Part shown: positions 1-64,000 of the stretch, piece by piece | How positions within the stretch are numbered: position 1 is the stretch's first letter | How the letters are laid out: each line of letters begins with the position of its first letter | Assembly (NCBI RefSeq): GCF_003350405.1 | Contig: NZ_QQAW01000012.1 | Span: 1 to 64,000, forward strand | Source of the DNA: Gluconacetobacter liquefaciens | Lineage (GTDB): Bacteria; Pseudomonadota; Alphaproteobacteria; Acetobacterales; Acetobacteraceae | Direction of reading: 5' to 3' | Length of the DNA: 64,000 nucleotides | Notes under the pieces: model-generated | Database searches by the model: none | What the model saw: only the letters and a program-made list of their open reading frames with translations | Told to the model about the DNA's origin: nothing | Translations under genes and position numbers: made by a program

Positions 1-208
1 CAACAAGGACGAGCGGATCTTCCTGCGCGCCGACAAGACGGTCGATTACGGCACCCTGATGGGCGTGATGGATAAGCTGCGGGCCGCGGGTTACCCCAAG
101 GTCGCGCTGGTCAATCTCCAGGGCCAGGAAGAAGGCAGCGCGGCCGCTACGGCCCCCGTCCCCGCTGCTCCCGTCGCCGCCGTTCCCGCGCCCGGAGCCA
201 CGCCGTGA
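1..208 (+). CDS. exbD: ExbD/TolR-type biopolymer transport protein, C-terminal part (cut by window start)
   Basis: Only the last 68 codons are in the window. The visible part has the ExbD periplasmic ending: a segment reading FLRADKTVDYGTLMGVMDKL followed by GYPKVALVN, then an Ala/Pro-rich tail. ExbD is the inner-membrane partner of ExbB that uses the proton gradient to energise TonB. Its stop overlaps the GTG start of tonB by 4 bases (GTGA), so the two are almost certainly translationally coupled, with exbB expected just upstream of the window. The Ala/Pro tail of about 25 residues after the folded domain is longer than in the classical E. coli protein. Family call is confident from the motif plus context. 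Confidence 0.85.
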   Translation, partial: NKDERIFLRADKTVDYGTLMGVMDKLRAAGYPKVALVNLQGQEEGSAAATAPVPAAPVAAVPAPGATP

Positions 209-1062
209 GCGATACGGCGGACATGGCGCAAATGGTTGACGGCGGTACGCTCCTGTCCTTCGCCGACTGGCGGACCGGGCAGCTTCGCCGCGAACGGCGG
301 CGCGAGGTCGTGCGCTGGGGGGTATCCTTCGTCACCGTGCTGGCCGTGACGGGTGGCGTGGTGTTGTGGGTCATGCACCTGCCACCGCCCGTGATGCCGG
401 TGCCCGAGCCGCCCCCCGCCGCGATCGCCATCGACCTTGCGCCCGAGCCGGTCTCCACCCCCACCCCGCCGACCGACGCCCCGGTCGGTCCGCAACAGAC
501 CGTCTCGGTGCCCGATCCGCAACCCGAGCCGCCGCCCAAGATCACCGCCCCGCCATCGCCCGCGCCCAACCCGCCGCTCGTGGTGCCGAAGGAGGAAAAG
601 CGCAAGATCATCAAGAAGAAGACCAAGCCGACGCTGTTGCAGAAGAAGCCGATCCCGGACAAGACCCCGCCTGCCGAGGCCACCACGGCCCCTCCCTCGT
701 CGGAGGCCCCGCCGGCGCCCGATCAGGCGGCCCCCGCACCGGGCGCCTCGTCGTCGCATGCCGCGCACGATCCGGTCACATGGCAGGGCGCGCTGCTGGC
801 GCAGTTGGAAAAATTCAAGCGCTACCCGGCAGAAGCCCAGGCAGACCGGCAGGAAGGCACGGCCTATCTGCATTTCGCGATGGACCGCAAGGGTCATGTG
901 CTGTCGGCCAATATCGAAACCAGTTCCGGCCACAGCCTGCTGGATCAGGAAACCCTGGCGCTGGTGCGGCGTGCCGAACCGCTGCCGGTCCCGCCCGACG
1001 AGGTGAAGGGCGACCCGATCACGCTGACCGTGCCCGTCGAATTCTACATCCACCCGAACTGA
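205..1062 (+). CDS. tonB: TonB energy-transducing protein
   Basis: 285 residues from a GTG start overlapping the exbD stop. A basic cytoplasmic segment (RRERRREVVRW near residues 29-39) precedes one transmembrane helix (about 38-57). A long Pro-rich periplasmic spacer follows (about 60-190, with Lys-rich KEEKRKIIKKKTK in it). The TonB C-terminal fold occupies the last 85 residues or so, with the typical YPAEAQ and the G.AYLHFAMDRKGHV..A.I..SSG pattern. TonB spans the periplasm and transmits ExbBD-derived force to outer-membrane receptors; two such receptors are encoded at the far end of this window. The cytoplasmic N-terminus of about 35 residues is longer than in enterobacterial TonB. Confidence 0.93.
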   Translation: MSDTADMAQMVDGGTLLSFADWRTGQLRRERRREVVRWGVSFVTVLAVTGGVVLWVMHLPPPVMPVPEPPPAAIAIDLAPEPVSTPTPPTDAPVGPQQTVSVPDPQPEPPPKITAPPSPAPNPPLVVPKEEKRKIIKKKTKPTLLQKKPIPDKTPPAEATTAPPSSEAPPAPDQAAPAPGASSSHAAHDPVTWQGALLAQLEKFKRYPAEAQADRQEGTAYLHFAMDRKGHVLSANIETSSGHSLLDQETLALVRRAEPLPVPPDEVKGDPITLTVPVEFYIHPN

Positions 1063-1093
1063 TGTTTCCGCAGATCGTGAGAGGATCGCCTTC

Positions 1094-1594
1094 ATGCTTG
1101 CCTTCCCCGAACATCGTCGTTCTCCGCCCGATATTCATCAGATCCGTCCCGGCATGGGCGCCGGCCGCGAACAGGTCCGCCGGTTGGAGGAATGCTGCCG
1201 CGAAGCCGGCCTGAAGATGACCGACCTGCGCCGCGTGCTCCTGCATGGCGTGCTGGAAGCCGGGCCCGGCGCCACCGCGGTCGGGATCTGGAAGACCATC
1301 GCGGCGATGATGACGGGGCACGCTCCCACCCAGGGCTCGATCCAGCGCAACCTGAACCTGCTGGTGGAGCATGATGTGCTGCGGCGCGAGGTCGGGCCGG
1401 ACCGGGTCTGGCACTACCGGGTGCCCTCCGAGCGCAGGGTCGCCCCCCTGATCACTTTTGTCGAGGCCGGAACCGGCCGGAAAATTCCATGCGACGTAAC
1501 GGAAATCGCAAGCCTGCTGCACCGCATCGCCGCCGAGCGCGGGCTGGCGGTGCAGGGGGCATCGGTTACGGTGGTTCCGGTCGGACTCTCATAG
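1094..1594 (+). CDS. Fur-family transcriptional regulator with degenerate metal sites
   Basis: 166 residues. The start is supported by an AGAGGA ribosome site 7 bases upstream, 31 bases after tonB. Residues about 30-110 match the Fur winged helix: LKMTDLRRVLLHGVLEA, a helix ending in the PTQGSIQRNLNLLVEHDVL pattern (Fur has T..T.YR.L..L...GL), then a WHYR wing. The C-terminal half keeps the Fur dimerisation pattern (EIASLLHRIAAERGLAVQGASVTV). The HHDH and C..C metal-binding motifs of Fur, Zur and PerR are absent; a single Cys remains (KIPCDV). It may therefore sense something other than iron or zinc, or act constitutively. Its position behind exbD-tonB suggests control of TonB-linked uptake; this is inference. 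Confidence 0.72.
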   Translation: MLAFPEHRRSPPDIHQIRPGMGAGREQVRRLEECCREAGLKMTDLRRVLLHGVLEAGPGATAVGIWKTIAAMMTGHAPTQGSIQRNLNLLVEHDVLRREVGPDRVWHYRVPSERRVAPLITFVEAGTGRKIPCDVTEIASLLHRIAAERGLAVQGASVTVVPVGLS

Positions 1595-1806
1595 GCTGTC
1601 TGGACCATCGCCCTCCCGGTGATCCGGCACGCAGTGTCCGTGCTTCGGTGCGCGCGGGCACCTGGGGCGTGCATCGACACGGTGCAAACAGAAACGGTGG
1701 AAACAGAATCTGAGTCTTTCGGAACCGTTCGGTCTGGCTGGGGGAAACCCCCGTCTGTCGTGCGTCATGGGAAGAGTGGCCGCCTGGGCGGGATAGGTGT
1801 CGGGCG

Positions 1807-4800
1807 TTGAAAGTCATTGTCTGGTTCGTCCGTCACCCGGTGGCGACCATGCTGCTGCTGGTGTCGGCGGTCCTGTCCGGTCTGCTGGCGCTGCCGCGCC
1901 TGCCGGTGTCCGACCTGCCCGATGTCGATCTGCCGGTCATCTCGGTCACCGCGTCCCAGGCCGGCGGCTCGCCCGAGGTCATGGCCCGCACCATGGCCGC
2001 CCCGTTGGAACGGCGTCTGGGCAATATCGCCGGCGTGACGCAGATGGTCTCCACATCGTCGCGCGGGCGCACGCAGATTTCGCTGGGCTTCGCATTGGGG
2101 CGGGACCTCAACGGCGCCGCGCGCGATGTCGAGGCGGCGCTGCGGGCCGCGCGCATGGACCTGCCCACCACACCGGGGTCGGACCCGCAATATCATCGCG
2201 CCAATCCCAATGCGACGCCGGTGCTGATCCTGGCCGTCACGCCGGGCATGCAGCCGCTGTCCCAGCTTCATAATCTGGTCAATACCACGCTCCGCCCGAT
2301 GCTTTTGCAGGTCCAGGGGGTCGGGGACGTCACGCTGGTCGGCAGTTCCGATCCGGCGGTCCGCGTAGCCATGAACCCGCTCGCCTTCTTCAAATACGGG
2401 ATCGGGTTCGAGGATCTGCGCGCGGCCCTGGCCTCCGCCAATGCCCACACGCCCAAAGGCGTGATCGACCAGGGAAATCGTCGCTACCAGCTCGCGGTGA
2501 ACGACCAGGCGGAACAGGCGGCGGCCTATCGCGACCTGGTCATCGCCTACAAGAATGGCCACCCGGTCAGGCTGGCCGACGTGGCCACCGTCACCGACAG
2601 CATGCAGGACGTGAACGCCGCCGCGTTTTTCGACGGCAAGCCGGCGCTGACGCTCATGGTCCGGGCCCAGCCGGGTGCCAATCTGGTGGGCATCGTCGAT
2701 GCGGTGCGGGCGCGCCTGCCGCAACTGCGCACGCTGATGCCGCCCGGCGCCGATATCGCGGTGGCGCGCGACGGTTCGGCCGTCATCCGCTCCTCGCTGC
2801 ATCATACGATGGTGACGCTGCTGCTGGCCTGCCTGCTGGCGCTGGGGGTGGTGTGGGCGTTCCTGCGGTCATGGACGGCCTCGATCGCGGCCGCGATCAT
2901 CGTGCCCTGCGGCCTGGCCGCAAGCCTCGGGCCGATGAAGCTGGCGGGCTTCGGGCTGGACAATCTCTCGCTCATGGCCCTCACGGTGGTGACCGGACTG
3001 GTGGTCGACGACGCCATCGTGGTGATCGAAAACATCATGCGCCATCGCGCGCGCGGCCTGTCGCCGGAGGATGCCGCCATCGCGGGAGCAGGCGAGGTAT
3101 TGTTCACCCTGCTGTCGATTACCGTGTCGGTGCTGGCGGTGTTCCTGCCGATCGGGCTGGCCTCGGGGCTTACGGGGCGGCTGTTCCGGGAGTTCGCCGG
3201 CACGGTCGGCATCGCGGTGATCGTGTCGCTGGTCCTGTCCTGCATGGCGACACCCTGCCTGACGGCGCTCTGCATGCGGCTGGCCGAGGCACGCGGCATC
3301 GGTGGGCGCAGGCCCCGTCACGCGGATGTCGCCGCCCTGCTGGCGCATGAAAAGCAGCGGGGCAGCCTGTATCGTCGGACATTGGCATTCTGCGTGGCGC
3401 ATCCGGGCCGCAGCGCGCTGCTGCTTCCGCTGACGCTGGCGCTGGGTGTGGCGCTGTTCGTCCGCATGCCCAAAATCGTGTTCCCGCGTCAGGATATCGG
3501 GATCGTCTCCGGCGGCTCGCGCGCGACCGGCAGCTCCGTGGCCCAGACCAAGGCCCGGCTGGAGCGGTTCAGCCGCGTCCTGCTGGCCGATCCGGGCGTT
3601 GCGCATGTCATCGCCTATCTCGATACCGACGAGGGCAGCAGCCACGGCATGCTCTTCGCCACGCTCCGCGACCGTTCGACCGGGCGCGACCCCGCACCGG
3701 TCATCGCCGCGCGAGCGGCGGCCCGCATGGGGCGGGATATTCACGCCGAATACCATGCGCAGGCGCCGGGCAACCTGATGATGCGCGTGGGGTCGAACAG
3801 CAGCGGCCTCAGCTACATCCTGCGTAGCGACGACGACCGGCTTCTAAGCCCCGTCACCCGCCGGCTGGCACAGGCCCTGCGCCACCACCCCGAATTCACC
3901 ACGGTCGATCCCGATATCGACCCGCCGGGGCAGGGGATCACGCTTGCCATCGACCGCGACACCGCCGCCCGCGTGGGCGTCACGCCGCAGGTGATCGGCC
4001 ACACATTGTCCGATGCGTTGGGCCAGACCACGGCTTCGGTCGTCTACACGCCGCAGGGCCAGTATAACGTGGTGATGACGGTCCAGGACCGCTTCCTGCG
4101 CGACCCGGCCATCCTGCAGCAATTCTGGATCAGCCCCTCCGGCGGCTCCGCCTCGGGCCGTTCGGCTTCAAATACCGTCCGGGTCGCCACATCGGCCGCC
4201 GCCGGCACGGCCTTCCGCAACCAGATCGCCAACAGCCTGGCCGGCGGTGCCAATGTCTCGACCGGTTCGGCGGTGGCCACGGGGGCGGAAACCCTGGTGC
4301 CGCTATCGGTGGTCACCCGGATCACGCCCAGCCTCGACCCGGTGGCGGTCACCCATCTGGGCTACGCCAGTTCGGCGTCGCTGGCGCTGGAACTGGCGCC
4401 GGGCGTCAGCCAGTCGCAGGTCGAGACGATCATCGGCGCCGAGCGGCTGGCGCTTCACCTGCCCGATGCGGTCGGCGGCGAATTGCAGAGCGACGAGGGC
4501 GACCTTGGTCGGAACACCTACGATACCGAAATCCTGATCGGCGGCGCGATCCTCGCCGTCTATCTCACGCTGGGCATGCTCTACGAGAACGTGCTGCATC
4601 CCCTGACCATTCTCTCTACCATCCCCTCGGCCGGGGTCGGCGCGGTCATCGCGCTGGGCCTGTTCGGTCTGCCCTTCTCGGGCATGGCGGCCATCGCCAT
4701 GCTGCTGCTGACCGGAATCTCGCTCAAGAACGCCATCCTCCTGGTCGATTTCGCCATCCATGCCGAACGTGCGCAGGGCCTGACGGAAAAGGAGGCAATC

Positions 4801-5058
4801 CAGCAGGCCTGCCTGCTGCGCCTGCGGCCGATCGTCATGACCAGTTGCGCCGCCGCCCTCGGCGCGCTGCCGCTGGTGCTGATGGGGGGCTACGGAATGG
4901 AACTGCGCCAGCCGCTGGGCATCGCGCTGATCGGCGGTCTCGTCGTCAGCCAGGCCCAGACCATGTTCACCACGCCGGCCCTCTATCTTCTGGTGGCCAG
5001 GATGGCGGCATGGGGCACTCGCCGGCCACGGGCGGCGGATCGGCGCATGAGCATGTAA
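1807..5058 (+). CDS. RND-family efflux permease (AcrB/MdtB-C type)
   Basis: 1083 residues, within the 1020-1100 usual for hydrophobe/amphiphile RND pumps. The N-terminus has the classic form (FVRHP.A...L, then LP.LPVSDLPDVDLPVI.V.A). Later come the porter-domain pattern SPEVMARTMAAPLERRLGNI, the TM4 run VVTGLVVDDAIVVIEN (its two Asp are the proton-relay pair) and the second-half equivalent LLTGISLKNAILLVDF. The pump exports small molecules across the inner membrane and normally needs a periplasmic adaptor and an outer-membrane channel; neither gene is adjacent. The start codon is TTG with GGGCGGGATAGG upstream; I found no better ATG/GTG in frame. The preceding 212 bases hold only a short GGGGG-AAA-CCCCC hairpin. 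Substrate unknown. Confidence 0.9.
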   Translation: MKVIVWFVRHPVATMLLLVSAVLSGLLALPRLPVSDLPDVDLPVISVTASQAGGSPEVMARTMAAPLERRLGNIAGVTQMVSTSSRGRTQISLGFALGRDLNGAARDVEAALRAARMDLPTTPGSDPQYHRANPNATPVLILAVTPGMQPLSQLHNLVNTTLRPMLLQVQGVGDVTLVGSSDPAVRVAMNPLAFFKYGIGFEDLRAALASANAHTPKGVIDQGNRRYQLAVNDQAEQAAAYRDLVIAYKNGHPVRLADVATVTDSMQDVNAAAFFDGKPALTLMVRAQPGANLVGIVDAVRARLPQLRTLMPPGADIAVARDGSAVIRSSLHHTMVTLLLACLLALGVVWAFLRSWTASIAAAIIVPCGLAASLGPMKLAGFGLDNLSLMALTVVTGLVVDDAIVVIENIMRHRARGLSPEDAAIAGAGEVLFTLLSITVSVLAVFLPIGLASGLTGRLFREFAGTVGIAVIVSLVLSCMATPCLTALCMRLAEARGIGGRRPRHADVAALLAHEKQRGSLYRRTLAFCVAHPGRSALLLPLTLALGVALFVRMPKIVFPRQDIGIVSGGSRATGSSVAQTKARLERFSRVLLADPGVAHVIAYLDTDEGSSHGMLFATLRDRSTGRDPAPVIAARAAARMGRDIHAEYHAQAPGNLMMRVGSNSSGLSYILRSDDDRLLSPVTRRLAQALRHHPEFTTVDPDIDPPGQGITLAIDRDTAARVGVTPQVIGHTLSDALGQTTASVVYTPQGQYNVVMTVQDRFLRDPAILQQFWISPSGGSASGRSASNTVRVATSAAAGTAFRNQIANSLAGGANVSTGSAVATGAETLVPLSVVTRITPSLDPVAVTHLGYASSASLALELAPGVSQSQVETIIGAERLALHLPDAVGGELQSDEGDLGRNTYDTEILIGGAILAVYLTLGMLYENVLHPLTILSTIPSAGVGAVIALGLFGLPFSGMAAIAMLLLTGISLKNAILLVDFAIHAERAQGLTEKEAIQQACLLRLRPIVMTSCAAALGALPLVLMGGYGMELRQPLGIALIGGLVVSQAQTMFTTPALYLLVARMAAWGTRRPRAADRRMSM

Positions 5059-5409
5059 AGAATCATGATTACAAAAGGATTTTTTCTCCTTCATCCCGTG
5101 CCGACACCTGCTGGTCGCCGAAACGATGGCCGATAATCTGCGCCCCGGCGCCGCATGGCGCGGCGGTGACCATAATGCCAGAGCGATTTGACCCAGCCAG
5201 GATCACAGGAAGCGATCGAATCACGATGGATGTTCGTATTAATAATATCCACATGACACCATGACTAAAGTCTGATCAAACGACAGGGCGTGATGATATG
5301 TCAGCGGGCCGCGATGTCACGACCTCATGGCCGGACCGGGCCCGCCCCGGCGTCCATGACGATGACGACATCCGCTTTGTGATGCATGTTGTAAAAGAGG
5401 TTGATCACC
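5059..5409. other. Intergenic region between RND permease and nitroreductase gene
   Basis: About 350 bases with lower GC than its surroundings in parts, such as the run around 5235-5265. I see no convincing gene, tRNA or strong terminator. The 10-bp palindrome AATCATGATT lies just after the permease stop, and a short AAGGA/TCCTT inverted repeat follows it. The promoter for the nitroreductase gene presumably lies in the AT-richer second half. Confidence 0.4.
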
Positions 5410-6033
5410 ATGGCTGAATCTTCCAGGCCTGAATCCTCCGGGCGCGTGTCCGAAACACCCGTCGAGCCGCTGATCCTCGACCGCTGGTCGCCGCGCGCCT
5501 TTGCCGCCGCTCCGATTGCCGAAGCCGACCTGCTGGCCCTTCTCGATGCCGGCCGCTGGGCGCCGTCCGCCTATAATTCCCAGCCCTGGCGCTTTCTCTA
5601 TGCCCGGCGGGACACACCCGATTGGGAGCGGTTCCTGTCCTGGCTGATCCCGTTCAACCATTCCTGGGCGCAGCATGCCTCGGCGCTGGTCTATGTCGCG
5701 TCGCACACGGTGACCAGCGCGGCGGGGCAGGCCGAGCCCGTGCCCGCCCCCACCCATGCCTTCGATGCCGGCGCGGCAGCGGTGCTGGTGCAGCTTCAGG
5801 CGGCCCGCGCCGGCTGGGCGACGCACCCGGTCAGCGGGTTCGACAAGGACGTCGCCCGTGCGGGTCTGGAACTGCCGGACGATTACGCGCTCAACGCGGC
5901 CATCGTCATCGGTCGCCAGGGGGCGGCCGACATCCTGCCCGAAGGGCTGCGCGCGCGTGAAACGCCATCGGGCCGCCGGCCGCTGTCCGACCTGGCGTTC
6001 GAAGGGCGGTTCCCGACCCAGACCGACGCATAA
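5410..6033 (+). CDS. Nitroreductase-family FMN oxidoreductase
   Basis: 207 residues using the ATG at 5410, which has AGAGG nine bases upstream; an in-frame TTG at 5401 is less likely. The N-terminal signature RWSPRAFA followed by LLDAGRWAPSAYNSQPWRF is diagnostic of the nitroreductase fold (FMN phosphate and isoalloxazine contacts). The conserved AQHASALV and the C-terminal HPVSGFDKDVAR pattern also fit. Such enzymes use NAD(P)H to reduce nitro groups, quinones or enones; the physiological substrate cannot be read from sequence. It lies alone between the RND gene and the convergent copper ATPase gene. Confidence 0.85.
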   Translation: MAESSRPESSGRVSETPVEPLILDRWSPRAFAAAPIAEADLLALLDAGRWAPSAYNSQPWRFLYARRDTPDWERFLSWLIPFNHSWAQHASALVYVASHTVTSAAGQAEPVPAPTHAFDAGAAAVLVQLQAARAGWATHPVSGFDKDVARAGLELPDDYALNAAIVIGRQGAADILPEGLRARETPSGRRPLSDLAFEGRFPTQTDA

Positions 6034-6065
6034 GGCCGACGCATGGACCGGCCGGGGGGCGGCTC

Positions 6066-8462
6066 TCAAGCCGCCCCCCGCCGAACATCGCGGGGCCTGA
6101 CCGACGGCTTCCAACGGTTGAGCAGCAGGGAATTACTGACCACCGAGACGGAACTCATGGCCATCGCCGCTCCGGCCACGATCGGGTTGAGCATGCCCAA
6201 CGCGGCCAAAGGCAACCCCAGAATATTGTAGATAAAAGCGAAAAACAGATTCTGCCGGATCTTGGACAGCGTGGCGCGCGAGAGCGAAATCGCATCCAGC
6301 ACGCTGGTCAATTCGCTGTTCATCAGCACCACATCCGCCGTCTCCAGCGCAATGGCCGAACCGCCACCGATCGCGAAACCCACATCGGCCGCCGCCAACG
6401 CGGGCGCATCGTTGATGCCATCGCCCACCATGCCGACCACACCGCCCTGCGCGCGGTATCGCTCCACGCCCTCCGCCTTGTGGCCGGGCAGCACGCCGGC
6501 CAGATAATCGTCCACGCCGACCTGCTTCGCCACGATCGCTGCCGCGCGCTGGTTGTCCCCGGTCAGCATCACCACCCGGATTCCGGCCTGCTTCAGGGCG
6601 GTCACGGTCGCAACCGCATCCGGCCGCAGGCGGTCCGCAAGGGCGATATACCCCAGCACCCGCGCGGCGAGCGCCACGCCGATAACGGTCTTGCCCTCGC
6701 TTTCCAGCCGCCCGACCAGCGCATCGTCAACGGTCAGCCCGGCCTCCGCAAGAAACCGGGGCGAACCCAGGCGGGCAACGGCGCCGTCCAGCATGGCCGT
6801 AACCCCCAGCCCGGCGACGGCCTGAAAATCCACGACGACCCGTTCGGCACTATGGGCGGCCCGTGCATGGTCCACGATCGCGCGCGCCAGCGGATGTTCC
6901 GAATCCCGCTCCAGCGCGTAGGCCACATCCAGCAATTCGGCCTCACGGCTGCCCGGCGCGGGGTGCAGGTCGCTGACGGTCGGCCGACCCTGCGTCAGCG
7001 TGCCGGTCTTGTCCACGATGATGGTCGTCAGCTTTTCCGCCTGTTCCAGCGCGTCCGCATTGCGGAACAGAATGCCCGAACGCGCTCCCAGCCCCGTCCC
7101 GACCATGATCGCGGTCGGCGTGGCCAGCCCGAGCGAACAGGGGCAGGCGATCACAAGCACCGAAACCGCCGAAACCAGGGCCCATATGGCGTTCCCCGTC
7201 ACCCCCCAGCCGGCGAGAAACGTAATCAGCGCCAGCGCCACCACGGTCGGGACGAAAATGTTCGAAACCCTGTCGGCCAGCCGCTGCACCCTGGCCTTGG
7301 ACCCCTGCGCTTGCTCGACCATCCGTACGATATGCGCCAGCGCGGTATCCGCGCCCACACCGGTTGCCCTGGCCCGCAGCACGCCATTTTCATTCAGGGT
7401 GCCGCCGAAGACCCGGTCTTCGGGTTTCTTGAGCACGGGCATGCTCTCACCCGTCAGCATGGACTCGTTGATGTCCGACGCGCCCTCGATCACCGTCGCA
7501 TCGACAGGCACGCTTTCGCCGGGGCGAATGACGACGATATCCCCCACCCGGAGATCGGCCACCGGCCGGTCGATCACATCGCCGCCGCTTTCGACATGCG
7601 CAACCGGCGGCTGAAGCTGAAGCAGGCGCTCGATCCCGGCGCTGGCCCGGTTCTTCGCCCGCGTCTCCATCAGTTTCCCGAGCGAGATCAGCGTGAGGAT
7701 GGACGCGCTGGCCTCGAAATAGACGGGTTGATGAAGCTGGAACAGCACCACCACGGCGCTGAACCCGTATGCGATGCCGGTGCCCAGCACCACCAGCACA
7801 TCCATGTTGGCCGAGCCCCCGCGCAGCGCATTCCACGCCCGCCGATACAGATGCCACGCACAGAAAACCTGCACGGGCGTCGCAAACACCAGTTGCAGCC
7901 AGCCGGGCATCATCGCCATATGCCCGGCGAGCATCCCCAGCATCTGCACGAAGAAGGGCAGGGAGAGGACCGCCGTCAGGATGAAGAGGTTGCGCTCGGC
8001 GATCCATGTCTCGGCGCGTTCGGCCTGCGGGTCCTCGCGCACGCCGTCATCCAGCCGTTTCGCGCCGAAACCGGCCTTTTCGATGCGGGTGATGAAGGTC
8101 TCGGGCTCCACGATACCGGGTACGAACACGATATGCGCACGCTCGGTGGCGAAATTCACGGCCGCCCGTGTCATGGGCAGCGTGTTGAGGATTTTTTCGA
8201 TGCGGGCGGCGCAAGCCGCGCAACTCATGCCGGAGAGCGACAGGTCGATACTGCGTTCCGCGACATCGAACCCGGCCTTGCGCACGGCAGCGACGACGGA
8301 ATCGATCGGCGTGGCCGGGTTTTCCAGAACGACCTGCGCGCGCTCGGTGGCGAAATTCACCGTCGCCGTCACGCCATCCTGCCGGTTCAGCACTTTCTCG
8401 ATGCGGGCGGCGCAGGCCGCGCAGCTCATGCCGCCAACCTGAAAACTGACCGTTACCGACAC
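6066..8462 (-). CDS. copA: Copper(I)-exporting P1B-type ATPase
   Basis: 798 residues from a GTG at 8462 preceded by GGGGGAGAG. Upstream in-frame ATGs would read through the promoter/operator and are rejected. It has two N-terminal heavy-metal-associated domains, each with GMSCAACAARIEK (residues about 11-75 and 79-145). The ATPase core follows: TGES actuator loop, CPCS ion site in the transmembrane run VIACPCSLGLATPT, phosphorylation motif DKTGTLT, SEHPLA nucleotide-binding motif, GDGINDAPAL hinge, and a final MSS-containing helix. Together these indicate P1B-1 transporters that expel Cu(I) from the cytoplasm. It is divergent from csoR, with a palindromic operator between them. The C-terminus is complete. 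Confidence 0.97.
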   Translation of the reverse strand: MSVTVSFQVGGMSCAACAARIEKVLNRQDGVTATVNFATERAQVVLENPATPIDSVVAAVRKAGFDVAERSIDLSLSGMSCAACAARIEKILNTLPMTRAAVNFATERAHIVFVPGIVEPETFITRIEKAGFGAKRLDDGVREDPQAERAETWIAERNLFILTAVLSLPFFVQMLGMLAGHMAMMPGWLQLVFATPVQVFCAWHLYRRAWNALRGGSANMDVLVVLGTGIAYGFSAVVVLFQLHQPVYFEASASILTLISLGKLMETRAKNRASAGIERLLQLQPPVAHVESGGDVIDRPVADLRVGDIVVIRPGESVPVDATVIEGASDINESMLTGESMPVLKKPEDRVFGGTLNENGVLRARATGVGADTALAHIVRMVEQAQGSKARVQRLADRVSNIFVPTVVALALITFLAGWGVTGNAIWALVSAVSVLVIACPCSLGLATPTAIMVGTGLGARSGILFRNADALEQAEKLTTIIVDKTGTLTQGRPTVSDLHPAPGSREAELLDVAYALERDSEHPLARAIVDHARAAHSAERVVVDFQAVAGLGVTAMLDGAVARLGSPRFLAEAGLTVDDALVGRLESEGKTVIGVALAARVLGYIALADRLRPDAVATVTALKQAGIRVVMLTGDNQRAAAIVAKQVGVDDYLAGVLPGHKAEGVERYRAQGGVVGMVGDGINDAPALAAADVGFAIGGGSAIALETADVVLMNSELTSVLDAISLSRATLSKIRQNLFFAFIYNILGLPLAALGMLNPIVAGAAMAMSSVSVVSNSLLLNRWKPSVRPRDVRRGAA

Positions 8463-8495
8463 TGTTTCTCTCCCCCGGAAATACGCTCTGGATAT

Positions 8496-8514
8496 TATAC
8501 CCCACCCCGGTATA
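8496..8514. promoter_or_regulatory. CsoR-type operator between copA and csoR
   Basis: TATACC-N7-GGTATA with a C-rich centre (CCACCCC). The arms are perfect inverted repeats in the 95-base divergent copA/csoR gap. CsoR/FrmR proteins bind G/C-tract operators with A/T-rich inverted ends, so this is most likely the site where CsoR represses both genes. A near-copy of the same length lies at 12295-12313 before the second copper operon. Binding itself is inferred. Confidence 0.72.
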
Positions 8515-8557
8515 TTCAAGGGAATGATTGTAAACGCCGACAGGAGGCAGGACAGGC

Positions 8558-8905
8558 ATGGCAACACAGCGTCGAAAGCCGGCAGCCGTCGACACCTGCA
8601 CGGAGTGCGTGGTGGAGGCGGATGACACGGGCAAGCGCGTTCGTCAGCCGCAGAAAAAGGCCCTGGTCAACCGTCTGCGCCGGATCGAGGGGCAGATCGG
8701 CGGCGTGCTGAACATGGTCGAGAACGACCGGTATTGCGTGGATATCCTCATGCAGATTTCCGCCGTCAAATCGGCGCTGGACGGCGTCGCCATCCAGGTT
8801 CTGTCCACCCATGCCAGCGGGTGCGTGCGCAAGGCGGTGAGAGAGGATGGCGGCGAAGAGGCCATCGAAGAACTGCTCGGCGTCGTCAGGCGCATGCTGC
8901 GTTAG
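8558..8905 (+). CDS. csoR: CsoR-family copper-sensing repressor (DUF156)
   Basis: 115 residues. The all-helical CsoR/RcnR/FrmR fold is evident from LVNRLRRIEGQIGGVLNMVE, RYCVDILMQISAVKSAL and STHASGCVRKAV. Cu(I) ligands expected for CsoR are present: Cys60, His85 and Cys89, the last two spaced H-x3-C. FrmR and RcnR types differ in these positions, so a copper sensor is favoured. An N-terminal extension of about 30 residues contains CTEC, an extra Cys pair unusual for the family. Divergent from copA and convergent with the Met-rich gene. In the family, Cu(I) binding releases the tetramer from DNA and allows efflux genes to be expressed. Confidence 0.93.
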   Translation: MATQRRKPAAVDTCTECVVEADDTGKRVRQPQKKALVNRLRRIEGQIGGVLNMVENDRYCVDILMQISAVKSALDGVAIQVLSTHASGCVRKAVREDGGEEAIEELLGVVRRMLR

Positions 8906-8921
8906 CACGCGCCCAACAGTC

Positions 8922-9224
8922 TCAGCGTTCCTGGGTCGCCGGCGGCGCGGTCTGCGCCGATGCCCCCATTGTCATGCCATGGCAGGCGGCACTCTGCTGC
9001 TTCATGGTCGGTGACAGGGTCTTGCCCTGCCTTTCCTGGCTTTCAAGGCTGGAACAGAGCGCCATCTGCTGTTCCATCGACATCCCGGCCATCGGGTCCG
9101 GCGCCTGCGTCGCAGACGACGTTTTCATGGAATCCATGGCCATGCCGGGCGTCATCCGCATCGGCGCGGCATGGGCCGTGCCGGCGAAGAGCGCGGCCAT
9201 CATGGCGGAAAGAATATAACGCAT
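8922..9224 (-). CDS. Small Met-rich periplasmic protein, putative copper binder
   Basis: 100 residues from the ATG at 9224, which has AAGGA seven bases upstream. Signal peptide: MRYILSAMMAALFAGTAHA, cleavage after AHA. The mature chain of about 80 residues is rich in Met in MxM-like clusters (MRMTPGMAMDSM, PMAGMSMEQQM, HGMTMG) with two Cys, a composition seen in periplasmic Cu(I) chaperones and buffers. Last gene of the leftward copper operon, 29 bases after copB. I do not recognise a named family. A role in periplasmic copper handling is inferred from composition and context. Confidence 0.7.
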   Translation of the reverse strand: MRYILSAMMAALFAGTAHAAPMRMTPGMAMDSMKTSSATQAPDPMAGMSMEQQMALCSSLESQERQGKTLSPTMKQQSAACHGMTMGASAQTAPPATQER

Positions 9225-9253
9225 CGAAATATCCTTGTTTCTTTTGTGAATAT

Positions 9254-10033
9254 TCAAAACCAGCTTCGGATGCCGAAGGTAAAGCGAAGCGTGCCGGTCT
9301 CCCCGCCCTGATCGCGGACGATCCGGCGGCCCTGGGTCAGATGCCCCGCATAGGTCACGGCCACATAAGGCGCGAATTTCCGCCAGATCTCGTACCGCAG
9401 GCGCAGCCCGGCATCCACATCCGACAGCCCGGCGCCAACCTGCCGCTCGGCATCGGCCTTGGTGTACAGATTGAACTCGGCCTGCGGCTGAAGGATCAGC
9501 CGGTTGGTCAGCAGGAAATCGTAGGACCCTTCCACCCGGCTGGCGAAACGCCCCCGGTCGCTGACATAGGCCGTGGCCTGCAACTCGAACTGATAGAGCG
9601 CAAGCCCCTGGATGCCGAACGCGCCCCAGGTCCGGGTCGGCCCGTCATCGAGATCCGCCCGCACGCCGCCCTGAAGATTGAAATAGGTCGAGATCGCGCG
9701 GCTGTAGAGAATTTCGTGGTCCCCGTCGCCCAGCTTGCCGTTCTGGACCGTCCCTTCGGATTTGAGCCAGATCCGGTTGTAGTCCGTGCCGTACCAGGCT
9801 TCTCCATCCCAGCGAAAGGCAGAGCCGCCGGGCGCATACCGGCCTTCGAATTCGTCAAGAATGCCATGGAAATAACGGTCCTGGTCCATGACGGGCGGCA
9901 TGTTGCCCAGATAGGCGACCGGCGTCGCGGAGGGCGCATCGGCGGCGACATAATGCGTGCCCGAACCCTGCGCCCACGCCGGCCCCGCGAGCAGAAACGG
10001 CATAAGCGCCGTCACCAGCAGCGCGCCCTTCAT
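9254..10033 (-). CDS. copB: CopB/PcoB outer-membrane copper resistance protein
   Basis: 259 residues from the ATG at 10033, which overlaps the multicopper-oxidase stop by 4 bases (ATGA). Signal peptide: MKGALLVTALMPFLLAGPAWA. The mature part begins a short distance before the conserved PPVMDQDRYFHGILDEFEGR. Alternating amphipathic strands and the C-terminal aromatic (RSWF) fit an outer-membrane beta-barrel; signatures such as WYGTDYNRIWLKSEG and the YEIWRKFAPYVAV strand are typical of CopB. It is thought to bind or move copper at the outer membrane in partnership with the CopA oxidase encoded just upstream. The Met/His-rich N-terminal repeats of some CopB proteins are absent here. Confidence 0.92.
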   Translation of the reverse strand: MKGALLVTALMPFLLAGPAWAQGSGTHYVAADAPSATPVAYLGNMPPVMDQDRYFHGILDEFEGRYAPGGSAFRWDGEAWYGTDYNRIWLKSEGTVQNGKLGDGDHEILYSRAISTYFNLQGGVRADLDDGPTRTWGAFGIQGLALYQFELQATAYVSDRGRFASRVEGSYDFLLTNRLILQPQAEFNLYTKADAERQVGAGLSDVDAGLRLRYEIWRKFAPYVAVTYAGHLTQGRRIVRDQGGETGTLRFTFGIRSWF

Positions 10034-11829
10034 GCCACGATCACCGTGCGGAACATGCCAAGATCCATATGGTAGATGAGGTGGCAGTGATAGGCCCACA
10101 TGCCCGGCACGTCGGCGGTCACAAGGTAGCTCAGGCGCGACCCCGGTTGGGAAATGATCGTGTGTTTGTAAGGGCGGTAATCCCCCTGGCCGTTTTCCAG
10201 TTCGCTCCATAATCCGTGCAGGTGGATCGGGTGCTCCATCATCGTGTCGTTGATCAGCGTAAAGCGCACCCGCTCGCCCAGTTTCAGCCGGATCGGCCCC
10301 GATTCTGAGAATTTCCGGCCGTTGAAGCCCCAGATATAGCGCTCCATGTTCCCGGTCAGATGCAGGATGATCTCCCGCGTGGGCGGGCGCGGATCGGCGC
10401 CCGGCCGGGTGGCTCTCAGTTGCTTGTAGGTCAGGACCCGCCGGCCGTTCTCCTCCAGCCCGTCTCCGGGGCTGCCCAGCCGGTCCACCGGCATCATGGC
10501 GACATTCTGGTTCTCGACATTGAGCGGCGGTGGTCCGGGGTCATCCACCTCCATCGCCGGCTTGGGCATGGGCATGTCGCCCATGGCGGGCATATCCCCA
10601 TGCGCCATATCCATGCCGCCCGAGCCCGGCATGCCGGACATATCCATGTCCTTCATGCTCTCGCCGGGTTTCATGTCTCCCATGCCCATGTTTCCCATGC
10701 CCATGTCGATCATCGTGCGCACGGGCCGGGGGTCCATCGGCGGGATCACGCCGGCCATGCCCGCCCGCGGCGCCAGCGTGCCACGGGCAAAGCCGGTGCG
10801 GTCCTCGCTCTGCGCGAAAATCGTGTAGGCCCGGTCCTCCCTCGGTTGCACGATCACGTCATAGGTCTCGGCTACGCCGATCCGAAACTCGTCCACGGGC
10901 ACAGGGTCCACGTCGTTGCCGTCGGCCTGCACCACCAGCATCTCCAGGCCGGGGATGCGGATATCGAAGAACGTCATGGACGCGGCGTTGATGAAGCGCA
11001 GGCGAACCCGCTCGCCGGGCCGGAACAGGCCGTTCCAGTTCATCTCGGGCGCATGGCCGTTGAGCAGATAGGTGTAGATGATCCCGCTGACATCCGAGAT
11101 GTCCGTGGCGGCCATCCGCATCCGCGACCATGCCAGCCTGTCCTTCAGCGCGGCGATCGCACCGCCGGCCCGGCGCGCGTCTGCCGGAAAAGACGCGGCG
11201 GTACGCTGGCGGAAAGTATAGTAGTCATCCTGCATCTTCAGGTTGCTGACGATGTCCGACGGCGCCACGTCTGTCCATTCCGACAGCAGGATCACATAGT
11301 CCCGGTCACAGGGTTCCGGGGCCGGCTCGCGCGGGTCGATCACGACGGCGCCGTACAGTCCCTGCACTTCCTGCATGCCGGAATGGCTGTGATACCAGTA
11401 TGTCCCGCTCTGATGGACGCGAAAGCGATAGGTAAAGGTCTCGCCGGGCCGGATGCCGGTAAAGCTCAGGCCCGGCACGCCATCCATGGCCGCGGGCAGA
11501 CGGATGCCGTGCCAGTGGATGGAGGTGTCTTCGTTCTCCAAGCCGTTGGTCACGTTGATCGCAACGGTGTCGCCCTGCCGCCAGCGCAGGATGGGGCCGG
11601 GAACGCTACCCCCGATACAAGGCGCATTCAGGGATTTGCGGTCGATTTCGATGCGCGAACGGCCGACATTCAAATTCCAGGTCGCCGAAGCGGCGGGTGG
11701 CAGCACGCCCGGCGGCGTGGCCAGCGCCTGTGACGGGTGCGGGAGGGCGGCCAGAAGACCGCCAGCCCCCACACGCGCGACAAAACGGCGACGTGTCAGG
11801 CCGCCCGCCATGCGGGACGGTATGGACAT
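10030..11829 (-). CDS. pcoA: CopA/PcoA-family multicopper oxidase (copper resistance)
   Basis: 599 residues. Twin-arginine signal (TRRRFVARVGAGGLLAALP) for export in folded form. Copper-ligand motifs are in order: HWHGIRLP, YWYHSHSG, HPIHLHG and the C-terminal HCHLIYHMDLGMF carrying the type-1 Cys. A methionine-rich insertion (about residues 372-435, dense in MGM, DMDMSGM, MDMAH and MPM) is the classic CopA copper-binding region. The enzyme oxidises periplasmic Cu(I) to the less toxic Cu(II). First large gene of the operon; copB follows with a 4-base overlap. A CsoR-like palindrome lies upstream of the operon's small first gene. Confidence 0.95.
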   Translation of the reverse strand: MSIPSRMAGGLTRRRFVARVGAGGLLAALPHPSQALATPPGVLPPAASATWNLNVGRSRIEIDRKSLNAPCIGGSVPGPILRWRQGDTVAINVTNGLENEDTSIHWHGIRLPAAMDGVPGLSFTGIRPGETFTYRFRVHQSGTYWYHSHSGMQEVQGLYGAVVIDPREPAPEPCDRDYVILLSEWTDVAPSDIVSNLKMQDDYYTFRQRTAASFPADARRAGGAIAALKDRLAWSRMRMAATDISDVSGIIYTYLLNGHAPEMNWNGLFRPGERVRLRFINAASMTFFDIRIPGLEMLVVQADGNDVDPVPVDEFRIGVAETYDVIVQPREDRAYTIFAQSEDRTGFARGTLAPRAGMAGVIPPMDPRPVRTMIDMGMGNMGMGDMKPGESMKDMDMSGMPGSGGMDMAHGDMPAMGDMPMPKPAMEVDDPGPPPLNVENQNVAMMPVDRLGSPGDGLEENGRRVLTYKQLRATRPGADPRPPTREIILHLTGNMERYIWGFNGRKFSESGPIRLKLGERVRFTLINDTMMEHPIHLHGLWSELENGQGDYRPYKHTIISQPGSRLSYLVTADVPGMWAYHCHLIYHMDLGMFRTVIVA

Positions 11830-11903
11830 AGCTAAGGATCCGCTAAAACAGTGTCAGAACAGGCCACCGGCAGATGGCAGGACGCAAGACGCCCGTCAGG
11901 CGT

Positions 11904-12248
11904 TCAGACAGCGCGGATTTTCGGTGGCCTGAAAGACGGCATCCCGTCAGTGCTGGGGGGGACGGCCAGACCGTACGCCACAAAGGGCTGCTTGCGCATT
12001 TCCGGTTGCAGCGCCGCCAGCAGAATCGTCGCCGGAGGCGAAAGATCGGTCGACGCGGCATGGACATGGCAGCATTTGTCGCTGTGGTGGTTCATGTCGG
12101 TGCAATGGTGCGTCACCATGGTGGCCCCGTGATGGTGCATCACCGGGGGCGCGTCCGCATGGGCAGGAACGAAGCCGACCAGCAGCCACACCTGCATCAG
12201 CAGGCAGGCCAGCAGACCTGTCGAAATCCGGGCATGTGTCCTGACCAT
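11904..12248 (-). CDS. Small His/Cys-rich exported protein at head of copper operon
   Basis: 114 residues from the ATG at 12248 with AGGAG nine bases upstream. A hydrophobic signal or anchor (STGLLACLLMQVWLLVGF) is followed by a metal-ligand-rich segment: VMHHHGATMVTHHC, then NHHSDKCCHVH. This resembles the short His/Cys proteins (DUF2946-like) often found with copper genes. A direct role in binding copper in the periplasm is inferred. It is the first gene of the leftward operon, 74 bases before the oxidase, and its 5' region contains the second CsoR-type palindrome. The tail RPPKIRAV shows no recognisable domain. Confidence 0.62.
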   Translation of the reverse strand: MVRTHARISTGLLACLLMQVWLLVGFVPAHADAPPVMHHHGATMVTHHCTDMNHHSDKCCHVHAASTDLSPPATILLAALQPEMRKQPFVAYGLAVPPSTDGMPSFRPPKIRAV

Positions 12249-12294
12249 CCAGGGCTCCTGTGCTCCGACGCGAAAACGCGGCTTCACCGGCCCG

Positions 12295-12313
12295 TATACC
12301 CTCTGGGGGCATA
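12295..12313. promoter_or_regulatory. Second CsoR-type operator, upstream of the pcoA-copB operon
   Basis: TATACCC-TCTGG-GGGCATA, a 19-bp inverted repeat with one arm mismatch, extended to 21 bp by flanking G and C. Same length, arms and C/G-rich centre as the copA/csoR site at 8496-8514. It lies about 47 bases upstream of the first copper operon gene, where a repressor would block transcription. Best read as a second CsoR target, making both units one copper regulon. Confidence 0.65.
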
Positions 12314-12344
12314 CGGGGAAAGTCTTTTCCGGGGTCGGTTTCGC

Positions 12345-12836
12345 TCAGGCGTCCTTGCCGAACAGGGCCGTCAGGCTGGCCGAGCCGAGGGAATGGCTGT
12401 GCAGGAAGAAGCCGACCATGGCGCCCGAGGCATCGCTGGGTACGCTCAGCGTCTCGGTATCCAGCGCGTGGACGGTAAAGATGTAGCGGTGCGCCGGGCC
12501 GGGCGGGGGGGCCGCGCCGCCATAGACGTTGCCGCCGAAATCGGTGCGGGTCATGAACGCGCCGTCGGGCAGGTCCGCATCGCCCGATCCGGCACCGGCG
12601 GCCAGGGTGGTGACGGTGGCCGGAATGTTCACGGCTACCCAATGCCACCAGCCCGAGCCGGTCGGCGCATCGGGGTCGTACATCGTGATGGCGAAGCTGC
12701 GCGTGCCCTCGGGCGCGCCGCTCCAGGCCAGTGGCGGCGAGATATTGCCGCCACGATAGCCCATGCCGTCAAAGACCTGGGCGTCCGGCAGGCGTTCACC
12801 GTCCTTGAAGGCCCGGCTGGTCAGGGTGAATGTCAT
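12345..12836 (-). CDS. YbhB/YbcL-family PEBP (Raf-kinase-inhibitor-like) protein
   Basis: 163 residues. Family landmarks: GGNISPPLAWSGAPEGTRSFAITMYDPDAP (split here by family spacing rules into ISPPL and YDPDAPTGSG), the WWHWVAVNIP motif and GPAHRYIFTVHAL. These form the phosphatidylethanolamine-binding-protein ligand pocket. Bacterial YbhB/YbcL proteins have no settled function. GAAGGA precedes the ATG. It lies 17 bases after a 73-codon gene on the same strand, so the two probably form a small operon unrelated to the copper genes. Confidence 0.9.
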   Translation of the reverse strand: MTFTLTSRAFKDGERLPDAQVFDGMGYRGGNISPPLAWSGAPEGTRSFAITMYDPDAPTGSGWWHWVAVNIPATVTTLAAGAGSGDADLPDGAFMTRTDFGGNVYGGAAPPPGPAHRYIFTVHALDTETLSVPSDASGAMVGFFLHSHSLGSASLTALFGKDA

Positions 12837-12853
12837 ATGGGTCAGTCCTTCGC

Positions 12854-13075
12854 TTACCAGTTCTTGCTGACCAGCCAGAACTCTTCCGACGTCAGGGTCA
12901 CGACGGCACCGCCGGCCGGGGATTCCGAGGCCGCTTCGGCCAGGGCGGCAATGCGCTGGACCATCAGCGTCTTGCGCACATGGGCTTCGGACGTTTCATC
13001 GCTGCTTTCCAGAACGGTCAGCGCCGATTTGCAGGCACGGGCGACGCGGGCGGCATCAAGCGCGGCATAGGACAT
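12854..13075 (-). CDS. Hypothetical small protein
   Basis: 73 residues with GGAG eight bases before the ATG, so the start is credible. Composition is Ala-rich and helical (ALDAARVARACKSALTVLE, VQRIAALAEAASE) with a C-terminal VTLTSEEFWLVSKNW. No signal peptide or membrane segment. I do not recognise the family. It immediately precedes the PEBP gene on the same strand (17-base gap) and is divergent from queA. Confidence 0.6.
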   Translation of the reverse strand: MSYAALDAARVARACKSALTVLESSDETSEAHVRKTLMVQRIAALAEAASESPAGGAVVTLTSEEFWLVSKNW

Positions 13076-13190
13076 GGGTCAGGCTCCGGTTTGCATTGCA
13101 GGGACGCCATTCTGACCGCCGCCGCCGCCGCTGTCCAACCGTCGCATCGTGCTGGCCACGCGGCGCCGGATTCCGTAAACGGGGCATCCG

Positions 13191-14258
13191 ATGAGTGATC
13201 AAGTCTCCGATTTCGATTTCGACCTGCCCCACACGCTGGTCGCCGAGCATCCGGCGCGCCCGCGCGATGCCGCACGTCTGCTGGACGTCATGCCGACCGG
13301 CCCGTTCCACGACCGGGTGGTGCGCGACCTGCCGTCGCTGCTGCGGCCGGGCGACCTGCTGGTGGCCAACGACACGGCCGTCATCCCTGCCCAACTCGAC
13401 GCCCGACGCGGCGAGGCGAAAATCGGCATCACGCTGGACCGTATCCTGCCCGACGGCACATGGCATGCGCTGGCCCGCAACGCCCGCCGCCTGCGCGCCG
13501 GCGACGTGCTGACGTTTCCCGGCACGTCCAACACGGCAGCCATCGTGTCGCGTGACGACGAAGGCGGGGTGATCCTGCGCTTCGATACCGAGGGGGCGGC
13601 GTTCGATGCCTTTCTTCAAAAGGCAGGCGTACTCGCACTCCCCCCCTACATCGACCGCCCCCAGGGACCCACCGAACAGGACCGGCAGGACTACGCCACC
13701 ATCTTCGCCGCCCATCGCGGCGCCGTAGCCGCACCCACCGCGGGCCTCCATTTCACCCCCCAGCTTCTGGCGGCGCTGGACGCGGCGGGGGTGGAGCGCT
13801 GCACGCTGACCCTGCATGTCGGGGCAGGCACCTTCCTACCGGTGCGCGGCGACAGCATCGCCGGCCACCGCATGCATGCCGAACGCGGCGTGATCACCGA
13901 GGAGACGGCCGAGCGGCTCAACCGCACCCGCCGCGCGGGCGGCCGGATCGTGGCGGTCGGCACCACGTCGCTGCGCCTGCTGGAAAGCGCCGCCGACCCC
14001 GACGGCACGATCAGGCCTTTCGACGGCGACACCGCGATCTTCATCCGTCCCGGCTACCGTTTCCGGGCGGTGGACCTGCTGATGACCAATTTCCACCTGC
14101 CGCGCTCGACCCTGTTCATGCTGGTCTGCGCCTTTGCCGGATATGACAGGATGCGCGACGCTTATGCCCATGCCATCGGCACGGGGTACCGCTTCTACTC
14201 CTATGGCGACGCGTGCCTGCTGCATCGCGCGCCGACACCGGGAGAAACAGGAGCATGA
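13191..14258 (+). CDS. queA: S-adenosylmethionine:tRNA ribosyltransferase-isomerase
   Basis: 355 residues, normal for QueA. Diagnostic stretches: [19 protein letters not shown] near the start, [14 protein letters not shown] in the middle, [12 protein letters not shown], and the C-terminal [21 protein letters not shown]. The enzyme transfers the ribosyl moiety of SAM to preQ1 at tRNA position 34, giving epoxyqueuosine. It opens a tight gene run: its stop overlaps the tgt start by 4 bases (ATGA), with queG next, so three consecutive queuosine steps are co-transcribed. The start ATG at 13191 is supported by immediate homology to family N-termini. Confidence 0.97.
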
Positions 14259-15418
14259 GCACGTCATTCCGCTGGGTCGAGCAGGCCCGTTCCGGCCGCG
14301 CGCGGGCAGGGCACCTGCACACCGCCCATGGCGTGGTGCCGACCCCAACCTTCATGCCCGTGGGCACCGTCGGCACCGTCAAGGCGATGACGATGGATGC
14401 GGTGCGCTCGACCGGCGCCGGCATCGTGCTGGGCAATACCTATCACCTGATGCTGCGGCCGGGGGCGGAACGGGTGCGCGCCCTGGGGGGGCTGCATCGC
14501 TTCATGGACTGGCCTGGGCCGATCCTGACCGATTCCGGCGGCTTCCAGGTCATGTCGCTGGGCCCGCTGCGCAAGCTGGACCAGGACGGGGTAACGTTCA
14601 GTTCGCACATTGATGGTTCCAAGCACCGGCTGACGCCGGAACGTTCGACCGACATCCAGCACGCGCTGGATGCCACCATCACCATGTGTTTCGACGAATG
14701 CCCGGCCCTGCCGGCCGCGCCCGAGGTGATCGCGCAGTCCATGCGGATGTCGATGCGCTGGGCCGCGCGCTGCCGCGAAGCCTTCGTGCAGCGTCCCGGC
14801 TACGCCCAGTACGGCATCATCCAGGGAGGCACCGAGGCCGAATTGCGGGCTGAGAGCGTTCGCGCCCTGACCGGCATCGGCTTCGAAGGTTACGCCATCG
14901 GCGGCCTGGCGGTGGGCGAAGGGCAGGAACTGATGTTCTCGACCCTGGACGCCACCACGCCGCTGATCCCGTGGGACAGCCCGCGCTACCTGATGGGCGT
15001 GGGCACGCCTGACGACCTGCTGGGCAGCGTCGAGCGCGGCGTGGACATGTTCGACTGCGTCATGCCAACCCGCGCGGGGCGTACGGCGCGGGCCTATACC
15101 GAGCGCGGCACGCTGAACCTGCGCAACGCGCGGCATGCGGTGGATTCGCGTCCGATTTCGCCGCATTGCGACTGCCTGGCCTGCACGTGCCATAGCCGTG
15201 CCTATCTGCATCATCTGTTCCGCACGAACGAGATCCTGGGCCCGATGCTGCTAACCTGGCATAATCTTGCCTATTATCAGCGCCTTATGCGCGGCATCCG
15301 GGCAGCGATCGTCGAGGGCACGCTCGAGGCGCACGCGGCATGGCTGCGCGCGCAATGGGCGATGGAGGATTGGTCCCCGGACGAGATGCCACCCCCCGAT
15401 ATTCCGCCGGTTCCGTGA
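14255..15418 (+). CDS. tgt: Queuine/preQ1 tRNA-guanine transglycosylase
   Basis: 387 residues from the ATG at 14255 that overlaps the queA stop. Motifs: [28 protein letters not shown], the substrate loop [11 protein letters not shown] containing the catalytic Asp, [19 protein letters not shown] and DCVMPTR. The zinc site [17 protein letters not shown] is complete. It swaps G34 of the target tRNAs (Tyr, His, Asn, Asp) for preQ1. The stop TGA shares one base with the ATG of queG, giving stop-restart coupling. Confidence 0.97.
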
Positions 15419-16491
15419 TGGAAAACGGTCCGCCGCCCGGCCGGGCCGTCGCGCTGCGCGATGCCATTCGCGACAAGGCGCTGGCGCTGGGCTTTGACGC
15501 GGTGGGCTTCTGCGCGGCTGCGCTGGGGGACGATGCCCGGCGGCATCTGGCCGATTTTCTGGCGGCCGGCCATCATGGCGCGATGGGCTGGCTGGCCGAC
15601 CGGGTGGAGCAGCGCGGCGATCCGCGTGCCCTGTGGCCCGAGGCCAGGAGCGTGATCGCGCTGGGCTTGTCCTACGCCCCTGCGGGTGACGCGCTGGCAA
15701 CGACACGTCTGGCGGACCGGGGGAATATCTCGGTCTATGCCCGCCATCGCGATTATCACGATGTGGTCAAGGGCATGCTCAAGCATCTGGCCCAGTTCGT
15801 GGTGGCCCAGGGGGCGCGCGCGGGCGTCACGCCCGAGGTCAAGGTCTTCGTCGATACGGCGCCGGTGATGGAAAAACCCCTGGCCGAGCAGGCGGGGCTC
15901 GGCTGGCAGGGCAAGCATACCAATCTGGTCTCGCGCCGACATGGAAGCTGGCTGTTCCTCGGTGAAATCTACACCAGCCTGGAACTGCCGGCGTCCGACG
16001 AATCCGGCGGGCGGTGCGGGTCGTGCCATCGCTGCCTGGATGCCTGCCCGACCGATGCCTTTCCCGCGCCGTACCAGTTGGATGCGCGACGCTGCATTTC
16101 CTATCTGACGATCGAGAGCTCTGGACCGATCCCGGAGCCATTCCGTGCGGCAATGGGCAATCGGATCTATGGCTGCGACGATTGTCTGGCCGTCTGTCCG
16201 TGGAATCGGTTTGCCACGGAGTCGCGTCATATGAAGTTGCGCGCACGCGAGGATCTGACGATGCCACGCTTGGCAGACCTGGCGCGGCTGGACGACGCGG
16301 GATTCCGCGCCCTGTTCTCGGGCTCTCCCGTCAAGCGGATCGGCCGTGACCGGTTCGTGCGCAATGTGCTGGTGGCCGTCGGCAATTCGGGGCAGGCGGC
16401 CCTGGTGCCGGTGGCGCAGGATTTGTGCGAGGATGCGAACGCGGTGGTGGCCGAGACCGCGCGTTGGGCGGTCGGGCGGTTGCCCCGATGA
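15418..16491 (+). CDS. queG: Epoxyqueuosine reductase
   Basis: 357 residues from the ATG at 15418 (TGATG junction with tgt). It carries the cobalamin-binding reductase core (for example [31 protein letters not shown]) and two ferredoxin-like 4Fe-4S motifs, [16 protein letters not shown] and [13 protein letters not shown]. Its C-terminal helices ([13 protein letters not shown]) are also typical. It reduces epoxyqueuosine to queuosine in tRNA, the final step of the pathway. Its stop overlaps the next small gene by 4 bases. Confidence 0.96.
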
Positions 16492-16736
16492 GCGGCGGTC
16501 TGGTCAAGCGCAGTCTGATCCTGTCCGGCCATCGGACGAGCGTGGCGCTGGAACCCGAATTCTGGACAGCGTTGGAGGGCATGGCGCGCGCGCGCTCCAT
16601 GGGTCTGCCTGCGCTGATTGCCGCGATCGATGCCGCACGCGACCCGGCGCGGCCACTGGCGTCCGCCCTGCGGGTCGCAGCGTTGCACGCCCAGCAGACA
16701 CGCGCTGATTTGGGGGCGGAGCCGCCCGCGTGCTAG
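16488..16736 (+). CDS. Ribbon-helix-helix domain protein
   Basis: 82 residues from the ATG at 16488, overlapping the queG stop (ATGA). The order strand ([20 protein letters not shown]) then helix ([20 protein letters not shown]) then helix ([14 protein letters not shown]) is the alphaproteobacterial RHH_4 pattern. Such proteins are predicted DNA-binding or partner-binding dimers with little experimental work. Tight coupling to queuosine genes may reflect shared transcription only; a regulatory link is unproven. Confidence 0.8.
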
Positions 16737-16769
16737 ACCGGAATCGGTCCGGACATCTGGGCGGGAAAA

Positions 16770-17597
16770 ATGGCGATCTGGGGTAAATTATTCGGTGGTG
16801 TGGCGGGGTTCGCGGTCGGCGGCCCCATGGGCGCCGTGGTGGGCGCGGCCCTTGGTCACGCGGCCGATAACGGGTCGATTCTGGAAACGCCCGTCGGCGG
16901 CTGGACCGACCGCTGGGCCCCCCGGGTGAATGCCGACCCGAATGGGGCGGCGACCTTCGTCGCGGCCAAGCTGGCCTCGGTAATGGGCAAGCGTGACCAG
17001 CTTTACGGGCTGGTGATGGTGGTGCTGTGCGCCAAGGTCGCCAAATGCGATGGGCCGGTGAACCGGGCCGAAATCGATGCCTTCAAGCGCCGGTTCCAGA
17101 TTCCCGCCGAGAATGCGAGCGACGTGGGCCGCCTGTTCGATCAGGCGCGGCAGCGGGTCGACGATTTCGAAGCCTTCGCTACCGAACTGGGCCGCGCTTT
17201 CCACGACAAGCCTGAAATGCTGGAAGAGGCGCTGGCCGTTTTGTTCATCATCGCACGCGCCGATCTGGGCCATGACGAGACATTGCATCCGGCAGAAATC
17301 CGTTTCCTGCGGCGCGTGCATCAGGCCTTCGGCCTGAGCGCCGGCGCATGGGACCGGGCGGAGTCCGGCGGCGCGCGGCCCGATGTCAGCGAGGTCGACG
17401 CCTATGCGGAACTCGGCGTGGCACGCAATGCGACGGACAGCGAAGTGCGCGCGGCCTGGCGTGTCCTGGTGCGAGAACATCACCCCGACGCCATGACGGC
17501 CCGTGGTGCCGACGAGGCGGCGGTTGAAGCGGCAGCCGGGCGGATCGCCCGGATCAATGCCGCCTGGGACCGCATCAAGCGCGACAGGAAGCTTTGA
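16770..17597 (+). CDS. djlA: DjlA-like co-chaperone: TerB-type domain plus C-terminal J domain
   Basis: 275 residues. A glycine-rich hydrophobic N-terminus (FGGVAGFAVGGPMGAVVGAALG) matches the DjlA membrane segment. A TerB-like helical domain follows (about 75-190: LVMVVLCAKVAKCDGPVNRAEIDAFKRRF, split across helices). A J domain closes the protein (about 208-275) with the essential HPD tripeptide inside EHHPDAM. DjlA anchors DnaK at the inner membrane and influences envelope stress signalling in E. coli. It lies 33 bases after the RHH gene and may be in the same transcript. Confidence 0.88.
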   Translation: MAIWGKLFGGVAGFAVGGPMGAVVGAALGHAADNGSILETPVGGWTDRWAPRVNADPNGAATFVAAKLASVMGKRDQLYGLVMVVLCAKVAKCDGPVNRAEIDAFKRRFQIPAENASDVGRLFDQARQRVDDFEAFATELGRAFHDKPEMLEEALAVLFIIARADLGHDETLHPAEIRFLRRVHQAFGLSAGAWDRAESGGARPDVSEVDAYAELGVARNATDSEVRAAWRVLVREHHPDAMTARGADEAAVEAAAGRIARINAAWDRIKRDRKL

Positions 17598-17624
17598 GCT
17601 TCGTGCCGATAGCGATCCCGCTCG

Positions 17625-18722
17625 CTATTTTACCCGCCTGACGGTAGCCGCCACCGTATGGGCCAGGGCGCGATAGGCTTGGCCGGCGGGGCTGCTGGGC
17701 GTCGAGATCACGATGGGGGCACCGGCGTCCGCGCTAGCGCGGATATCGGCCAGCAGCGGGATTTCACCCAGGAAGGGCACGCCCAGCGCCTCGGCTTCGG
17801 CCCTGGCGCCCCCATGGCCGAACAGGTCGGTGCGGTGGCCGCAGTTCGGACAGCAGAAATAGGACATGTTCTCGACCATCCCCAGCACGGGGACATTCAT
17901 CTTCTCGAACATCGCGATCCCGCGCCGCGCATCCAGAAGCGCGATGTCCTGCGGGGTGGAGACGATCACCGCGCCGGCCAGTGAGACCTTCTGGGCCAGG
18001 GTCAATTGGGCGTCGCCGGTGCCAGGGGGCATGTCCACCACCAGCACGTCCAGCGCGCCCCATTCTACGTCACCCAGAAGCTGACCCAGCGCACCCATCA
18101 CCATCGGGCCACGCCAGATCATGGCCTGGCGTTCGTCCACCAGCAGGCCGATGGACATGGCGCGGATGCCCCACGCCTCCAGCGGCGCCATGCGACCGTC
18201 GCGGACCTGGGGCGGCTGGTGCAGGCCCATCATGCGTGGCAGGGAAGGGCCATGGATGTCGGCATCAAGCAGGCCTACGCGCAGCCCCTCCATCCCCAGC
18301 CCGACGGCCAGGTTCACGGCGGTCGTCGACTTGCCGACCCCGCCCTTGCCAGAGGCTACGGCGATCACGGTGCGCACGTCCGGCAGGATCGGCCCCTGCG
18401 CGGGCCGGCCGCCGGGGGTGCCGAGATTCAGCGGTCGATGGCCACCAGCCGGCGCCGGGGCGGGAGCGGCTGCCGGGCGATGGGCGGTCAGGATGATGCT
18501 GGCGGCGACCACGTCGGGCAGTGCCAGTAATGCCTGTTCGGCCGCCGGCAGCAAGGACTGGATGCGTCCGGCCGCCGCCCGGTCGGTGGCCAGGGCGACA
18601 TGCAATGTGCCGTCGCGCAGCATCGTCGTGTCCAGGGCCGCATGGTCCAGGATCGTGGATCCGTCCGCGTCGCGGACCTGGCGCAGGATGTCGGCGATCC
18701 GCGCCGGCGTGGGTTCCGTCAT
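17625..18722 (-). CDS. mrp: Mrp/ApbC-family Fe-S cluster carrier ATPase
   Basis: 365 residues. An N-terminal MIP18-like (DUF59) domain (about 1-85) precedes a deviant Walker A, ASGKGGVGKSTTAVNLA, then DADIHGPSLPRMMG and VVDMPPGTGD. The conserved C-terminal CPNCG motif (in MSYFCCPNCGHRTDLFG) binds and transfers a 4Fe-4S cluster between subunits. Mrp proteins deliver iron-sulfur clusters to target enzymes; here, candidates include QueG and the glycolate oxidase iron-sulfur subunit, though no specific link is visible. Convergent with djlA. Confidence 0.95.
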   Translation of the reverse strand: MTEPTPARIADILRQVRDADGSTILDHAALDTTMLRDGTLHVALATDRAAAGRIQSLLPAAEQALLALPDVVAASIILTAHRPAAAPAPAPAGGHRPLNLGTPGGRPAQGPILPDVRTVIAVASGKGGVGKSTTAVNLAVGLGMEGLRVGLLDADIHGPSLPRMMGLHQPPQVRDGRMAPLEAWGIRAMSIGLLVDERQAMIWRGPMVMGALGQLLGDVEWGALDVLVVDMPPGTGDAQLTLAQKVSLAGAVIVSTPQDIALLDARRGIAMFEKMNVPVLGMVENMSYFCCPNCGHRTDLFGHGGARAEAEALGVPFLGEIPLLADIRASADAGAPIVISTPSSPAGQAYRALAHTVAATVRRVK

Positions 18723-18928
18723 GGTCTATCCTTCCGTGGCGGCCGCGCGGAGCGTGGTCGCGTCGTTGCCCGGACATAGGCGAAAACCGTCTGCGCGCAA
18801 ATCGGAATGGTCGTGCCCGCGTCTTCGGGGCATATGTAAGAAATCGCAACGGGACTGGAGTGGCGGGCGGTTCCGCTCCATTTGTCGAAGATGCCGCATG
18901 TTCGCGGCGGGCAGGAGAACCGGCTGAT

Positions 18929-20155
18929 ATGACTGCATCTGCGCCTAGTCCGCAGGTCTCGTCCGGATCAGGACAAGGAGCGACGGTGCCGCCGAGGCCA
19001 CCGGGCAGCCGACGTGATCACCGGATCGACGCGTTGCGCGGGGTCGCGCTGTTGATGATGTTCGTCGATCATATTCCGCAGAACGTGCTGAATCGTTTTA
19101 CGTTGCGCAATGTCGGCTTTGCCGACGCCGCGGAGATCTTCGTGCTGCTGGCGGGCTATGCTTCCTGGTTGGCGTATGGCCGGAATTTCGAGCGTGTCGG
19201 GTTACGGGCCGGTGTGGGCCGGGTGTGGCGGCGCTGCTTGCGGTTGTACGTCTTTCAGGCCGTCATGGTGGTGGTGACCACGGCCACCATCCGATACTGG
19301 CGCGCATTCTGGCCGGTGCCGGTCGATTTCCTGGAGCCCGAACTGGCCCACGGGCTGAGTTCTTTCTGGCGGGTCCTGTTTCTCGATGCGCTGCCCAGCA
19401 ATCTGAATATCCTGCCGCTTTATATGGTTCTGCTCGGGGTTTTCCCGCTGATCTATTTGATGATGCGGATCAGTCTGTGGCTGACGCTGGCGCTGAGTGC
19501 CAGTCTGTGGCTGCTCATTAACCTCGACCCCTCGATCAATTTTCCCAACTGGCTGGACCCGGATGGCTGGTATTTCGATCCGCTGGCCTGGCAGTTCCTG
19601 TTCACGCTGGGGGCCTGTGCTGCCGTGGTGGCCGGACGGCATGACGGCAGCCTGCCGCGCCGGGGCTGGCTGCGTTGGGTTTGTGGCCTCTATCTCGCGG
19701 TCTCCGCGCTCGAGGCCTTTCCCTGGCAGCAATGGGGTCTGCCCGATCTGCGGCCCTTCGCCATCACCGCGCCGGACAAGAGCGTACTTGCTCCGCTGCG
19801 GCTGCTGGATGTGCTGGCAATCTTCTATCTGGTTCAGTCCTCGCATGGCGTGCGTGGTGCTGCGGAGGGGCGCATTGGACGTGTGATGGCGCTCTTCGGG
19901 CGCCATTCGCTGGAAGTCTTCTCGGCCGGCACGGTGATCGACCTGTATGCGCGGCTGATCTTTACCTCCTTCGGTTCCGGCTGGATGTTGCAGATCGCGG
20001 TGAATGTGATTGGATTCACGATCCTGTGGGAACTCGCGACGGTTCTCGATCGGGCTCGTATCAGGCAGAAACAGCGTCAGGCGGCGCCTCCTGCGGCAGC
20101 GGAGGGGCGCGGCAACCCGGCTCCTGCGGGGAGCGTAATGGAAAGAGCCCGTTGA
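18929..20155 (+). CDS. opgC: OpgC-family membrane acyltransferase (glucan modification)
   Basis: 408 residues from the ATG at 18929 (AGGAG upstream at 18913). The opening DHRIDALRGVALLMMFVDHI and FADAAEIFVLLAGYASWLAYGR is the PF10129 OpgC signature. About ten hydrophobic segments follow, ending FTILWELATVLDRARIR. OpgC transfers succinyl (or other acyl) groups to osmoregulated periplasmic glucans. Its stop shares a base with the start of an SGNH hydrolase gene (TGATG), suggesting joint function. The glucan backbone genes opgG-opgH lie 6 kb downstream on the same strand. Acyl donor and exact substrate are unproven here. Confidence 0.88.
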   Translation: MTASAPSPQVSSGSGQGATVPPRPPGSRRDHRIDALRGVALLMMFVDHIPQNVLNRFTLRNVGFADAAEIFVLLAGYASWLAYGRNFERVGLRAGVGRVWRRCLRLYVFQAVMVVVTTATIRYWRAFWPVPVDFLEPELAHGLSSFWRVLFLDALPSNLNILPLYMVLLGVFPLIYLMMRISLWLTLALSASLWLLINLDPSINFPNWLDPDGWYFDPLAWQFLFTLGACAAVVAGRHDGSLPRRGWLRWVCGLYLAVSALEAFPWQQWGLPDLRPFAITAPDKSVLAPLRLLDVLAIFYLVQSSHGVRGAAEGRIGRVMALFGRHSLEVFSAGTVIDLYARLIFTSFGSGWMLQIAVNVIGFTILWELATVLDRARIRQKQRQAAPPAAAEGRGNPAPAGSVMERAR

Positions 20156-20829
20156 TGAATGATGCGACCGAACGTCCGCCCTCTCCTATCCTGCCCCGTC
20201 TGACCGACCGGCTGAGGCGCGGCCGGCCGGTGCGTGTGACCTTATTCGGGTCCTCGACCACCGAGGGGATCGGTGCCAGCAGTCCGGAGCATGGATTTGC
20301 TGCCGTCTTCGAACGTACCCTGGCGCCCTTCGTGACCGGCGGGTTGGCGGTGATCAATCGTGGGATCGGCGGCAACGGTGCGCAGGAAATGCACGACCGC
20401 CTGCCCGGCGTGCTGGCCGACGACGCGGACCTCGTGATGTGGCAGACCGGCAGCAACGATGCCTGGCAGGGCGTGAAGCTGGAAACCTACGAGGATCTGA
20501 CACGCCGGGATCTGCTGGCCACCCGCGCTACGGGGGCCGACCTGGCGCTGATCGACCCGCAATATTGCCGTATGCTCGAGGAATGCGCGGCCTTCCCGCC
20601 TTTTGTCCCGGCAGTGCATCGCATCGGCTCGGAACTGGGGATTCCGGTCTTCGGCCGCTATGCCCGCATGAAATCCTGGTGCGCCGAGCTGGGCATGGAC
20701 CGCGACGAATTGTCACCCGACGGGCTGCATATGGGCGACCGGGGCTACCTGCTGCTGGGCGAGGCGGTCGCGCGCTGGCTGCTGGAACTGACGGGGGCTC
20801 CGGCGGGTGCATTTCTCCCCAACCGCTGA
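20155..20829 (+). CDS. SGNH/GDSL-type hydrolase coupled to opgC
   Basis: 224 residues from the ATG at 20155 overlapping the opgC stop by one base. SGNH blocks are readable: block I VTLFGSSTTEGIG (nucleophile Ser), block II NRGIGGNGAQE (Gly), block III WQTGSNDAWQG (Asn), block V SPDGLHMGDRGYLLL (Asp-x-x-His). No signal peptide is visible, so it is probably cytoplasmic or weakly exported. SGNH enzymes are esterases or acyltransferases. Pairing with a membrane acyltransferase suggests that it adds or removes acyl groups on the same glycan, by analogy with other acyltransferase-SGNH pairs. This is inference. Confidence 0.82.
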   Translation: MNDATERPPSPILPRLTDRLRRGRPVRVTLFGSSTTEGIGASSPEHGFAAVFERTLAPFVTGGLAVINRGIGGNGAQEMHDRLPGVLADDADLVMWQTGSNDAWQGVKLETYEDLTRRDLLATRATGADLALIDPQYCRMLEECAAFPPFVPAVHRIGSELGIPVFGRYARMKSWCAELGMDRDELSPDGLHMGDRGYLLLGEAVARWLLELTGAPAGAFLPNR

Positions 20830-20930
20830 TCGTCCCGCGCGGGGCGCGGGTCAGCCCTTCCGATTCGGCCGCGATCATGCTCTAGGATAGTCTGGTCACG
20901 ACGACCTGACTGCTGGAAGCGCTTTACCCG

Positions 20931-22508
20931 ATGTCTTTGCCTGTTCCGGTTTTCCCTCGCCCGTTCGCCGCCGTCGGGCTGGCGGTTTCCCTGTCCCTGA
21001 TCGCGGCGGCCGCTGCCCGGGCCGAGCCTGCCATGGTGCCGCCCCCGCCGGCACCGCCGCAGGCCGACGCCGCGCCGTCGATCCGCCTGCCTGGGCCAGG
21101 CCGGGGGACCCCCGACAGCTTTGCCGATCTGGCGGCACGGTTGCTGCCGGCAGTGGTCAACGTCTCGACCACCGAGACGGTCAAGCCTGGGGATGATGAT
21201 GGGGAGTCGGATGGTGACGGCGAGGATGCGCCGCAGATCCCGAATTTCCCCGAAGGGTCGCCCTTCGAGAAGTTTTTCCACGATTTCATGAGCCACCAGA
21301 ACGGTCCGGAGGCTGCGCCGCGCAAGATGCAAGCCCTGGGGTCGGGTTTCATCATCGATGCGTCGGGTATCGTGGTCACCAACAATCATGTCATCCGCCA
21401 CGCGGACCAGATCACGGTGACGCTTCAGGACAATACAGTTCTCAAGGCCAAGCTGCTTGGCCACGATGACAGGACCGATCTTGCGGTGCTGAAGGTGGAG
21501 ACCCCCCATCCGCTACCTGCCGTGGTCTTCGGTGACAGCGACCATGCGCGGGTTGGGGACTGGGTTCTGGCGATTGGCAACCCGTTCGGTTTGTCCGGTA
21601 CGGTGACGGCGGGCATCATCTCCTCGCGCGGTCGCAATATCGAGCAGGGGCCATACGACGATTTCATCCAGACCGATGCGCCGATCAACAAAGGGAATTC
21701 GGGTGGCCCGCTGTTTGACATGCAGGGGCAGGTGATCGGGATCAATACCGCAATCTATTCGCCGTCCGGCGGGTCGATCGGTATCGGGTTTTCGATCCCC
21801 TCGGCCGAGGCGCGGGGAATCATCGATCAGTTGCGCCGCACCGGCAAGGTCTCGCGCGGTTGGATCGGCGTGCGGATTCAGGACGTGACGCAGGACATCG
21901 CCGACGGGCTGGGGCTGAAGGCCGCTCATGGTGCGCTGATCGCCGGTGTCGAAGCCAAGGGACCGGCCGCCGCGGCGAAATTGCAGGTCGGTGATGTGAT
22001 CCAGACCCTGAACGGCAAGGAGATCGACGGCCGCGCCCTGCCGCGCCTGATGGCCGACACGGCTCCCGGACAGGTGGTGAAGCTGGGGGTCTGGCGGCAT
22101 GGCCAGGCGGTAGCGGCCTCGGTCACGGTCGGCGCGCTGCCCGAGGACCCGAAGGAGGCGCCGGCTCCCAAGCCCGATGCCAAGGTGCAGGGCAGCGTCC
22201 AGCTTCAGGGCCTGGGCCTGACCGTGGGGGCGATCGACGACGTGGCCCGGCAGAAATTCAACCTGGCCGAAGGGCAAAAGGGTGTGGTCGTGACCAGTGT
22301 GGCGCAGGATGGGGCCGCGGCGGATCGCGGCCTGCGGGCCGGCGACGTGATCACCCAGGTTCAGCAGGCCGAAGTCGCGACTCCTGCTGATCTACGGCGG
22401 TCGGTCGATGCGGCGCGAGCCAAGCATCGGCGGTCGATTTTGTTCCTGGTCCAGAATGCCGACGGTCTGCGCTGGGTGCCCCTGCCGTTGGCGGATGACG
22501 CGAAATAA
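20931..22508 (+). CDS. degP: DegP/HtrA-family periplasmic serine protease
   Basis: 525 residues. Signal peptide ends near residue 31 (LIAAAAARA). A trypsin-like domain carries His153 (TNNHVIRH), Asp183 (DDRTDLAVL) and Ser257 (NKGNSGGPLF). Two PDZ domains follow, about 300-395 (GWIGVRIQDV...) and about 425-520 (GAAADRGLRAGDVITQV). An acidic loop (GDDDGESDGDGEDA, residues 87-100) sits where other HtrA proteases have the LA loop. It degrades or refolds misfolded envelope proteins. It follows the SGNH gene after about 100 bases, so it may have its own promoter. Confidence 0.95.
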   Translation: MSLPVPVFPRPFAAVGLAVSLSLIAAAAARAEPAMVPPPPAPPQADAAPSIRLPGPGRGTPDSFADLAARLLPAVVNVSTTETVKPGDDDGESDGDGEDAPQIPNFPEGSPFEKFFHDFMSHQNGPEAAPRKMQALGSGFIIDASGIVVTNNHVIRHADQITVTLQDNTVLKAKLLGHDDRTDLAVLKVETPHPLPAVVFGDSDHARVGDWVLAIGNPFGLSGTVTAGIISSRGRNIEQGPYDDFIQTDAPINKGNSGGPLFDMQGQVIGINTAIYSPSGGSIGIGFSIPSAEARGIIDQLRRTGKVSRGWIGVRIQDVTQDIADGLGLKAAHGALIAGVEAKGPAAAAKLQVGDVIQTLNGKEIDGRALPRLMADTAPGQVVKLGVWRHGQAVAASVTVGALPEDPKEAPAPKPDAKVQGSVQLQGLGLTVGAIDDVARQKFNLAEGQKGVVVTSVAQDGAAADRGLRAGDVITQVQQAEVATPADLRRSVDAARAKHRRSILFLVQNADGLRWVPLPLADDAK

Positions 22509-22523
22509 CGTTCGTAGCCAATC

Positions 22524-23693
22524 ATGGACCGTGATGCTCTGAATGTAGCGGATGGCCCGGTCGTGCCGCCGTCCGCGCGTTGGGCGGCGATCCGCCGGGT
22601 GCTGGAACCCAGGGGCGCGGAAATCCGCCAGGCGGCACGCCTGCTGGTGTCGGTTCTGCTGTCGGACCTTCTGGCGCGTGTGGTGCATCTGCATGAACCG
22701 GTCTGGTCGGTGATTACCTCGGTCATCGTCACGCAAAGCCGGATTACCCAGACCCTGACCACCGGGCGGGACCAGATCGTGGGCACGCTGGTCGGGGCCG
22801 GGGCGGGGCTGCTGGCTATCCTGATGGTCCAGACGGGGATACTGCCGGACTGGGTTGCGTTCTGGCTGGCGCTGACGCCGCTGGCCCTGCTGGCGGCGGC
22901 GCGACCGAATCTGCGCTTTGCCGCAGTGACGCTGATGATCGTGCTGCTGTTTCCGATCAGCGGTGACCCGTTCCTGCGACCGCTGGACAGGATCGCCTCG
23001 ATCCTGATCGGTGTCGTGACTTCGCTCGTGGTAACGATGTTCGTGCTGCACGATGCTGCGCGAGGAGACGTGTTGACTGCGTCCGGCCGGCTGATCGCCG
23101 ATATCGCGGATCTGCTGGACCGCGCGCTGCGTGGCGAACTGGATCACGATACGATCGAGACGATCGACGAGGCATGCCGCACCCATTTGCAGGAAATCTA
23201 CGGCGCGGTAGCCGAGACCAGGGTGGAGGGGTTGCGCATCCTGCGCCGCAAGGCCGATCCGTTGCTGGATGTTCTGCCTGGCCTTCTGCGGCGCCTGCGC
23301 GGCAGTGCGGTCTTCGCCGCGCGTGCGGCGACCGAGGCGGGGGAATTGCCGAGCGTGGATACTGCCCTGGATGCCGAACGGCGGGCGCTGGCGCGCGTGC
23401 TGTCGCAGCTTTCGCGCCGGTGCGCGCGTGCGGCGCGTGGCCGCCGACGGATATCGCGCGAGGACGCGGCAACCGTATTGGCAGTGCTGCACACGCCGGG
23501 TCCCTCCTGGAGCGCGCCCATGCAGTTTACCCTGGGGATGCTGCATGAAGATCTGGAACGTGCGGTGGAGGCGGTCTGGTCTGACGGCGCGGCGCATCCA
23601 TATGCAGAGGCGAAAAAAGCGGAGGGTAGATCCCATGCTGAACCGGACGATCCTGAAAACTCTTCCGGCGGGTGTGTCCGCCCCTGGCTATGA
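22524..23693 (+). CDS. FUSC-family membrane protein (aromatic acid exporter-like)
   Basis: 389 residues. About six N-terminal hydrophobic segments; HEPVWSVITSVIVTQSRITQTLTTGRDQIVGTLVGAGAG (here cited as HEPVWSVITSVIV and GTLVGAGAG) is the family hallmark. A long cytoplasmic helical half with Arg-rich stretches follows. Relatives include YccS/AaeB-type transporters for aromatic carboxylates, but the substrate is unknown. It begins 15 bases after the HtrA stop. Its last 59 bases overlap the start of the dehydrogenase gene in another frame, an unusually long overlap; a C-terminal extension created by loss of an earlier stop is possible. Confidence 0.82.
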   Translation: MDRDALNVADGPVVPPSARWAAIRRVLEPRGAEIRQAARLLVSVLLSDLLARVVHLHEPVWSVITSVIVTQSRITQTLTTGRDQIVGTLVGAGAGLLAILMVQTGILPDWVAFWLALTPLALLAAARPNLRFAAVTLMIVLLFPISGDPFLRPLDRIASILIGVVTSLVVTMFVLHDAARGDVLTASGRLIADIADLLDRALRGELDHDTIETIDEACRTHLQEIYGAVAETRVEGLRILRRKADPLLDVLPGLLRRLRGSAVFAARAATEAGELPSVDTALDAERRALARVLSQLSRRCARAARGRRRISREDAATVLAVLHTPGPSWSAPMQFTLGMLHEDLERAVEAVWSDGAAHPYAEAKKAEGRSHAEPDDPENSSGGCVRPWL

Positions 23694-25116
23694 TCCGGCG
23701 ACCATCCGGACCGGTATCGTGCATTTTGGGGTCGGCAATTTCTTTCGGGCCCATGAGGCTTTCTATGTCGATCGCTGCCTGGCGCTGGAGGGGCAGCAGG
23801 ATTGGGGGATCGCCGGTGTCGGGCTGACGGCGGGGGCGCGGTCCGAACGCAAGGCCAGACAGTTCACGGAGCAGGATTGCCTTTACTCCCTGACCGAGGC
23901 CGCCCCGGACGGTGCGCGGGCAGTGCGGGTCATCGGTGCCTTGCATGCCTATCTGTTGGCACCGGCCGATCCGACAGCCGTGCTGGACCTGTTGGCTGAT
24001 CCATCGGTGCGTATTGTTAGCATGACGATCACCGAAGGCGGCTACAACATCGATGAGACGACAGGGGCGTTTCGCCTGGATAGCGCTGCGGTGCGGGCTG
24101 ATCTGGTCGCTGATGCCCTGCCGACGACCATTTTCGGCTTTGTTATCGAAGCCCTGGCTCGTCGTCGCGCCGCAGGGAGCGGACCGTTCACCGTGCTCTC
24201 CTGTGATAACCTGCGTCATAATGGCGATGTGGCGCGGACGGCATTCCTGGGTTTCGCCCAGGCGCGCGATCCGGATCTGGCGGCGTGGATCGAGGCCCAT
24301 GTCACCTTCCCCAACGGCATGGTCGATCGCATCACGCCGTCGGTAGACGACGCGATTGCCCGCACGCTGAATGTCGCCAGCGGTCTGGACGATGCGCTGC
24401 CGCTGGTGGCCGAGGATTTCACCCAATGGGTGGTGGAAGACCGGTTCTGCGCCGGCCGTCCGGCGCTGGAGAAGGCGGGCGTCCAGTTCGTGGCCGACGT
24501 GACCGGCTATGAGCACGTAAAAGTACGGATGCTGAATGCATCGCATATTCTACTGGCCTTCCCTAGCATCTTGCTGGGTTATCGCCAGGTGGATGAAGCA
24601 TTGCGCGACAGGGATCTGGCGCGGTTCGTCAACGCCTATCTGGAACTGGATGTGATTCCGCGTCTTGATGCGCCGGCTGGCCTGGACCCGCAGGATTACC
24701 GGCGCAGCATATTACGGCGTTTTTCCAATCCGGCGATGGCGGACCAGTTACTGCGGATCGGGGGGGATGGTTCGTCCAAGATTCAGGTTTTCTGGACCGA
24801 AACGGTGCGGCGCGTACTGTCCGATGGTGGCGATCTGCGGCGTATCGCCTTCGGCATTGCGGCTTATCTGGAAGCGTTGCGCGGTGTGGATGAAACGGGC
24901 GTGCAATATACGCCTGCAGAACCGACGCTGGATGCCGCGCAACTGGAACTGGCCGATGCCGAAGACCTGCGCGCGGCGCTGGCCCTGCCAGCCTTCGATG
25001 GTTGGCGCGAGGTGCGGAGCGTCGCCTTGACCGATGCCATCGTCACCGCCCGTGAGGCTATTCGCGAAATCGGCGTGCGGGCCGCGCTGGCGGAATGCGG
25101 TGGCTTGCCAGGCTGA
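23635..25116 (+). CDS. Mannitol dehydrogenase-family (long-chain polyol) oxidoreductase
   Basis: 493 residues, typical for long-chain mannitol 2-dehydrogenase / fructuronate reductase. The ATG at 23635 follows a strong GGAGGG. The NAD-binding motif IVHFGVGNFFRAHEAFYVD is near residue 28. VSMTITEGGYN, the FTVLSCDNLRHNG block and catalytic VKVRMLNASHILLAFP with the conserved Lys (KVRMLN) are present. The enzyme likely oxidises mannitol to fructose or a related polyol or uronate. Acetic acid bacteria use such enzymes for polyol metabolism; exact specificity is not decidable from sequence. Confidence 0.92.
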   Translation: MLNRTILKTLPAGVSAPGYDPATIRTGIVHFGVGNFFRAHEAFYVDRCLALEGQQDWGIAGVGLTAGARSERKARQFTEQDCLYSLTEAAPDGARAVRVIGALHAYLLAPADPTAVLDLLADPSVRIVSMTITEGGYNIDETTGAFRLDSAAVRADLVADALPTTIFGFVIEALARRRAAGSGPFTVLSCDNLRHNGDVARTAFLGFAQARDPDLAAWIEAHVTFPNGMVDRITPSVDDAIARTLNVASGLDDALPLVAEDFTQWVVEDRFCAGRPALEKAGVQFVADVTGYEHVKVRMLNASHILLAFPSILLGYRQVDEALRDRDLARFVNAYLELDVIPRLDAPAGLDPQDYRRSILRRFSNPAMADQLLRIGGDGSSKIQVFWTETVRRVLSDGGDLRRIAFGIAAYLEALRGVDETGVQYTPAEPTLDAAQLELADAEDLRAALALPAFDGWREVRSVALTDAIVTAREAIREIGVRAALAECGGLPG

Positions 25117-25137
25117 GGGTGTCGCCTTGCTGGCGTG

Positions 25138-25671
25138 TTAGCCCGGTTGCATGGCACGGGTCATCAGCCGTGCTTTCGGGTCGTAGCTGGCTAGAATGGC
25201 GGTGGCTTTCGGCTCGTCGATCGGGGCGAAGCCAATACGCAGCCAGTAAGCTCCGGCACTGCCGGTTGCGATGAGTGCAATGCGCGACACGCCGGCGGAT
25301 GCCGCGTGTTCGGCAAGAATAGCCAGCGCGGCGGCAGGGGCGCCCTGACCTCTGGCGTCAGGTAAAAGTGCGATATCGTGTAGATACCAGCAATCCGGTC
25401 GTCCTGGTAGCGCGCCCAGGGCGCAATCCAATGCCGGCGGAGCGGCGGCGCACCAGGGGTGGCTGATGACATAGCCTTCGAGCCCCGCGCCTCGGTCGAG
25501 GACCAGGCAGCCGAGGGGGCATAGGGCGAGCCGTTCGGCGAAGACTGATTCGCCTTCGGGATAGGCAGGATGCACGCGCGCCGCAATATCCAGCACGGCG
25601 GGCAGATCGGTCGGATGCATGGCGCGCCAGCTTGGCTGGCGGGAGCCTGGTATGGTGGTGGCAGTCGGCAT
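25138..25671 (-). CDS. GNAT-family N-acetyltransferase
   Basis: 177 residues from the ATG at 25671. Upstream in-frame codons would run under the divergent ModE-like gene and are rejected. GNAT core features: LPAVLDIAARVHP, a central YLHDIALLPDARGQGAPAAALA (acetyl-CoA-binding Q/R-x-x-G/A variant; read as ALLPDARGQGAPAAAL) and the C-terminal SAGAYWLRIGFAPID, where GNATs have A..FYE..GF. Substrate unknown. Convergent with the dehydrogenase gene and divergent from the ModE-like regulator with about 100 bases between. Confidence 0.8.
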   Translation of the reverse strand: MPTATTIPGSRQPSWRAMHPTDLPAVLDIAARVHPAYPEGESVFAERLALCPLGCLVLDRGAGLEGYVISHPWCAAAPPALDCALGALPGRPDCWYLHDIALLPDARGQGAPAAALAILAEHAASAGVSRIALIATGSAGAYWLRIGFAPIDEPKATAILASYDPKARLMTRAMQPG

Positions 25672-25773
25672 GGGCGGCAAAAACGCTCTCGACAGGCGGG
25701 CGACAACTCCAGCATAGCATGCGGCGCGTGGGCGGACAGTGCTAGCGCTATTGGCAGCGGGAGACGGTGTGGG

Positions 25774-26115
25774 ATGGAGGATGCGCGTCTGACGGTGCGG
25801 ATCGACGCGCATGACGCGCCGCTGCTGGGTCATGGCAAGATCCGCTTGCTGGAAGCCATCGGTGCCAGTGGTTCGATTTCCGGCGCTGCGCGGGCGATGG
25901 GGATGTCCTATCGACGCGCGTGGCTGCTGGTCGAGGCGATGAATGCCGCCTTCGCGGAGCCGGTGGTGGCGACCCGACCGGGTGGGGGTGGGGGTGCCGA
26001 GTTGTCGCCGGCCGGGATCGAGATCCTACGTCTGTATCGCGAGATCGAGGGGCGGGCAGCACAGGCGGCCCTGCCGGCGTTGCGGGAACTGGCTACGCGT
26101 CTTGCACCGCGATGA
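25774..26115 (+). CDS. ModE-type single-domain winged-helix regulator
   Basis: 113 residues. The LysR-like winged helix of ModE is clear: HGKIRLLEAIGASGSISGAARAMGMSYRRAWLLVEAMN, cited in parts (ISGAARAMGMSYRRAW is the recognition region). The wing segment has GGGGGGAELSPAG-like sequence. The C-terminal molybdate-binding TOBE domains of full-length ModE are missing, so any ligand response must differ. Short one-domain proteins of this type are common in alphaproteobacteria near molybdenum genes, but none lies here. Divergent from the GNAT gene. Confidence 0.8.
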   Translation: MEDARLTVRIDAHDAPLLGHGKIRLLEAIGASGSISGAARAMGMSYRRAWLLVEAMNAAFAEPVVATRPGGGGGAELSPAGIEILRLYREIEGRAAQAALPALRELATRLAPR

Positions 26116-26329
26116 GGGTCGTGTGTCGTTGCATTGATAATTTCATGTTTGGGAATTGTAACAACGCGCCGCAATATGGCCACAGGCCTTTGTCATAATT
26201 AAGAGATTGCCTGTATGGCTTTGTGGGCGCCGACGTCAGCGGCGCTGAAACGCAACTTGCTGGCGCGCTGGCGCCGGTGGCAGATCATGGACAGATGGCG
26301 TTGCCATGCGCGGCGTTCGGGGAGCAAGG

Positions 26330-27868
26330 ATGTTAAGACGCGATCTCGTGAAGACCGGAGCGGGTGTCTCTCTGCTGTCGATGCTGGCGCCCGGCGCCCG
26401 TGACGCCCATGCCGACGCACCTGGTGCGCCCTCACCGACAGGCGCCTTCGAGGCAGGCACGGTGCGCCGGATCGCCCAGCAATTGTCGCGCCGGCCCTAT
26501 CGTGCGCCCGAGCAGACCCTGCCTGCGGCGATCGATTCGCTGAATTTCGATCAGTACCGCTCGATCGCCTATCGCGAGGATCAGGCGCTCTGGCACGGCC
26601 AGAACCTGGCGTTCGATGTGGAATTCTTCCCTCGCGGTTTTCTCTACCGTCCCCGTATTGAGATCTATGAGGTTGTGGACGGCAAATCGGCGCCGGTGCC
26701 CTATAACCCCGATCTGTTCACCTATGGCGACCCGAAGCTGAAGGTGCCGGACAATGTGGGTTTTGCTGGGTTGCGTCTGCGCTATGCGATCAACACACCG
26801 GGCGTAATGGAGGAATTCTGCGTCTTTCTGGGGGCGTCTTATTTCCGCGCAGTGGCTAAGGGGCAGAATTACGGCCTTTCGGCCCGTGGTTTCGCCGATG
26901 GCACGGGTAACCCGAAAGGTGAAGAATTCGCGCTGTTCCGTGCCTTCTGGCTGGAAAAGCCACAGCCGGGCGTCGATTCCGTGGTTGTGCATGCGCTGCT
27001 GGACAGCCCATCGGTCGCAGGGGCTTTCAGCTTTACCATCCGTCCGGGCGACATGACTGTTTTTGATGTGCAGTCCTACGTGTATCCGCGCACGAAGATC
27101 GACGAGCCAGGCATCGCGCCCCTGACGGGCATGTTCTACTTCGATGCCAACGACCGCAATCATGTCGATGACTGGCGCCCGGCTGCGCATGACAGCGAGG
27201 CACTCTCGATCTGGACGGGTAGCGGTCAGCAATTGTGGCGGCCGCTGCGCAATCCGCGAGACCTGCAATTCTCTGCGTTCTCGGACAATTCGACGCGCGG
27301 CTTCGGGCTGATGCAGCGCAAGCGGGCCTTCGCCGATTTCGAGGATCTGGCGCTCAATTACGAAAAGCGTCCGTCGCTGTGGATCGAGCCGATCGGCGAC
27401 TGGGGCCCCGGTGCGGTCGATCTGGTGGAAATCCCGACGCCCAACGAGGTGAACGACAACATCGTTTCGTTCTGGCGCCCCGGCGGCGGGCTGGCGGCGG
27501 GGCAGGAATATGCCTTTACCTATCGCATGTATTGGGGTTGGGATACGCCCTGGCCGACCAAGCTGGCGCGGATTGCCGCCACCCGTGTCGGTGCGGTGAC
27601 CGATGATCCGGCTGCGCGGTTCTTTGCGATCGATTTCAGCGGCGCGCCATTCGAAAATTTGCCGCCGGATGCCAAATTCCATCTGGTGCCCAGCAGTTCG
27701 GCCGGTACGATCCGCAACGTCGTGGTCGAACCCGATCCGGCCATTCAGGGGTGGCGTACGACATTCGAATTCGCGCCTGGCAACGCCAAGATCGCCGAAC
27801 TGACTTGCGTCCTGGCCAATGATGCCGGGCCGGTCTCCGAACAATGGACCTACCGATGGACACCATAG
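26330..27868 (+). CDS. opgG: Glucan biosynthesis protein G (periplasmic)
   Basis: 512 residues from the ATG at 26330 (GGAG five bases upstream). The alternative ATG at 26306 lacks a ribosome site. MLRRDLVKTGAGVSLLSMLAPGA looks like a twin-arginine-type signal, as in OpgD/OpgG relatives. MdoG-domain landmarks include LNFDQYRSIAYRE, LWHGQNLAFDVEFFPRGFLY, NYGLSARGFADGTG, LTGMFYFDANDRNHVDDWRP and DNSTRGFGLMQRKR. The protein acts in the periplasm on nascent beta-glucan. The opgH start lies inside the last codons (25-base overlap), confirming a two-gene operon. The preceding 214 bases (26116-26329) have an AT-rich stretch suited to a promoter. Confidence 0.95.
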   Translation: MLRRDLVKTGAGVSLLSMLAPGARDAHADAPGAPSPTGAFEAGTVRRIAQQLSRRPYRAPEQTLPAAIDSLNFDQYRSIAYREDQALWHGQNLAFDVEFFPRGFLYRPRIEIYEVVDGKSAPVPYNPDLFTYGDPKLKVPDNVGFAGLRLRYAINTPGVMEEFCVFLGASYFRAVAKGQNYGLSARGFADGTGNPKGEEFALFRAFWLEKPQPGVDSVVVHALLDSPSVAGAFSFTIRPGDMTVFDVQSYVYPRTKIDEPGIAPLTGMFYFDANDRNHVDDWRPAAHDSEALSIWTGSGQQLWRPLRNPRDLQFSAFSDNSTRGFGLMQRKRAFADFEDLALNYEKRPSLWIEPIGDWGPGAVDLVEIPTPNEVNDNIVSFWRPGGGLAAGQEYAFTYRMYWGWDTPWPTKLARIAATRVGAVTDDPAARFFAIDFSGAPFENLPPDAKFHLVPSSSAGTIRNVVVEPDPAIQGWRTTFEFAPGNAKIAELTCVLANDAGPVSEQWTYRWTP

Positions 27869-30054
27869 GGCGGCGCGCAGAGATGGGCATGGGGGACGGC
27901 TCCCGGCCGGGGACAGGCGATGGTGGCATGTTTCGGGCCCTGCCTGACGAAGCTCCGATGGAGATGGCGACGCAATCGTTGTCCGAGCGTCCCCTGACGC
28001 ATGGCCGGCCGCGCGTGCCGGTTACCGAGCCCGCGCTGATGGCGCTACGGCGGCTTGCGGTGATCGGTTCGGCCACCCTGCTGACGATCTATGGCGCCTA
28101 CGCGATGAACCGGGTGCTGAACTCGGTGGGGTACTCGGTGCTGGGCGTGATCGTGCTCGTCCTGTTCGTGCTGCTGTTCCAGTGGATTGCGCTGGCCTTT
28201 ACTTCCGCCGTGGGCGGTTTCGTCTCGCTGTTGCGCCACGGTGGTCTGGGGTTGGGGATTGCATGCGACGGGGAATTGCCGGCGCTTTCGACCCGCACCG
28301 CCCTGCTGATGCCGACGTATAACGAAAGTCCGGGACGGGTGATGGCCGGCCTGCGCGCCATGTATGACAGCATGGCGGCGACTGGCCGGTTGGACTCGTT
28401 TGATTTCTTTATCCTTTCCGACACCACCAATCCGGATGTGTGGGTCGAGGAAGAAGCCGCGTTCCTGGCTCTGCGGGCAGCGACGGGTGGAGACAGGCGC
28501 ATCTTCTATCGCCGGCGGCCACTGAACACCGAGCGCAAAGCCGGAAATATCGCCGAATGGGTACGCCGTTTCGGTGGAGCCTATGCCCAGATGGTCACGC
28601 TGGACGCCGACAGCCTGATGGCGGGCGGGACGGTGGTGCGCATCGTGGCCGCTATGGAGTGCAATCCGGGCGTGGGCCTGATCCAGACCCTGCCGGAAAT
28701 CGTCAACGGCACCACGCTGTTCGCGCGCATGCAGCAATTCGCGGGTCGGGTCTATGGTCCGCTGATCGCTCACGGCATTGCCTGGTGGCACGGTTCGGAG
28801 GGCAATTACTGGGGGCATAACGCGGTGATCCGCACCCGTGCCTTCGCCGAGCAGGCGGGCCTGCCCCATCTGCCGGGGCGCAAACCGTTCGGTGGACATA
28901 TCCTCAGCCATGATTTCGTCGAGGCGGCCCTGATGCGCCGGGGCGGTTGGGCCATTCATATGGTGCCGGGCCTGCCCGGATCTTACGAAGAAAGCCCGCC
29001 GTCGCTGACCGACATCGCAATCCGCGACCGCCGCTGGTGCCAGGGCAATCTGCAACATGCCAAGGTGGTGGGGACACGGGGCCTGAATTGGGTCAGCCGG
29101 ATGCACATGCTGATGGGCATCGGCTCTTATGTTACGTCGCCACTGTGGCTGCTGTTCCTGCTCGCGGGTATTTTGATCTCGTTGCAGTCTCGATTCGAGA
29201 AGCCGGAATATTTCGGCGATACCAAATCCCTTTATCCGAACTGGCCGCACGTTGATCCGGAACAGGCGAAATATGTGTTCATCGGCACCATGGGGATCCT
29301 GCTGGCACCCAAGCTGCTGGCCTATGTCGCGCTGCTGTTCGATCCCGCCACACGTCGGGGCTGCGGTGGAGCGGTGCGGGCCGCGCTATCGGTGCTGGTT
29401 GAAACGCTGATCGGTGGGCTGGTCGCGCCGGTAGCGATGCTGATCCAGACCTCTGGCGTGCTGTCGATCCTGCTGGGACGTGATTCGGGCTGGAACGCGC
29501 AGCGTCGCGACGATGGTGGGGTGCCGTTGATGGATACGGTGCGGGCCTACTGGATTTACATGCTGTTTGGCCTGGTCCTGGGCGCATGTGCGTGGAGTGT
29601 GTCGATCCCGCTGTTTCTGTGGATGACGCCGGTGCTGCTGGGGTTGGTTTTCGCTATTCCGCTGGCAGCAGCAACCAGCAGCCGTGATGCCGGTCAGGCC
29701 CTGCTGCGGGCCGGACTGCTGCTGATTCCCGAGGAAACGTCGCCGCCGGATATCCTGCGCCGTGCCGCTGCCGCCAACGCCGCCCGGCCGGAGGCCGAGG
29801 GTGGCGAGGCAATCCATCTTCTGCTGGCTGATCCCGAACTGATGGCCGCGCACCGCGCGATGCTGCCGCCGCCACGCAGGCCGGGCGACTCGATCAATTC
29901 CGACCTGTTGGTCGGGTTGTTGAAACTGTCGGAAAGCCCCGATCCCGACAGTGCGGTCATGCGGCTGCGCCGGACCGAAAAGGCGGCGGTGCTGGGCAGC
30001 GCGGAGGGTCTGGAGCGGCTCGATGCCCTACGCGGCGGTGAACGGCGCGACTGA
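27844..30054 (+). CDS. opgH: Glucans biosynthesis glucosyltransferase H
   Basis: 736 residues. Polytopic inner-membrane family-2 glycosyltransferase: two N-terminal helices, a cytoplasmic catalytic domain with LLMPTYNESPGRV, the metal-binding LDADSLM, HGSEGNYWGHNAVIR and the RRWCQGNLQH motif (Q-x-x-R-W class). Several C-terminal helices follow. It polymerises UDP-glucose into linear beta-1,2-glucan and moves it to the periplasm, where OpgG processes it. The start overlaps opgG by 25 bases; a second ATG 12 bases later is possible. Together with opgC at 18.9 kb this supplies a near-complete osmoregulated periplasmic glucan pathway. Confidence 0.95.
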   Translation: MDLPMDTIGRRAEMGMGDGSRPGTGDGGMFRALPDEAPMEMATQSLSERPLTHGRPRVPVTEPALMALRRLAVIGSATLLTIYGAYAMNRVLNSVGYSVLGVIVLVLFVLLFQWIALAFTSAVGGFVSLLRHGGLGLGIACDGELPALSTRTALLMPTYNESPGRVMAGLRAMYDSMAATGRLDSFDFFILSDTTNPDVWVEEEAAFLALRAATGGDRRIFYRRRPLNTERKAGNIAEWVRRFGGAYAQMVTLDADSLMAGGTVVRIVAAMECNPGVGLIQTLPEIVNGTTLFARMQQFAGRVYGPLIAHGIAWWHGSEGNYWGHNAVIRTRAFAEQAGLPHLPGRKPFGGHILSHDFVEAALMRRGGWAIHMVPGLPGSYEESPPSLTDIAIRDRRWCQGNLQHAKVVGTRGLNWVSRMHMLMGIGSYVTSPLWLLFLLAGILISLQSRFEKPEYFGDTKSLYPNWPHVDPEQAKYVFIGTMGILLAPKLLAYVALLFDPATRRGCGGAVRAALSVLVETLIGGLVAPVAMLIQTSGVLSILLGRDSGWNAQRRDDGGVPLMDTVRAYWIYMLFGLVLGACAWSVSIPLFLWMTPVLLGLVFAIPLAAATSSRDAGQALLRAGLLLIPEETSPPDILRRAAAANAARPEAEGGEAIHLLLADPELMAAHRAMLPPPRRPGDSINSDLLVGLLKLSESPDPDSAVMRLRRTEKAAVLGSAEGLERLDALRGGERRD

Positions 30055-30093
30055 ACGATTTGGCAGAGCGCGCCGGTATTCTGCCCCCACCTC

Positions 30094-30501
30094 TTATTTC
30101 GAGGCGGGGCCAGGCTGGTCTAGAGCCGTGCAGGCGCGGGCTACCTTGGGATCGTCGCCGTGCTTCTCACACAATGCGGTGGCATCGGCAGTGCAGGATT
30201 CGACCGCGGTTTCGAAATCGGTTTCCAGTACGTCCCGAGCAACTGCCATATCGGGGTCATTGGTCCGCTTCTGTTCGGCTTCCAGAGTGTCCTGCGTCTT
30301 GTGCAGTTCGGTCAGAGCGTCGACGCATGACTGACTAGTTGAGTTTGGATCACTCTGCAGCACCGCAACGACTTTCTGCAACTGCATCGCGGTGGGGGGC
30401 GCTGCTGCCTCATCGTCGTCGGCCTGCGCGAAGGCTGGGGAGATGGCGAGGATGCCGGATAGGAACAGGACTGCAAGCCGGCCGGGATGGGTAATCGTCA
30501 C
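30094..30501 (-). CDS. Hypothetical exported protein
   Basis: 135 residues. Signal peptide LAVLFLSGILAISPAFA with cleavage near residue 26. The mature part is acidic and helical with four Cys (SQSCVDAL, VESCTADATALCEKHG, ARACTAL), likely two disulfides in the periplasm. I do not recognise the family. Convergent with opgH (39-base gap). The next gene leftward-transcribed upstream is the Ivy-like protein, 187 bases away; that spacer shows no further gene. Confidence 0.65.
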   Translation of the reverse strand: MTITHPGRLAVLFLSGILAISPAFAQADDDEAAAPPTAMQLQKVVAVLQSDPNSTSQSCVDALTELHKTQDTLEAEQKRTNDPDMAVARDVLETDFETAVESCTADATALCEKHGDDPKVARACTALDQPGPASK

Positions 30502-30688
30502 ACTGGGTATTCCACTGGTGCGAGGCCCCGGGGACGCGACGCGCGCTTCTCGACGGCGATCCCGTGCTTTCCCCGGGGAACGCCGGGCCGGTCGGGCGGC
30601 GGCGGCGCGGGATCGGCGGGACTATGGCAGGAAGTGCCGTTGGACGAAAGGGTGCCCGGCGTGCGTTCCTCTGCGCCTGGCGATGCGC

Positions 30689-31120
30689 TTAGGGAGCAGG
30701 TGGGTTGATGGCGGCATGGTTCTGCAGCAGCAGAGCCTGCATTTCCTCATTAGGATTGCCTAGCCAGCTTTGCAGAAAAGGCTGCCGTTCGTCCCGCCGG
30801 GTATGCAGCAATCCCCAGGCAGCGTGGCCGTCTGCCGCGAAAACGATATCGAGTTGGTTGTTATCGCAATCGTGGGGCTTGCACAGATGCCCGAGCAGAT
30901 AGCTGTGGCCGCCTGTCACGACCCGCGCTACGGGCGTCGACGTCGCCTGCCCGCGACTGATCCAGTCCGGAAAGCGCTGCATGACGACATAGGCCCGGCG
31001 ATAGGGAGCTTCGAGCAACAAGTCGGCTGTCTGCGGTTGTTCGGCTGTTCGGCCAGGGTGGCTGATCAGGAGCAGTAGGGCGGGGCATGCGTGGATGAAA
31101 TGGATAAGGCGACACGGCAC
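30689..31120 (-). CDS. Inhibitor of vertebrate lysozyme (Ivy)-family protein
   Basis: 143 residues from a GTG at 31120 with GGGAG upstream. Signal-like N-terminus (LIHFIHACPALLLLISHPG). The key Ivy element CKPHDC is present inside GHLCKPHDCDNNQLDIVFA; this loop occludes the lysozyme active site and its Cys form a disulfide in known Ivy proteins. The following AADGHAAWGLL and the preceding ARVVTGGHSYLLG also fit. Probable periplasmic protection of peptidoglycan from C-type lysozyme or control of the cell's own lytic enzymes. Confidence 0.85.
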   Translation of the reverse strand: MPCRLIHFIHACPALLLLISHPGRTAEQPQTADLLLEAPYRRAYVVMQRFPDWISRGQATSTPVARVVTGGHSYLLGHLCKPHDCDNNQLDIVFAADGHAAWGLLHTRRDERQPFLQSWLGNPNEEMQALLLQNHAAINPPAP

Positions 31121-31538
31121 GTCGGCGTGGCTCCCGAAATAGGGCGAGACGATAGGATGGTTCTGGCGGTGGAGCGCCTTCGGGTCTCTCTGATACTGCC
31201 GCCGTGCGACATTGATGACAGGATTCTCTATCGCCCGGCATGCAGGTCATGCCGCTTGAGGTCGAAGACGCTTATCGCGAGTGGGGGTTTACAATATCCT
31301 TCCCACGCTCGATTTTTTTACTCAGGAAATGCCTGCGGAGATGATTCCCCGGTCACTACAAATCGTATCGTGATTTCCGGCGTTATCGTCAGGGTCACTC
31401 TGGAAGATCGGTTTCGAGCCGTGGAGGCTGTCTTCCGGGCTTTCCGCTGCCCGTGCAGAGCACGTCTGTCTGGTGTATGATCTCTCTTATCCAGTTGCGC
31501 GCCGGCGCATCCGCCAGTTCAGGAATATCGTCCCCGCC
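31121..31538. other. Gene-free stretch between ivy-like gene and small membrane protein gene
   Basis: About 418 bases. Open frames exist on both strands, but none shows a ribosome site, sensible composition or a recognisable motif. The middle (about 31285-31380) is lower in GC and may hold promoters for the genes on either side. No clear hairpin terminator seen. Confidence 0.35.
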
Positions 31539-31820
31539 ATGCGCCTGCGTTCCGCTCCCTCATCCATTCTGCCCAGGCTGCCGAACCCGAAAAAGCTCAA
31601 GCTTGGGGTGCTGGTCGTGCTGGCTGTGGCTTATGGCGTGTTGTTCCTGACCCTGTCGCGGCACCCCAAGCCGCCCCCGAAGTCGCGCTATACCGCCATT
31701 CCCGTGGCGGTGGTCAAGACGGCTCCGCCAGTCGGGGCCGCGCCGCCAGCGCCGGCAGTGCAGCTTCAGCCCGCACCGACGGTGGCGCTTCCACCGCCGC
31801 CGTCGGTGACGATCCGCTAG
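31539..31820 (+). CDS. Hypothetical single-pass, Pro-rich membrane protein
   Basis: 93 residues if translation starts at the ATG at 31539; an upstream in-frame ATG at 31473 would add 22 residues. One transmembrane helix (KLGVLVVLAVAYGVLFLTLS) is flanked by a basic N-terminus (RLPNPKKLK) and a Pro/Ala/Val-rich periplasmic tail ending PPPPSVTIR. The layout recalls a truncated TonB-like or cell-envelope tether. No family recognised. The start lacks a strong ribosome site, so the gene call is moderate. Confidence 0.45.
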   Translation: MRLRSAPSSILPRLPNPKKLKLGVLVVLAVAYGVLFLTLSRHPKPPPKSRYTAIPVAVVKTAPPVGAAPPAPAVQLQPAPTVALPPPPSVTIR

Positions 31821-32045
31821 AGCATAACGGATACTCTAATGAAATGATCATTATCTATGCGCGTAATGAATATATGAGGGGAAGGTCTAGGATCAAATCG
31901 GGGTGCGCGACGGTCTGAAAAACTCCGGAATACCGGGGGCGAAACCGACCTATGCGGCAGACCCGGTTCTGCCATACGATGGACCTATTCCCGCCATCAC
32001 TGCATGGTTCCATGCGCTGTTGTCACAGAACATGAGAATCGATCA

Positions 32046-32435
32046 ATGACGATCCGGAATTGCCTGCTTGCTTTCGCCATGCCGATAACCGTTCTGGCCG
32101 GGCTCTCTATCGCCATGCCGGTTGCCCGCGCGGCGGACGATGCCTGCGCCCAGTCCGGCACGCAGTCCAAGGCGCCGGGGTGGGATGTCGCCGGCCGCCT
32201 GGCCCAGCGCGAGGATTGCCTCGCCGGCCGTGGCCAAGCCTATCGCGATGGAGTGACCAAGGGTGTGCAGCAGCGTGTGCAGAGTGGTCGCAATACGGTC
32301 AATGCAGTGCGTAACATGCCGCAGACCCAGATGGACCGCGTGCGCGCTGCCGGTACGACCGAGCAGAACAGCCTGAATGCGCTGGGTCAGAAGACCCGTA
32401 CAAATGCTGCCAGCGTGCTGACGGGCGGCCTGTAA
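32046..32435 (+). CDS. Hypothetical exported protein
   Basis: 129 residues from the ATG at 32046. Signal peptide [20 protein letters not shown]... ending PVARA. The mature chain has two Cys ([17 protein letters not shown]), probably one disulfide, then a Gln/Asn/Arg-rich helical region ([33 protein letters not shown]). No family recognised. Preceded by a 225-base AT-richer gap (31821-32045) that probably contains its promoter. Followed by the chemoreceptor gene on the same strand. Confidence 0.6.
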
Positions 32436-32593
32436 AAGCCTGTCTGGAAATGCGCGCGGGCGATAGCCCGCGCGTTTTCCATGTTGCGATAAAGTCGGCC
32501 ATCGGGGCTGTCTCGGCCTCTTTAATCCCGTCGTCCATGCCGTCGGAGTGGTGGGAGTGGGCCATTTCCAGGGACGGAGGGTGGTCCAATGAC

Positions 32594-34225
32594 ATGTCGT
32601 TTGAAATCATAACGAAAAGGGCTCTCTGTTTTCTTCTGGCCCTGAATGCCGTTCTTGCCCTGCTCGTGGGGGGAATGTGTTTTTATGGTTTCGGCGGATA
32701 TGCTTGGTTTCTGGCCAGCATCGGCTTGAATGCCCTGGCGCTGTCCTTCATGCTCGGCGGTGCCGGGTCCTCCTGGATCTCGTCGGCGGCCAGTCTCGGG
32801 ATCGTCTCGAACATTTCGGCCATCATTGCGCTGCTGGCAGGCAACAAGCTCCAGGTCGATGTGCATATGGGCTACTTTGCCGCGCTGGCGTTCGTCTCGG
32901 CGACCTGTGATTGTTCCGCTATCGTGATTGCCGCCCTGATGGTGGCGGTGCAGCATATCGGCCTCAATTTCTATCGTCCCGACCTGCTTTATCCTGGCGG
33001 TTGCGACAGTTTCCGCCTTGTTCTGCATGCGGCGATCCTGATCGTGGAGACGGTGGCGCTGGTCTGGCTGGCGGCCTCTCTACGTGGGGCGTTCAAGGTA
33101 TCCGAGGCCCTTTCGCGGGATGCCGACCATCGCCGCGCTGAAGCGGAGCGGCGCAAGCAGCAGGCGGAAGATGCCCATGCGGAGCAGGTCAAGCTGAGCG
33201 CCAATCTGGAAGCCAGCATGGAGCGGATCCGTCGGCAGGAAGCCGAGACGCTGGTCTTCATTGCCGAACTCGACAGGGCTCTGTCAGAGGTCGCCAAGGG
33301 CAACCTGCTGGTGCGGATCGAGAGGGAGTTCGCGCCGGGTTATGCACGCCTGACGCAGGTCTTCAACGCATCCATCGCGCAATTGGCCACGGCATTCAAC
33401 GAGGTGAGACAGAGTATCCAGGCCGTTGCCTCGGCATCGGCGGAGATTTCGTCAGCCGTTGGGGATCTTGCCGGTCGCACCGAGGGGCAGGCCCGGGATG
33501 TCGGCAGCATGTCGGCCGGCATCGCTATGTTCTCCGACGGGACCCGCGATGCCTCGCAGTCGGCCTCCGAGGCCGGGAAACTGGTCGAGACGGTAGGGAC
33601 GTCGATGGATGCGACGATCCAGGCGATGGACAAGGTCACGGAAACGATGACGGTCATCAAAACATCGTCCCGCGATATCGAGACGATCGTTGGGGTGATC
33701 GACGATATCGCATTGCAAACCAATCTGTTGTCGCTGAATGCGGGCGTCGAGGCGGCGCGGGCGGGCGAGTCCGGGTGTGGTTTCGCCGTGGTGGCGACGG
33801 AAATCCGCAATCTGGCGACCCGATCGACCGAGCAGGCCCGCGACATTCGGCAGAAGATCCGCGAAGCGGTGCTGTATATCGATCAGGGCGTCGGCCTGGT
33901 CGACGCGGCCGACGGGTCGCTAGGGCGGGTATCGGCTGTCATGGATGACATCACCCGGCATCTCGGGGTGATCGTCGCGTCCACGCGGACGCAGGCGACT
34001 GAAGTCCGGCATATTGCGGATAACGTGCGGGAGATCGACGCTTCGACCCAACAGAACGCCGCGATGGGCGAGGAAGTCACCGCCGCGTCGTTGAGTCTGG
34101 TGCGTGGGACGCGGCGCATGGAGGAGACGGTCTCCCGCTTCACTCTGCGCGAAATTTTCGATCGTGTTCCGCCGCCGACGAAGCCGGCGGTTTTTGCGCC
34201 GGAGGTTATGGACTCGGTGGCGTAA
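32594..34225 (+). CDS. Methyl-accepting chemotaxis protein with multi-helix membrane N-terminus
   Basis: 543 residues from the ATG at 32594. The first 165 residues form about six hydrophobic helices with short loops and no periplasmic sensor domain. A charged coiled coil (about 170-215, [18 protein letters not shown]) and a HAMP-like segment ([18 protein letters not shown]) follow. The signalling domain (about 290-520) has the conserved hairpin tip [23 protein letters not shown] and [21 protein letters not shown]. It should relay a membrane or cytosolic signal to CheA. No CheR/CheB-docking pentapeptide at the C-terminus. Ends just before a strong terminator. Confidence 0.9.
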
Positions 34226-34232
34226 GGCCGCC

Positions 34233-34276
34233 AACCGTCAACTGCCCGGATCCCCATATCCGGGCAGTTGACGGTT
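34233..34276. terminator. Perfect 19-bp stem, bidirectional terminator
   Basis: AACCGTCAACTGCCCGGAT pairs with ATCCGGGCAGTTGACGGTT across a 6-base loop, with outer GCCGCC/GGCGGC able to extend it through a small bulge. It lies in the 61 bases between the convergent chemoreceptor and helicase genes. The right side continues GGCGGCTTTAA. No long T-run on either side, so its strength rests on the stem. Confidence 0.75.
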
Positions 34277-34286
34277 CCTGGCGGCT

Positions 34287-36056
34287 TTAAGCGCCGCGCT
34301 TGCGCGATGACGGCCCTGCCGCCGGGCGACGGCGGGGAGCGCCCGACGGGGGAGCACTACGGGGACCACGTCCGCGCGGGGCGCCACCGGGGCCGCGATC
34401 ACCGCCTCGACCTCCGCCGCCGCCACCGGCCGGAGCCTGTGCCGCGCTGATCTGGACCTCATCGGAATCCGTGGCGGCGACGCAGGCGCTGAAGCGCTCG
34501 GCCGATGCCGTGGCGATTTCGAACAGCGTATGGTCACCGGCGATGCGGATCGAGCCGATCTCGTTTTTGCGCACGCCGCCCAGGCGGCAGATCAGCGGCA
34601 CCAGCCATTTCGGGTCGGCCTTGTCCTGGCGGCCGACACTCATGGAGAACCATACGCCGTCGCCGCGCGGGTCCTGCTCGTCGCGAGCCGGGCGCTCGCG
34701 GCGGGCTGCGGGTTCGCCATCACGCGCCGGGCGGGGGGCATCGACACGCAGGGGGCGGATGTCCTCCGGGTCCGGCAGGCGGGCGCGGTACATCTGCAGC
34801 AGGGCCGTTGCCAACTGTTCGGGGGTGCGGTCGGCGGCCAGACGCGCGACCTGCTCCTCGTCACCGGGGGCGGTGGCTTCGGTCAGGCTCTGGTCGGTCA
34901 GCAGCCGTTCGAAATCCTGAGCGCGGATGGCGTCGGCGGTGGGAACGGGGGTCCATTCCGCCGTGACCTTGGCCATGGCCAGCAGGCGTTCGGCGCGACG
35001 GCGCATCGAAACCGGTACCACCAGGGCGCAGACACCCTTGCGGCCGGCGCGGCCGGTGCGGCCCGAACGATGCAGCAGGGTGGCGCTGTCGGTCGGCAGG
35101 CTGGCATGCACCACCAGGGCGAGTGCCGGGATGTCGATGCCGCGTGCCGCAACATCGGTCGCGACGCAGACGCTGGCCTGGCCGGTGCGCAGGCTGTCGA
35201 TGGCGCGGGTGCGCTCGTTCTGGCCCAGTTCGCCCGACAGGGCGACCGAGGCGAAGCCGCGTTCCAGCAGCGCGCCCTGCATGTGGCGCACCAGTTCGCG
35301 GGTGGCGCAGAACACCATGGAGGTGGGGCTGTCGGTATAGCGCAGGATGTTGACCACCGCCGGGATGATCTCGCGCGGGTCGGTCAGCACGGCGCGATAG
35401 GTGATGTCGGCGTGTTGGCGGGCGCCCGACAGCGTGTCGATGCGCAGCGCGTCGCGCTGGTAGCGTCGTGCCAGCGAGGCGATTTCCTTGGCGATGGTGG
35501 CCGAGAACAGCAGCGTGCGGCGCGTGGCGGGCATCGCGTCCAGCAACTGCTCCAGTTCCTCGCGGAAACCGAGATCGAGCATTTCGTCGGCTTCGTCCAG
35601 CACCACGACGCGCAGGTCGGACAGGACCAGACGGCCGCGGCGTTGGTGGTCGCACAGGCGGCCCGGCGTGCCGACGACGATATGGGCGCCGAGTTCCAGT
35701 GCCCGGGCCTCGCGCCGCGCGTCCATGCCGCCGATGCACGAGACGATGCGCCCGCCTGCCGGTGCGTACAGCCACGTCAGTTCGCGCTGCACCTGCATGG
35801 CCAACTCGCGCGTGGGGGCGACGATGACGGCCAGGGGCGCGCCGGCCGGTCCGAACCGTTCCGCCCCGCCCAGCAGCGTGTCGGCCATGGCCAGCCCGAA
35901 GGCGACCGTCTTGCCCGATCCGGTCTGGGCCGACACCAGCAGATCCTTGCCGTCCGCCGCGACATCCAGCACGGCCTGCTGGACCGGCGTGGGCTCGTCA
36001 TAGCCGCGCGTGTCGAGAGCGCGCCGAAGGGCGGGATGGGTTTCGGGAAAAGGCAT
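34287..36056 (-). CDS. DEAD-box ATP-dependent RNA helicase with RGG-like tail
   Basis: 589 residues from the ATG at 36056; in-frame ATGs at 36068 and 36086 are alternatives. Motifs in order: Q motif (PTPVQQAVLD), I SAQTGSGKT, Ia APTRELA, Ib TPGRL, II DEAD (VVVLDEADEMLDLGF), III SAT, V ATDVAARGIDIP, VI HRSGRTGRAGR. A C-terminal DbpA/CsdA-type RNA-binding domain (about 455-545, MSVGRQDKADPKWLVPLICR) precedes a Gly/Arg/Pro-rich tail. Likely acts in ribosome assembly or cold adaptation like CsdA/DbpA. Lies alone, bounded by the terminator at its 3' end. Confidence 0.94.
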   Translation of the reverse strand: MPFPETHPALRRALDTRGYDEPTPVQQAVLDVAADGKDLLVSAQTGSGKTVAFGLAMADTLLGGAERFGPAGAPLAVIVAPTRELAMQVQRELTWLYAPAGGRIVSCIGGMDARREARALELGAHIVVGTPGRLCDHQRRGRLVLSDLRVVVLDEADEMLDLGFREELEQLLDAMPATRRTLLFSATIAKEIASLARRYQRDALRIDTLSGARQHADITYRAVLTDPREIIPAVVNILRYTDSPTSMVFCATRELVRHMQGALLERGFASVALSGELGQNERTRAIDSLRTGQASVCVATDVAARGIDIPALALVVHASLPTDSATLLHRSGRTGRAGRKGVCALVVPVSMRRRAERLLAMAKVTAEWTPVPTADAIRAQDFERLLTDQSLTEATAPGDEEQVARLAADRTPEQLATALLQMYRARLPDPEDIRPLRVDAPRPARDGEPAARRERPARDEQDPRGDGVWFSMSVGRQDKADPKWLVPLICRLGGVRKNEIGSIRIAGDHTLFEIATASAERFSACVAATDSDEVQISAAQAPAGGGGGGRGGDRGPGGAPRGRGPRSAPPSGAPRRRPAAGPSSRKRGA

Positions 36057-36210
36057 GGGGCGGATCATCCGGACAGAAGAGGCCACGTCGCGACGTGGCG
36101 CGAGACAGGAGAGGGCACGGTGGCGGGATCGCGCTCCATAAAGAATAGCCGCCGAAAATACCAGTGCGAAAGCACGATCGCCGCGCAGGGCTGGGCTTCC
36201 GCCGCCAGAG

Positions 36211-37196
36211 TCAGGGCACCAGGACCGCCGCGCCTTCGAACCGTCCGGCGCGCAGATCGTCCAGCGCGCGGTTGGCGTCGCGAAGGGGATAGCGCGTCGT
36301 GCTGGTGCGGATGCCGATCTTCGGGGCCAGGGACAGGAAATCGATCCCGTCCTGTCGCGTCAGGTTGGCGACCGAGACCAGTTGCCGCTCCTCCCAGAGC
36401 AGATCGTAGGAAAAGGCCGGGATTTCGCTCATGTGGATGCCGGCGCAGACCACGCGGCCGCCCTTGCGCACCGCGCGCAGGGCGGCGGGGACCAGCGCGC
36501 CCACCGGCGCGAAGATGATGGCGGCGTCCAGCGGTTCGGGCGGCGCCTCGTCCGATCCGCCGGCCCAGACCGCGCCGAGGTCGCGCGCGAAATCCTGCGT
36601 CTTGCGGTCGCCCGGGCGGGTTAAGCCGTATACCTGACGCCCCTGCCAGATTGCGACCTGGGCGATGATATGGGCTGCGGCGCCGAAGCCGTAGAGGCCC
36701 ACCGTCCGGGCGTCCTCGCCCGCCATGACCAGCGATCGCCAGCCGATCAGGCCCGCGCAGAGCAGGGGGGCCAGATCGATATCGTCGCCTTCCTCGCCCA
36801 GCGGGAACGCGTATCGGGCGTCGGCGATGGCGGCCGTGGCATAGCCGCCGTCGCGGGTGTAGCCGGTGAAGAGCGGGTGGTCGCATAGATTTTCGTGGCC
36901 GGTGTGGCAGTAGCGGCAGGTGCCGCAGGTATGGCCCAGCCAGGGGATGCCGACCCGCTGCCCCAGATGCAGGCCCTGCACCCCCTCGCCCAGTGCGTCG
37001 ATCCGGCCCACGATCTCGTGGCCCGGATGACGGGATGGCCGGGGAAGGGCAGGTCGCCGTCCACGACATGCAGATCGGTGCGGCAGACGCCGCAGGCGCA
37101 GACCCTTACCCGGATTTCGCCGGGGCCGGGCTGGCGGTCCGGCAGTTCCACCCACTGGAGTTCGGCGTGTGGGGCATCCAGTCTCATCGCATGCAT
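36211..37196 (-). pseudogene. Zinc-dependent alcohol dehydrogenase, frameshifted
   Basis: The N-terminal frame from the ATG at 37196 reads [43 protein letters not shown] and then loses homology. A second frame picks up exactly at [20 protein letters not shown] and continues through the structural zinc site [15 protein letters not shown] to the end. One missing C/G near 37025 (GTCATCCGGGCC where GTCATCCCGGGCC is expected) explains the shift; the repaired protein would be 328 residues, normal for medium-chain alcohol dehydrogenases. With the shift, catalytic Cys and GHE are split and the product is inactive, unless this is a sequence error. Substrate probably a primary alcohol. Confidence 0.85.
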
Positions 37197-37746
37197 GGTC
37201 GGGGCCTCCGGCGCATTGGTCGGGATTGCCTGCTTACTCCATCATGTCGGCATGGCCCTGCGCTATGATCTGGATCAGCGCGCCGAGGGGATGACCCGAT
37301 CGTGATCCCAGGGGGGTGCGCGCGGGGTGCGGCCGGGGTGACGGGGAGGGCAGGCGGCCGGGGACGGTGTGGTCGGGCGGGTTGCCCGCGCGGTTGCGGC
37401 GGGGAGATGAGGAGTGGCCGTTCCGATCATGGGCCAGCAGGGCGGAGATCAGGGTGGAACCGGTCGAGAGGTGACGCTGCATCCGGGACTCCATCGGGCA
37501 AGGTGTGCTGCCTATTATATTCAAATGATAATCATTCGCAAGTAGAATGTCGCAATCGTCATAACAGAGTTGCGAGGACTGCTAGGCAGTCTCCTTGCAG
37601 GCCGGTATGACATTGAGCCCGGATTTCGCGGCTGGCGCATCGCGCGGCCAGGACGGGGCGGGGGCAGGCCGGGGACCGTCAGGTTCCTCCGGCCCCCATG
37701 AAGCGTTTCGCCCCCGTAGGCAAGCAGAACCAAGAGGACATGCCGT
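37197..37746. other. Long intergenic region before icd
   Basis: 550 bases without a convincing gene. Several open frames of 90-100 codons exist on both strands but are Arg/Pro/Gly-rich GC artefacts without motifs. A near-perfect Fur-box core occurs at 37524-37536 inside an AT-rich patch (37511-37545). The last 130 bases should contain the icd promoter and leader. Confidence 0.4.
37521..37539. promoter_or_regulatory. Candidate Fur box
   Basis: TCAAATGATAATCATTCGC; the central 13 bases AATGATAATCATT are a perfect palindrome and match the centre of the Fur consensus. It sits in an AT-rich patch of an otherwise GC-rich spacer, about 208 bases upstream of icd and about 325 bases upstream of the leftward dehydrogenase pseudogene. 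The regulated gene is not obvious; icd (iron-linked TCA cycle) or an unannotated small RNA are possibilities. Confidence 0.55.
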
Positions 37747-38964
37747 ATGGCCAAGATCAAGGTGAAGGAACCGGTCGTCGAACTCGACGGCGATGAGATG
37801 ACGCGGATCATCTGGAGCTTCATCAAGGAGAAGCTCATTCTCCCGTACCTCGATATCGACCTGAAATATTACGATCTGGGGATCGAGCATCGCGACGCCA
37901 CCGACGACAAGGTGACCGTCGAGGCCGCCGAGGCGATCAAGAAATACCGGGTCGGCGTGAAATGCGCGACGATCACCCCCGACGAAGCCCGCGTGACCGA
38001 GTTCGGGCTGAAGAAGATGTGGCGCTCGCCCAACGGCACGATCCGCAACATCCTCGACGGTACGATCTTCCGCGAGCCGATCATCTGCTCGAACGTGCCG
38101 CGCCTGGTGCCGCACTGGACGCAGCCGATCGTGATCGGCCGCCATGCCTATGGCGACATCTATCGCGCCGCCGAGACCAAGATCCCCGGTGCCGGCAAGG
38201 TGACGCTGACCTACACGCCCGCCGACGGCAGCGCGCCCGTCACGCTCGACGTGCATGATTTCAAGGGCCCCGGCGTGGCGCTTGGCATGCACAATACCCG
38301 TGCTTCGATCGAAGGTTTTGCCCGCGCGTCGCTGACCTATGGCCGCGACCGCAAGCTGCCGGTCTATCTCTCGACCAAGAACACGATCCTGAAGGCCTAT
38401 GACGGCATGTTCAAGGACGTGTTCCAGGAAGTCTACGACGCCGAGTTCAAGGCCGATTTCGAGAAGCTGGGCCTGACCTACGAGCATCGCCTGATCGACG
38501 ACATGGTGGCCTCCGCCCTGAAATGGAGCGGCGGCTATGTGTGGGCGTGCAAGAACTATGACGGCGACGTGGAGAGCGACATCGTGGCGCAGGGCTTCGG
38601 CAGCCTGGGCCTGATGACCTCGGTCCTGTTGAACCCGACCGGCGACGTGGTGGAATCCGAGGCCGCGCACGGCACCGTGACGCGCCATTACCGCGAGCAC
38701 CAGAAGGGCCGGCCGACCAGCACGAACCCGATCGCCTCGATCTTCGCCTGGACGCGCGGCCTGGCCTATCGCGGCCGGTTCGACGACACGCCCGACGTGA
38801 CCCATTTCGCCGAGACGCTGGAGCGCGTCTGCGTCGAGACGGTCGAGGCGGGCCAGATGACCAAGGACCTGGCCCTGCTGATTGGGCCGGATGCGAAGTG
38901 GCTGACGACCCAGGACTTCCTGGCGGTGCTGGACACCAACCTGCGCAAGGCGATCGCTGCCTGA
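37747..38964 (+). CDS. icd: NADP-dependent isocitrate dehydrogenase
   Basis: 405 residues, of the homodimeric type shared with eukaryotes and alphaproteobacteria. Landmarks: [28 protein letters not shown], the substrate-binding [30 protein letters not shown] and the C-terminal [15 protein letters not shown] with [16 protein letters not shown]. It oxidatively decarboxylates isocitrate to 2-oxoglutarate, producing NADPH. Strong codon bias compared with neighbours suggests high expression. Single gene, preceded by a long leader region and followed by a leftward gene after a 37-base gap. Confidence 0.98.
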
Positions 38965-39001
38965 CGCACAGGACGGCCGGGCCTGATGGCCCGGCCGCCT
39001 T

Positions 39002-40247
39002 TTACTGGTCGAGTATGGCGATTGCTGTCGCGAAACTCGGTGCCAAGGGCAGGAGCGGCGTCAGCGTTGCCTGCCAGGCGTGGTAGAGATCGGCCTTGCC
39101 TTCATAGACCACGCCTGAGGGGTGGTTGTTCCGGTCCAGTTCCTGGAGCCAGCCGCCCTGTCTGCGGTCGATCATGTGCAGGTCGATATAATCCCAGATC
39201 GTCTGGTACCATCGTTCATATTCGGCGTGGCCCGTGCGTTTCAGCAGCGCGGCGGCGGCCGTCAGTGCCTCGGCCTGGCACCAGTGGGGGCGGTTATGCA
39301 CGACCGGTTCCCCGGACCAGTCGACCGTATAGAGCAGGCCCGGTGCGCCGTCGCGTGCCCAGCCTGCCTTGATGCCACGATGGAACAGGCCGATCGCGTC
39401 TTCCAGCAGCCATGATGGCGCGGTGCCGTCCTCGCGCAGCAGGGCAGCTTCCAGCTTGAGCATCAGGTGCGACCATTCGACGAAATGCCCCGGTGTCATG
39501 CCGTAGGGGCGCAGATCGTCGGTTGGCTTGTCCTCGTGGAAATCCTTCAGGATCGTCCAGTCGAGATCGAAATGTTCCGGCACGGCGTAATCCGCGTTGC
39601 GGGCGAAGGTGTGGATGAAGCGTTCGGCGACCCTGAGGGCGCGGTGGCGCCAGAGCGGCCTGCCGGTGACGTCGGCGACCGCCATGCAGGCTTCCACCGA
39701 ATGCATGTTCGCGTTGGCGCCGCGATAGGCTTCCTCATCCGTCCAGTCCGCCGCGAAGCTTTCGCGAAAGACGCCTTCTTCCTCGCTCCAGAAATGCCGG
39801 TCCCAGACTGCCAGCGCGTCGTCCAGCAGGTCGTCCGCGCCGGGGATGCGCTGCACCACGGCCGAGGAGGCGGCGAGCGCCACGAAGGCATGCAGGTAGG
39901 CCTGCTTGCGGCCGTTGCCCGGTCTTTTTCCGCCCTGTTCGGCACCTTCGAACCAGCCGCCATGTGTCTGGTCGCGCAGCGGGCCGAGCAGGCTGGCGAC
40001 GCCATGCGCCGCCAGGGGGGCGCAGCCCGGCAGGCCGCGCCCGGCGGCAACCGCGTACACGTGCGTCATCCGCGCGGTCAGGATCGTGTCGGCGGCTTTG
40101 CCCGGCACCAGGCGGCCGTCATTGTCCAGGGGGGGCGAAGCCTGCATCGACCCGCGAGGGTTTGGAGAAATCCAGCAGTCGCTGGCCCTGAAGATCGAGC
40201 CAGCGGCGATGCGTGGAGGCGCGCAGCCAACTTGAGGCCGGCAGCAT
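39002..40247 (-). pseudogene. AGE/YihS-family sugar isomerase, frameshifted at a G7 tract
   Basis: The frame open from 40147 contains most of an N-acylglucosamine 2-epimerase-family protein: ILTARMTHVYAVAA, HGGWFE, NANMHSVEACMAVAD, RPHWCQAEALTAAA and GKADLYHAWQA. It starts mid-domain. The missing start lies in another frame from an ATG at 40247: THRRWLDLQGQRLLDF then DAGFAPLDNDGR, matching the YihS N-terminus (NRWLEQETDRIFDF...TGFGWLGN). Seven G (C on the coding strand) at 40129-40135 instead of six put the two parts out of frame. Repaired length is 414, almost equal to YihS (413). Probably an aldose-ketose isomerase such as mannose-fructose; follows the SDR gene by 17 bases. Confidence 0.75.
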
Positions 40248-40263
40248 CAGTGAGGGAAGTGGC

Positions 40264-41124
40264 TCAGCCATTGATGATCATGCCGCCATTGACGTGGACG
40301 GTCTGGCCTGTGACGTAGGACGCATCCTGCGACGCCAGATAGACATAGGCCGGGCCGAGTTCGCTCGGCTGGCCGATCCGGCCCAGCGGTGTGTCCTTGC
40401 CCAGGTCGGCCACTTCCTGCGGGTCGATCGGGCCCCAGCTTGCGGGTTGCAGCGGCGTCCAGACCGGGCCGGGAGCCACGGCGTTGACCCGGATGCCCTT
40501 GTCGGCGAGTTGCAGGGCCAGGGCGCGGGTGAAGCCCATTTCGGCTGCTTTGGTCGTGGTGTAGGCGACCAGGGATTTGTTGCCGGCGAACGCATTGATC
40601 GACGACGTGTTGATGATGGCGCTGCCTTTGCCGAGATGGGGCAGGGCCGCGCGCGTGATGTAGAAATATCCGTTGATGTTGACGTTCATGTGGCGCTGCC
40701 ACGTCTCGTCGCTAATGTCGGTCAAATCTTCGCTGACATATTGCACGCCGGCATTGTTCACTATGATATCCAGGCCGCCGAATGTGTCGACCGTGCGGGC
40801 GACGGCATCGTTGCAGACGGAGCTGTCCGACACGTCGCCTTCGATCGCCAGGGCCTTTACGCCTTCGGCTTCGATGAGGCGGATGGTTTCCTGGGCGTCT
40901 TCGGTTTCTTCCAGATAGAGGATCGCGACATCCGCACCTTCGCGTGCGAAATGCAGGGCTGCCGCGCGGCCGATGCCGCTGTCGCCGCCCGTGATCAGGG
41001 CGTGGCGCCCCTGCAATTTGCCGCTGCCGCGATAATCGGCGCGGATATGTTCCGCCTGCGGCTTCATCTGACGCTCGACGCCGGGCTGATGGTCCTGGCT
41101 CTGGGGGGGAATGGTTTGAGTCAT
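40264..41124 (-). CDS. Short-chain dehydrogenase/reductase (YghA-like)
   Basis: 286 residues. A 35-residue N-terminal extension typical of the stress-associated YghA/YhdF group precedes the cofactor motif ALITGGDSGIGRAAALHFA. NNAGVQY, catalytic Ser in INTSSINAF, and the YTTTK active-site pair complete the SDR fold; C-terminus TVHVNGGMIING. Cofactor NADP(H) or NAD(H), substrate unknown (sugars or aldehydes in relatives). First gene of a leftward pair with the YihS-like gene, suggesting carbohydrate interconversion. Confidence 0.92.
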   Translation of the reverse strand: MTQTIPPQSQDHQPGVERQMKPQAEHIRADYRGSGKLQGRHALITGGDSGIGRAAALHFAREGADVAILYLEETEDAQETIRLIEAEGVKALAIEGDVSDSSVCNDAVARTVDTFGGLDIIVNNAGVQYVSEDLTDISDETWQRHMNVNINGYFYITRAALPHLGKGSAIINTSSINAFAGNKSLVAYTTTKAAEMGFTRALALQLADKGIRVNAVAPGPVWTPLQPASWGPIDPQEVADLGKDTPLGRIGQPSELGPAYVYLASQDASYVTGQTVHVNGGMIING

Positions 41125-41370
41125 GAGGGTGTCTCCTGCGGAAAATCATGGACTGGCAGGTAACGGCCTCTGGCAACCGCCGCCTCCGGTTGCAAACACG
41201 CTCGGGGCAGGATGCGTTGCCTAAACTCTTGTTTAGAATTTTTGATTTTTTCTTAATTTTTGAACGTTCGAGGATTTTTTTGAAAATGAAAAGAGGATGC
41301 TTCCCGCTTATTGATCACGCAGCACCGGACTTTTTTTCATATGTGCGGATTGTGAAGGTGTGGCGACGGC

Positions 41371-41571
41371 GTGGAAGGCAGCATGGGACGATGCCCTGCT
41401 TGGTGCGTCTTCGGTTGGTGGTTCAGCAGAAGGCCCCGAGATAATCGGGTCTATGCTCAAGGGCGATTGATCGCCATGCGCGAATTGGTGGCGCGTGGCG
41501 GATGGCGGGGCGGCATGCAAGGGTACGATCCTGAATTGATCGATAAATGTATCAGATCCATGTTCGAATGA
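41371..41571 (+). CDS. Possible small ORF or gene fragment, unrecognised
   Basis: 66 codons from an ATG. The second half is protein-like (GRLIAMRELVARGGWRGGMQ, YDPELIDKCIRSMF), the first half is not. In the next frame a neighbouring stretch ending LLGASSVGGSAEGPEIIG is also plausible, which hints at a frameshifted remnant. No ribosome site or family match visible. Low-confidence call. Confidence 0.2.
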   Translation: MEGSMGRCPAWCVFGWWFSRRPRDNRVYAQGRLIAMRELVARGGWRGGMQGYDPELIDKCIRSMFE

Positions 41572-41770
41572 TACGCCACGAACGTCTGTGTTACAGGTCA
41601 GCACTGATCCTGATGGTGAGACGTTATGATCGCAATTGTTTCGAGGTATCCTGCTTCAGTTTGGATGAAGGTGAACATGATATCAATGGAATTGGAAGTG
41701 ATAATGCTTTTGAATTTCCGGAAGAATCTTGTAAAAATTTTCTTTTAGTAAGAGGATATTTATTCTGTGG

Positions 41771-41953
41771 ATGTGCATCTTTCTTTTTCGGGGAAAAAGT
41801 CATGCCAAAATTCATCAGTTGCACGATTCATTTATCGATAAAGAATATAATAAATACGTCACATTAAAGTCCGAGGAACTCAAGAGTGCGATAGATCGTT
41901 ATGTCGACATGTATTGGGACAATATCTTCAATTGGCGCCTATCGGGCGCGTGA
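41771..41953 (+). pseudogene. Possible degraded ORF in low-GC stretch
   Basis: 60 codons with a sensible ending (HDSFIDKEYNKYVTLKSEEL, then SAIDRYVDMYWDNIFNW). The preceding frame (41547-41867) also reads like protein (DEGEHDINGIGSDNAFEF), and the two may be parts of one gene separated by a frameshift near 41780. AT-rich codon use differs from the flanks. No family recognised. Confidence 0.22.
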
Positions 41954-42149
41954 TCGTCGACCGAATCCTGCCAGGAAGTGCAGAGAGCTATCGTGAATAA
42001 CGAATATAAGAAAAGGATATTCTGTAAGATTGTACGCGCGATGTTTTGTCATAATGCGCAGATCTGATTGGCCCCCACCGAGTGGTCCGGTTTGATTGTT
42101 AGTGCATCGTAGCTTTGAAGCGCCTGGCTTGTGTGGTCCGGGTCGAGAG

Positions 42150-42995
42150 TTAGTTTTCCGTCTTGCTGGCCCCCATGGGGGCCAGCAAGATCTTTGCCCT
42201 GGCAGCATATTCCGCCGGCGGCATGTGGTCGAGAGCCGAGTGAGGACGGCTCTCATTATAGTCCCGACGCCATGCCTCGATCTGGCGCTGCGCCTCGGCG
42301 ATCGAGCCGAACCAGTGCAGGTTCAGGCATTCATCCCTGAGCGTGCCGTTGAACGTCTCGATATAGGCGTTGTCGGTTGGTTTTCCGGGACGGGAAAAAT
42401 CCATGCGAACGGAGTGATGATACGCCCACAGATCGACCAGACGCCCGGTGAATTCGCCGCCATTGTCCGCAAACAGGCAGCGTGGGGCTCCATGTCTGTA
42501 GACCAGACGGTTCAGGACGGCGACGACGTCCTCGCCACGCAGCCGCCGCCCGACTTCGATCGCCAGCGCCTCGCGGCTGTAGATGTCGATCACGGTCAAG
42601 GCGCGGAATTTCTGTCCGTCGCTCAACTGGTCATGCACGAAATCCAGGCTCCACGCCTCATGCGCTCGGGTCGGCGTGCAGCGCGCCTCGCGGTGCAGAG
42701 CCATCTTGCGCCGTTTCGGTCGGCCGCGCCGCAGGGTCAGTCCCTCCTCGCCATACAGCCGGTAGACCAGATTCTTGCCCACGGCCCATCCTTCGCGACG
42801 CAACAGGACATGGATCCGCCGATACCCGTAGCGCACCCGCGCCGCCGCTATCTCGCGCATCCTCTGGCGCTCGGCCGTGCGCGGATCGCGACGCCCGACC
42901 AGACGCTGCGTCGAACGATGCTGACGCACGACGCCACAGGCGCGACGCTGGCTGTAGCCGTGGCGGGTCACCACGTAAGCCACAACCTCTTTCAT
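42150..42995 (-). CDS. IS3-family transposase OrfB (integrase core)
   Basis: 281 residues from an internal ATG. The HTH_21 part (YGYRRIHVLLRREGW) precedes an rve integrase core with the DDE triad: Asp in AWSLDFVHDQLSDG, Asp in LFADNGGEF, Glu in TFNGTLRDECLN. It catalyses strand transfer as the OrfAB fusion. The frame is open upstream of the ATG to the A7 run at 43013-43019, consistent with production by -1 frameshift from orfA. C-terminal ASKTEN lies close to the left end of the element. Confidence 0.93.
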   Translation of the reverse strand: MKEVVAYVVTRHGYSQRRACGVVRQHRSTQRLVGRRDPRTAERQRMREIAAARVRYGYRRIHVLLRREGWAVGKNLVYRLYGEEGLTLRRGRPKRRKMALHREARCTPTRAHEAWSLDFVHDQLSDGQKFRALTVIDIYSREALAIEVGRRLRGEDVVAVLNRLVYRHGAPRCLFADNGGEFTGRLVDLWAYHHSVRMDFSRPGKPTDNAYIETFNGTLRDECLNLHWFGSIAEAQRQIEAWRRDYNESRPHSALDHMPPAEYAARAKILLAPMGASKTEN

Positions 42996-43318
42996 GAGCG
43001 CCGGCCGGGGAATTTTTTTGACAGGACGTCCTGCAACACCGCCTTGTCCAGGCTCAGCTCCGCCACCAGTTTCTTGAGCCGCGCATTCTCCTCGACCACC
43101 TGCTTCAGTTCCCGCACCTGATCGGACTCCATGCCCGCATACTGCTTCTTCCAGCGGTAGAACGTCTGCTCCGATATCCCGATCTGACGGATCAGATCCG
43201 CCACCGGCAGCCCCAGTTCCGCCTGCTTCAGACAGGCTACAATCTGCTCCACGCTGAACCGCTTCGTCTTCATTCCGTGAACCCCTTCATCAGGAAAATC
43301 CGCCAAAAAAACTAACAC
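42992..43318 (-). CDS. IS3-family transposase OrfA (helix-turn-helix)
   Basis: 108 residues; the conserved part starts at MKTKRFSVEQIVACLKQAE about 15 codons in. HTH: VADLIRQIGISEQTFYRWKKQY. Leucine-zipper coiled coil: VRELKQVVEENARLKKLVAEL. The ending DVLSKKF spans the slippery A7 (AAA AAA TTC), where a -1 shift leads into orfB. It binds the terminal repeats. Confidence 0.93.
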   Translation of the reverse strand: MLVFLADFPDEGVHGMKTKRFSVEQIVACLKQAELGLPVADLIRQIGISEQTFYRWKKQYAGMESDQVRELKQVVEENARLKKLVAELSLDKAVLQDVLSKKFPGRRS

Positions 43319-43370
43319 TCAAACCGGACCAGTTTCACAGAGGCAGATCAATCGCGCATAGTCCAGAGGC

Positions 43371-43394
43371 GGGGACTGTCATTGGACAGTCCCC
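43371..43394. repeat. Perfect 10-bp inverted repeat beside the IS element
   Basis: GGGGACTGTC-ATTG-GACAGTCCCC, a 24-base hairpin just outside the right end of the IS. It falls inside the reconstructed small ORF, and could be a terminator-like structure or the footprint of another element. No T-run follows. Confidence 0.5.
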
Positions 43395-43596
43395 GGCAAC
43401 GGTGTGCGACTACCGCGCTTATCGGCTCCCGGAGAAGACGAACCAGACGCTGATCGCCATCGTCCGCCGGGACCGACCGATCCTGTTGGGTAGCGGAGAG
43501 CGCATCACGCAATGAATGCAGGGGGATGACGGGCGGGTTTTCGTCGGTCAGATGGTTGGTCGCGTCCCGGCCGGTGATCCTCGGATGACGGTCGGG

Positions 43597-44893
43597 TCAT
43601 CCTGCTGGTGATGGGGTCAATGCTGGTGGCTTTGGTCCCCCTGTCGCCCAATCGAGGAGTTCGACGGTATGGACGACCGGCAGGTCCGTTCCGCTGGCGA
43701 TCTGCGTTATGCAGCCAATATTGCCAGCTGCGATGAAATCCGGCGCGGTGCTCTCGATATTGGCGACCTTGCGATCGCGCAGGCGGGTCGCGATGTCTGG
43801 TTGCAACAGATTATATGTTCCTGCCGAACCGCAGCAGAGATGGGTTTCGGGGGGCTCGACGACATCGAAGCCGGCCTCCTGCAACAGCCGTTTCGGCTGC
43901 TGGATGATCCGCTGACCGTGTTGCAGCGAGCAGGCGCTGTGGTAGGCGACCCGGTGCTTCATGGGCTGGACGGGGGGCAGCAGGCCGATTTCGCTCATGA
44001 TCTCGGTCATGTCGCGTGCCAGCGCCGAAATGCGTCGTGCGGGCTCGGCGAGTTCCGCGTCTTCCCGAAACATGAAGCCGTAATCCTTGACGGTCGTGCC
44101 GCAACCTGAAGCGTTGATGACGATCGCATCGAGGCCGTCCGCCTCGATCTCCCTGGTCCAGGCCAGGATGTTGGCGCGTGCGAAGGCGTGACCGTCCTGG
44201 CCGAGATGGTGGGTGAGGGCGCCGCAGCAGCCGGCCCCCCCTGGCCACGACGACCTCGCAGCCATGGCGCGTCAGCAGGCGGATCGTCGCCTCGTTGATC
44301 TGTGGGGCGACCACCTGCTGGGCGCAGCCGTTGAGAAGGGCCACCCGCCGGACCCGTGGTGCTTCCGTCGGGAATGACTGCGGCCGGTCGACGGGCGATG
44401 GCGGAGGCACCCGGGAGGGCGCCAGGCGCAGGCTTGCCGCCAGCCGGGCAGGCAGGACATGCGCGAACGGCCTGGCGAGCTTCGCGGCGCGCAGCGCGAG
44501 GCGGAAAAGACCGGGCCGGGGCAGGACCACGCCGAGAAGCCGGCGTAGCGTACGGTCCATCCACGGCCGGCGATATGTTTTTTCGATATGGCTCCGCGCA
44601 TGATCGACGAGGTGCATGTAGTTGACCCCCGAGGGGCAGGTCGTCATGCAGGCGAGGCAGGAGAGGCAGCGGTCGACATGCTTGACCACCTCCGTGGTGG
44701 CCGGCCGGTCATTTTCGAGCATGTCCTTGATCAGGTAGATGCGTCCGCGCGGGCTGTCGAGCTCGTCGCCCAGCAATGTGTAGGTGGGGCAGGTCGCCGT
44801 ACAGAAGCCGCAATGGACGCATGAACGCACAATCCTCTCGGATTCCCGGATATCCGAATCTGCGAGTTGAGCCGGGGAAAAATTCGTCTGCAT
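43597..44893 (-). pseudogene. glcF: Glycolate oxidase iron-sulfur subunit GlcF, frameshifted at a C7 tract
   Basis: From the ATG at 44893 the frame shows two 4Fe-4S motifs (CVHCGFCTATCPTY and CLSCLACMTTCPSG) and reads to GCEVVVARG, then becomes nonsense. The other frame resumes at GAGCCGALTHHLGQDGHA and continues (INASGCGTTVKDYG, YHSACSLQHGQ, HLCCGSAGTYN) to the stop at 43597. Seven C at 44235-44241 where six would keep frame explain it; the repaired protein is 431 residues, normal for GlcF. As read, the conserved CCG electron-transfer region is lost and GlcDEF would be inactive unless the tract slips. Last gene of the glycolate operon. Confidence 0.85.
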
Positions 44894-44898
44894 GGTGT

Positions 44899-46119
44899 TT
44901 ATCGACCCTCCCACATGCGACCCGGGTTGAGGATGCCGCCGGGGTCGAAGCCCTGCTTGATGCGGCACTGAAGCGCATCCATCGTCGCGCTGGCTGGTTC
45001 GAAGACGGGTGTCGCGGCACGCAGCGCCTCCGGCGCGACCACGAGCATGGCGTGACCGCCGACCTGGCCCATCGCGGCGCGAATGATTGCCGCGCCGCCA
45101 TCGGGGCCGGCGTCCTCCGCATCGAGGTTCAGCCAGACAAGTCCGCCGCCCCAGTCGAACAGCGTGTCGGCGGAAACCAGTCGGGCACGTATCGCCTGTA
45201 CGACGGCACTCGCCCTGGCGGGCGTAGGACAGAGCCGCCATAAATAGCGCTCCCGCCCCGCGACCAGGGACTCTACGGAGGCGATCTCCGTCCAAAGTCG
45301 TTCGCTCGCGGCTGCGTCGAGACGGTCGCCATGGCCAAGCAGCTTCTCAAGTTCGGCGGCGCGGTAGATCACCGAGGGCGCGGGCCCCTCAAGGCGCAGC
45401 GCGGTCACGCCGCCGAGGCCGTTCGCCACCGCATCGACGCCGGAGCGGCGGGCGGCCGGGCTGGGCAGGTGCGCCGCGCCCGAAACCTCGTGAGGTGTGT
45501 TGAGAGCCCGCAGCATGGTCGGGATCGCGACGTCGTCGGCGAGCCCGTGGAGAAGCAGGGTACAGGAGGTCTCGGGTTTCGGCATGACCTTCAGTGTGAC
45601 CTCGGTCAGCAGCGAGAGCGTGCCGAAAGCGCCGGCCTGCAACTTGCACATATCGTAACCGGTGACGTTCTTGACGACTTTCCCGCCTGCTTTCCAGGCA
45701 TCCCCCCGCCCGTTGATGGCGGCGAAACCGAGGAAGAAATCGCGCGCCGCCCCGGCGCGCAGGCGTCGCGGGCCGGAGAGATTGCAGGCCAGCACGCCGC
45801 CCAGCGTCGGTTCGGCATTGCTTGCGAGCAGTTTGCGCCAGTCGGGTGGCTCGAATGCCAGCATCTGCTGCTGGTCCGCCAACTGGCGCTGGATGTCCGC
45901 CATCGGGGTGCCGGCCCTGGCGGTCATGACGAGTTCCGCCGGTTCGTAATCGACGATGCCGCTGAGCCTGGAGACGTCGAGTTGATGGTCGGTCCGTGGC
46001 GGCCGCCCGAGTGCACGCTTGCTGCCGCCGGCGACGATTTCGAGCGGATGGTTTTCCGCCATCGCCCAGCCAATCATGTCTTGCGCCTCGGCGTCGTTCG
46101 ATGGTCGAAGGACGATCAT
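44899..46119 (-). CDS. glcE: Glycolate oxidase FAD-binding subunit GlcE
   Basis: 406 residues from the ATG at 46119, which lies six bases from AGAAGGG; the ATG at 46125 overlaps that site. PCMH-type FAD domain: LEIVAGGSKRALGRP, TLGGVLACNLSGPRRLRAGA, RDFFLGF and GGKVVKNVTGYDMCKL. The C-terminus has the FAD-linked oxidase ending DPGGILNPGRMW. With GlcD and GlcF it forms the membrane-associated enzyme that oxidises glycolate to glyoxylate. About 50 residues longer than E. coli GlcE. Twelve bases after glcD and five before glcF. Confidence 0.93.
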   Translation of the reverse strand: MIVLRPSNDAEAQDMIGWAMAENHPLEIVAGGSKRALGRPPRTDHQLDVSRLSGIVDYEPAELVMTARAGTPMADIQRQLADQQQMLAFEPPDWRKLLASNAEPTLGGVLACNLSGPRRLRAGAARDFFLGFAAINGRGDAWKAGGKVVKNVTGYDMCKLQAGAFGTLSLLTEVTLKVMPKPETSCTLLLHGLADDVAIPTMLRALNTPHEVSGAAHLPSPAARRSGVDAVANGLGGVTALRLEGPAPSVIYRAAELEKLLGHGDRLDAAASERLWTEIASVESLVAGRERYLWRLCPTPARASAVVQAIRARLVSADTLFDWGGGLVWLNLDAEDAGPDGGAAIIRAAMGQVGGHAMLVVAPEALRAATPVFEPASATMDALQCRIKQGFDPGGILNPGRMWEGR

Positions 46120-46131
46120 GGTCATCCCTTC

Positions 46132-47622
46132 TCAGAAGCGTGGCAGGTCGGGAAAGCGCAGATTCCCGGCATGCACATGGACGCGGCCAAGCTCCGCGCA
46201 GCGGCAAAGCTGAGGAAAGACCTTGCCGGGATTGAGCAGGCTTTCGGAATCGAAAGCGCATTTCAGCCGGGTTTGCTGAGCGAGGTCGCTGTCGTTGAAC
46301 ATCGTGCCCATCAGGTCGCGTTTCTCGACGCCGACCCCGTGTTCTCCGGTCAGAACGCCCCCGACCTCGACACAGAGCCGAAGGATGTCGTTGCCGAAAT
46401 CCTCGGCGCGCTGCAATTCGCCCGGCCGATTGGCGTCATAGAGGATGAGCGGATGCAGATTGCCGTCGCCGGCATGAAAGACGTTGGCGACGCGCAGTTT
46501 ATATTTCGCCTCCATCTCTTCCATGCGTTGCAGCACGGTGCCGATCTGCCGGCGTGGGATCGTCCCGTCCATGCAATAGTAATCGGGCGAAAGCCGGCCG
46601 ACGGCGGGAAACGCCGCCTTCCTGCCGGCCCAGAACAGCAGCCGTTCCTCCTCGGACTGGCTGGCGCGGCAGCTCGTCGCGCCGTGCCTGCCGGCAATTG
46701 CCTCGACCGCGGCGATGAGATGGTCGATTTCGGCCGCGCAACCGTCGAGTTCGATGATGAGCAATGCCGCCGCATCGAGTGGATAACCCGCATGGACGAA
46801 GGCTTCGGCCGCCTCGATCGCGAGGTGGTCCATCATCTCCATGCCGCCGGGAATGATGCCGGTGGCGATCACCTCCGCGACGCAATGACCAACGCCCTCG
46901 ATGGTTGCGAAACCGATCATCAGGGCGCGGGCGCCCGGAGGCTTCGGCAGGATGCGCACCGTGACCTCGGTCACGACGCCGAGCATGCCTTCCGACCCGA
47001 CCAGGACGCCGAGCAGGTCATAGCCGGATGCATCGAAATGCTTGCCGCCGAGGCGAATGATCTCGCCGTCCATCATCACCAGTTCGACACCGATGACGTT
47101 GTTGGTGGTCAGGCCGTATTTCAGGCAATGCACGCCGCCGGAATTCTCCGCGACGTTCCCGCCGATCGTGCAGGCGATCTGGCTTGAGGGATCGGGGGCG
47201 TAATAGAGACCCTGTGCCTGCACGGCCTGGGAAATGCCGAGATTGGTCACGCCCGGCTGCACCACGATGCAGCGGTTTTCGACATCTATGTCGAGAATGC
47301 GCTTGAACTTGCCAAGGCCGAGTAGAATGCCGTCCTGTAATGGCAGAGCGCCCCCGGACAGGGAGGTGCCGGCGCCCCGCGGCACGACCTTGATCCGATT
47401 GGCATGGCAGTAGCGCAGAATTTCGGAGACCTGTGCCGTCGTCTCCGGCAGGACCACCACCATCGGAAGCTGGCGGTAGGCGGTGAGGCCATCGCATTCG
47501 AAGGCGCGACGTTCGGGCTCGCTGTCGATGACACCTTCGCCGGGCACGATGCGCCGGAGCGCATCGACGATTTCGGAACGACGGGCAAGCACGGCTTCGT
47601 CGGGAGCGGGCATCCTGATCAT
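46132..47622 (-). CDS. glcD: Glycolate oxidase catalytic subunit GlcD
   Basis: 496 residues, standard GlcD length. FAD-binding PCMH motifs: VVPRGAGTSLSGGALP, DPSSQIACTIGGNVAENSGG and GSEGMLGVVTEVTV. The C-terminal oxidase domain includes NVFHAGDGNLHPLILYD and GGVLTGEHGVGVEKRD, ending LLNPGKVFPQL. It dehydrogenates glycolate (and D-lactate in some relatives), passing electrons through GlcF to quinone. The start overlaps the permease stop by 4 bases, so uptake and oxidation are coupled. Confidence 0.95.
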   Translation of the reverse strand: MIRMPAPDEAVLARRSEIVDALRRIVPGEGVIDSEPERRAFECDGLTAYRQLPMVVVLPETTAQVSEILRYCHANRIKVVPRGAGTSLSGGALPLQDGILLGLGKFKRILDIDVENRCIVVQPGVTNLGISQAVQAQGLYYAPDPSSQIACTIGGNVAENSGGVHCLKYGLTTNNVIGVELVMMDGEIIRLGGKHFDASGYDLLGVLVGSEGMLGVVTEVTVRILPKPPGARALMIGFATIEGVGHCVAEVIATGIIPGGMEMMDHLAIEAAEAFVHAGYPLDAAALLIIELDGCAAEIDHLIAAVEAIAGRHGATSCRASQSEEERLLFWAGRKAAFPAVGRLSPDYYCMDGTIPRRQIGTVLQRMEEMEAKYKLRVANVFHAGDGNLHPLILYDANRPGELQRAEDFGNDILRLCVEVGGVLTGEHGVGVEKRDLMGTMFNDSDLAQQTRLKCAFDSESLLNPGKVFPQLCRCAELGRVHVHAGNLRFPDLPRF

Positions 47623-49241
47623 TGGCCGCCTCCCAGGGTTGGAATGATCCAGGGAACCAGGAACTGCTGTGCCGCGACGATGAGGCTGAGTGCCAGCGTC
47701 ACGACGATGCTATGCCAGAAGGTGCGGGCGAAAACGACACCTTCCTGCCCCTTCAGCCTGGTGACCGCGACGCCGGTCGCTATGTTCTGCGGCGAGACCA
47801 TCTTGCCCATGACGCCGCCCGAGGAATTGGTCGCGGCGAACAGGACCGGATCGAAATGGAGCTGCCGGGCAGCGACGACCTGCAGATTGCCGAATAGCGC
47901 GTTGCCGGACGTGTCGCTGCCTGAAAGCAGGACGGCGACCCAGCCCAGGAAGGGTGAGAGAAAGACGAACAGATGGCCGGTGGAGGCCACCGCCTTGCCG
48001 AGTGTGTAGGCCATCCCGGAATAGTTCATCAGATAGGCCAGGCCGATGATCAGCATCACGGTAATGACGGCGAGCCACGCCTGACGCAGGGTCTGGCCGA
48101 TGCAGGCGATGAAATCGGCCAACGACAGTCTGACGACCAGGGCGGTGATGATGGCGGAGATCAGGATTGCGGTACCGGTCGCCAGTGGCTGGAATACCCA
48201 GACGGCGGCGTAGGGCCTGTTGTCGTAGAGCGTGATCGCGATCGCATTGTCGAGGCCCGGCCAATGGATCTTCTGCTGGCCGACGAGGAAAACGCCGAAA
48301 TGTGTCCAGAGGATCACGACGGCGGAGACGATCAGCCAGGGCAGCCATCCCTGCCAGGACGCGACGGTGCGGGTTGGTGCCTGCAAATTCAGGATCGATG
48401 CGTCGATGGCGAATTCCGGGTCTGGTGCCGGACGCCATGTCCTGAGAAATATCAGGGTGGCGCCGAGCGAGCCGAGCGCGGAGAGCACGTCGGTCAGGGC
48501 GTAGTCGAGATAATTCGACGACACGAACTGCGAAAGGGCGAAGCTGCCTCCCGCGACGAGAAGAAGCGGCCAGAGCGCCCGCAGGGAACGCCTGCCGCCA
48601 TAGAGGGCCATTACATAAAAGGGCAGGGCAATGGCGATAAACGGCAATTGTCGCCCGATCATTGCCGCGAGCGTATGAGCGGGGAGCCCCGTAACGGCTC
48701 CGAGTACGGTCACGGGCACGCCGAGTGCGCCAAAGGCGACGGGCGCGGTGTTGAAGATGAGCACGAACACCAGCGCTTCGAGCGCGGGGAAACCGACAAG
48801 GATCAGGAGCGAGCTTGTGATCGCCACTGGCGTGCCAAAACCGGAGACCCCTTCGAGAAGGGCACCGAAGCAGAAGCCGATGACGACGAGCACGACGCGC
48901 CGGTCATTGGGAAGGTTGGTGAGCAGCCAGGTGCGGAACGCATCGAAGCGGCCTGACCTGACTGCGATGTTGTAGAGAAGGAGCGCGCTGAGCACGATCC
49001 ACATCACTGGCCACAAGGCGAAGACGGCGCCATTGAGCACGGCATCGACGGCAAGTCCCGCGGGCATGCGCCAGACCGCGATTGCCGCGATCAGGCCGAT
49101 GACGAGCCCTGCAAGCGCGGCCTCCCAGGCGGGCCGGCGCAATATGCCGAGAAGGGTCAGGACTGCGAGAACCGGTAGGACCGCGACGATGAAGGATAGG
49201 CCCAGGCTGCCGCCGACAGGCGCCAGAAGTTGCTGGAACAC
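47619..49241 (-). CDS. lctP: L-lactate/glycolate permease (LctP family)
   Basis: 540 residues from a GTG at 49241 with GGGAGAG upstream. About 12-14 transmembrane helices. Family motifs: FCFGALLEGVSGFGTPVAIT, FNTAPVAFGALGVPV, LLSGSDTSGNALFGNLQ and TNSSGGVMGKMVSPQNIATG. This family (LldP, GlcA) imports L-lactate, D-lactate and glycolate with protons. Its place just before glcDEF and after the glyoxylate-carboligase genes favours glycolate as the main substrate. Confidence 0.95.
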   Translation of the reverse strand: MFQQLLAPVGGSLGLSFIVAVLPVLAVLTLLGILRRPAWEAALAGLVIGLIAAIAVWRMPAGLAVDAVLNGAVFALWPVMWIVLSALLLYNIAVRSGRFDAFRTWLLTNLPNDRRVVLVVIGFCFGALLEGVSGFGTPVAITSSLLILVGFPALEALVFVLIFNTAPVAFGALGVPVTVLGAVTGLPAHTLAAMIGRQLPFIAIALPFYVMALYGGRRSLRALWPLLLVAGGSFALSQFVSSNYLDYALTDVLSALGSLGATLIFLRTWRPAPDPEFAIDASILNLQAPTRTVASWQGWLPWLIVSAVVILWTHFGVFLVGQQKIHWPGLDNAIAITLYDNRPYAAVWVFQPLATGTAILISAIITALVVRLSLADFIACIGQTLRQAWLAVITVMLIIGLAYLMNYSGMAYTLGKAVASTGHLFVFLSPFLGWVAVLLSGSDTSGNALFGNLQVVAARQLHFDPVLFAATNSSGGVMGKMVSPQNIATGVAVTRLKGQEGVVFARTFWHSIVVTLALSLIVAAQQFLVPWIIPTLGGGQ

Positions 49242-49290
49242 GGATATCTCTCCCTTTGAACATTTCTTTTCCCGTCAGGGAGGCTTCGCC

Positions 49291-49470
49291 TCACCCGCGG
49301 TCGCGTTCTTGTTTCAAGAGATTTTTGGTACCGATGATGTCGAATGGTGTTGATGCGGTGATGGTGACGACCTCGCCCACGCGTGCCAGGTCTTCGATGT
49401 GGCCGCCTTTATCGGCCGGACAGGTTGTTCCAGGCTGCGACCATGGACGAACGCCGTTGCGTCCGCCGGG
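49291..49470 (-). pseudogene. Probable C-terminal remnant of a pyruvate kinase
   Basis: Between the glxR stop and the permease start a short leftward frame ends with HIEDLARVGEVVTITAS, then PFDIIGTKNLLKQERDRG and stop. This resembles the last strand-turn-strand of pyruvate kinases (..VVVTAG.PFG..GTTNLL). In many proteobacterial glyoxylate clusters the order is gcl-hyi-glxR-ttuD-pyk, so a deletion removing ttuD and most of pyk would leave exactly this scrap. No start codon with a ribosome site; not functional. Match is short, so identity is tentative. Confidence 0.4.
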
Positions 49471-49472
49471 CC

Positions 49473-50372
49473 TTATGCCCCCGCAGCTTTCTCGCCGATC
49501 TCGTGGCAGGCAAGGCGTTCCAGCACGCGAACCATGCCGGAATGGTCCCAGGCTTCGCCGCCCGCCGCAACCGCCGCATTGAAAAGTTCCTGGCAGGTTG
49601 CCGTATTGGGCAGACTGACGCCGAGGCTGCGGGCGCCCTGCAAGGCGAGATTGAGATCCTTCTGGTGCAGCGCGATGCGGAAGCCGGGCGCGAAATTGCG
49701 CTTCACCATGCGTTCGCCATGCACGTCCAGGATACGGGAACTGGCGAAGCCGCCCATCAGCGCCTGGCGGACGCGCGCCGGGTCGGCGCCGGCCTTGGAG
49801 GCGAACAGGAGCGCCTCGCCCACCGCTTCGATGGTCAGGGCGACGATGATCTGGTTGGCGACTTTGGTGGTCTGGCCGTCACCGTTTCCACCGACCAGGG
49901 TGATGTTCTTTCCCATGTGTTCGAAAATCGGCTTCACTGTTTCGAATGCGGCATCCGGGCCACCCACCATGATGGTGAGGCTCGCGGCTTTCGCTCCGAC
50001 GTCGCCGCCCGAGACCGGGGCATCGAGATAATCGCAGCCAAGTTCGTTGATGCGCCGGGCGAACGCCTTCGTCGCGATCGGCGAGATGCTGCTCATGTCC
50101 ACCACGATCTTGCCGGGTGTGAGCCCTTCGGCGACGCCATCGGGGCCGAAAAGAACCTCTTCCACATCGGGCGTATCGGGGACCATGGTGATGATGATGT
50201 CGGCCTGGCGGGCGACCTCGCGCCCGCTGCGACAGGCGTGGGCGCCCTTGTCGAGCAGTTCCTGCGGCGGGGTTCCGGTGTTTCGAATAAAAAGGGTATG
50301 GCCTGCGGTGAGAAGATGGCCGGCCATGGGACGGCCCATGATGCCCAGTCCGATGAATCCGATTCTGCTCAT
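49473..50372 (-). CDS. glxR: Tartronate semialdehyde (2-hydroxy-3-oxopropionate) reductase
   Basis: 299 residues from the ATG at 50372. Beta-hydroxyacid dehydrogenase signature IGFIGLGIMGRPMAGHLL, then VVDMSSISPIATK, DAPVSGGDVGAK and the catalytic-lysine region GNGDGQTTKVANQIIV. It reduces tartronate semialdehyde, the product of Gcl, to D-glycerate with NAD(P)H. Third gene of the operon, 16 bases after hyi. No glycerate kinase gene follows in the window, so the kinase must be encoded elsewhere. Confidence 0.96.
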   Translation of the reverse strand: MSRIGFIGLGIMGRPMAGHLLTAGHTLFIRNTGTPPQELLDKGAHACRSGREVARQADIIITMVPDTPDVEEVLFGPDGVAEGLTPGKIVVDMSSISPIATKAFARRINELGCDYLDAPVSGGDVGAKAASLTIMVGGPDAAFETVKPIFEHMGKNITLVGGNGDGQTTKVANQIIVALTIEAVGEALLFASKAGADPARVRQALMGGFASSRILDVHGERMVKRNFAPGFRIALHQKDLNLALQGARSLGVSLPNTATCQELFNAAVAAGGEAWDHSGMVRVLERLACHEIGEKAAGA

Positions 50373-50388
50373 GATCTTTTCCCGATTT

Positions 50389-51201
50389 TCAGGAGACTTG
50401 CGCAAGTGACGAGGCCGCGGGGGGCGGCGCGTAGGGCTGGAGCCAGTCCAGCCCGGCCGCCGTCGTGGTCAGTGGCTTGTATTCGCAGCCGATCCAGCCG
50501 GCGTAGCCGAGCCTGTCGATGTGCTGGAACAGGAAGCTGTAATTGATTTCGCCCGTGCCCGGTTCGTGGCGGCCAGGGTTGTCGGCGAGCTGGATATGGC
50601 CGATGCGGGCGAAATGGGTCTCGATCGTGCGGGCGAGATCGCCCTCCATCACCTGTGCGTGATAAATATCGTATTGCAGCTTGAGGTTTGCCGAGCCGAC
50701 AGCCGCGATGATCTCCAGCGCGGGCGCCGTGCGGTCAACAAAAAAGCCTGGAATGTCCCGGCTGTTGACCGGTTCAAGCAGCAGGCCAATGCTGGCGGCC
50801 TCAAGCCTCTCTGCCGCATAGCGCAGATTGTCGATCAGCGTTGCGCGGGCGACTTCCGCCGGGACGCCTTTGGGCAGGATCCCGGCGAGGCAATTCACCT
50901 GTGGGCAGGACAGTGCCGTTGCATAGTCGATGGTACGATCGACGCCCGCCCGGAAGTCGGCTGTCCGGTCGGGGTGGCAGGCGATGCCGCGCTCGCCGGC
51001 GCCCCAGTCGCCCGCCGGCAGGTTATGCAGGACAAGGCTCAGCCGATGCCGTTTCAGCAGGGCGGCGAGCTCCTGTTTGTCGAAATCATAGGGGAACAGG
51101 AATTCGACGGCTTCGAAGCCCGCCACCCTGGCGGCGGCGAAGCGTTCGAGGAAGGGCAGTTCGGTAAACAACATGGTGAGGTTGGCGGCGAATTTGGGCA
51201 T
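50389..51201 (-). CDS. hyi: Hydroxypyruvate isomerase
   Basis: 270 residues from the ATG at 51201, four bases after GGGAGGG. TIM-barrel isomerase motifs: PKFAANLTMLFTELPFLERF, FEAVEFLFPYDF, LVLHNLPAGDW, ERGIACHPDR, LLLEPVNSRDIPGFF and QYDIYHAQVMEGD. It interconverts hydroxypyruvate and tartronate semialdehyde, which can feed GlxR. Between gcl and glxR in the leftward operon, 66 bases after gcl. Confidence 0.96.
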   Translation of the reverse strand: MPKFAANLTMLFTELPFLERFAAARVAGFEAVEFLFPYDFDKQELAALLKRHRLSLVLHNLPAGDWGAGERGIACHPDRTADFRAGVDRTIDYATALSCPQVNCLAGILPKGVPAEVARATLIDNLRYAAERLEAASIGLLLEPVNSRDIPGFFVDRTAPALEIIAAVGSANLKLQYDIYHAQVMEGDLARTIETHFARIGHIQLADNPGRHEPGTGEINYSFLFQHIDRLGYAGWIGCEYKPLTTTAAGLDWLQPYAPPPAASSLAQVS

Positions 51202-51267
51202 AAGACCCTCCCTGTTCACGAGAATCGTTATTGTTCGGCAGGTGCGCGGAGGCCGGCTGTCAGCGAC

Positions 51268-53091
51268 CTAACGCACGTTCGAGGGCAAGGGCTCCGCGAC
51301 GTCGCGCATATCTTCGCTTTCCCGGATTGAGAGGTCGGGGTCGAGGCAGAGGATTTCCTCGAACTCGTTGACGCTGTCGATCTCGGTGCCCATGGCGATG
51401 TTGGTGACGCGCTCCAGGATGAATTCAAGCACGACAGGAACCTGATGTTCGGCCATCAGTTCGTGGGCTCTGGCGAAAGCCGCCTTGAATTCATTTGCGG
51501 ATTTGACGCGGAGGCCTTTGCAGCCGAGTCCTTCGGCAACGGCCACATGGTCTACGCCGTAGCCGGGTACGGCGTCGCCATCCGGCTTGGCGTTGATGTT
51601 TTCGAAGGCGAGGCTGACTTCGAAATCCATCTGGAAGGCCCGCTGGGCCTGCCGGATCAGGCCGAGATAGGAATTGTTCACGACAATATGCAGGAAGGGC
51701 AGCTTGTGCTGTGCCCCTACCGCCAGTTCCTCGATCATGAACTGGAAATCGTAGTCGCCGGAGAGCGCCACGATCTTCTTGTCGGGGTCGGCGGCGCGGA
51801 CGCCGAGCGCGGCGGGCAGGGTCCAGCCCAGCGGCCCGGCCTGGCCGGAATTAATCCAGTTGCGCGGATTGTAGACGTGCAGGAATTGCGCGCCGGCGAT
51901 CTGGGACAGGCCGATGGTCGTGACGTAGCAGGTATCGCGGTCCAGGATGTCGTTCATTTCCTGGTAGACCCGCTGGGGTTTCAGCGGCACCTGATCGAAA
52001 TGGCTCTGGCGGAGCATGCTGTTCTTGCGGTGCAGGCATTGTCCGGCCCAGACGGAGCGGTCCCTGAGCGAACCATCCGCCTGCATCTCGCGGGCGACCT
52101 CGATGAACAGTTCCAGTGCGGCGCGGGCGTCGGAGACAATGCCGAAATCCGGCCCGAACACCCGGCCGATCTGCGTCGGCTCGATGTCGACATGCACGAA
52201 GGTCCGGCCTTTCGTATAGACCTCGACGGAGCCGGTATGGCGATTGGCCCACCGGTTGCCGATGCCGAGCACGAAATCTGATTTCAGGAAGGTGGCGTTA
52301 CCGTAGCGGTGGCTGGTCTGCAGGCCGACCATGCCGGCCATCAGCGCGTGGTCGTCGGGGATCGCTCCCCAACCCATCAGGGTCGGGATGACCGGTACGC
52401 CGGTGAGTTCGGCGAAGGTGACGAGAAGATCGCTGGCGTCGGCGCTGATGATGCCGCCGCCGGCGACGATCAGCGGCCGCTGCGATGCGTTGAGCATCTC
52501 GATGGCGCGCCGGGCCTGCTGCCGTGACGCGGCGGGTTTGTAGATCGGCAGCGGCTGGTAGGTCTCGATATCGAACTCGATTTCGGCCATCTGAACGTCG
52601 ATGGGCAGGTCGATCAGAACCGGGCCGGGACGACCCGAGCGCATCACATGAAAAGCCTGTTGGAAGACCATCGGGACCAGCGCCGGCTCGCGCACGCAGA
52701 CCGCCCATTTTGCGACCGGCTTCGCGATGGATTCGATGTCGATCGCCTGGAAATCTTCCTTGTAGAGCCTCGCGCGGGGGGCCTGGCCCGTGACGCACAA
52801 AATGGGTACGGAATCGGCGGCCGCGGCGTAAATCCCCGTGATCATGTCGGTGCCGGCGGGGCCCGACGTGCCGATACAGACGCCGATATTGCCGGGCCTG
52901 GCGCGGGTGTAGCCATCCGCCATGTGCGAGGCGCCCTCGACATGGCGTGCCAGAATATGACGGATCGTGCCGCGCCTGCGCAACGCGGCATAGAATGGGT
53001 TGATCGCGGCACCGGGCACGCCAAAGGCGGTTGAAATACCTTCCCGTTCCAGAACGAGGACAGCGGCGTCGACTGCGGTCATCTTGGGCAC
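51268..53091 (-). CDS. gcl: Glyoxylate carboligase (tartronate-semialdehyde synthase)
   Basis: 607 residues from a GTG at 53091 with GGGGAG upstream. The N-terminus and [17 protein letters not shown] closely follow E. coli Gcl. The ThDP enzyme active-site Glu of this superfamily is replaced by Val51 ([11 protein letters not shown]), the known hallmark of Gcl. The C-terminal ThDP motif ([17 protein letters not shown] ... [10 protein letters not shown]) is intact. It condenses two glyoxylate to tartronate semialdehyde and CO2 using ThDP, FAD and Mg. First gene of the operon, divergent from the IclR regulator. Confidence 0.97.
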
Positions 53092-53154
53092 GTTACTCTC
53101 CCCGGCGTTTCGTTGTTGAACGCACTATGACAGGCAGGATTTTTTTGTGGGATG

Positions 53155-53174
53155 ATTTCCGTAGTGCGGGAAAT
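53155..53174. promoter_or_regulatory. Inverted repeat near the gcl promoter
   Basis: ATTTCC-GTAGTGCG-GGAAAT, 6-bp arms around an 8-base centre, about 65 bases upstream of gcl. A GGAAA/TTTCC-type pair is common in IclR-family operators. It lies in an AT-rich divergent spacer, so it could control gcl. Candidate only. Confidence 0.4.
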
Positions 53175-53247
53175 AAGAAAATAATCGTTTTAATATAATA
53201 TGTTACATGATTCCGATAAGGTAAAATAAGGCTCTTTTGGTAGGGAA

Positions 53248-53263
53248 ATGGAATTTTTTCCAT
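53248..53263. promoter_or_regulatory. Candidate IclR-family operator
   Basis: ATGGAA-TTTT-TTCCAT, perfect 6-bp arms, in the 250-base gcl/iclR intergenic region about 80 bases before the regulator start. TGGAA..TTCCA is the usual core of IclR-family sites such as AllR. Likely site of autoregulation or of gcl control together with 53155-53174. Binding not shown. Confidence 0.5.
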
Positions 53264-53341
53264 ATCGTGGGATAGAAGGCTCGCGTATCAATCATTTCAG
53301 GATGTTGAACGGTACCGATTATGTCGGACGGGGAGGACGTC

Positions 53342-54172
53342 ATGCCGCAACGCACAGTCAGGAAGCGGGCTGCCCAACCGGGCCGGAACGCCGTGGCCTC
53401 ACGCGGGAACGGCGATCAGGTTCAATCGCTGATTCGTGCGTTGGGGCTGCTGAACCGGATCGCGGAAGCGCCCGATGGTGCTTCCCTTACCGATCTCGCA
53501 CAGCAGGTTGGGCTACCTACTTCGACCGCGCATCGTTTGCTGACCACGCTGGAGCAGGAACGGTATGTGCGTTTCAATCATGAGCAGCGTCTGTGGACGG
53601 TTGGTGTCCAGGCGTTCGTAACGGGGTGTACCTTCACGAAAACGCGCAGCCTGGTCGCGGTGGCCAGGCCGCATATGCGCCATCTGATGGAGGAGGGAGG
53701 TGAAACCGTTAATCTCGCCATCGTGGACGAGGGGCAGGCGGTTTATCTGGCGCAGATCGAATGCAGCCAGATGATGCGGGTTTTCGCGCGGCCGGGAACC
53801 CGGGTACCGTTGCACTGCTCGGGCGTGGGAAAGGCTATACTCTCGGCAACGTCCGACAAGTCCTTGTCCAGAATTCTGCATCAGCACGGGATGCCGCGCC
53901 TGACCGTCAAGACGATCACAGCGCCTCTCCCTTTGCGCGAGGAACTCGAACGCGTGCGGGCCGTGGGGTATGCCGTCGACGACGAAGAGCATGCGGTAGG
54001 TCTGCGGTGCATTGCCGCGCCGATTTTTGACGAAACAGGCGATGTCGTCGCCGCCGTTTCCGCCTCCGGACCCATGGCCCGCATCGTCGAGGAAAGGATC
54101 GCACCGCTTGGTGGGCTTGTGCTTGATGCCGCGCGGGCCATCTCGGCGGACATGGGAGCGACATTGCGCTGA
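53342..54172 (+). CDS. IclR-family transcriptional regulator of the glyoxylate locus
   Basis: 276 residues from the ATG at 53342, preceded by GGGGAGGA; an ATG at 53321 has no ribosome site. Winged helix near residues 25-85 (LGLLNRIAEAPDGASLTDLA, VGLPTSTAHRLLTTLEQERYV). The IclR effector domain follows: NLAIVDEGQAVYLAQIE, PLHCSGVGKAILSA, and GYAVDDEEHAVGLRCIAAPIFD, with the common VSASGP near the end. Relatives (AllR, GclR) respond to glyoxylate or allantoin pathway signals and repress gcl. Divergent position and palindromes support that job here. Confidence 0.9.
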   Translation: MPQRTVRKRAAQPGRNAVASRGNGDQVQSLIRALGLLNRIAEAPDGASLTDLAQQVGLPTSTAHRLLTTLEQERYVRFNHEQRLWTVGVQAFVTGCTFTKTRSLVAVARPHMRHLMEEGGETVNLAIVDEGQAVYLAQIECSQMMRVFARPGTRVPLHCSGVGKAILSATSDKSLSRILHQHGMPRLTVKTITAPLPLREELERVRAVGYAVDDEEHAVGLRCIAAPIFDETGDVVAAVSASGPMARIVEERIAPLGGLVLDAARAISADMGATLR

Positions 54173-54313
54173 ACTGTCGTGCGTCATGGGGGGGCGTGGC
54201 AGCCTGCTCCCCTCATGACGTGCATCATGCTGCCGAAACAGCCTTTGTAAAGTTGGGCGGTGGGGCAGGGTATTTCGCGGTCGAACCTGCCAGACCCTCC
54301 TTCCAGACCCTGC

Positions 54314-54664
54314 TTACTGTCCGGACGGTCGGAAGGCGCGGAGCCGATGGCCGTCCGGGTCTGTGATCAGGACATTGCGCCCGAAGCCCATATCCGTCGG
54401 GGGCTGGATGATCCTGTATCCGCGTTCGGCCCAGAGTGCATGGAGCGTATCGGGATCATCTGTCGTGAGGGTGATTTCACCATCCCGGCCCGGCGGTGTG
54501 ACGGCATCCCGTTGCCAAAGCCCCAGATTGGCCCCGCCGGGCAGCGGGAAGAGGACGAAGCCGGGGGATTGCCGGACCGGTGCGACCCCGAGCAGTGCAT
54601 GATAGAAGCGCGCACTGGTCGTGGGGTCATCAACGTAGAGAATGGTGGACGCTGAGCGAAACAT
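54314..54664 (-). CDS. VOC/glyoxalase-fold protein
   Basis: 116 residues. Vicinal-oxygen-chelate pattern: STILYVDDPTTSARFYHALLG, GFVLFPLPGGANLGLWQR, and the ending FGRNVLITDPDGHRLRAF. One betaalphabetabetabeta repeat pair, so a dimer is expected. Relatives include bleomycin-resistance-like and glyoxalase-like proteins; the usual metal His/Glu set is only partly visible, so activity is unknown. Upstream on the same strand is a YafY-type regulator gene 60 bases away, which may control it. Confidence 0.82.
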   Translation of the reverse strand: MFRSASTILYVDDPTTSARFYHALLGVAPVRQSPGFVLFPLPGGANLGLWQRDAVTPPGRDGEITLTTDDPDTLHALWAERGYRIIQPPTDMGFGRNVLITDPDGHRLRAFRPSGQ

Positions 54665-54724
54665 GAGCCGGTCTCCCGATTGTTGGAACGGCTGTTGCCT
54701 ATCAGGCGCCTGTGACAGTTTCCG

Positions 54725-55495
54725 TCAGTAGGGCGTGTCGATCCCCGTGAGCGCGCGCCATTCGGCGAGCAGGATGCGCCGCCGTCTCGGATAACGCTCG
54801 CGGCCTGGGGTGACGGCCACGATGCGGTCAAGACGGAAATGCCGGAAATCGGCGCGCTTCTCGCACCATGCGGCCAGCACCTCGGCGGCTTCGAAGAAAC
54901 CGATCGCAACGGGCCAGATCAGGCGTTCGGTCGTGTGCTCCTTCTTGTCCGTGTATCGCAGGTGCAATTTCGTCTCGTCGCGGATTGCCTGCCGGATGAC
55001 CGCGAGGCAAGGCATCTCGTTCCGGCCGGCCGGTCCGGCGAGCATGCCGCTGGTTTCGACTTCTTCCCCGTGCGTATCGGGCAGGACAGCGGAAATCTTG
55101 GCGAGTACATCGGCCGCCGCATGTTCCAGAGTATCATCGCCCCGCTGGCGTACAAGGCGCAGGCCCAGAATCAATGCGTCCAGTTCGTCCCCGGTGAAGC
55201 GCAAGGGAGGCAGCAGGTAACCGGGCCGGAGCACGTAGCCGATGCCGGCCTCCCCTTCGATCGCGGCACCCTGCGCGGTCAATGTCGCGATGTCCCGATA
55301 GACCGTGCGCACGGAGACACCCAGTTCGCCTGCGAGCGTGCCGGCCGTGACAGGATGACGGCGGCGGCGCAGGGCCTGAAGCAGGTCGAGCAGGCGGCTG
55401 GCGCGGGACAGGACGGTTTTCTCTCTGTGATGGTGGGCCGCCTGCCGCACGCTTGCTTCAGATGACGTGCTGTTCTTAGGCTGTCGGCTCGGCAA
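54725..55495 (-). CDS. YafY-type WYL-domain transcriptional regulator
   Basis: 256 residues from a TTG at 55495; a GTG at 55450 is an alternative because the conserved part begins only at SRASRLLDLLQALRRRRHPV. HTH_11 domain: TAGTLAGELGVSVRTVYRDI. A WYL-type ligand domain follows (RLIWPVAIGFFEAAEVLAAW, CEKRADFRHFRLDRI), with W/Y/L positions partly changed. Such proteins regulate adjacent small genes, here probably the VOC gene. Divergent from the DUF4232 gene with 21 bases between. Confidence 0.85.
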   Translation of the reverse strand: MPSRQPKNSTSSEASVRQAAHHHREKTVLSRASRLLDLLQALRRRRHPVTAGTLAGELGVSVRTVYRDIATLTAQGAAIEGEAGIGYVLRPGYLLPPLRFTGDELDALILGLRLVRQRGDDTLEHAAADVLAKISAVLPDTHGEEVETSGMLAGPAGRNEMPCLAVIRQAIRDETKLHLRYTDKKEHTTERLIWPVAIGFFEAAEVLAAWCEKRADFRHFRLDRIVAVTPGRERYPRRRRILLAEWRALTGIDTPY

Positions 55496-55516
55496 ACGAT
55501 AGGGAATGCTGAGGAT

Positions 55517-56071
55517 ATGATGAACGCGCGACGTGTGGGGTTTGCGGTTCTTTCGTCTTGCGCCGGGCTATTCGTCGCAGGTGTTCTGTCCGCTTCCGTG
55601 GTTCAAGCCGCGTCGGTACGGTCGTCCCAATGCCCGGTTTCGCAGCTCTCGCTCGGCTTCGATGACGAAGGGGGAGCATTCAACGGCATGTCGCAGAGCG
55701 GTACGCTGCTGGTGCTGCGGAATATCGGTCGCACGCCGTGCCGGGTGCGGGCGCTACCGCGCCTGCATTTCGAGGATGCCGATGGTCGCGCAGTGGACGC
55801 GGTGCGCCGTGCGCCGCCTGGGATGCATCCTGGACCGGTCCTGTCATCGGTTCAGGTAATGCCCGGCGTGGCACTGACGGCGCGGCTGCATTGGGTCTCG
55901 GGTGACGTTTATGACGGTCACCACTGCATCTCGCCGGCCACTGCGGTGATTGACCTGCCTGGGGGCACGTTGCGGCAGTCCTTCGGGCGGCATATGTGCG
56001 CCCCGGCCGGTTCCGCGCGGTTCTTCGATCAGGCGCCGCTGCGGCCTGATACAGCACCTCCAGCGCCATAG
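55517..56071 (+). CDS. Exported DUF4232-domain protein
   Basis: 184 residues. Signal peptide ends near residue 31 (AGVLSASVVQAAS). DUF4232 features: SQCPVSQLSLGFDDEGGAFNG, a conserved Ser-rich MSQSGTLLVLRNIG, the CRV motif after TP and a C-terminal HHCISPATAVIDLP with paired Cys. Function of the domain unknown; many are periplasmic or lipoprotein-like. Preceded by 21 bases and the YafY gene, followed by 258 bases before the pepN stop. Confidence 0.8.
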   Translation: MMNARRVGFAVLSSCAGLFVAGVLSASVVQAASVRSSQCPVSQLSLGFDDEGGAFNGMSQSGTLLVLRNIGRTPCRVRALPRLHFEDADGRAVDAVRRAPPGMHPGPVLSSVQVMPGVALTARLHWVSGDVYDGHHCISPATAVIDLPGGTLRQSFGRHMCAPAGSARFFDQAPLRPDTAPPAP

Positions 56072-56265
56072 GCCACAGGCCCTGTAGGCCGGACGCGGAT
56101 CTTTGCCGCAAGCGCGGTGGCTCAGGGCTGGGTTGCCCTGCGGGATTTGAAAGGGCGATGGAGAAATGGCGCCGGGGCGTTGTTCGCGAAGTTATACGGA
56201 CGAACAATGCCTCGGCGGCAGGTGGGGCCGCGATTGATCGCGCCCCGAGGTGGGATTGCCGGAGA

Positions 56266-56300
56266 CGATCGTTTCAGGCTCCGCCGGCCTGAAACGATCG
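56266..56300. terminator. Hairpin terminator between DUF4232 and pepN genes
   Basis: CGATCGTTTCAGG pairs perfectly with CCTGAAACGATCG; one more G-C pair inside gives a 14-bp stem and a 7-base loop. It lies between convergent genes, so it could stop both. No clear T-run on either side. Confidence 0.65.
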
Positions 56301-56329
56301 GGTGGGTGTTCCGGCGTTTCCGATCGTGA

Positions 56330-58978
56330 TCAGTGCGAGAGGGCAGCCAGCCACGGGGTCAGGTCCGCCTGGGCGCGGGCCGCGATGGCGGCGTTGGCCG
56401 CGATCAGATCGGTGGCCTTGTGGGCCTCGATCCTGGCACCAGTCGATTCCGTGGCGGAGGTGTCGGCAGCCAGTGCTTTCGCGACGTCGGGATTGATCGA
56501 GTACGACGCGATGGCCGGCAGCAGGGCGGATTGCGACCAGGGAGCCAGACGTGCGCGGATCTGCTTCTGTGTCTGCGGATCCTGCACCAGCGACCAGACA
56601 AGATCGGGATTGTCGCTGGCGCTGGCCACGCGGGCGAGCGAGTGGGCGACGCGGCCGTTGGGAATGACGCCGCTATAGGCGAGCTGCACGCTCTGGCGGA
56701 TCAGCGCGGGATCATGCGCCCCGGCCATGGCGTTGAAGAAGCGCAGCTTGTCTTCGGTGCTGGTGGCCGCGTGCAGCTTCCGGGCCAGGATGGCGTAGGT
56801 CGCGGCATCGGCATGCCGGCCGACGACCGAGGTGACGGGGTCGACCAGGCTGGGCGGCAGGCTGGCGGGGTTCTTCACGTAGGCCGCGAAGCGCTCCTGC
56901 GCGCCGCTGACGACCGCCGGGTCGTCGAACTGGCCCAGAGCCGAGATCACCTGCGGACGCAGCAGGGTATCGAGGAAGGATTCATCCGCGCGCGGTGTCC
57001 AGCCCAGGCGTGCCAGTTGCGGCCCCAGCAGGGCGCGGGCGAAGGCGTGGAAGGCGGGCCGCGACGGGCTGCCGCGCTCCATGGCGTCCAGATCCCTCAG
57101 GCGGCCGATCGTGTCCTGCCAGACGGCGATATTGTCCTCGTGCGTGGCCGGCAGGGCGGCAACCAGATTCAGCCAGGTCGAGAGCGGCGCCAGGCCGGCC
57201 TGGAACAGGGCGTACTGGTCGCCCAGCAGGTTGGCACGATCCACGGGGCTCAACTGGCTGAAGGCCTTGCCGAGAGCCGCCAGCGACGAGGCGTCATAGG
57301 CGACGCGATAATAGCCGTTTTCGCCCGGATTGGCCTTCAGCGCCAGGTCGCAGCCGGCGAAGGTCAGATGCGCCGGCTGTTCGGACGTCAGGATCACGCG
57401 CTGCGCGGTGATGTCGGGACCCGCGACGGTAACGGGGATGTTCCAGCGTGCGGGCAGCGGATGGGCGTCGCCGATGGAAAAGCGGCCCTCGGTCAGTGTC
57501 AGGGTCGTCTTGCCGGCTTCGCAGCGACGGCTCACGGTGACCAGCGGGATGCCCGGCTGCTCGGTGAAGCTGCGCGCGACCGTCGCCACATCCTGGTGCG
57601 AGACCTGCGACAGGGCGGCCCACAGGTCGGCGCTGGTGGTGTTGCCGTAGGCGTGGGCCTTCATGTAGGCGCGCATGCCGTCACGGAACACATCGGGGCC
57701 CAGCCAGTCCTCGACCATGCGGATGACCTGCTCGCCCTTCTGGTAGCTGATCCGGTCGAAGGCGGTATTGGCCTCGCTGACGTCGTGGATCACCTGCTGG
57801 ACCGGATGGGTGGTCGGATGGGCATCCTGCGCCATTGCCTGCTCGCGCTCGGAATGCTGGCGCGGCCACATCTGCCAGGTCGGGTTGAAATGGTCGGTGG
57901 CCTTGGTCTCCATCCAGGTGGCGAACCCTTCATTGAGCCAGATATTGTCCCACCAGCCCATCGTCACCAGGTCGCCCGACCATTGGTGGGCCATTTCATG
58001 CGCCACGACGATATAGACGGCTTCCTGGGTGGTCGGCGCGCTGGTCTTGGGGTCGAACAGCAGGTCGTCGTCGATGAAGGTGATGGCGCCCCAGTTTTCC
58101 ATCGCACCGGCCTCGTAATTTCCGGGGATGGCGATCAGGTCCATCTTGGGCAGCGGATAGTCGACGCCGAAATATTCATTGTAATACGGCAGGATCTGCG
58201 ACGCGGCGGTCAGGGCGTAGCGTCCTTTTTCCTGCTCGCCAGTGGGGGCGTAGACATTGATCGGCGTATTGCCGCCCTTGCCGCTGACGGCTTTCATGTC
58301 GCCGGCCACCAGGGCCAGCAGATAGGTGGACATGCGGGGCGTCGTGCCGAAGACGACCTGTTTGGCATGCGCGCCGGCCGGCGTGGACGATTCGATCGGC
58401 ATGTTGCTGATGGCGGTGAAGTCGACGGGCAGGGTCGCCGTCAACTGGAACGTCGCCTTGAAGGCGGGCTCGTCCCAGCCGGGGAACATGCGGCGCGCAT
58501 CCGCGACCTCGAACTGCGTCACCAGCATGCGGTGCTGCTTGCCGTTGGTGGTGCGGTAATCGTCGTAATAGATGCCGTTCGGCGTGGCGGGGATGGGGCC
58601 GCGATAGACGATCGCCAGCTTGTGCGCGCCCGTGGTCATGGGCTGCGGCAGGGTCAGCGTCGCGGTCTCGGCCTTGTCGTCCTGCGTGATTTTCGCCGGC
58701 GTGCCGTCAAGCGTTGCCGAAGTCAGCGTCAGACCCGCCTGGTTCAGCGTGATGCTGGCGGTGGAAGACGTGACGTTGACGTCGATGTCTTCATGTCCGG
58801 TCAGGGCGAGGCGCTTCAGGTCGGTGACGATATTGATCCGATACGCGCTGGGAACAACGTCTTTCGGCAATTGCCCGGGAGCGTGCGCGAAATCGAAGGG
58901 GGATTCGGCCAGCGCCGGCCCTGACAGCAGGGCGGTACCTGCCAGCAGAAATGCTGCGATGGTGGGGCGGGAAATCAT
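56330..58978 (-). CDS. pepN: Secreted M1-family aminopeptidase (PepN-like)
   Basis: 882 residues from the ATG at 58978; the signal peptide MISRPTIAAFLLAGTALLSG ends ALA near residue 24. M1 hallmarks: GAMEN at 291-295, zinc site HEMAH at 327-331 with Glu350 (LNEGFATWME), and the preceding GWDEPAFKATF. An ERAP1-like helical C-terminal domain follows. It removes N-terminal residues from peptides. Unlike cytoplasmic E. coli PepN, this one is exported, so it should act on periplasmic or external peptides and supply amino acids. Confidence 0.94.
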   Translation of the reverse strand: MISRPTIAAFLLAGTALLSGPALAESPFDFAHAPGQLPKDVVPSAYRINIVTDLKRLALTGHEDIDVNVTSSTASITLNQAGLTLTSATLDGTPAKITQDDKAETATLTLPQPMTTGAHKLAIVYRGPIPATPNGIYYDDYRTTNGKQHRMLVTQFEVADARRMFPGWDEPAFKATFQLTATLPVDFTAISNMPIESSTPAGAHAKQVVFGTTPRMSTYLLALVAGDMKAVSGKGGNTPINVYAPTGEQEKGRYALTAASQILPYYNEYFGVDYPLPKMDLIAIPGNYEAGAMENWGAITFIDDDLLFDPKTSAPTTQEAVYIVVAHEMAHQWSGDLVTMGWWDNIWLNEGFATWMETKATDHFNPTWQMWPRQHSEREQAMAQDAHPTTHPVQQVIHDVSEANTAFDRISYQKGEQVIRMVEDWLGPDVFRDGMRAYMKAHAYGNTTSADLWAALSQVSHQDVATVARSFTEQPGIPLVTVSRRCEAGKTTLTLTEGRFSIGDAHPLPARWNIPVTVAGPDITAQRVILTSEQPAHLTFAGCDLALKANPGENGYYRVAYDASSLAALGKAFSQLSPVDRANLLGDQYALFQAGLAPLSTWLNLVAALPATHEDNIAVWQDTIGRLRDLDAMERGSPSRPAFHAFARALLGPQLARLGWTPRADESFLDTLLRPQVISALGQFDDPAVVSGAQERFAAYVKNPASLPPSLVDPVTSVVGRHADAATYAILARKLHAATSTEDKLRFFNAMAGAHDPALIRQSVQLAYSGVIPNGRVAHSLARVASASDNPDLVWSLVQDPQTQKQIRARLAPWSQSALLPAIASYSINPDVAKALAADTSATESTGARIEAHKATDLIAANAAIAARAQADLTPWLAALSH

Positions 58979-59240
58979 GCGGACACTCCAGTTTGGGTGA
59001 ATGACGGAATGGAATACTCGGGCGCGATTGTCTATCGGAGCCGTTGGCAACGCAAATCGTCCAGGCAACGGACAGGCTGGTTCCCGCAGGTGTCGGCCGC
59101 GACAGAAGGACTGCTGGAGCACCTGGCCACGCCTGTGTCCGTGATCTCCGGAGAGAGGGAGATCCTGTATCGGGACACAATACCGTGGGACGATGTCCGG
59201 AACGCATGGCGGGCAGGGCGTTGAGAAGAGAATAAAAAAA

Positions 59241-59270
59241 GGGCTGACCTTCTCATGAGAAAGTCAGCCC
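59241..59270 (-). terminator. Rho-independent terminator of the TonB-dependent receptor gene
   Basis: Stem GGGCTGAC.TTCTC / GAGAA.GTCAGCCC around ATGA with one mismatch, followed on the leftward strand by TTTTTTTATT (59231-59240). Lies 49 bases after the receptor stop at 59319. Classic intrinsic terminator. Confidence 0.88.
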
Positions 59271-59318
59271 CCGTAAAAAGGGGAGGGCCTTCAGGCCATC
59301 CCCGAGCAGGTCATGGCG

Positions 59319-62300
59319 TCACAGTTTGACGTTCACGCCGAACTGGAACGAGCGATAGACAATCCCCTTCTGCGACCAGGAGGAGTTGTAGAGGTAGGAA
59401 CCATAGGTGCCGAAATCGTACGGCGCGCGGAAGCCCAGAAGGTTGTAGACGTTCGCGTAGACCGACCAGCGCGGGCTGATCTGGTAATTCACGGTCAGGT
59501 CAACATCCCAATAGTTCTTGACGTGGCATTGTCCGGACGGAACCTGATTCCAGCCAGTGAGGGCACCGGTTGAGCAGGAGTTGGCACCGGGGCCGTTGGC
59601 ATCTTCCGCGACGAGCTTGTAGCCGCTGGTGTAATACACCGTCGGTGTCACCGCGAGTTTGCGCCACATGAACGTGTTGGCCCAGTTGGCCTTCCAGCGC
59701 GGAGAGCCGGACGCCGAAGTGGTGTTGTATGGCCCGATCGTCCCGGCGAATTCTTCAACGCCGCCGCCATCGGGCAGTGCGATGGAGAAGCGGCGGACGT
59801 AGGTCATTTCGCCCTTGCTGTACCAGTTGATATCATGCAGCACGCCGGGCAGGCGGTGCGACGCGGTGAAGCCAAGCTGGACACCGTCCGTGCGCATCCA
59901 AGGCGCATTGACATAGCTGTAGTTGATCAATCCAGGCCGGGGCACTGCATTCGGAGCCGCCGGGTCAGCCGTATCCGGCGTAACCGTAATGCCGTCGGGA
60001 AGCGTTTCGCCGTTGATATAAGCCTGGGTGATCCCGCCGGCGTTCTGTCCTTCCGGGTTGCCCATGATGTAGTTGGACTTCTTGATGTAGTAGTAGTCGG
60101 CGCTCAACGTGATCCACGGCAGCGGCTTGATGACGGCGCCACCGCTGAAGTTCGTCGCGATTTCTGGCTTCAGGTTCGGGTTACCGATGGAGTTCAGGCC
60201 GACATAGTAGGGCTGGGTATAGGAACTGTTGTTGTGCTGCGCAGCCCAGTTGGCCGCCCAGGACTGATAGGCGCCGCTACTGTTGAAGAAGCTGTTGTTG
60301 ATATAGCCGACAGTCTGGCCGCCCGTCTCAGAGAAGCTGGGGACGCGGAAGCCACGTGAGAACGTGCCGCGCAGGGCGAATTGGTCGACCGGCTTGAACA
60401 CTACGTTAGCCTGGGGCGTGTAATGACGATATCCGACGCCGGTGCTGGTCGAGTAATTATCGTAGCGGCCGGCAAGATCGGCCTTCAGCATCTTGTGAAA
60501 AGGCAGTCCGAGTTCCCAGAAACCGGATTCAACCCAGCGGCTGCCCTGGGCATTCACGGGGTTGATCTGCCAGTACTGAGCGCCGGGGTCTGCTGCATTA
60601 TAAGGGTTGCCGTTGGGAGCATACAGGGATTCCCACCGGATATTACCGCCGACCGCCACATTGACCATGCCGCCCGGGAGGCGGAACAGGCCTTTGCTGG
60701 CGGTCATTTCATAGGAGTATTCCTGCGTCCGGTCGTGGACGACCTCTTTGGGCGCAATCTCATTGCGGACGGCATCGGTGTTCTGCGACGGATCGACGAA
60801 ATTGTAAGTTCCGTTGGCGACTGCTTCCCTGATCCCGTTGATCGTCGGATAGCCGGAATAGGTCTGTGCCAGCAGGGAGTTCATGCCGACGAAGTTGAAG
60901 TCGTAGTTCCAGTCCGAGCCCCAGTTCGATGCCGCCGTGCCATTATAGCGCATCGAGCCACGGAAATTCTGGCTGTACTGGGATTGCCTGGGGATGATAT
61001 CGCCAAACTGATAGATCATGCTGGCGGCATTGCCCTGGGCGGCAAAGGGATCGTTTGGATTCAACTGACCATTGGGCAGCAGAGCCGGGATCAGTACGTT
61101 GTAGGAACTGGTCTGCTTGGATTGGGTCTGAGCCTGCAGATAGGCGGGATCATGACTGATGAAATCCGTCTGGGTCTGCGAATAGGTGAACATCGCCGTG
61201 AATTGCGAACGCGGCGTGACGTTGGCTGTGAAATGAGCCGTGGTATTGATGCGCTGGATCGACGGCGTGATCTGGCCGTACGCCTTGGTCTCATCCTGAC
61301 TGCAGCCACTGAACGCGGAGCCGCCGCCGTAATAGTTGGACGATGCGCCAAGCGTTCCGCTCGAAGGAGCACCATATTTCCCGCAGGAAGCAGACGGGTT
61401 GAGCTGCTGATAAGCGCCGGCAACCTTGCCGTTGATCACGGGGGCGACCATAGCCACGGGGCTACCGTAGCTGGCGCTGGGATTGGAACTGTTGTTGTTG
61501 ATCCAGTTCGTCCCCCCGATTCCGGTCAGATCGGAGGTGTTGTATGGATAGCCGACATCACGGTTATAGATGGCGTCGTCCTGCTGATATTCAGCGTTGA
61601 CGTAAACATTGTAGCCGTCATTTGCCAGGTCGCCGTGCCCGTAGGTCGCGTACAGGCGCTGATGGCCTGCGTTTCCGCGCTGGCTCAGGCCGCCTTCGGC
61701 GTTTCCTTCGAAACCCTTGATTTCCTTGCGGGTGATGAAGTTGATCACGCCGCCGACCGCATCTGCGCCGTAGGTCGCCGACCCGCCGTCTTCCTTTACG
61801 TCGATCCGTTCCATGATCGACTGGGGCATCCAGTTGGTATCGACGAAATCACGCTGGCCGTCGTCGGCGAGCGGATAGTAGGACAGGCGCTGGCCATCCA
61901 TCAGGATCAGCGTTGAATCGGACGTCAGGCCGTGCAGCGACGGCGCGGAAGCGCCGGCAGCAAACGCACCGTTGGCACCGAACGCATTGGTCAGATTGCC
62001 CGAACCGTTCGACGACAATTGCTGCAGGGCATCCGTCACCGTCTTGATGCCGCGCCGTTGCATATCGCGCGATGTCAGCTCTTCGATCGGAGCCGCGCTG
62101 GATGCGTTGGGATCGTGGAACAGGGTGCCCGTTACGATGACGTTCTCTGGCGCTGCCTCGGGGATCGTCGCGGAAGCCGCGTTCGCGAGGACCGTGGCAT
62201 TGCGTGAGGACGACGGAGCCGTGGGGACTGCCGCGACCGGAACGACGGGCGCTGCGGCCGATGCCGGCTTTGCGACTCTGGCGGCTTTGGTCGTGCGGCT

Positions 62301-62456
62301 GTGGTGCTTGGGAAGAGTCTGTGTTGCCGGCTCCGCACTCTGGGCGAAGGCGGAAGAATACATCATTCCGCTCATGGCCGTGAAGGCAAAGAGAAGAACA
62401 TTCTTTTGGCGCTGGGTTGTTCGTGCGGTCGTCGGCCTTATCTGGCGATCGCCCAT
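59319..62456 (-). CDS. TonB-dependent outer-membrane receptor
   Basis: 1045 residues from the ATG at 62456 with GGGAG nine bases upstream. Signal peptide ends near residue 38 (MMYSSAFA). An unusual Ala/Pro/Val-rich linker (about 50-100) precedes a TonB box-like ENVIVTG near residue 104 and the plug domain (SRDMQRRGIKTVTDALQQLS, LILMDGQRLSYYPL, VKEDGGSATYGADAVGGVIN). A 22-strand barrel follows with many Asn/Tyr/Gly-rich strands, ending FGVNVKL rather than in Phe. Large receptors of this kind in acetic acid bacteria import undefined ligands, possibly plant glycans or peptides rather than siderophores. Has its own terminator at 59241. Confidence 0.92.
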   Translation of the reverse strand: MGDRQIRPTTARTTQRQKNVLLFAFTAMSGMMYSSAFAQSAEPATQTLPKHHSRTTKAARVAKPASAAAPVVPVAAVPTAPSSSRNATVLANAASATIPEAAPENVIVTGTLFHDPNASSAAPIEELTSRDMQRRGIKTVTDALQQLSSNGSGNLTNAFGANGAFAAGASAPSLHGLTSDSTLILMDGQRLSYYPLADDGQRDFVDTNWMPQSIMERIDVKEDGGSATYGADAVGGVINFITRKEIKGFEGNAEGGLSQRGNAGHQRLYATYGHGDLANDGYNVYVNAEYQQDDAIYNRDVGYPYNTSDLTGIGGTNWINNNSSNPSASYGSPVAMVAPVINGKVAGAYQQLNPSASCGKYGAPSSGTLGASSNYYGGGSAFSGCSQDETKAYGQITPSIQRINTTAHFTANVTPRSQFTAMFTYSQTQTDFISHDPAYLQAQTQSKQTSSYNVLIPALLPNGQLNPNDPFAAQGNAASMIYQFGDIIPRQSQYSQNFRGSMRYNGTAASNWGSDWNYDFNFVGMNSLLAQTYSGYPTINGIREAVANGTYNFVDPSQNTDAVRNEIAPKEVVHDRTQEYSYEMTASKGLFRLPGGMVNVAVGGNIRWESLYAPNGNPYNAADPGAQYWQINPVNAQGSRWVESGFWELGLPFHKMLKADLAGRYDNYSTSTGVGYRHYTPQANVVFKPVDQFALRGTFSRGFRVPSFSETGGQTVGYINNSFFNSSGAYQSWAANWAAQHNNSSYTQPYYVGLNSIGNPNLKPEIATNFSGGAVIKPLPWITLSADYYYIKKSNYIMGNPEGQNAGGITQAYINGETLPDGITVTPDTADPAAPNAVPRPGLINYSYVNAPWMRTDGVQLGFTASHRLPGVLHDINWYSKGEMTYVRRFSIALPDGGGVEEFAGTIGPYNTTSASGSPRWKANWANTFMWRKLAVTPTVYYTSGYKLVAEDANGPGANSCSTGALTGWNQVPSGQCHVKNYWDVDLTVNYQISPRWSVYANVYNLLGFRAPYDFGTYGSYLYNSSWSQKGIVYRSFQFGVNVKL

Positions 62457-62755
62457 GGATTTCTCCCGATATTGATGTGAGGCTTGATAAGCAAATGTCT
62501 TGGTCGGCATTCGGCGCCAAGGGCGATGCCATGAGTTCAGGGCAGAGATGTAGACAGGAAACCGGTTGGTTCCTGCCTCCCTCTCTGCTCGGCCGCGTTT
62601 CATCCCTTTATGGATTGTCGATAAGGGCGATGCGTTCGTAGAACTCCCTGAGCACGTGTCATGTGCCTGTTGCAGGCGCGTTGACAAAAACTACACATGA
62701 TCGGGACGGTCCTGTCGACCGTTTGCGTAACAGATGTGACAGATTTCTTGCATTA

Positions 62756-62773
62756 TGTTGCTGTCATGCAACA
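62756..62773. promoter_or_regulatory. Inverted repeat upstream of the TonB-dependent receptor
   Basis: TGTTGC-TGTCAT-GCAACA, perfect 6-bp arms, about 300 bases before the receptor start. Could be an operator; no family assigned. Confidence 0.3.
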
Positions 62774-62917
62774 GGCGCGGTCAGATCGCCAGTTCATGGT
62801 GACATGTGGGCAGTTCGCCGGGAAATGGGCGGGTTAGGGCCGAGACTAGGGAGTCGTTGGGATTCGAAGGCGGATGTGAGGCGTGGTTTTGCCCGTCTCC
62901 GTCAGGACGAGGGCCGG

Positions 62918-63061
62918 TCAGAACGCCACTGTTAAAGAAGCCTGCAAGTTCCGGGTGGAGTGCGCTGTTGCGATGATGGCAGATGCATAGCCCGATGCGC
63001 AGATGATCGATCCGTCGGCATCCGTAACGGCGCTGGTCGTGTTATAACAGCTCTGCGTCAT
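62918..63061 (-). CDS. Possible 47-codon small ORF in the receptor spacer
   Basis: Begins MTQSCYNTTSAVTDADGSII and ends NLQASLTVAF. The composition (Thr/Ser/Ala, two Cys, terminal Phe) resembles outer-membrane or secreted protein sequence rather than GC noise. The frame is open a further 28 codons or so upstream, through the hairpin at 63089, so it may also be the tail of a decayed receptor or porin. No clear ribosome site. Unrecognised. Confidence 0.25.
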   Translation of the reverse strand: MTQSCYNTTSAVTDADGSIICASGYASAIIATAHSTRNLQASLTVAF

Positions 63062-63088
63062 GGCCTGGAACTGGCCATTACCGTGGTA

Positions 63089-63111
63089 TTTTCCGTTCTT
63101 TGAACGGAAAA
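63089..63111. repeat. Perfect 10-bp hairpin
   Basis: TTTTCCGTTC-TTT-GAACGGAAAA. The A/T ends give a terminator-like shape in both directions. Lies within the spacer, upstream of the small ORF. Confidence 0.55.
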
Positions 63112-63214
63112 CGCAAATCGACCGCCATGTTTTATGGGAGGGTACGGACGGTCATGAAGGAGCCGGTCCGGTTTTCTGGCATTGGCGGCATCCGGGTTGG
63201 GACCGGATGCAGAT

Positions 63215-63246
63215 GACGGCCGGCCGGTTACGCCGGGCCGGCCGTC
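63215..63246. terminator. GC-rich hairpin after the second receptor gene
   Basis: GACGGCCGGCC-N10-GGCCGGCCGTC, a perfect 11-bp stem 57 bases beyond the stop of the right-hand receptor gene. No T-run, so it may stabilise the mRNA 3' end or assist termination. Confidence 0.6.
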
Positions 63247-63302
63247 TGGTCTGATCCGACCCGCATGCCCGGTTGGGAATGCGGATCGGACACTACGATG
63301 GA

Positions 63303-64000
63303 TTAGAAGTGCGCCCCAATATTCAATTGGAAGGAGCGACCGAGAATTGCTTCGTAGTAGCGCGTCAGGCTGACCGTGCCGGGATATTTCGGCAGGGCAT
63401 CGGTGATGTTGTTGATCATGAAGTTGGCGTCGATGTTCTTGGTGATCTTGTACCCGAACGTCGCGTTGAAGTAGGCGAACGCCGGCCGGTTGTTGGCCTC
63501 ATAGGCCGTGGCCGGAACCTGCAATGCATAGACTGACTTGCCATAATAGACCGTCTGCCACTGGAAGGACAGCGGGCCACGATAGTAGTTCAGGTTCAGC
63601 GTCATCAGGTTGCTGGGATTCGAGGTGTCACCGGTCTTGTAATAGGTGCTGCCCAGATAGGTCTGGTTGTTCTTCACATAATGCGTGAAGTTTCCGCGGA
63701 CTTCCACGGTGCCAGCATCCCTGGACAGGCCGAAGCGCGACAACGGCATGGCGTAGTCGAAATTGGCCTGGACCGCCTGCATGTGCTGGTTGGCGATGTT
63801 GTAATAGCCTTCGTTGAAGTTCGTGATCTGATGGGTTTCCGGATCACGGGTGAAGGCGTTGCAATAGGCATTGTTCGGGTAGCTGGACGAGTCATAGCAC
63901 GCGTTCATCAGGTCTTCGACGGCGAGGTAGGTGATCTCGTTGCCGACCTTCACGTCCACGAACGAACCGGTCATGTCCAGGCCCGGGATGAAGCTCGGGC
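63303..64000 (-). CDS. TonB-dependent receptor, C-terminal part (cut by window end)
   Basis: The visible 231 residues are the last barrel strands: IPGLDMTGSFVDVKVGNEIT, GTVEVRGNFTHYVKN, LMTLNLNYYRGPLSFQWQTV, FAYFNATFGYKITKN, and the classic TonB-receptor end INNITDALPKYPG ... GRSFQLNIGAHF with terminal Phe. A Cys-containing loop (NACYDSSSYPNNAYCNAF) is typical of peptide/oligosaccharide-type receptors. In tandem with the complete receptor to its left, same strand, 846 bases apart; ligand unknown. The start lies outside the window. Confidence 0.92.
   Translation of the reverse strand, partial: PSFIPGLDMTGSFVDVKVGNEITYLAVEDLMNACYDSSSYPNNAYCNAFTRDPETHQITNFNEGYYNIANQHMQAVQANFDYAMPLSRFGLSRDAGTVEVRGNFTHYVKNNQTYLGSTYYKTGDTSNPSNLMTLNLNYYRGPLSFQWQTVYYGKSVYALQVPATAYEANNRPAFAYFNATFGYKITKNIDANFMINNITDALPKYPGTVSLTRYYEAILGRSFQLNIGAHF

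Follow-up and report, generated by a model that had tools for sequence, protein, structure and literature searches.

Predicted CsoR operators before a copper ATPase gene and a leader-headed multicopper oxidase operon point to one copper regulon in Gluconacetobacter liquefaciens

CsoR-dependent copper control has been described in several bacteria, and the parts of the reports available to us give the following picture. In Bradyrhizobium liaoningense, a CsoR-box overlaps the -10 elements of the csoR-cueA divergon, and both transcripts are high in a csoR mutant (PMC5057107). In S. aureus, CsoR binds upstream of both copA-copZ and copB-mco, and copper-dependent derepression requires the Cys-His-Cys ligands (PMC6191537). 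In P. putida, three target genes rose only about 1.3-fold when csoR was deleted (PMC11978298). Other known systems begin with a gene for a short exported peptide that has a pair of cysteines and a proline motif near its C-terminus: cutFOG of Rhodobacter capsulatus, CruR of Bordetella and CopL of Xanthomonas (PMC9973294, PMC8456105, PMC9426467). As far as the accessible text of these three reports goes, the cutFOG leader comes before a multicopper oxidase, and a stem-loop shields the ribosome site of that oxidase, and the Cys-to-PP spacing of CruR is nearly fixed at 45 residues.

We analysed a window comprising positions 1 to 64,000 of the forward strand of contig NZ_QQAW01000012.1 (assembly GCF_003350405.1) of Gluconacetobacter liquefaciens (Acetobacteraceae). 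The relevant features are as follows.

6066 to 8462, minus strand: copA, coding for a copper P-type ATPase that has two HMA domains (GTG at 8462 chosen by eye as the start)
8496 to 8514, no strand: predicted CsoR operator 1, TATACCCCACCCCGGTATA, TATACC-N7-GGTATA, between divergent copA and csoR
8558 to 8905, plus strand: csoR, 115 aa, Trns_repr_metal, with C60-H85-C89 and an N-terminal CxxC extension (profile and alignment)
8922 to 9224, minus strand: gene of a small Met-rich protein, which closes the run (start by eye)
9254 to 10033, minus strand: copB, the gene of copper resistance protein B, which overlaps the stop of pcoA (PF05275; start by eye)
10030 to 11829, minus strand: pcoA, coding for a multicopper oxidase that carries a twin-arginine signal (TIGR01480, 798 bits)
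11830 to 11903, minus strand: leader-pcoA gap, with possible pairings that are suggestive only
11904 to 12248, minus strand: His/Cys-rich leader gene with a signal-peptide-like start, CCHVH and C-terminal RPPK, DUF2946/CutF/CopL-like by sequence
12295 to 12313, no strand: predicted CsoR operator 2, TATACCCTCTGGGGGCATA, TATACCC-N5-GGGCATA, upstream of the leader-pcoA-copB run
12317 to 12330, no strand: second dyad GGAAA-N4-TTTCC, adjoining operator 2 on its upstream side; relatives also have a dyad at this position, copA promoters do not

Arrangements in which twin CsoR operators serve a pump unit and an oxidase unit are already known. The locus resembles the B. liaoningense divergon in its divergent csoR and copper ATPase genes with a shared 19-bp dyad, and its dyads resemble the CsoR-box of that organism in their 7-bp arms, 5-bp spacer and consensus; however, the accessible text of that report describes no CsoR-box at the B. 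liaoningense oxidase gene copA, which came from transposon mutagenesis, whereas the oxidase operon of the window has a predicted one (PMC5057107). In having one CsoR for a copper ATPase unit and a multicopper oxidase unit it is closest to S. aureus, which differs in being Gram-positive and in carrying the second unit on a mobile element with its own efflux pump gene; no DUF2946-type leader, such as the window seems to carry, appears in the portion of the report available (PMC6191537). The P. putida case also differs, in that the available text presents the CsoR effect, at about 1.3-fold, as weak and secondary to CueR and CopR (PMC11978298).

Both dyads had been named in a first-pass annotation of this DNA, and their exact sequences at 8496-8514 and 12295-12313 were confirmed. 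The two are equal in length and have the same arms. Operator 2 is enclosed by a 27-bp dyad, CCCGTATACCCTCTGGGGGCATACGGG (12291-12317), and is flanked by the end of ybhB (minus strand) and by the beginning of the leader/pcoA/copB run (minus strand), which is the only nearby gene start that it faces. The consensus of the two operators, TATACCC-N5-GGGTATA, is the same as that of the alphaproteobacterial CsoR-box TATACCCnnnnnGGGTATA given in the available part of the Bradyrhizobium report, and each operator is one mismatch from that box (PMC5057107). Within three mismatches of the consensus, operators 1 and 2 are the only places in the window, at one mismatch each, a low figure that is partly by construction because the consensus was derived from both; shuffled windows held a mean of 0.42 places, with at least two places in 8 of 100 or more shuffles. 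The narrower pattern TATACC-N(4-9)-GGTATA occurs once in the window and not at all in 100 shuffles. In the whole genome (4.17 Mb), 33 palindromic places lie within three mismatches, namely the two operators at one and 31 at three. A genome scan had been proposed together with the sites, and it left the two operators as the sole places at two or fewer mismatches in the 4.17 Mb; this absence of other places is the informative part of the scan. Site enrichment by raw count was dropped, since the reversed-pattern control matched more often, both at up to three mismatches (33 versus 108 in the genome) and at up to two (34 versus 166 in 14 genomes; 2 versus 11 in the window genome). Because raw counts do not exceed this control, the evidence rests on where the sites are placed and on their co-occurrence with CsoR, and not on their number.

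The first-pass annotation placed a CsoR with a Cys-His-Cys site between the operators, and csoR is indeed encoded there. Its product scores 102.3 bits against PF02583 (cut-off 22.8) and is the single PF02583 protein of the genome, no second CsoR-family protein having been found in the 4.17 Mb. C60, H85 and C89 align with solved CsoRs, and the ligand spacing of 25 and 4 equals that of C41/H66/C70 in the available S. aureus text (PMC6191537). It is very unlikely that this protein senses formaldehyde, nickel or sulfane sulfur, which would mean that the locus is not a copper regulon. The FrmR and RcnR models do give scores, of 45 and 34 bits, and none of the three NCBIfam matches reaches its cut-off; against this, RicR scores higher (83 bits), the best solved relatives are named CsoR, and copper genes lie downstream of both sites. 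Moreover, Cys-His-Cys is kept in 50 of 50 aligned CsoR relatives, the residues being spaced like the copper ligands of S. aureus and P. putida as given in the accessible portions of those reports (PMC6191537, PMC11978298).

Sites near pcoA co-occur with CsoR across genomes. Of 14 genomes that have a CsoR orthologue, 11 carry a site within 1 kb upstream of pcoA, against none of 40 that lack one (Fisher 4e-9; 6e-8 with three near-identical genomes taken as one, the only correction for descent that was made). Genomes were counted as having CsoR at a PF02583 E-value of 1e-25 or less, a value at which a gap in the E-value list was noticed afterwards, and one pcoA was taken per genome, although some genomes carry more. 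The first 40 loci gave a site in 10 of 12 genomes with CsoR and 0 of 28 without; when the 15 others among the 45 family genomes above the cut-off were added, G135 had a site, and G024 and 12 genomes without CsoR had none. G009, which has CsoR, stands outside the 14 since its contig ends at pcoA, and the region of G059 (no CsoR) spans only 736 bp. The three genomes with CsoR but no pcoA site at two or fewer mismatches are G048 and G025 (three mismatches each) and G024 (six; PcoA 45% identical). In the near-identical G001, G037 and G079, the site lies upstream of csoR, which is the first gene of the same run as pcoA. In the genus, a site near pcoA occurs in exactly three genomes, and these are also the three that have a CsoR orthologue; in one of them, G156, pcoA and its site are on a different contig from csoR; G159 was left out as it has no full PcoA. 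The genus genomes without CsoR have no site by copper genes in the examined loci, sites elsewhere having been compared with pcoA positions only.

Placement was also counted in 26 selected loci as a site at two or fewer mismatches in the 250 bp upstream. Such a site precedes copA in 10 of 14 cases, the leader in 12 of 13 and csoR in 4 of 22; the same test on resampled sequence gave 6/7000, 1/6500 and 2/11000, respectively. The exceptions are L028, with no site before the leader, L113 and L131, with none within 250 bp of the projected copA, and L025 and L026, whose copA sites are at three mismatches. This count leaves out the leaders of L024 and L027, which did not pass its identity filter, though sites lie 204 and 223 bp upstream. 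Autoregulation of csoR was rejected as a conserved feature, as only 4 of 22 csoR regions have a site and all four share it with a divergent copA (the 22 regions include L026 and L096, apparently one species twice, both without a site). The sites thus track copA and the pcoA operon and not csoR.

The operators stand at near-constant distances from the genes that they precede, 31-35 nt from the start in 10 of 12 copA genes and 43-49 nt in 12 of 14 leader genes. The hexamer after the operator arm is TATAAT or TATAAA in 8 of 12 copA and 5 of 14 leader promoters; in the window the -10-like hexamers are TATAAT at copA and TATACG at the leader. A sigma-70 scan gave no match for copA or the leader on the minus strand and one weak match at 8489-8516 on the plus strand, in the csoR direction, no more than in shuffles. 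Rfam returned only two matches on 8300-12500, both below gathering scores. The copA dyad of the window does lie between TTGA-like and TATAAT hexamers, as it would if the dyads were MerR-type (CueR) activator sites in a promoter spacer, a reading that we nevertheless consider most improbable. The dyads presumably do not match a CueR operator, which counts against it. They also follow CsoR presence across genomes, and their sequence fits the CsoR-box in the available Bradyrhizobium text (PMC5057107). We therefore keep to CsoR, and the claim of the first-pass annotation that both sites are operators of one regulon holds up: identity to the published box, a sole Cys-His-Cys CsoR, uniqueness in the genome, the pcoA-site co-occurrence and the near-constant start distance make one CsoR regulon across copA and the oxidase operon well supported.

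The oxidase operon has elements of its own. Its first gene, annotated at first pass only as His-rich, looks like a DUF2946/CutF/CopL-type leader. The window protein itself has no family match at E up to 1, and among 15 leader homologues DUF2946 is matched by 11 at E up to 1 (best 1.4e-5), DUF6153 by eight (best 2.1e-4) and CopL_fam by two (best 0.0021). Cys59, Cys60, Pro108 and Pro109 are invariant across 15 sequences, and 19 of 20 rows, or 15 of 16 without duplicates, share a CC-to-PP spacing of 47 residues. The Cys pair and C-terminal proline motif are those of cutFOG, CruR and CopL, as is the position of a short, apparently exported peptide at the head of the run; the accessible text reports cutF expression as unresponsive to copper, whereas the window leader promoter has a predicted CsoR operator, and the RNA structure in the window gap is only suggestive in comparison with the cutFOG stem-loop (PMC9973294, PMC8456105, PMC9426467). 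Two candidate pairings occur in the gap, one between the last leader codons (ATCCGC) and the pcoA Shine-Dalgarno region (GCGGAT), marginal at a permutation p of 0.019 with anchored starts, and one between the RPP codons and CGGTGGCCTG; the minimum-energy fold of the window gap lacks the former helix. The small Met-rich protein that ends the run had no family match in profile searches.

The second dyad is likewise particular to leader promoters. Of these, 12 of 14 (window included) have a dyad with arms of at least 5 that adjoins the operator on its upstream side, versus 0 of 12 copA promoters. GGAAA-N4-TTTCC itself has one exact copy genome-wide and one place at one mismatch, and in 18 further loci (15 without CsoR; leader starts guessed) nothing consistent was found upstream of leaders. 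These elements bear on whether only operator 1 works as a CsoR site, the oxidase operon being ruled mainly by its leader and a binder of the dyad at 12317-12330. Such a view would also accommodate the leader found before pcoA in 20 of 40 genomes without CsoR, and the TATGCCC arm and poor -10-like TATACG of operator 2. We consider it unlikely, since the pcoA site is absent from all genomes without CsoR and present in most with it, and since operator 2 matches operator 1 in length and arms and keeps its near-constant distance to the leader start.

With near-identical sites before both units, one copper sensor probably switches on pump and oxidase. In the mechanism that we propose for one CsoR regulon, apo-CsoR on each 19-bp dyad, in the core-promoter region, would block transcription, operator 1 covering the copA core promoter and, by position, divergent csoR, and operator 2 covering leader-pcoA-copB. 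Cytoplasmic Cu(I) would bind Cys60-His85-Cys89 and release CsoR, and the export ATPase and the periplasmic oxidase operon would then be transcribed together. It is thus very probable, judging from sequence, that the dyads are CsoR operators jointly derepressing copA and the oxidase operon, the latter then probably leader-gated. For the oxidase operon, joint derepression probably tells only part of the story: with its leader-like first gene and a further dyad that is absent from copA promoters, this operon is likely under more than one control. The second checkpoint would probably be the short, apparently exported Cys/His-rich leader with its C-terminal PP[K/R]; while still nascent, this chain may sense copper and thereby govern the translation of pcoA. 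A fuller version, plausible but held tentatively at somewhat less than even confidence, is a two-step gate in which CsoR would answer to cytoplasmic Cu(I) at transcription and, at translation, the exported nascent leader to copper at the membrane or beyond it, the conserved upstream dyad adding a third input; the leader would then be the wider layer in the family, over which CsoR control was gained or lost.

If the leader layer is true, one operon would join two modes of copper sensing, one transcriptional and in the cytoplasm, the other through a nascent chain, and the two would therefore be separable by point mutations in one laboratory strain. The locus offers a testable CsoR regulon in acetic acid bacteria, for which the genus members without CsoR and without the pcoA site provide a natural contrast.

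The first-pass annotation had claimed twin CsoR-type operators defining one copper regulon. Both dyads were confirmed exactly as it wrote them, and nothing else in the window comes within 3 mismatches of TATACCC-N5-GGGTATA.

8496-8514, operator 1, TATACC-N7-GGTATA, in the gap between copA (copper ATPase, the pump) and csoR
8558-8905, csoR, PF02583 protein, 102 bits
11904-12248, minus strand, leader, first gene of the oxidase operon with pcoA (multicopper oxidase) and copB
12295-12313, operator 2, TATACCC-N5-GGGCATA, upstream of the leader
12317-12330, second dyad, GGAAA-N4-TTTCC, directly upstream of operator 2 only

The pair also stood out genome-wide (4,173,902 bases, 31 contigs): only operators 1 and 2 lie within 2 mismatches, with 31 further places at exactly 3. 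The consensus derives from these two sites, which makes their own closeness to it partly circular; the absence of a third place at up to 2 mismatches is not circular. Site counts alone did not exceed a reversed-pattern control, and therefore it is placement that matters. The twin operators are real, and it is highly likely that they are, as predicted, CsoR operators.

The Cys-His-Cys site ascribed to the regulator was borne out, with C60, H85 and C89 spaced like the copper ligands C41, H66 and C70 of S. aureus CsoR, and the triad is conserved in 50 of 50 aligned relatives. The closest solved structures are chains 4m1p, 4adz and 2hh7, each named CsoR and coming from Geobacillus, Streptomyces and Mycobacterium, and no second CsoR-family member was found in the genome. 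The N-terminus (8558-8617) bears an extension with a CxxC (C14, C17); with starts partly guessed, this extension occurs in 23 of the 50 aligned CsoRs, some gammaproteobacteria among them, and in 13 of 13 relatives' loci L017-L028 and L030.

According to a Bradyrhizobium liaoningense study, the common csoR-cueA promoter contains TATACCCCTACCGGGTATA, a repeat of 7 bp interrupted by a 5-bp spacer, the CsoR-box is given as TATACCCnnnnnGGGTATA and overlaps both -10 elements, and a csoR mutant has high csoR and cueA mRNA (PMC5057107). Operator 1 has the same arrangement. That one CsoR can govern both a pump and an oxidase unit is already known from S. aureus, and P. putida CsoR is likewise cited for comparison (PMC11978298). 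The best-ranked titles and abstract openings of mostly non-subscription literature yielded neither CsoR operators in acetic acid bacteria nor CsoR control over a DUF2946 leader, which is weak evidence of absence.

PF02583 proteins occur in 76 of 150 Acetobacteraceae genomes and a site with at most 1 mismatch in 25, of which 21 are among the 76. Such sites number 30 in all; 24 of the 26 in PF02583 genomes adjoin csoR, copA or pcoA, as do none of the 4 in genomes without PF02583. For pcoA we surveyed 13 genomes of the genus Gluconacetobacter and the remainder of the 45 family genomes that passed the cut-off, G009 being left unjudged at a contig end. A site lay up to 1 kb upstream of pcoA in 11 of 14 genomes with a CsoR orthologue (CsoR+; PF02583 E of 1e-25 or less) versus 0 of 40 without (CsoR-), giving 4e-9 by Fisher's test, or 6e-8 with three near-identical genomes taken as one, the sole correction for shared descent. 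Among the CsoR+ exceptions, the best places upstream of pcoA in G048 and G025 have 3 mismatches each, and G024, whose PcoA is distant, has no site there. Within the genus (14 genomes), strong CsoR matches and sites near pcoA are both confined to G000, G155 and G156, PcoA exceeding the cut-off in 13. Weaker PF02583 matches (about 1e-21) number four: G155 has a second one, and G157, G159 and G160 have one apiece. In G156 (matched to G. sacchari by contig position), pcoA and its site are on a different contig from csoR, which fits action in trans.

Scanning genome contigs with the window CsoR gave 66 loci, the nearest from Gluconacetobacter, Acetobacter, Gluconobacter and Tanticharoenia, and closest of all Gluconacetobacter dulcium LMG 1728 (CsoR 93%, CopA 95%, YbhB 99%). 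In 26 selected loci, a site (up to 2 mismatches, 250 bp upstream) precedes copA in 10/14 cases (resampled sequence, 6/7000), the leader in 12/13 (1/6500) and csoR in 4/22 (2/11000). All four csoR-upstream sites are in the region shared with a divergent copA, and therefore csoR's own control would depend on its neighbour; in four Acetobacter loci (L018, L020, L023, L028) csoR and copA are some 3 kb apart, and the site accompanies copA. So the CsoR targets would be copA and the oxidase operon. An additional CsoR-like site (L017:2511-2529, 1 mismatch), flanked by copZ-like and TonB-receptor-like ORFs (named by eye), possibly marks an extra regulon member in G. sacchari.

In the window, the oxidase operon ends in a small Met-rich protein (8922-9224) that is conserved beside copB in relatives (31-89% identity) and gave no match in a family profile search. 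An RND efflux permease (1807-5058) and a nitroreductase-family protein (5401-6033) adjoin the copper genes, with no CsoR-like site at up to 3 mismatches near either.

The operator ends 31-35 nt from the projected copA start in 10 of 12 loci (62 in two Gluconobacter loci) and 43-49 nt from the leader start in 12 of 14 (204 and 223 in Gluconobacter). Its GGGTATA arm continues into TATAAT or TATAAA in 8/12 copA promoters versus only 5/14 leader promoters, the window hexamers being TATAAT and TATACG, respectively; a sigma-70 scan detected neither. Repression by promoter blocking would be the natural reading of these predicted operators. A dyad with arms of at least 5 is found directly upstream of the operator in 12 of 14 leader promoters, the window included (shuffles: mean 0.8, largest 4), though these rows are related and the sequence varies between groups; the same test gave 0 of 12 copA promoters. 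Variants are GAAAAG-N-CTTTTC in several Acetobacter and GGAAT-N6-ATTCC in Gluconobacter; GGAAA-N4-TTTCC has one exact copy in the genome. This leader-only dyad would mean that the copA and leader promoters do not share all their inputs.

The leader had been described as His-rich. Its homologues have in common a start resembling a signal peptide, a variable His/Met stretch, a CC and, at the C-terminus, PP[K/R]; exactly 47 residues separate the Cys pair from PP in 19/20 rows (15/16 without duplicates). DUF2946 was hit by 11 of 15 homologues (E no higher than 1, at best 1.4e-5), DUF6153 by 8 and the CopL model by 2; the window leader hit none of the three. CutF and CruR belong to the DUF2946 family and are reported to regulate the genes downstream of them while they are themselves being translated. 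In CruR, 45 residues lie between the Cys motif and RAPP, and CutF lies upstream of a multicopper oxidase whose ribosome site is covered by a stem-loop (PMC9426467, PMC9973294). In 10/15 rows the codons that follow PP[K/R] are able to base-pair with the region of the pcoA ribosome site, with sequences differing by group (ATCCGC with GCGGAT in the window), and a permutation over 13 groups gave p 0.019 (0.002-0.037 with other representatives). The window's minimum-energy fold lacks this helix and pairs the RPP codons elsewhere; the evidence for pairing over the ribosome site is suggestive only. Within 11824-11948, the RPP codons (CAGGCCACCG) are perfectly complementary over 10 bp to CGGTGGCCTG in the leader-pcoA gap, a pairing present in L030 and absent from L163. 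Such leaders precede pcoA more commonly in CsoR+ than in CsoR- genomes (12/14 vs 20/40, p 0.03); their presence in half of the latter indicates that the leaders are not dependent on CsoR.
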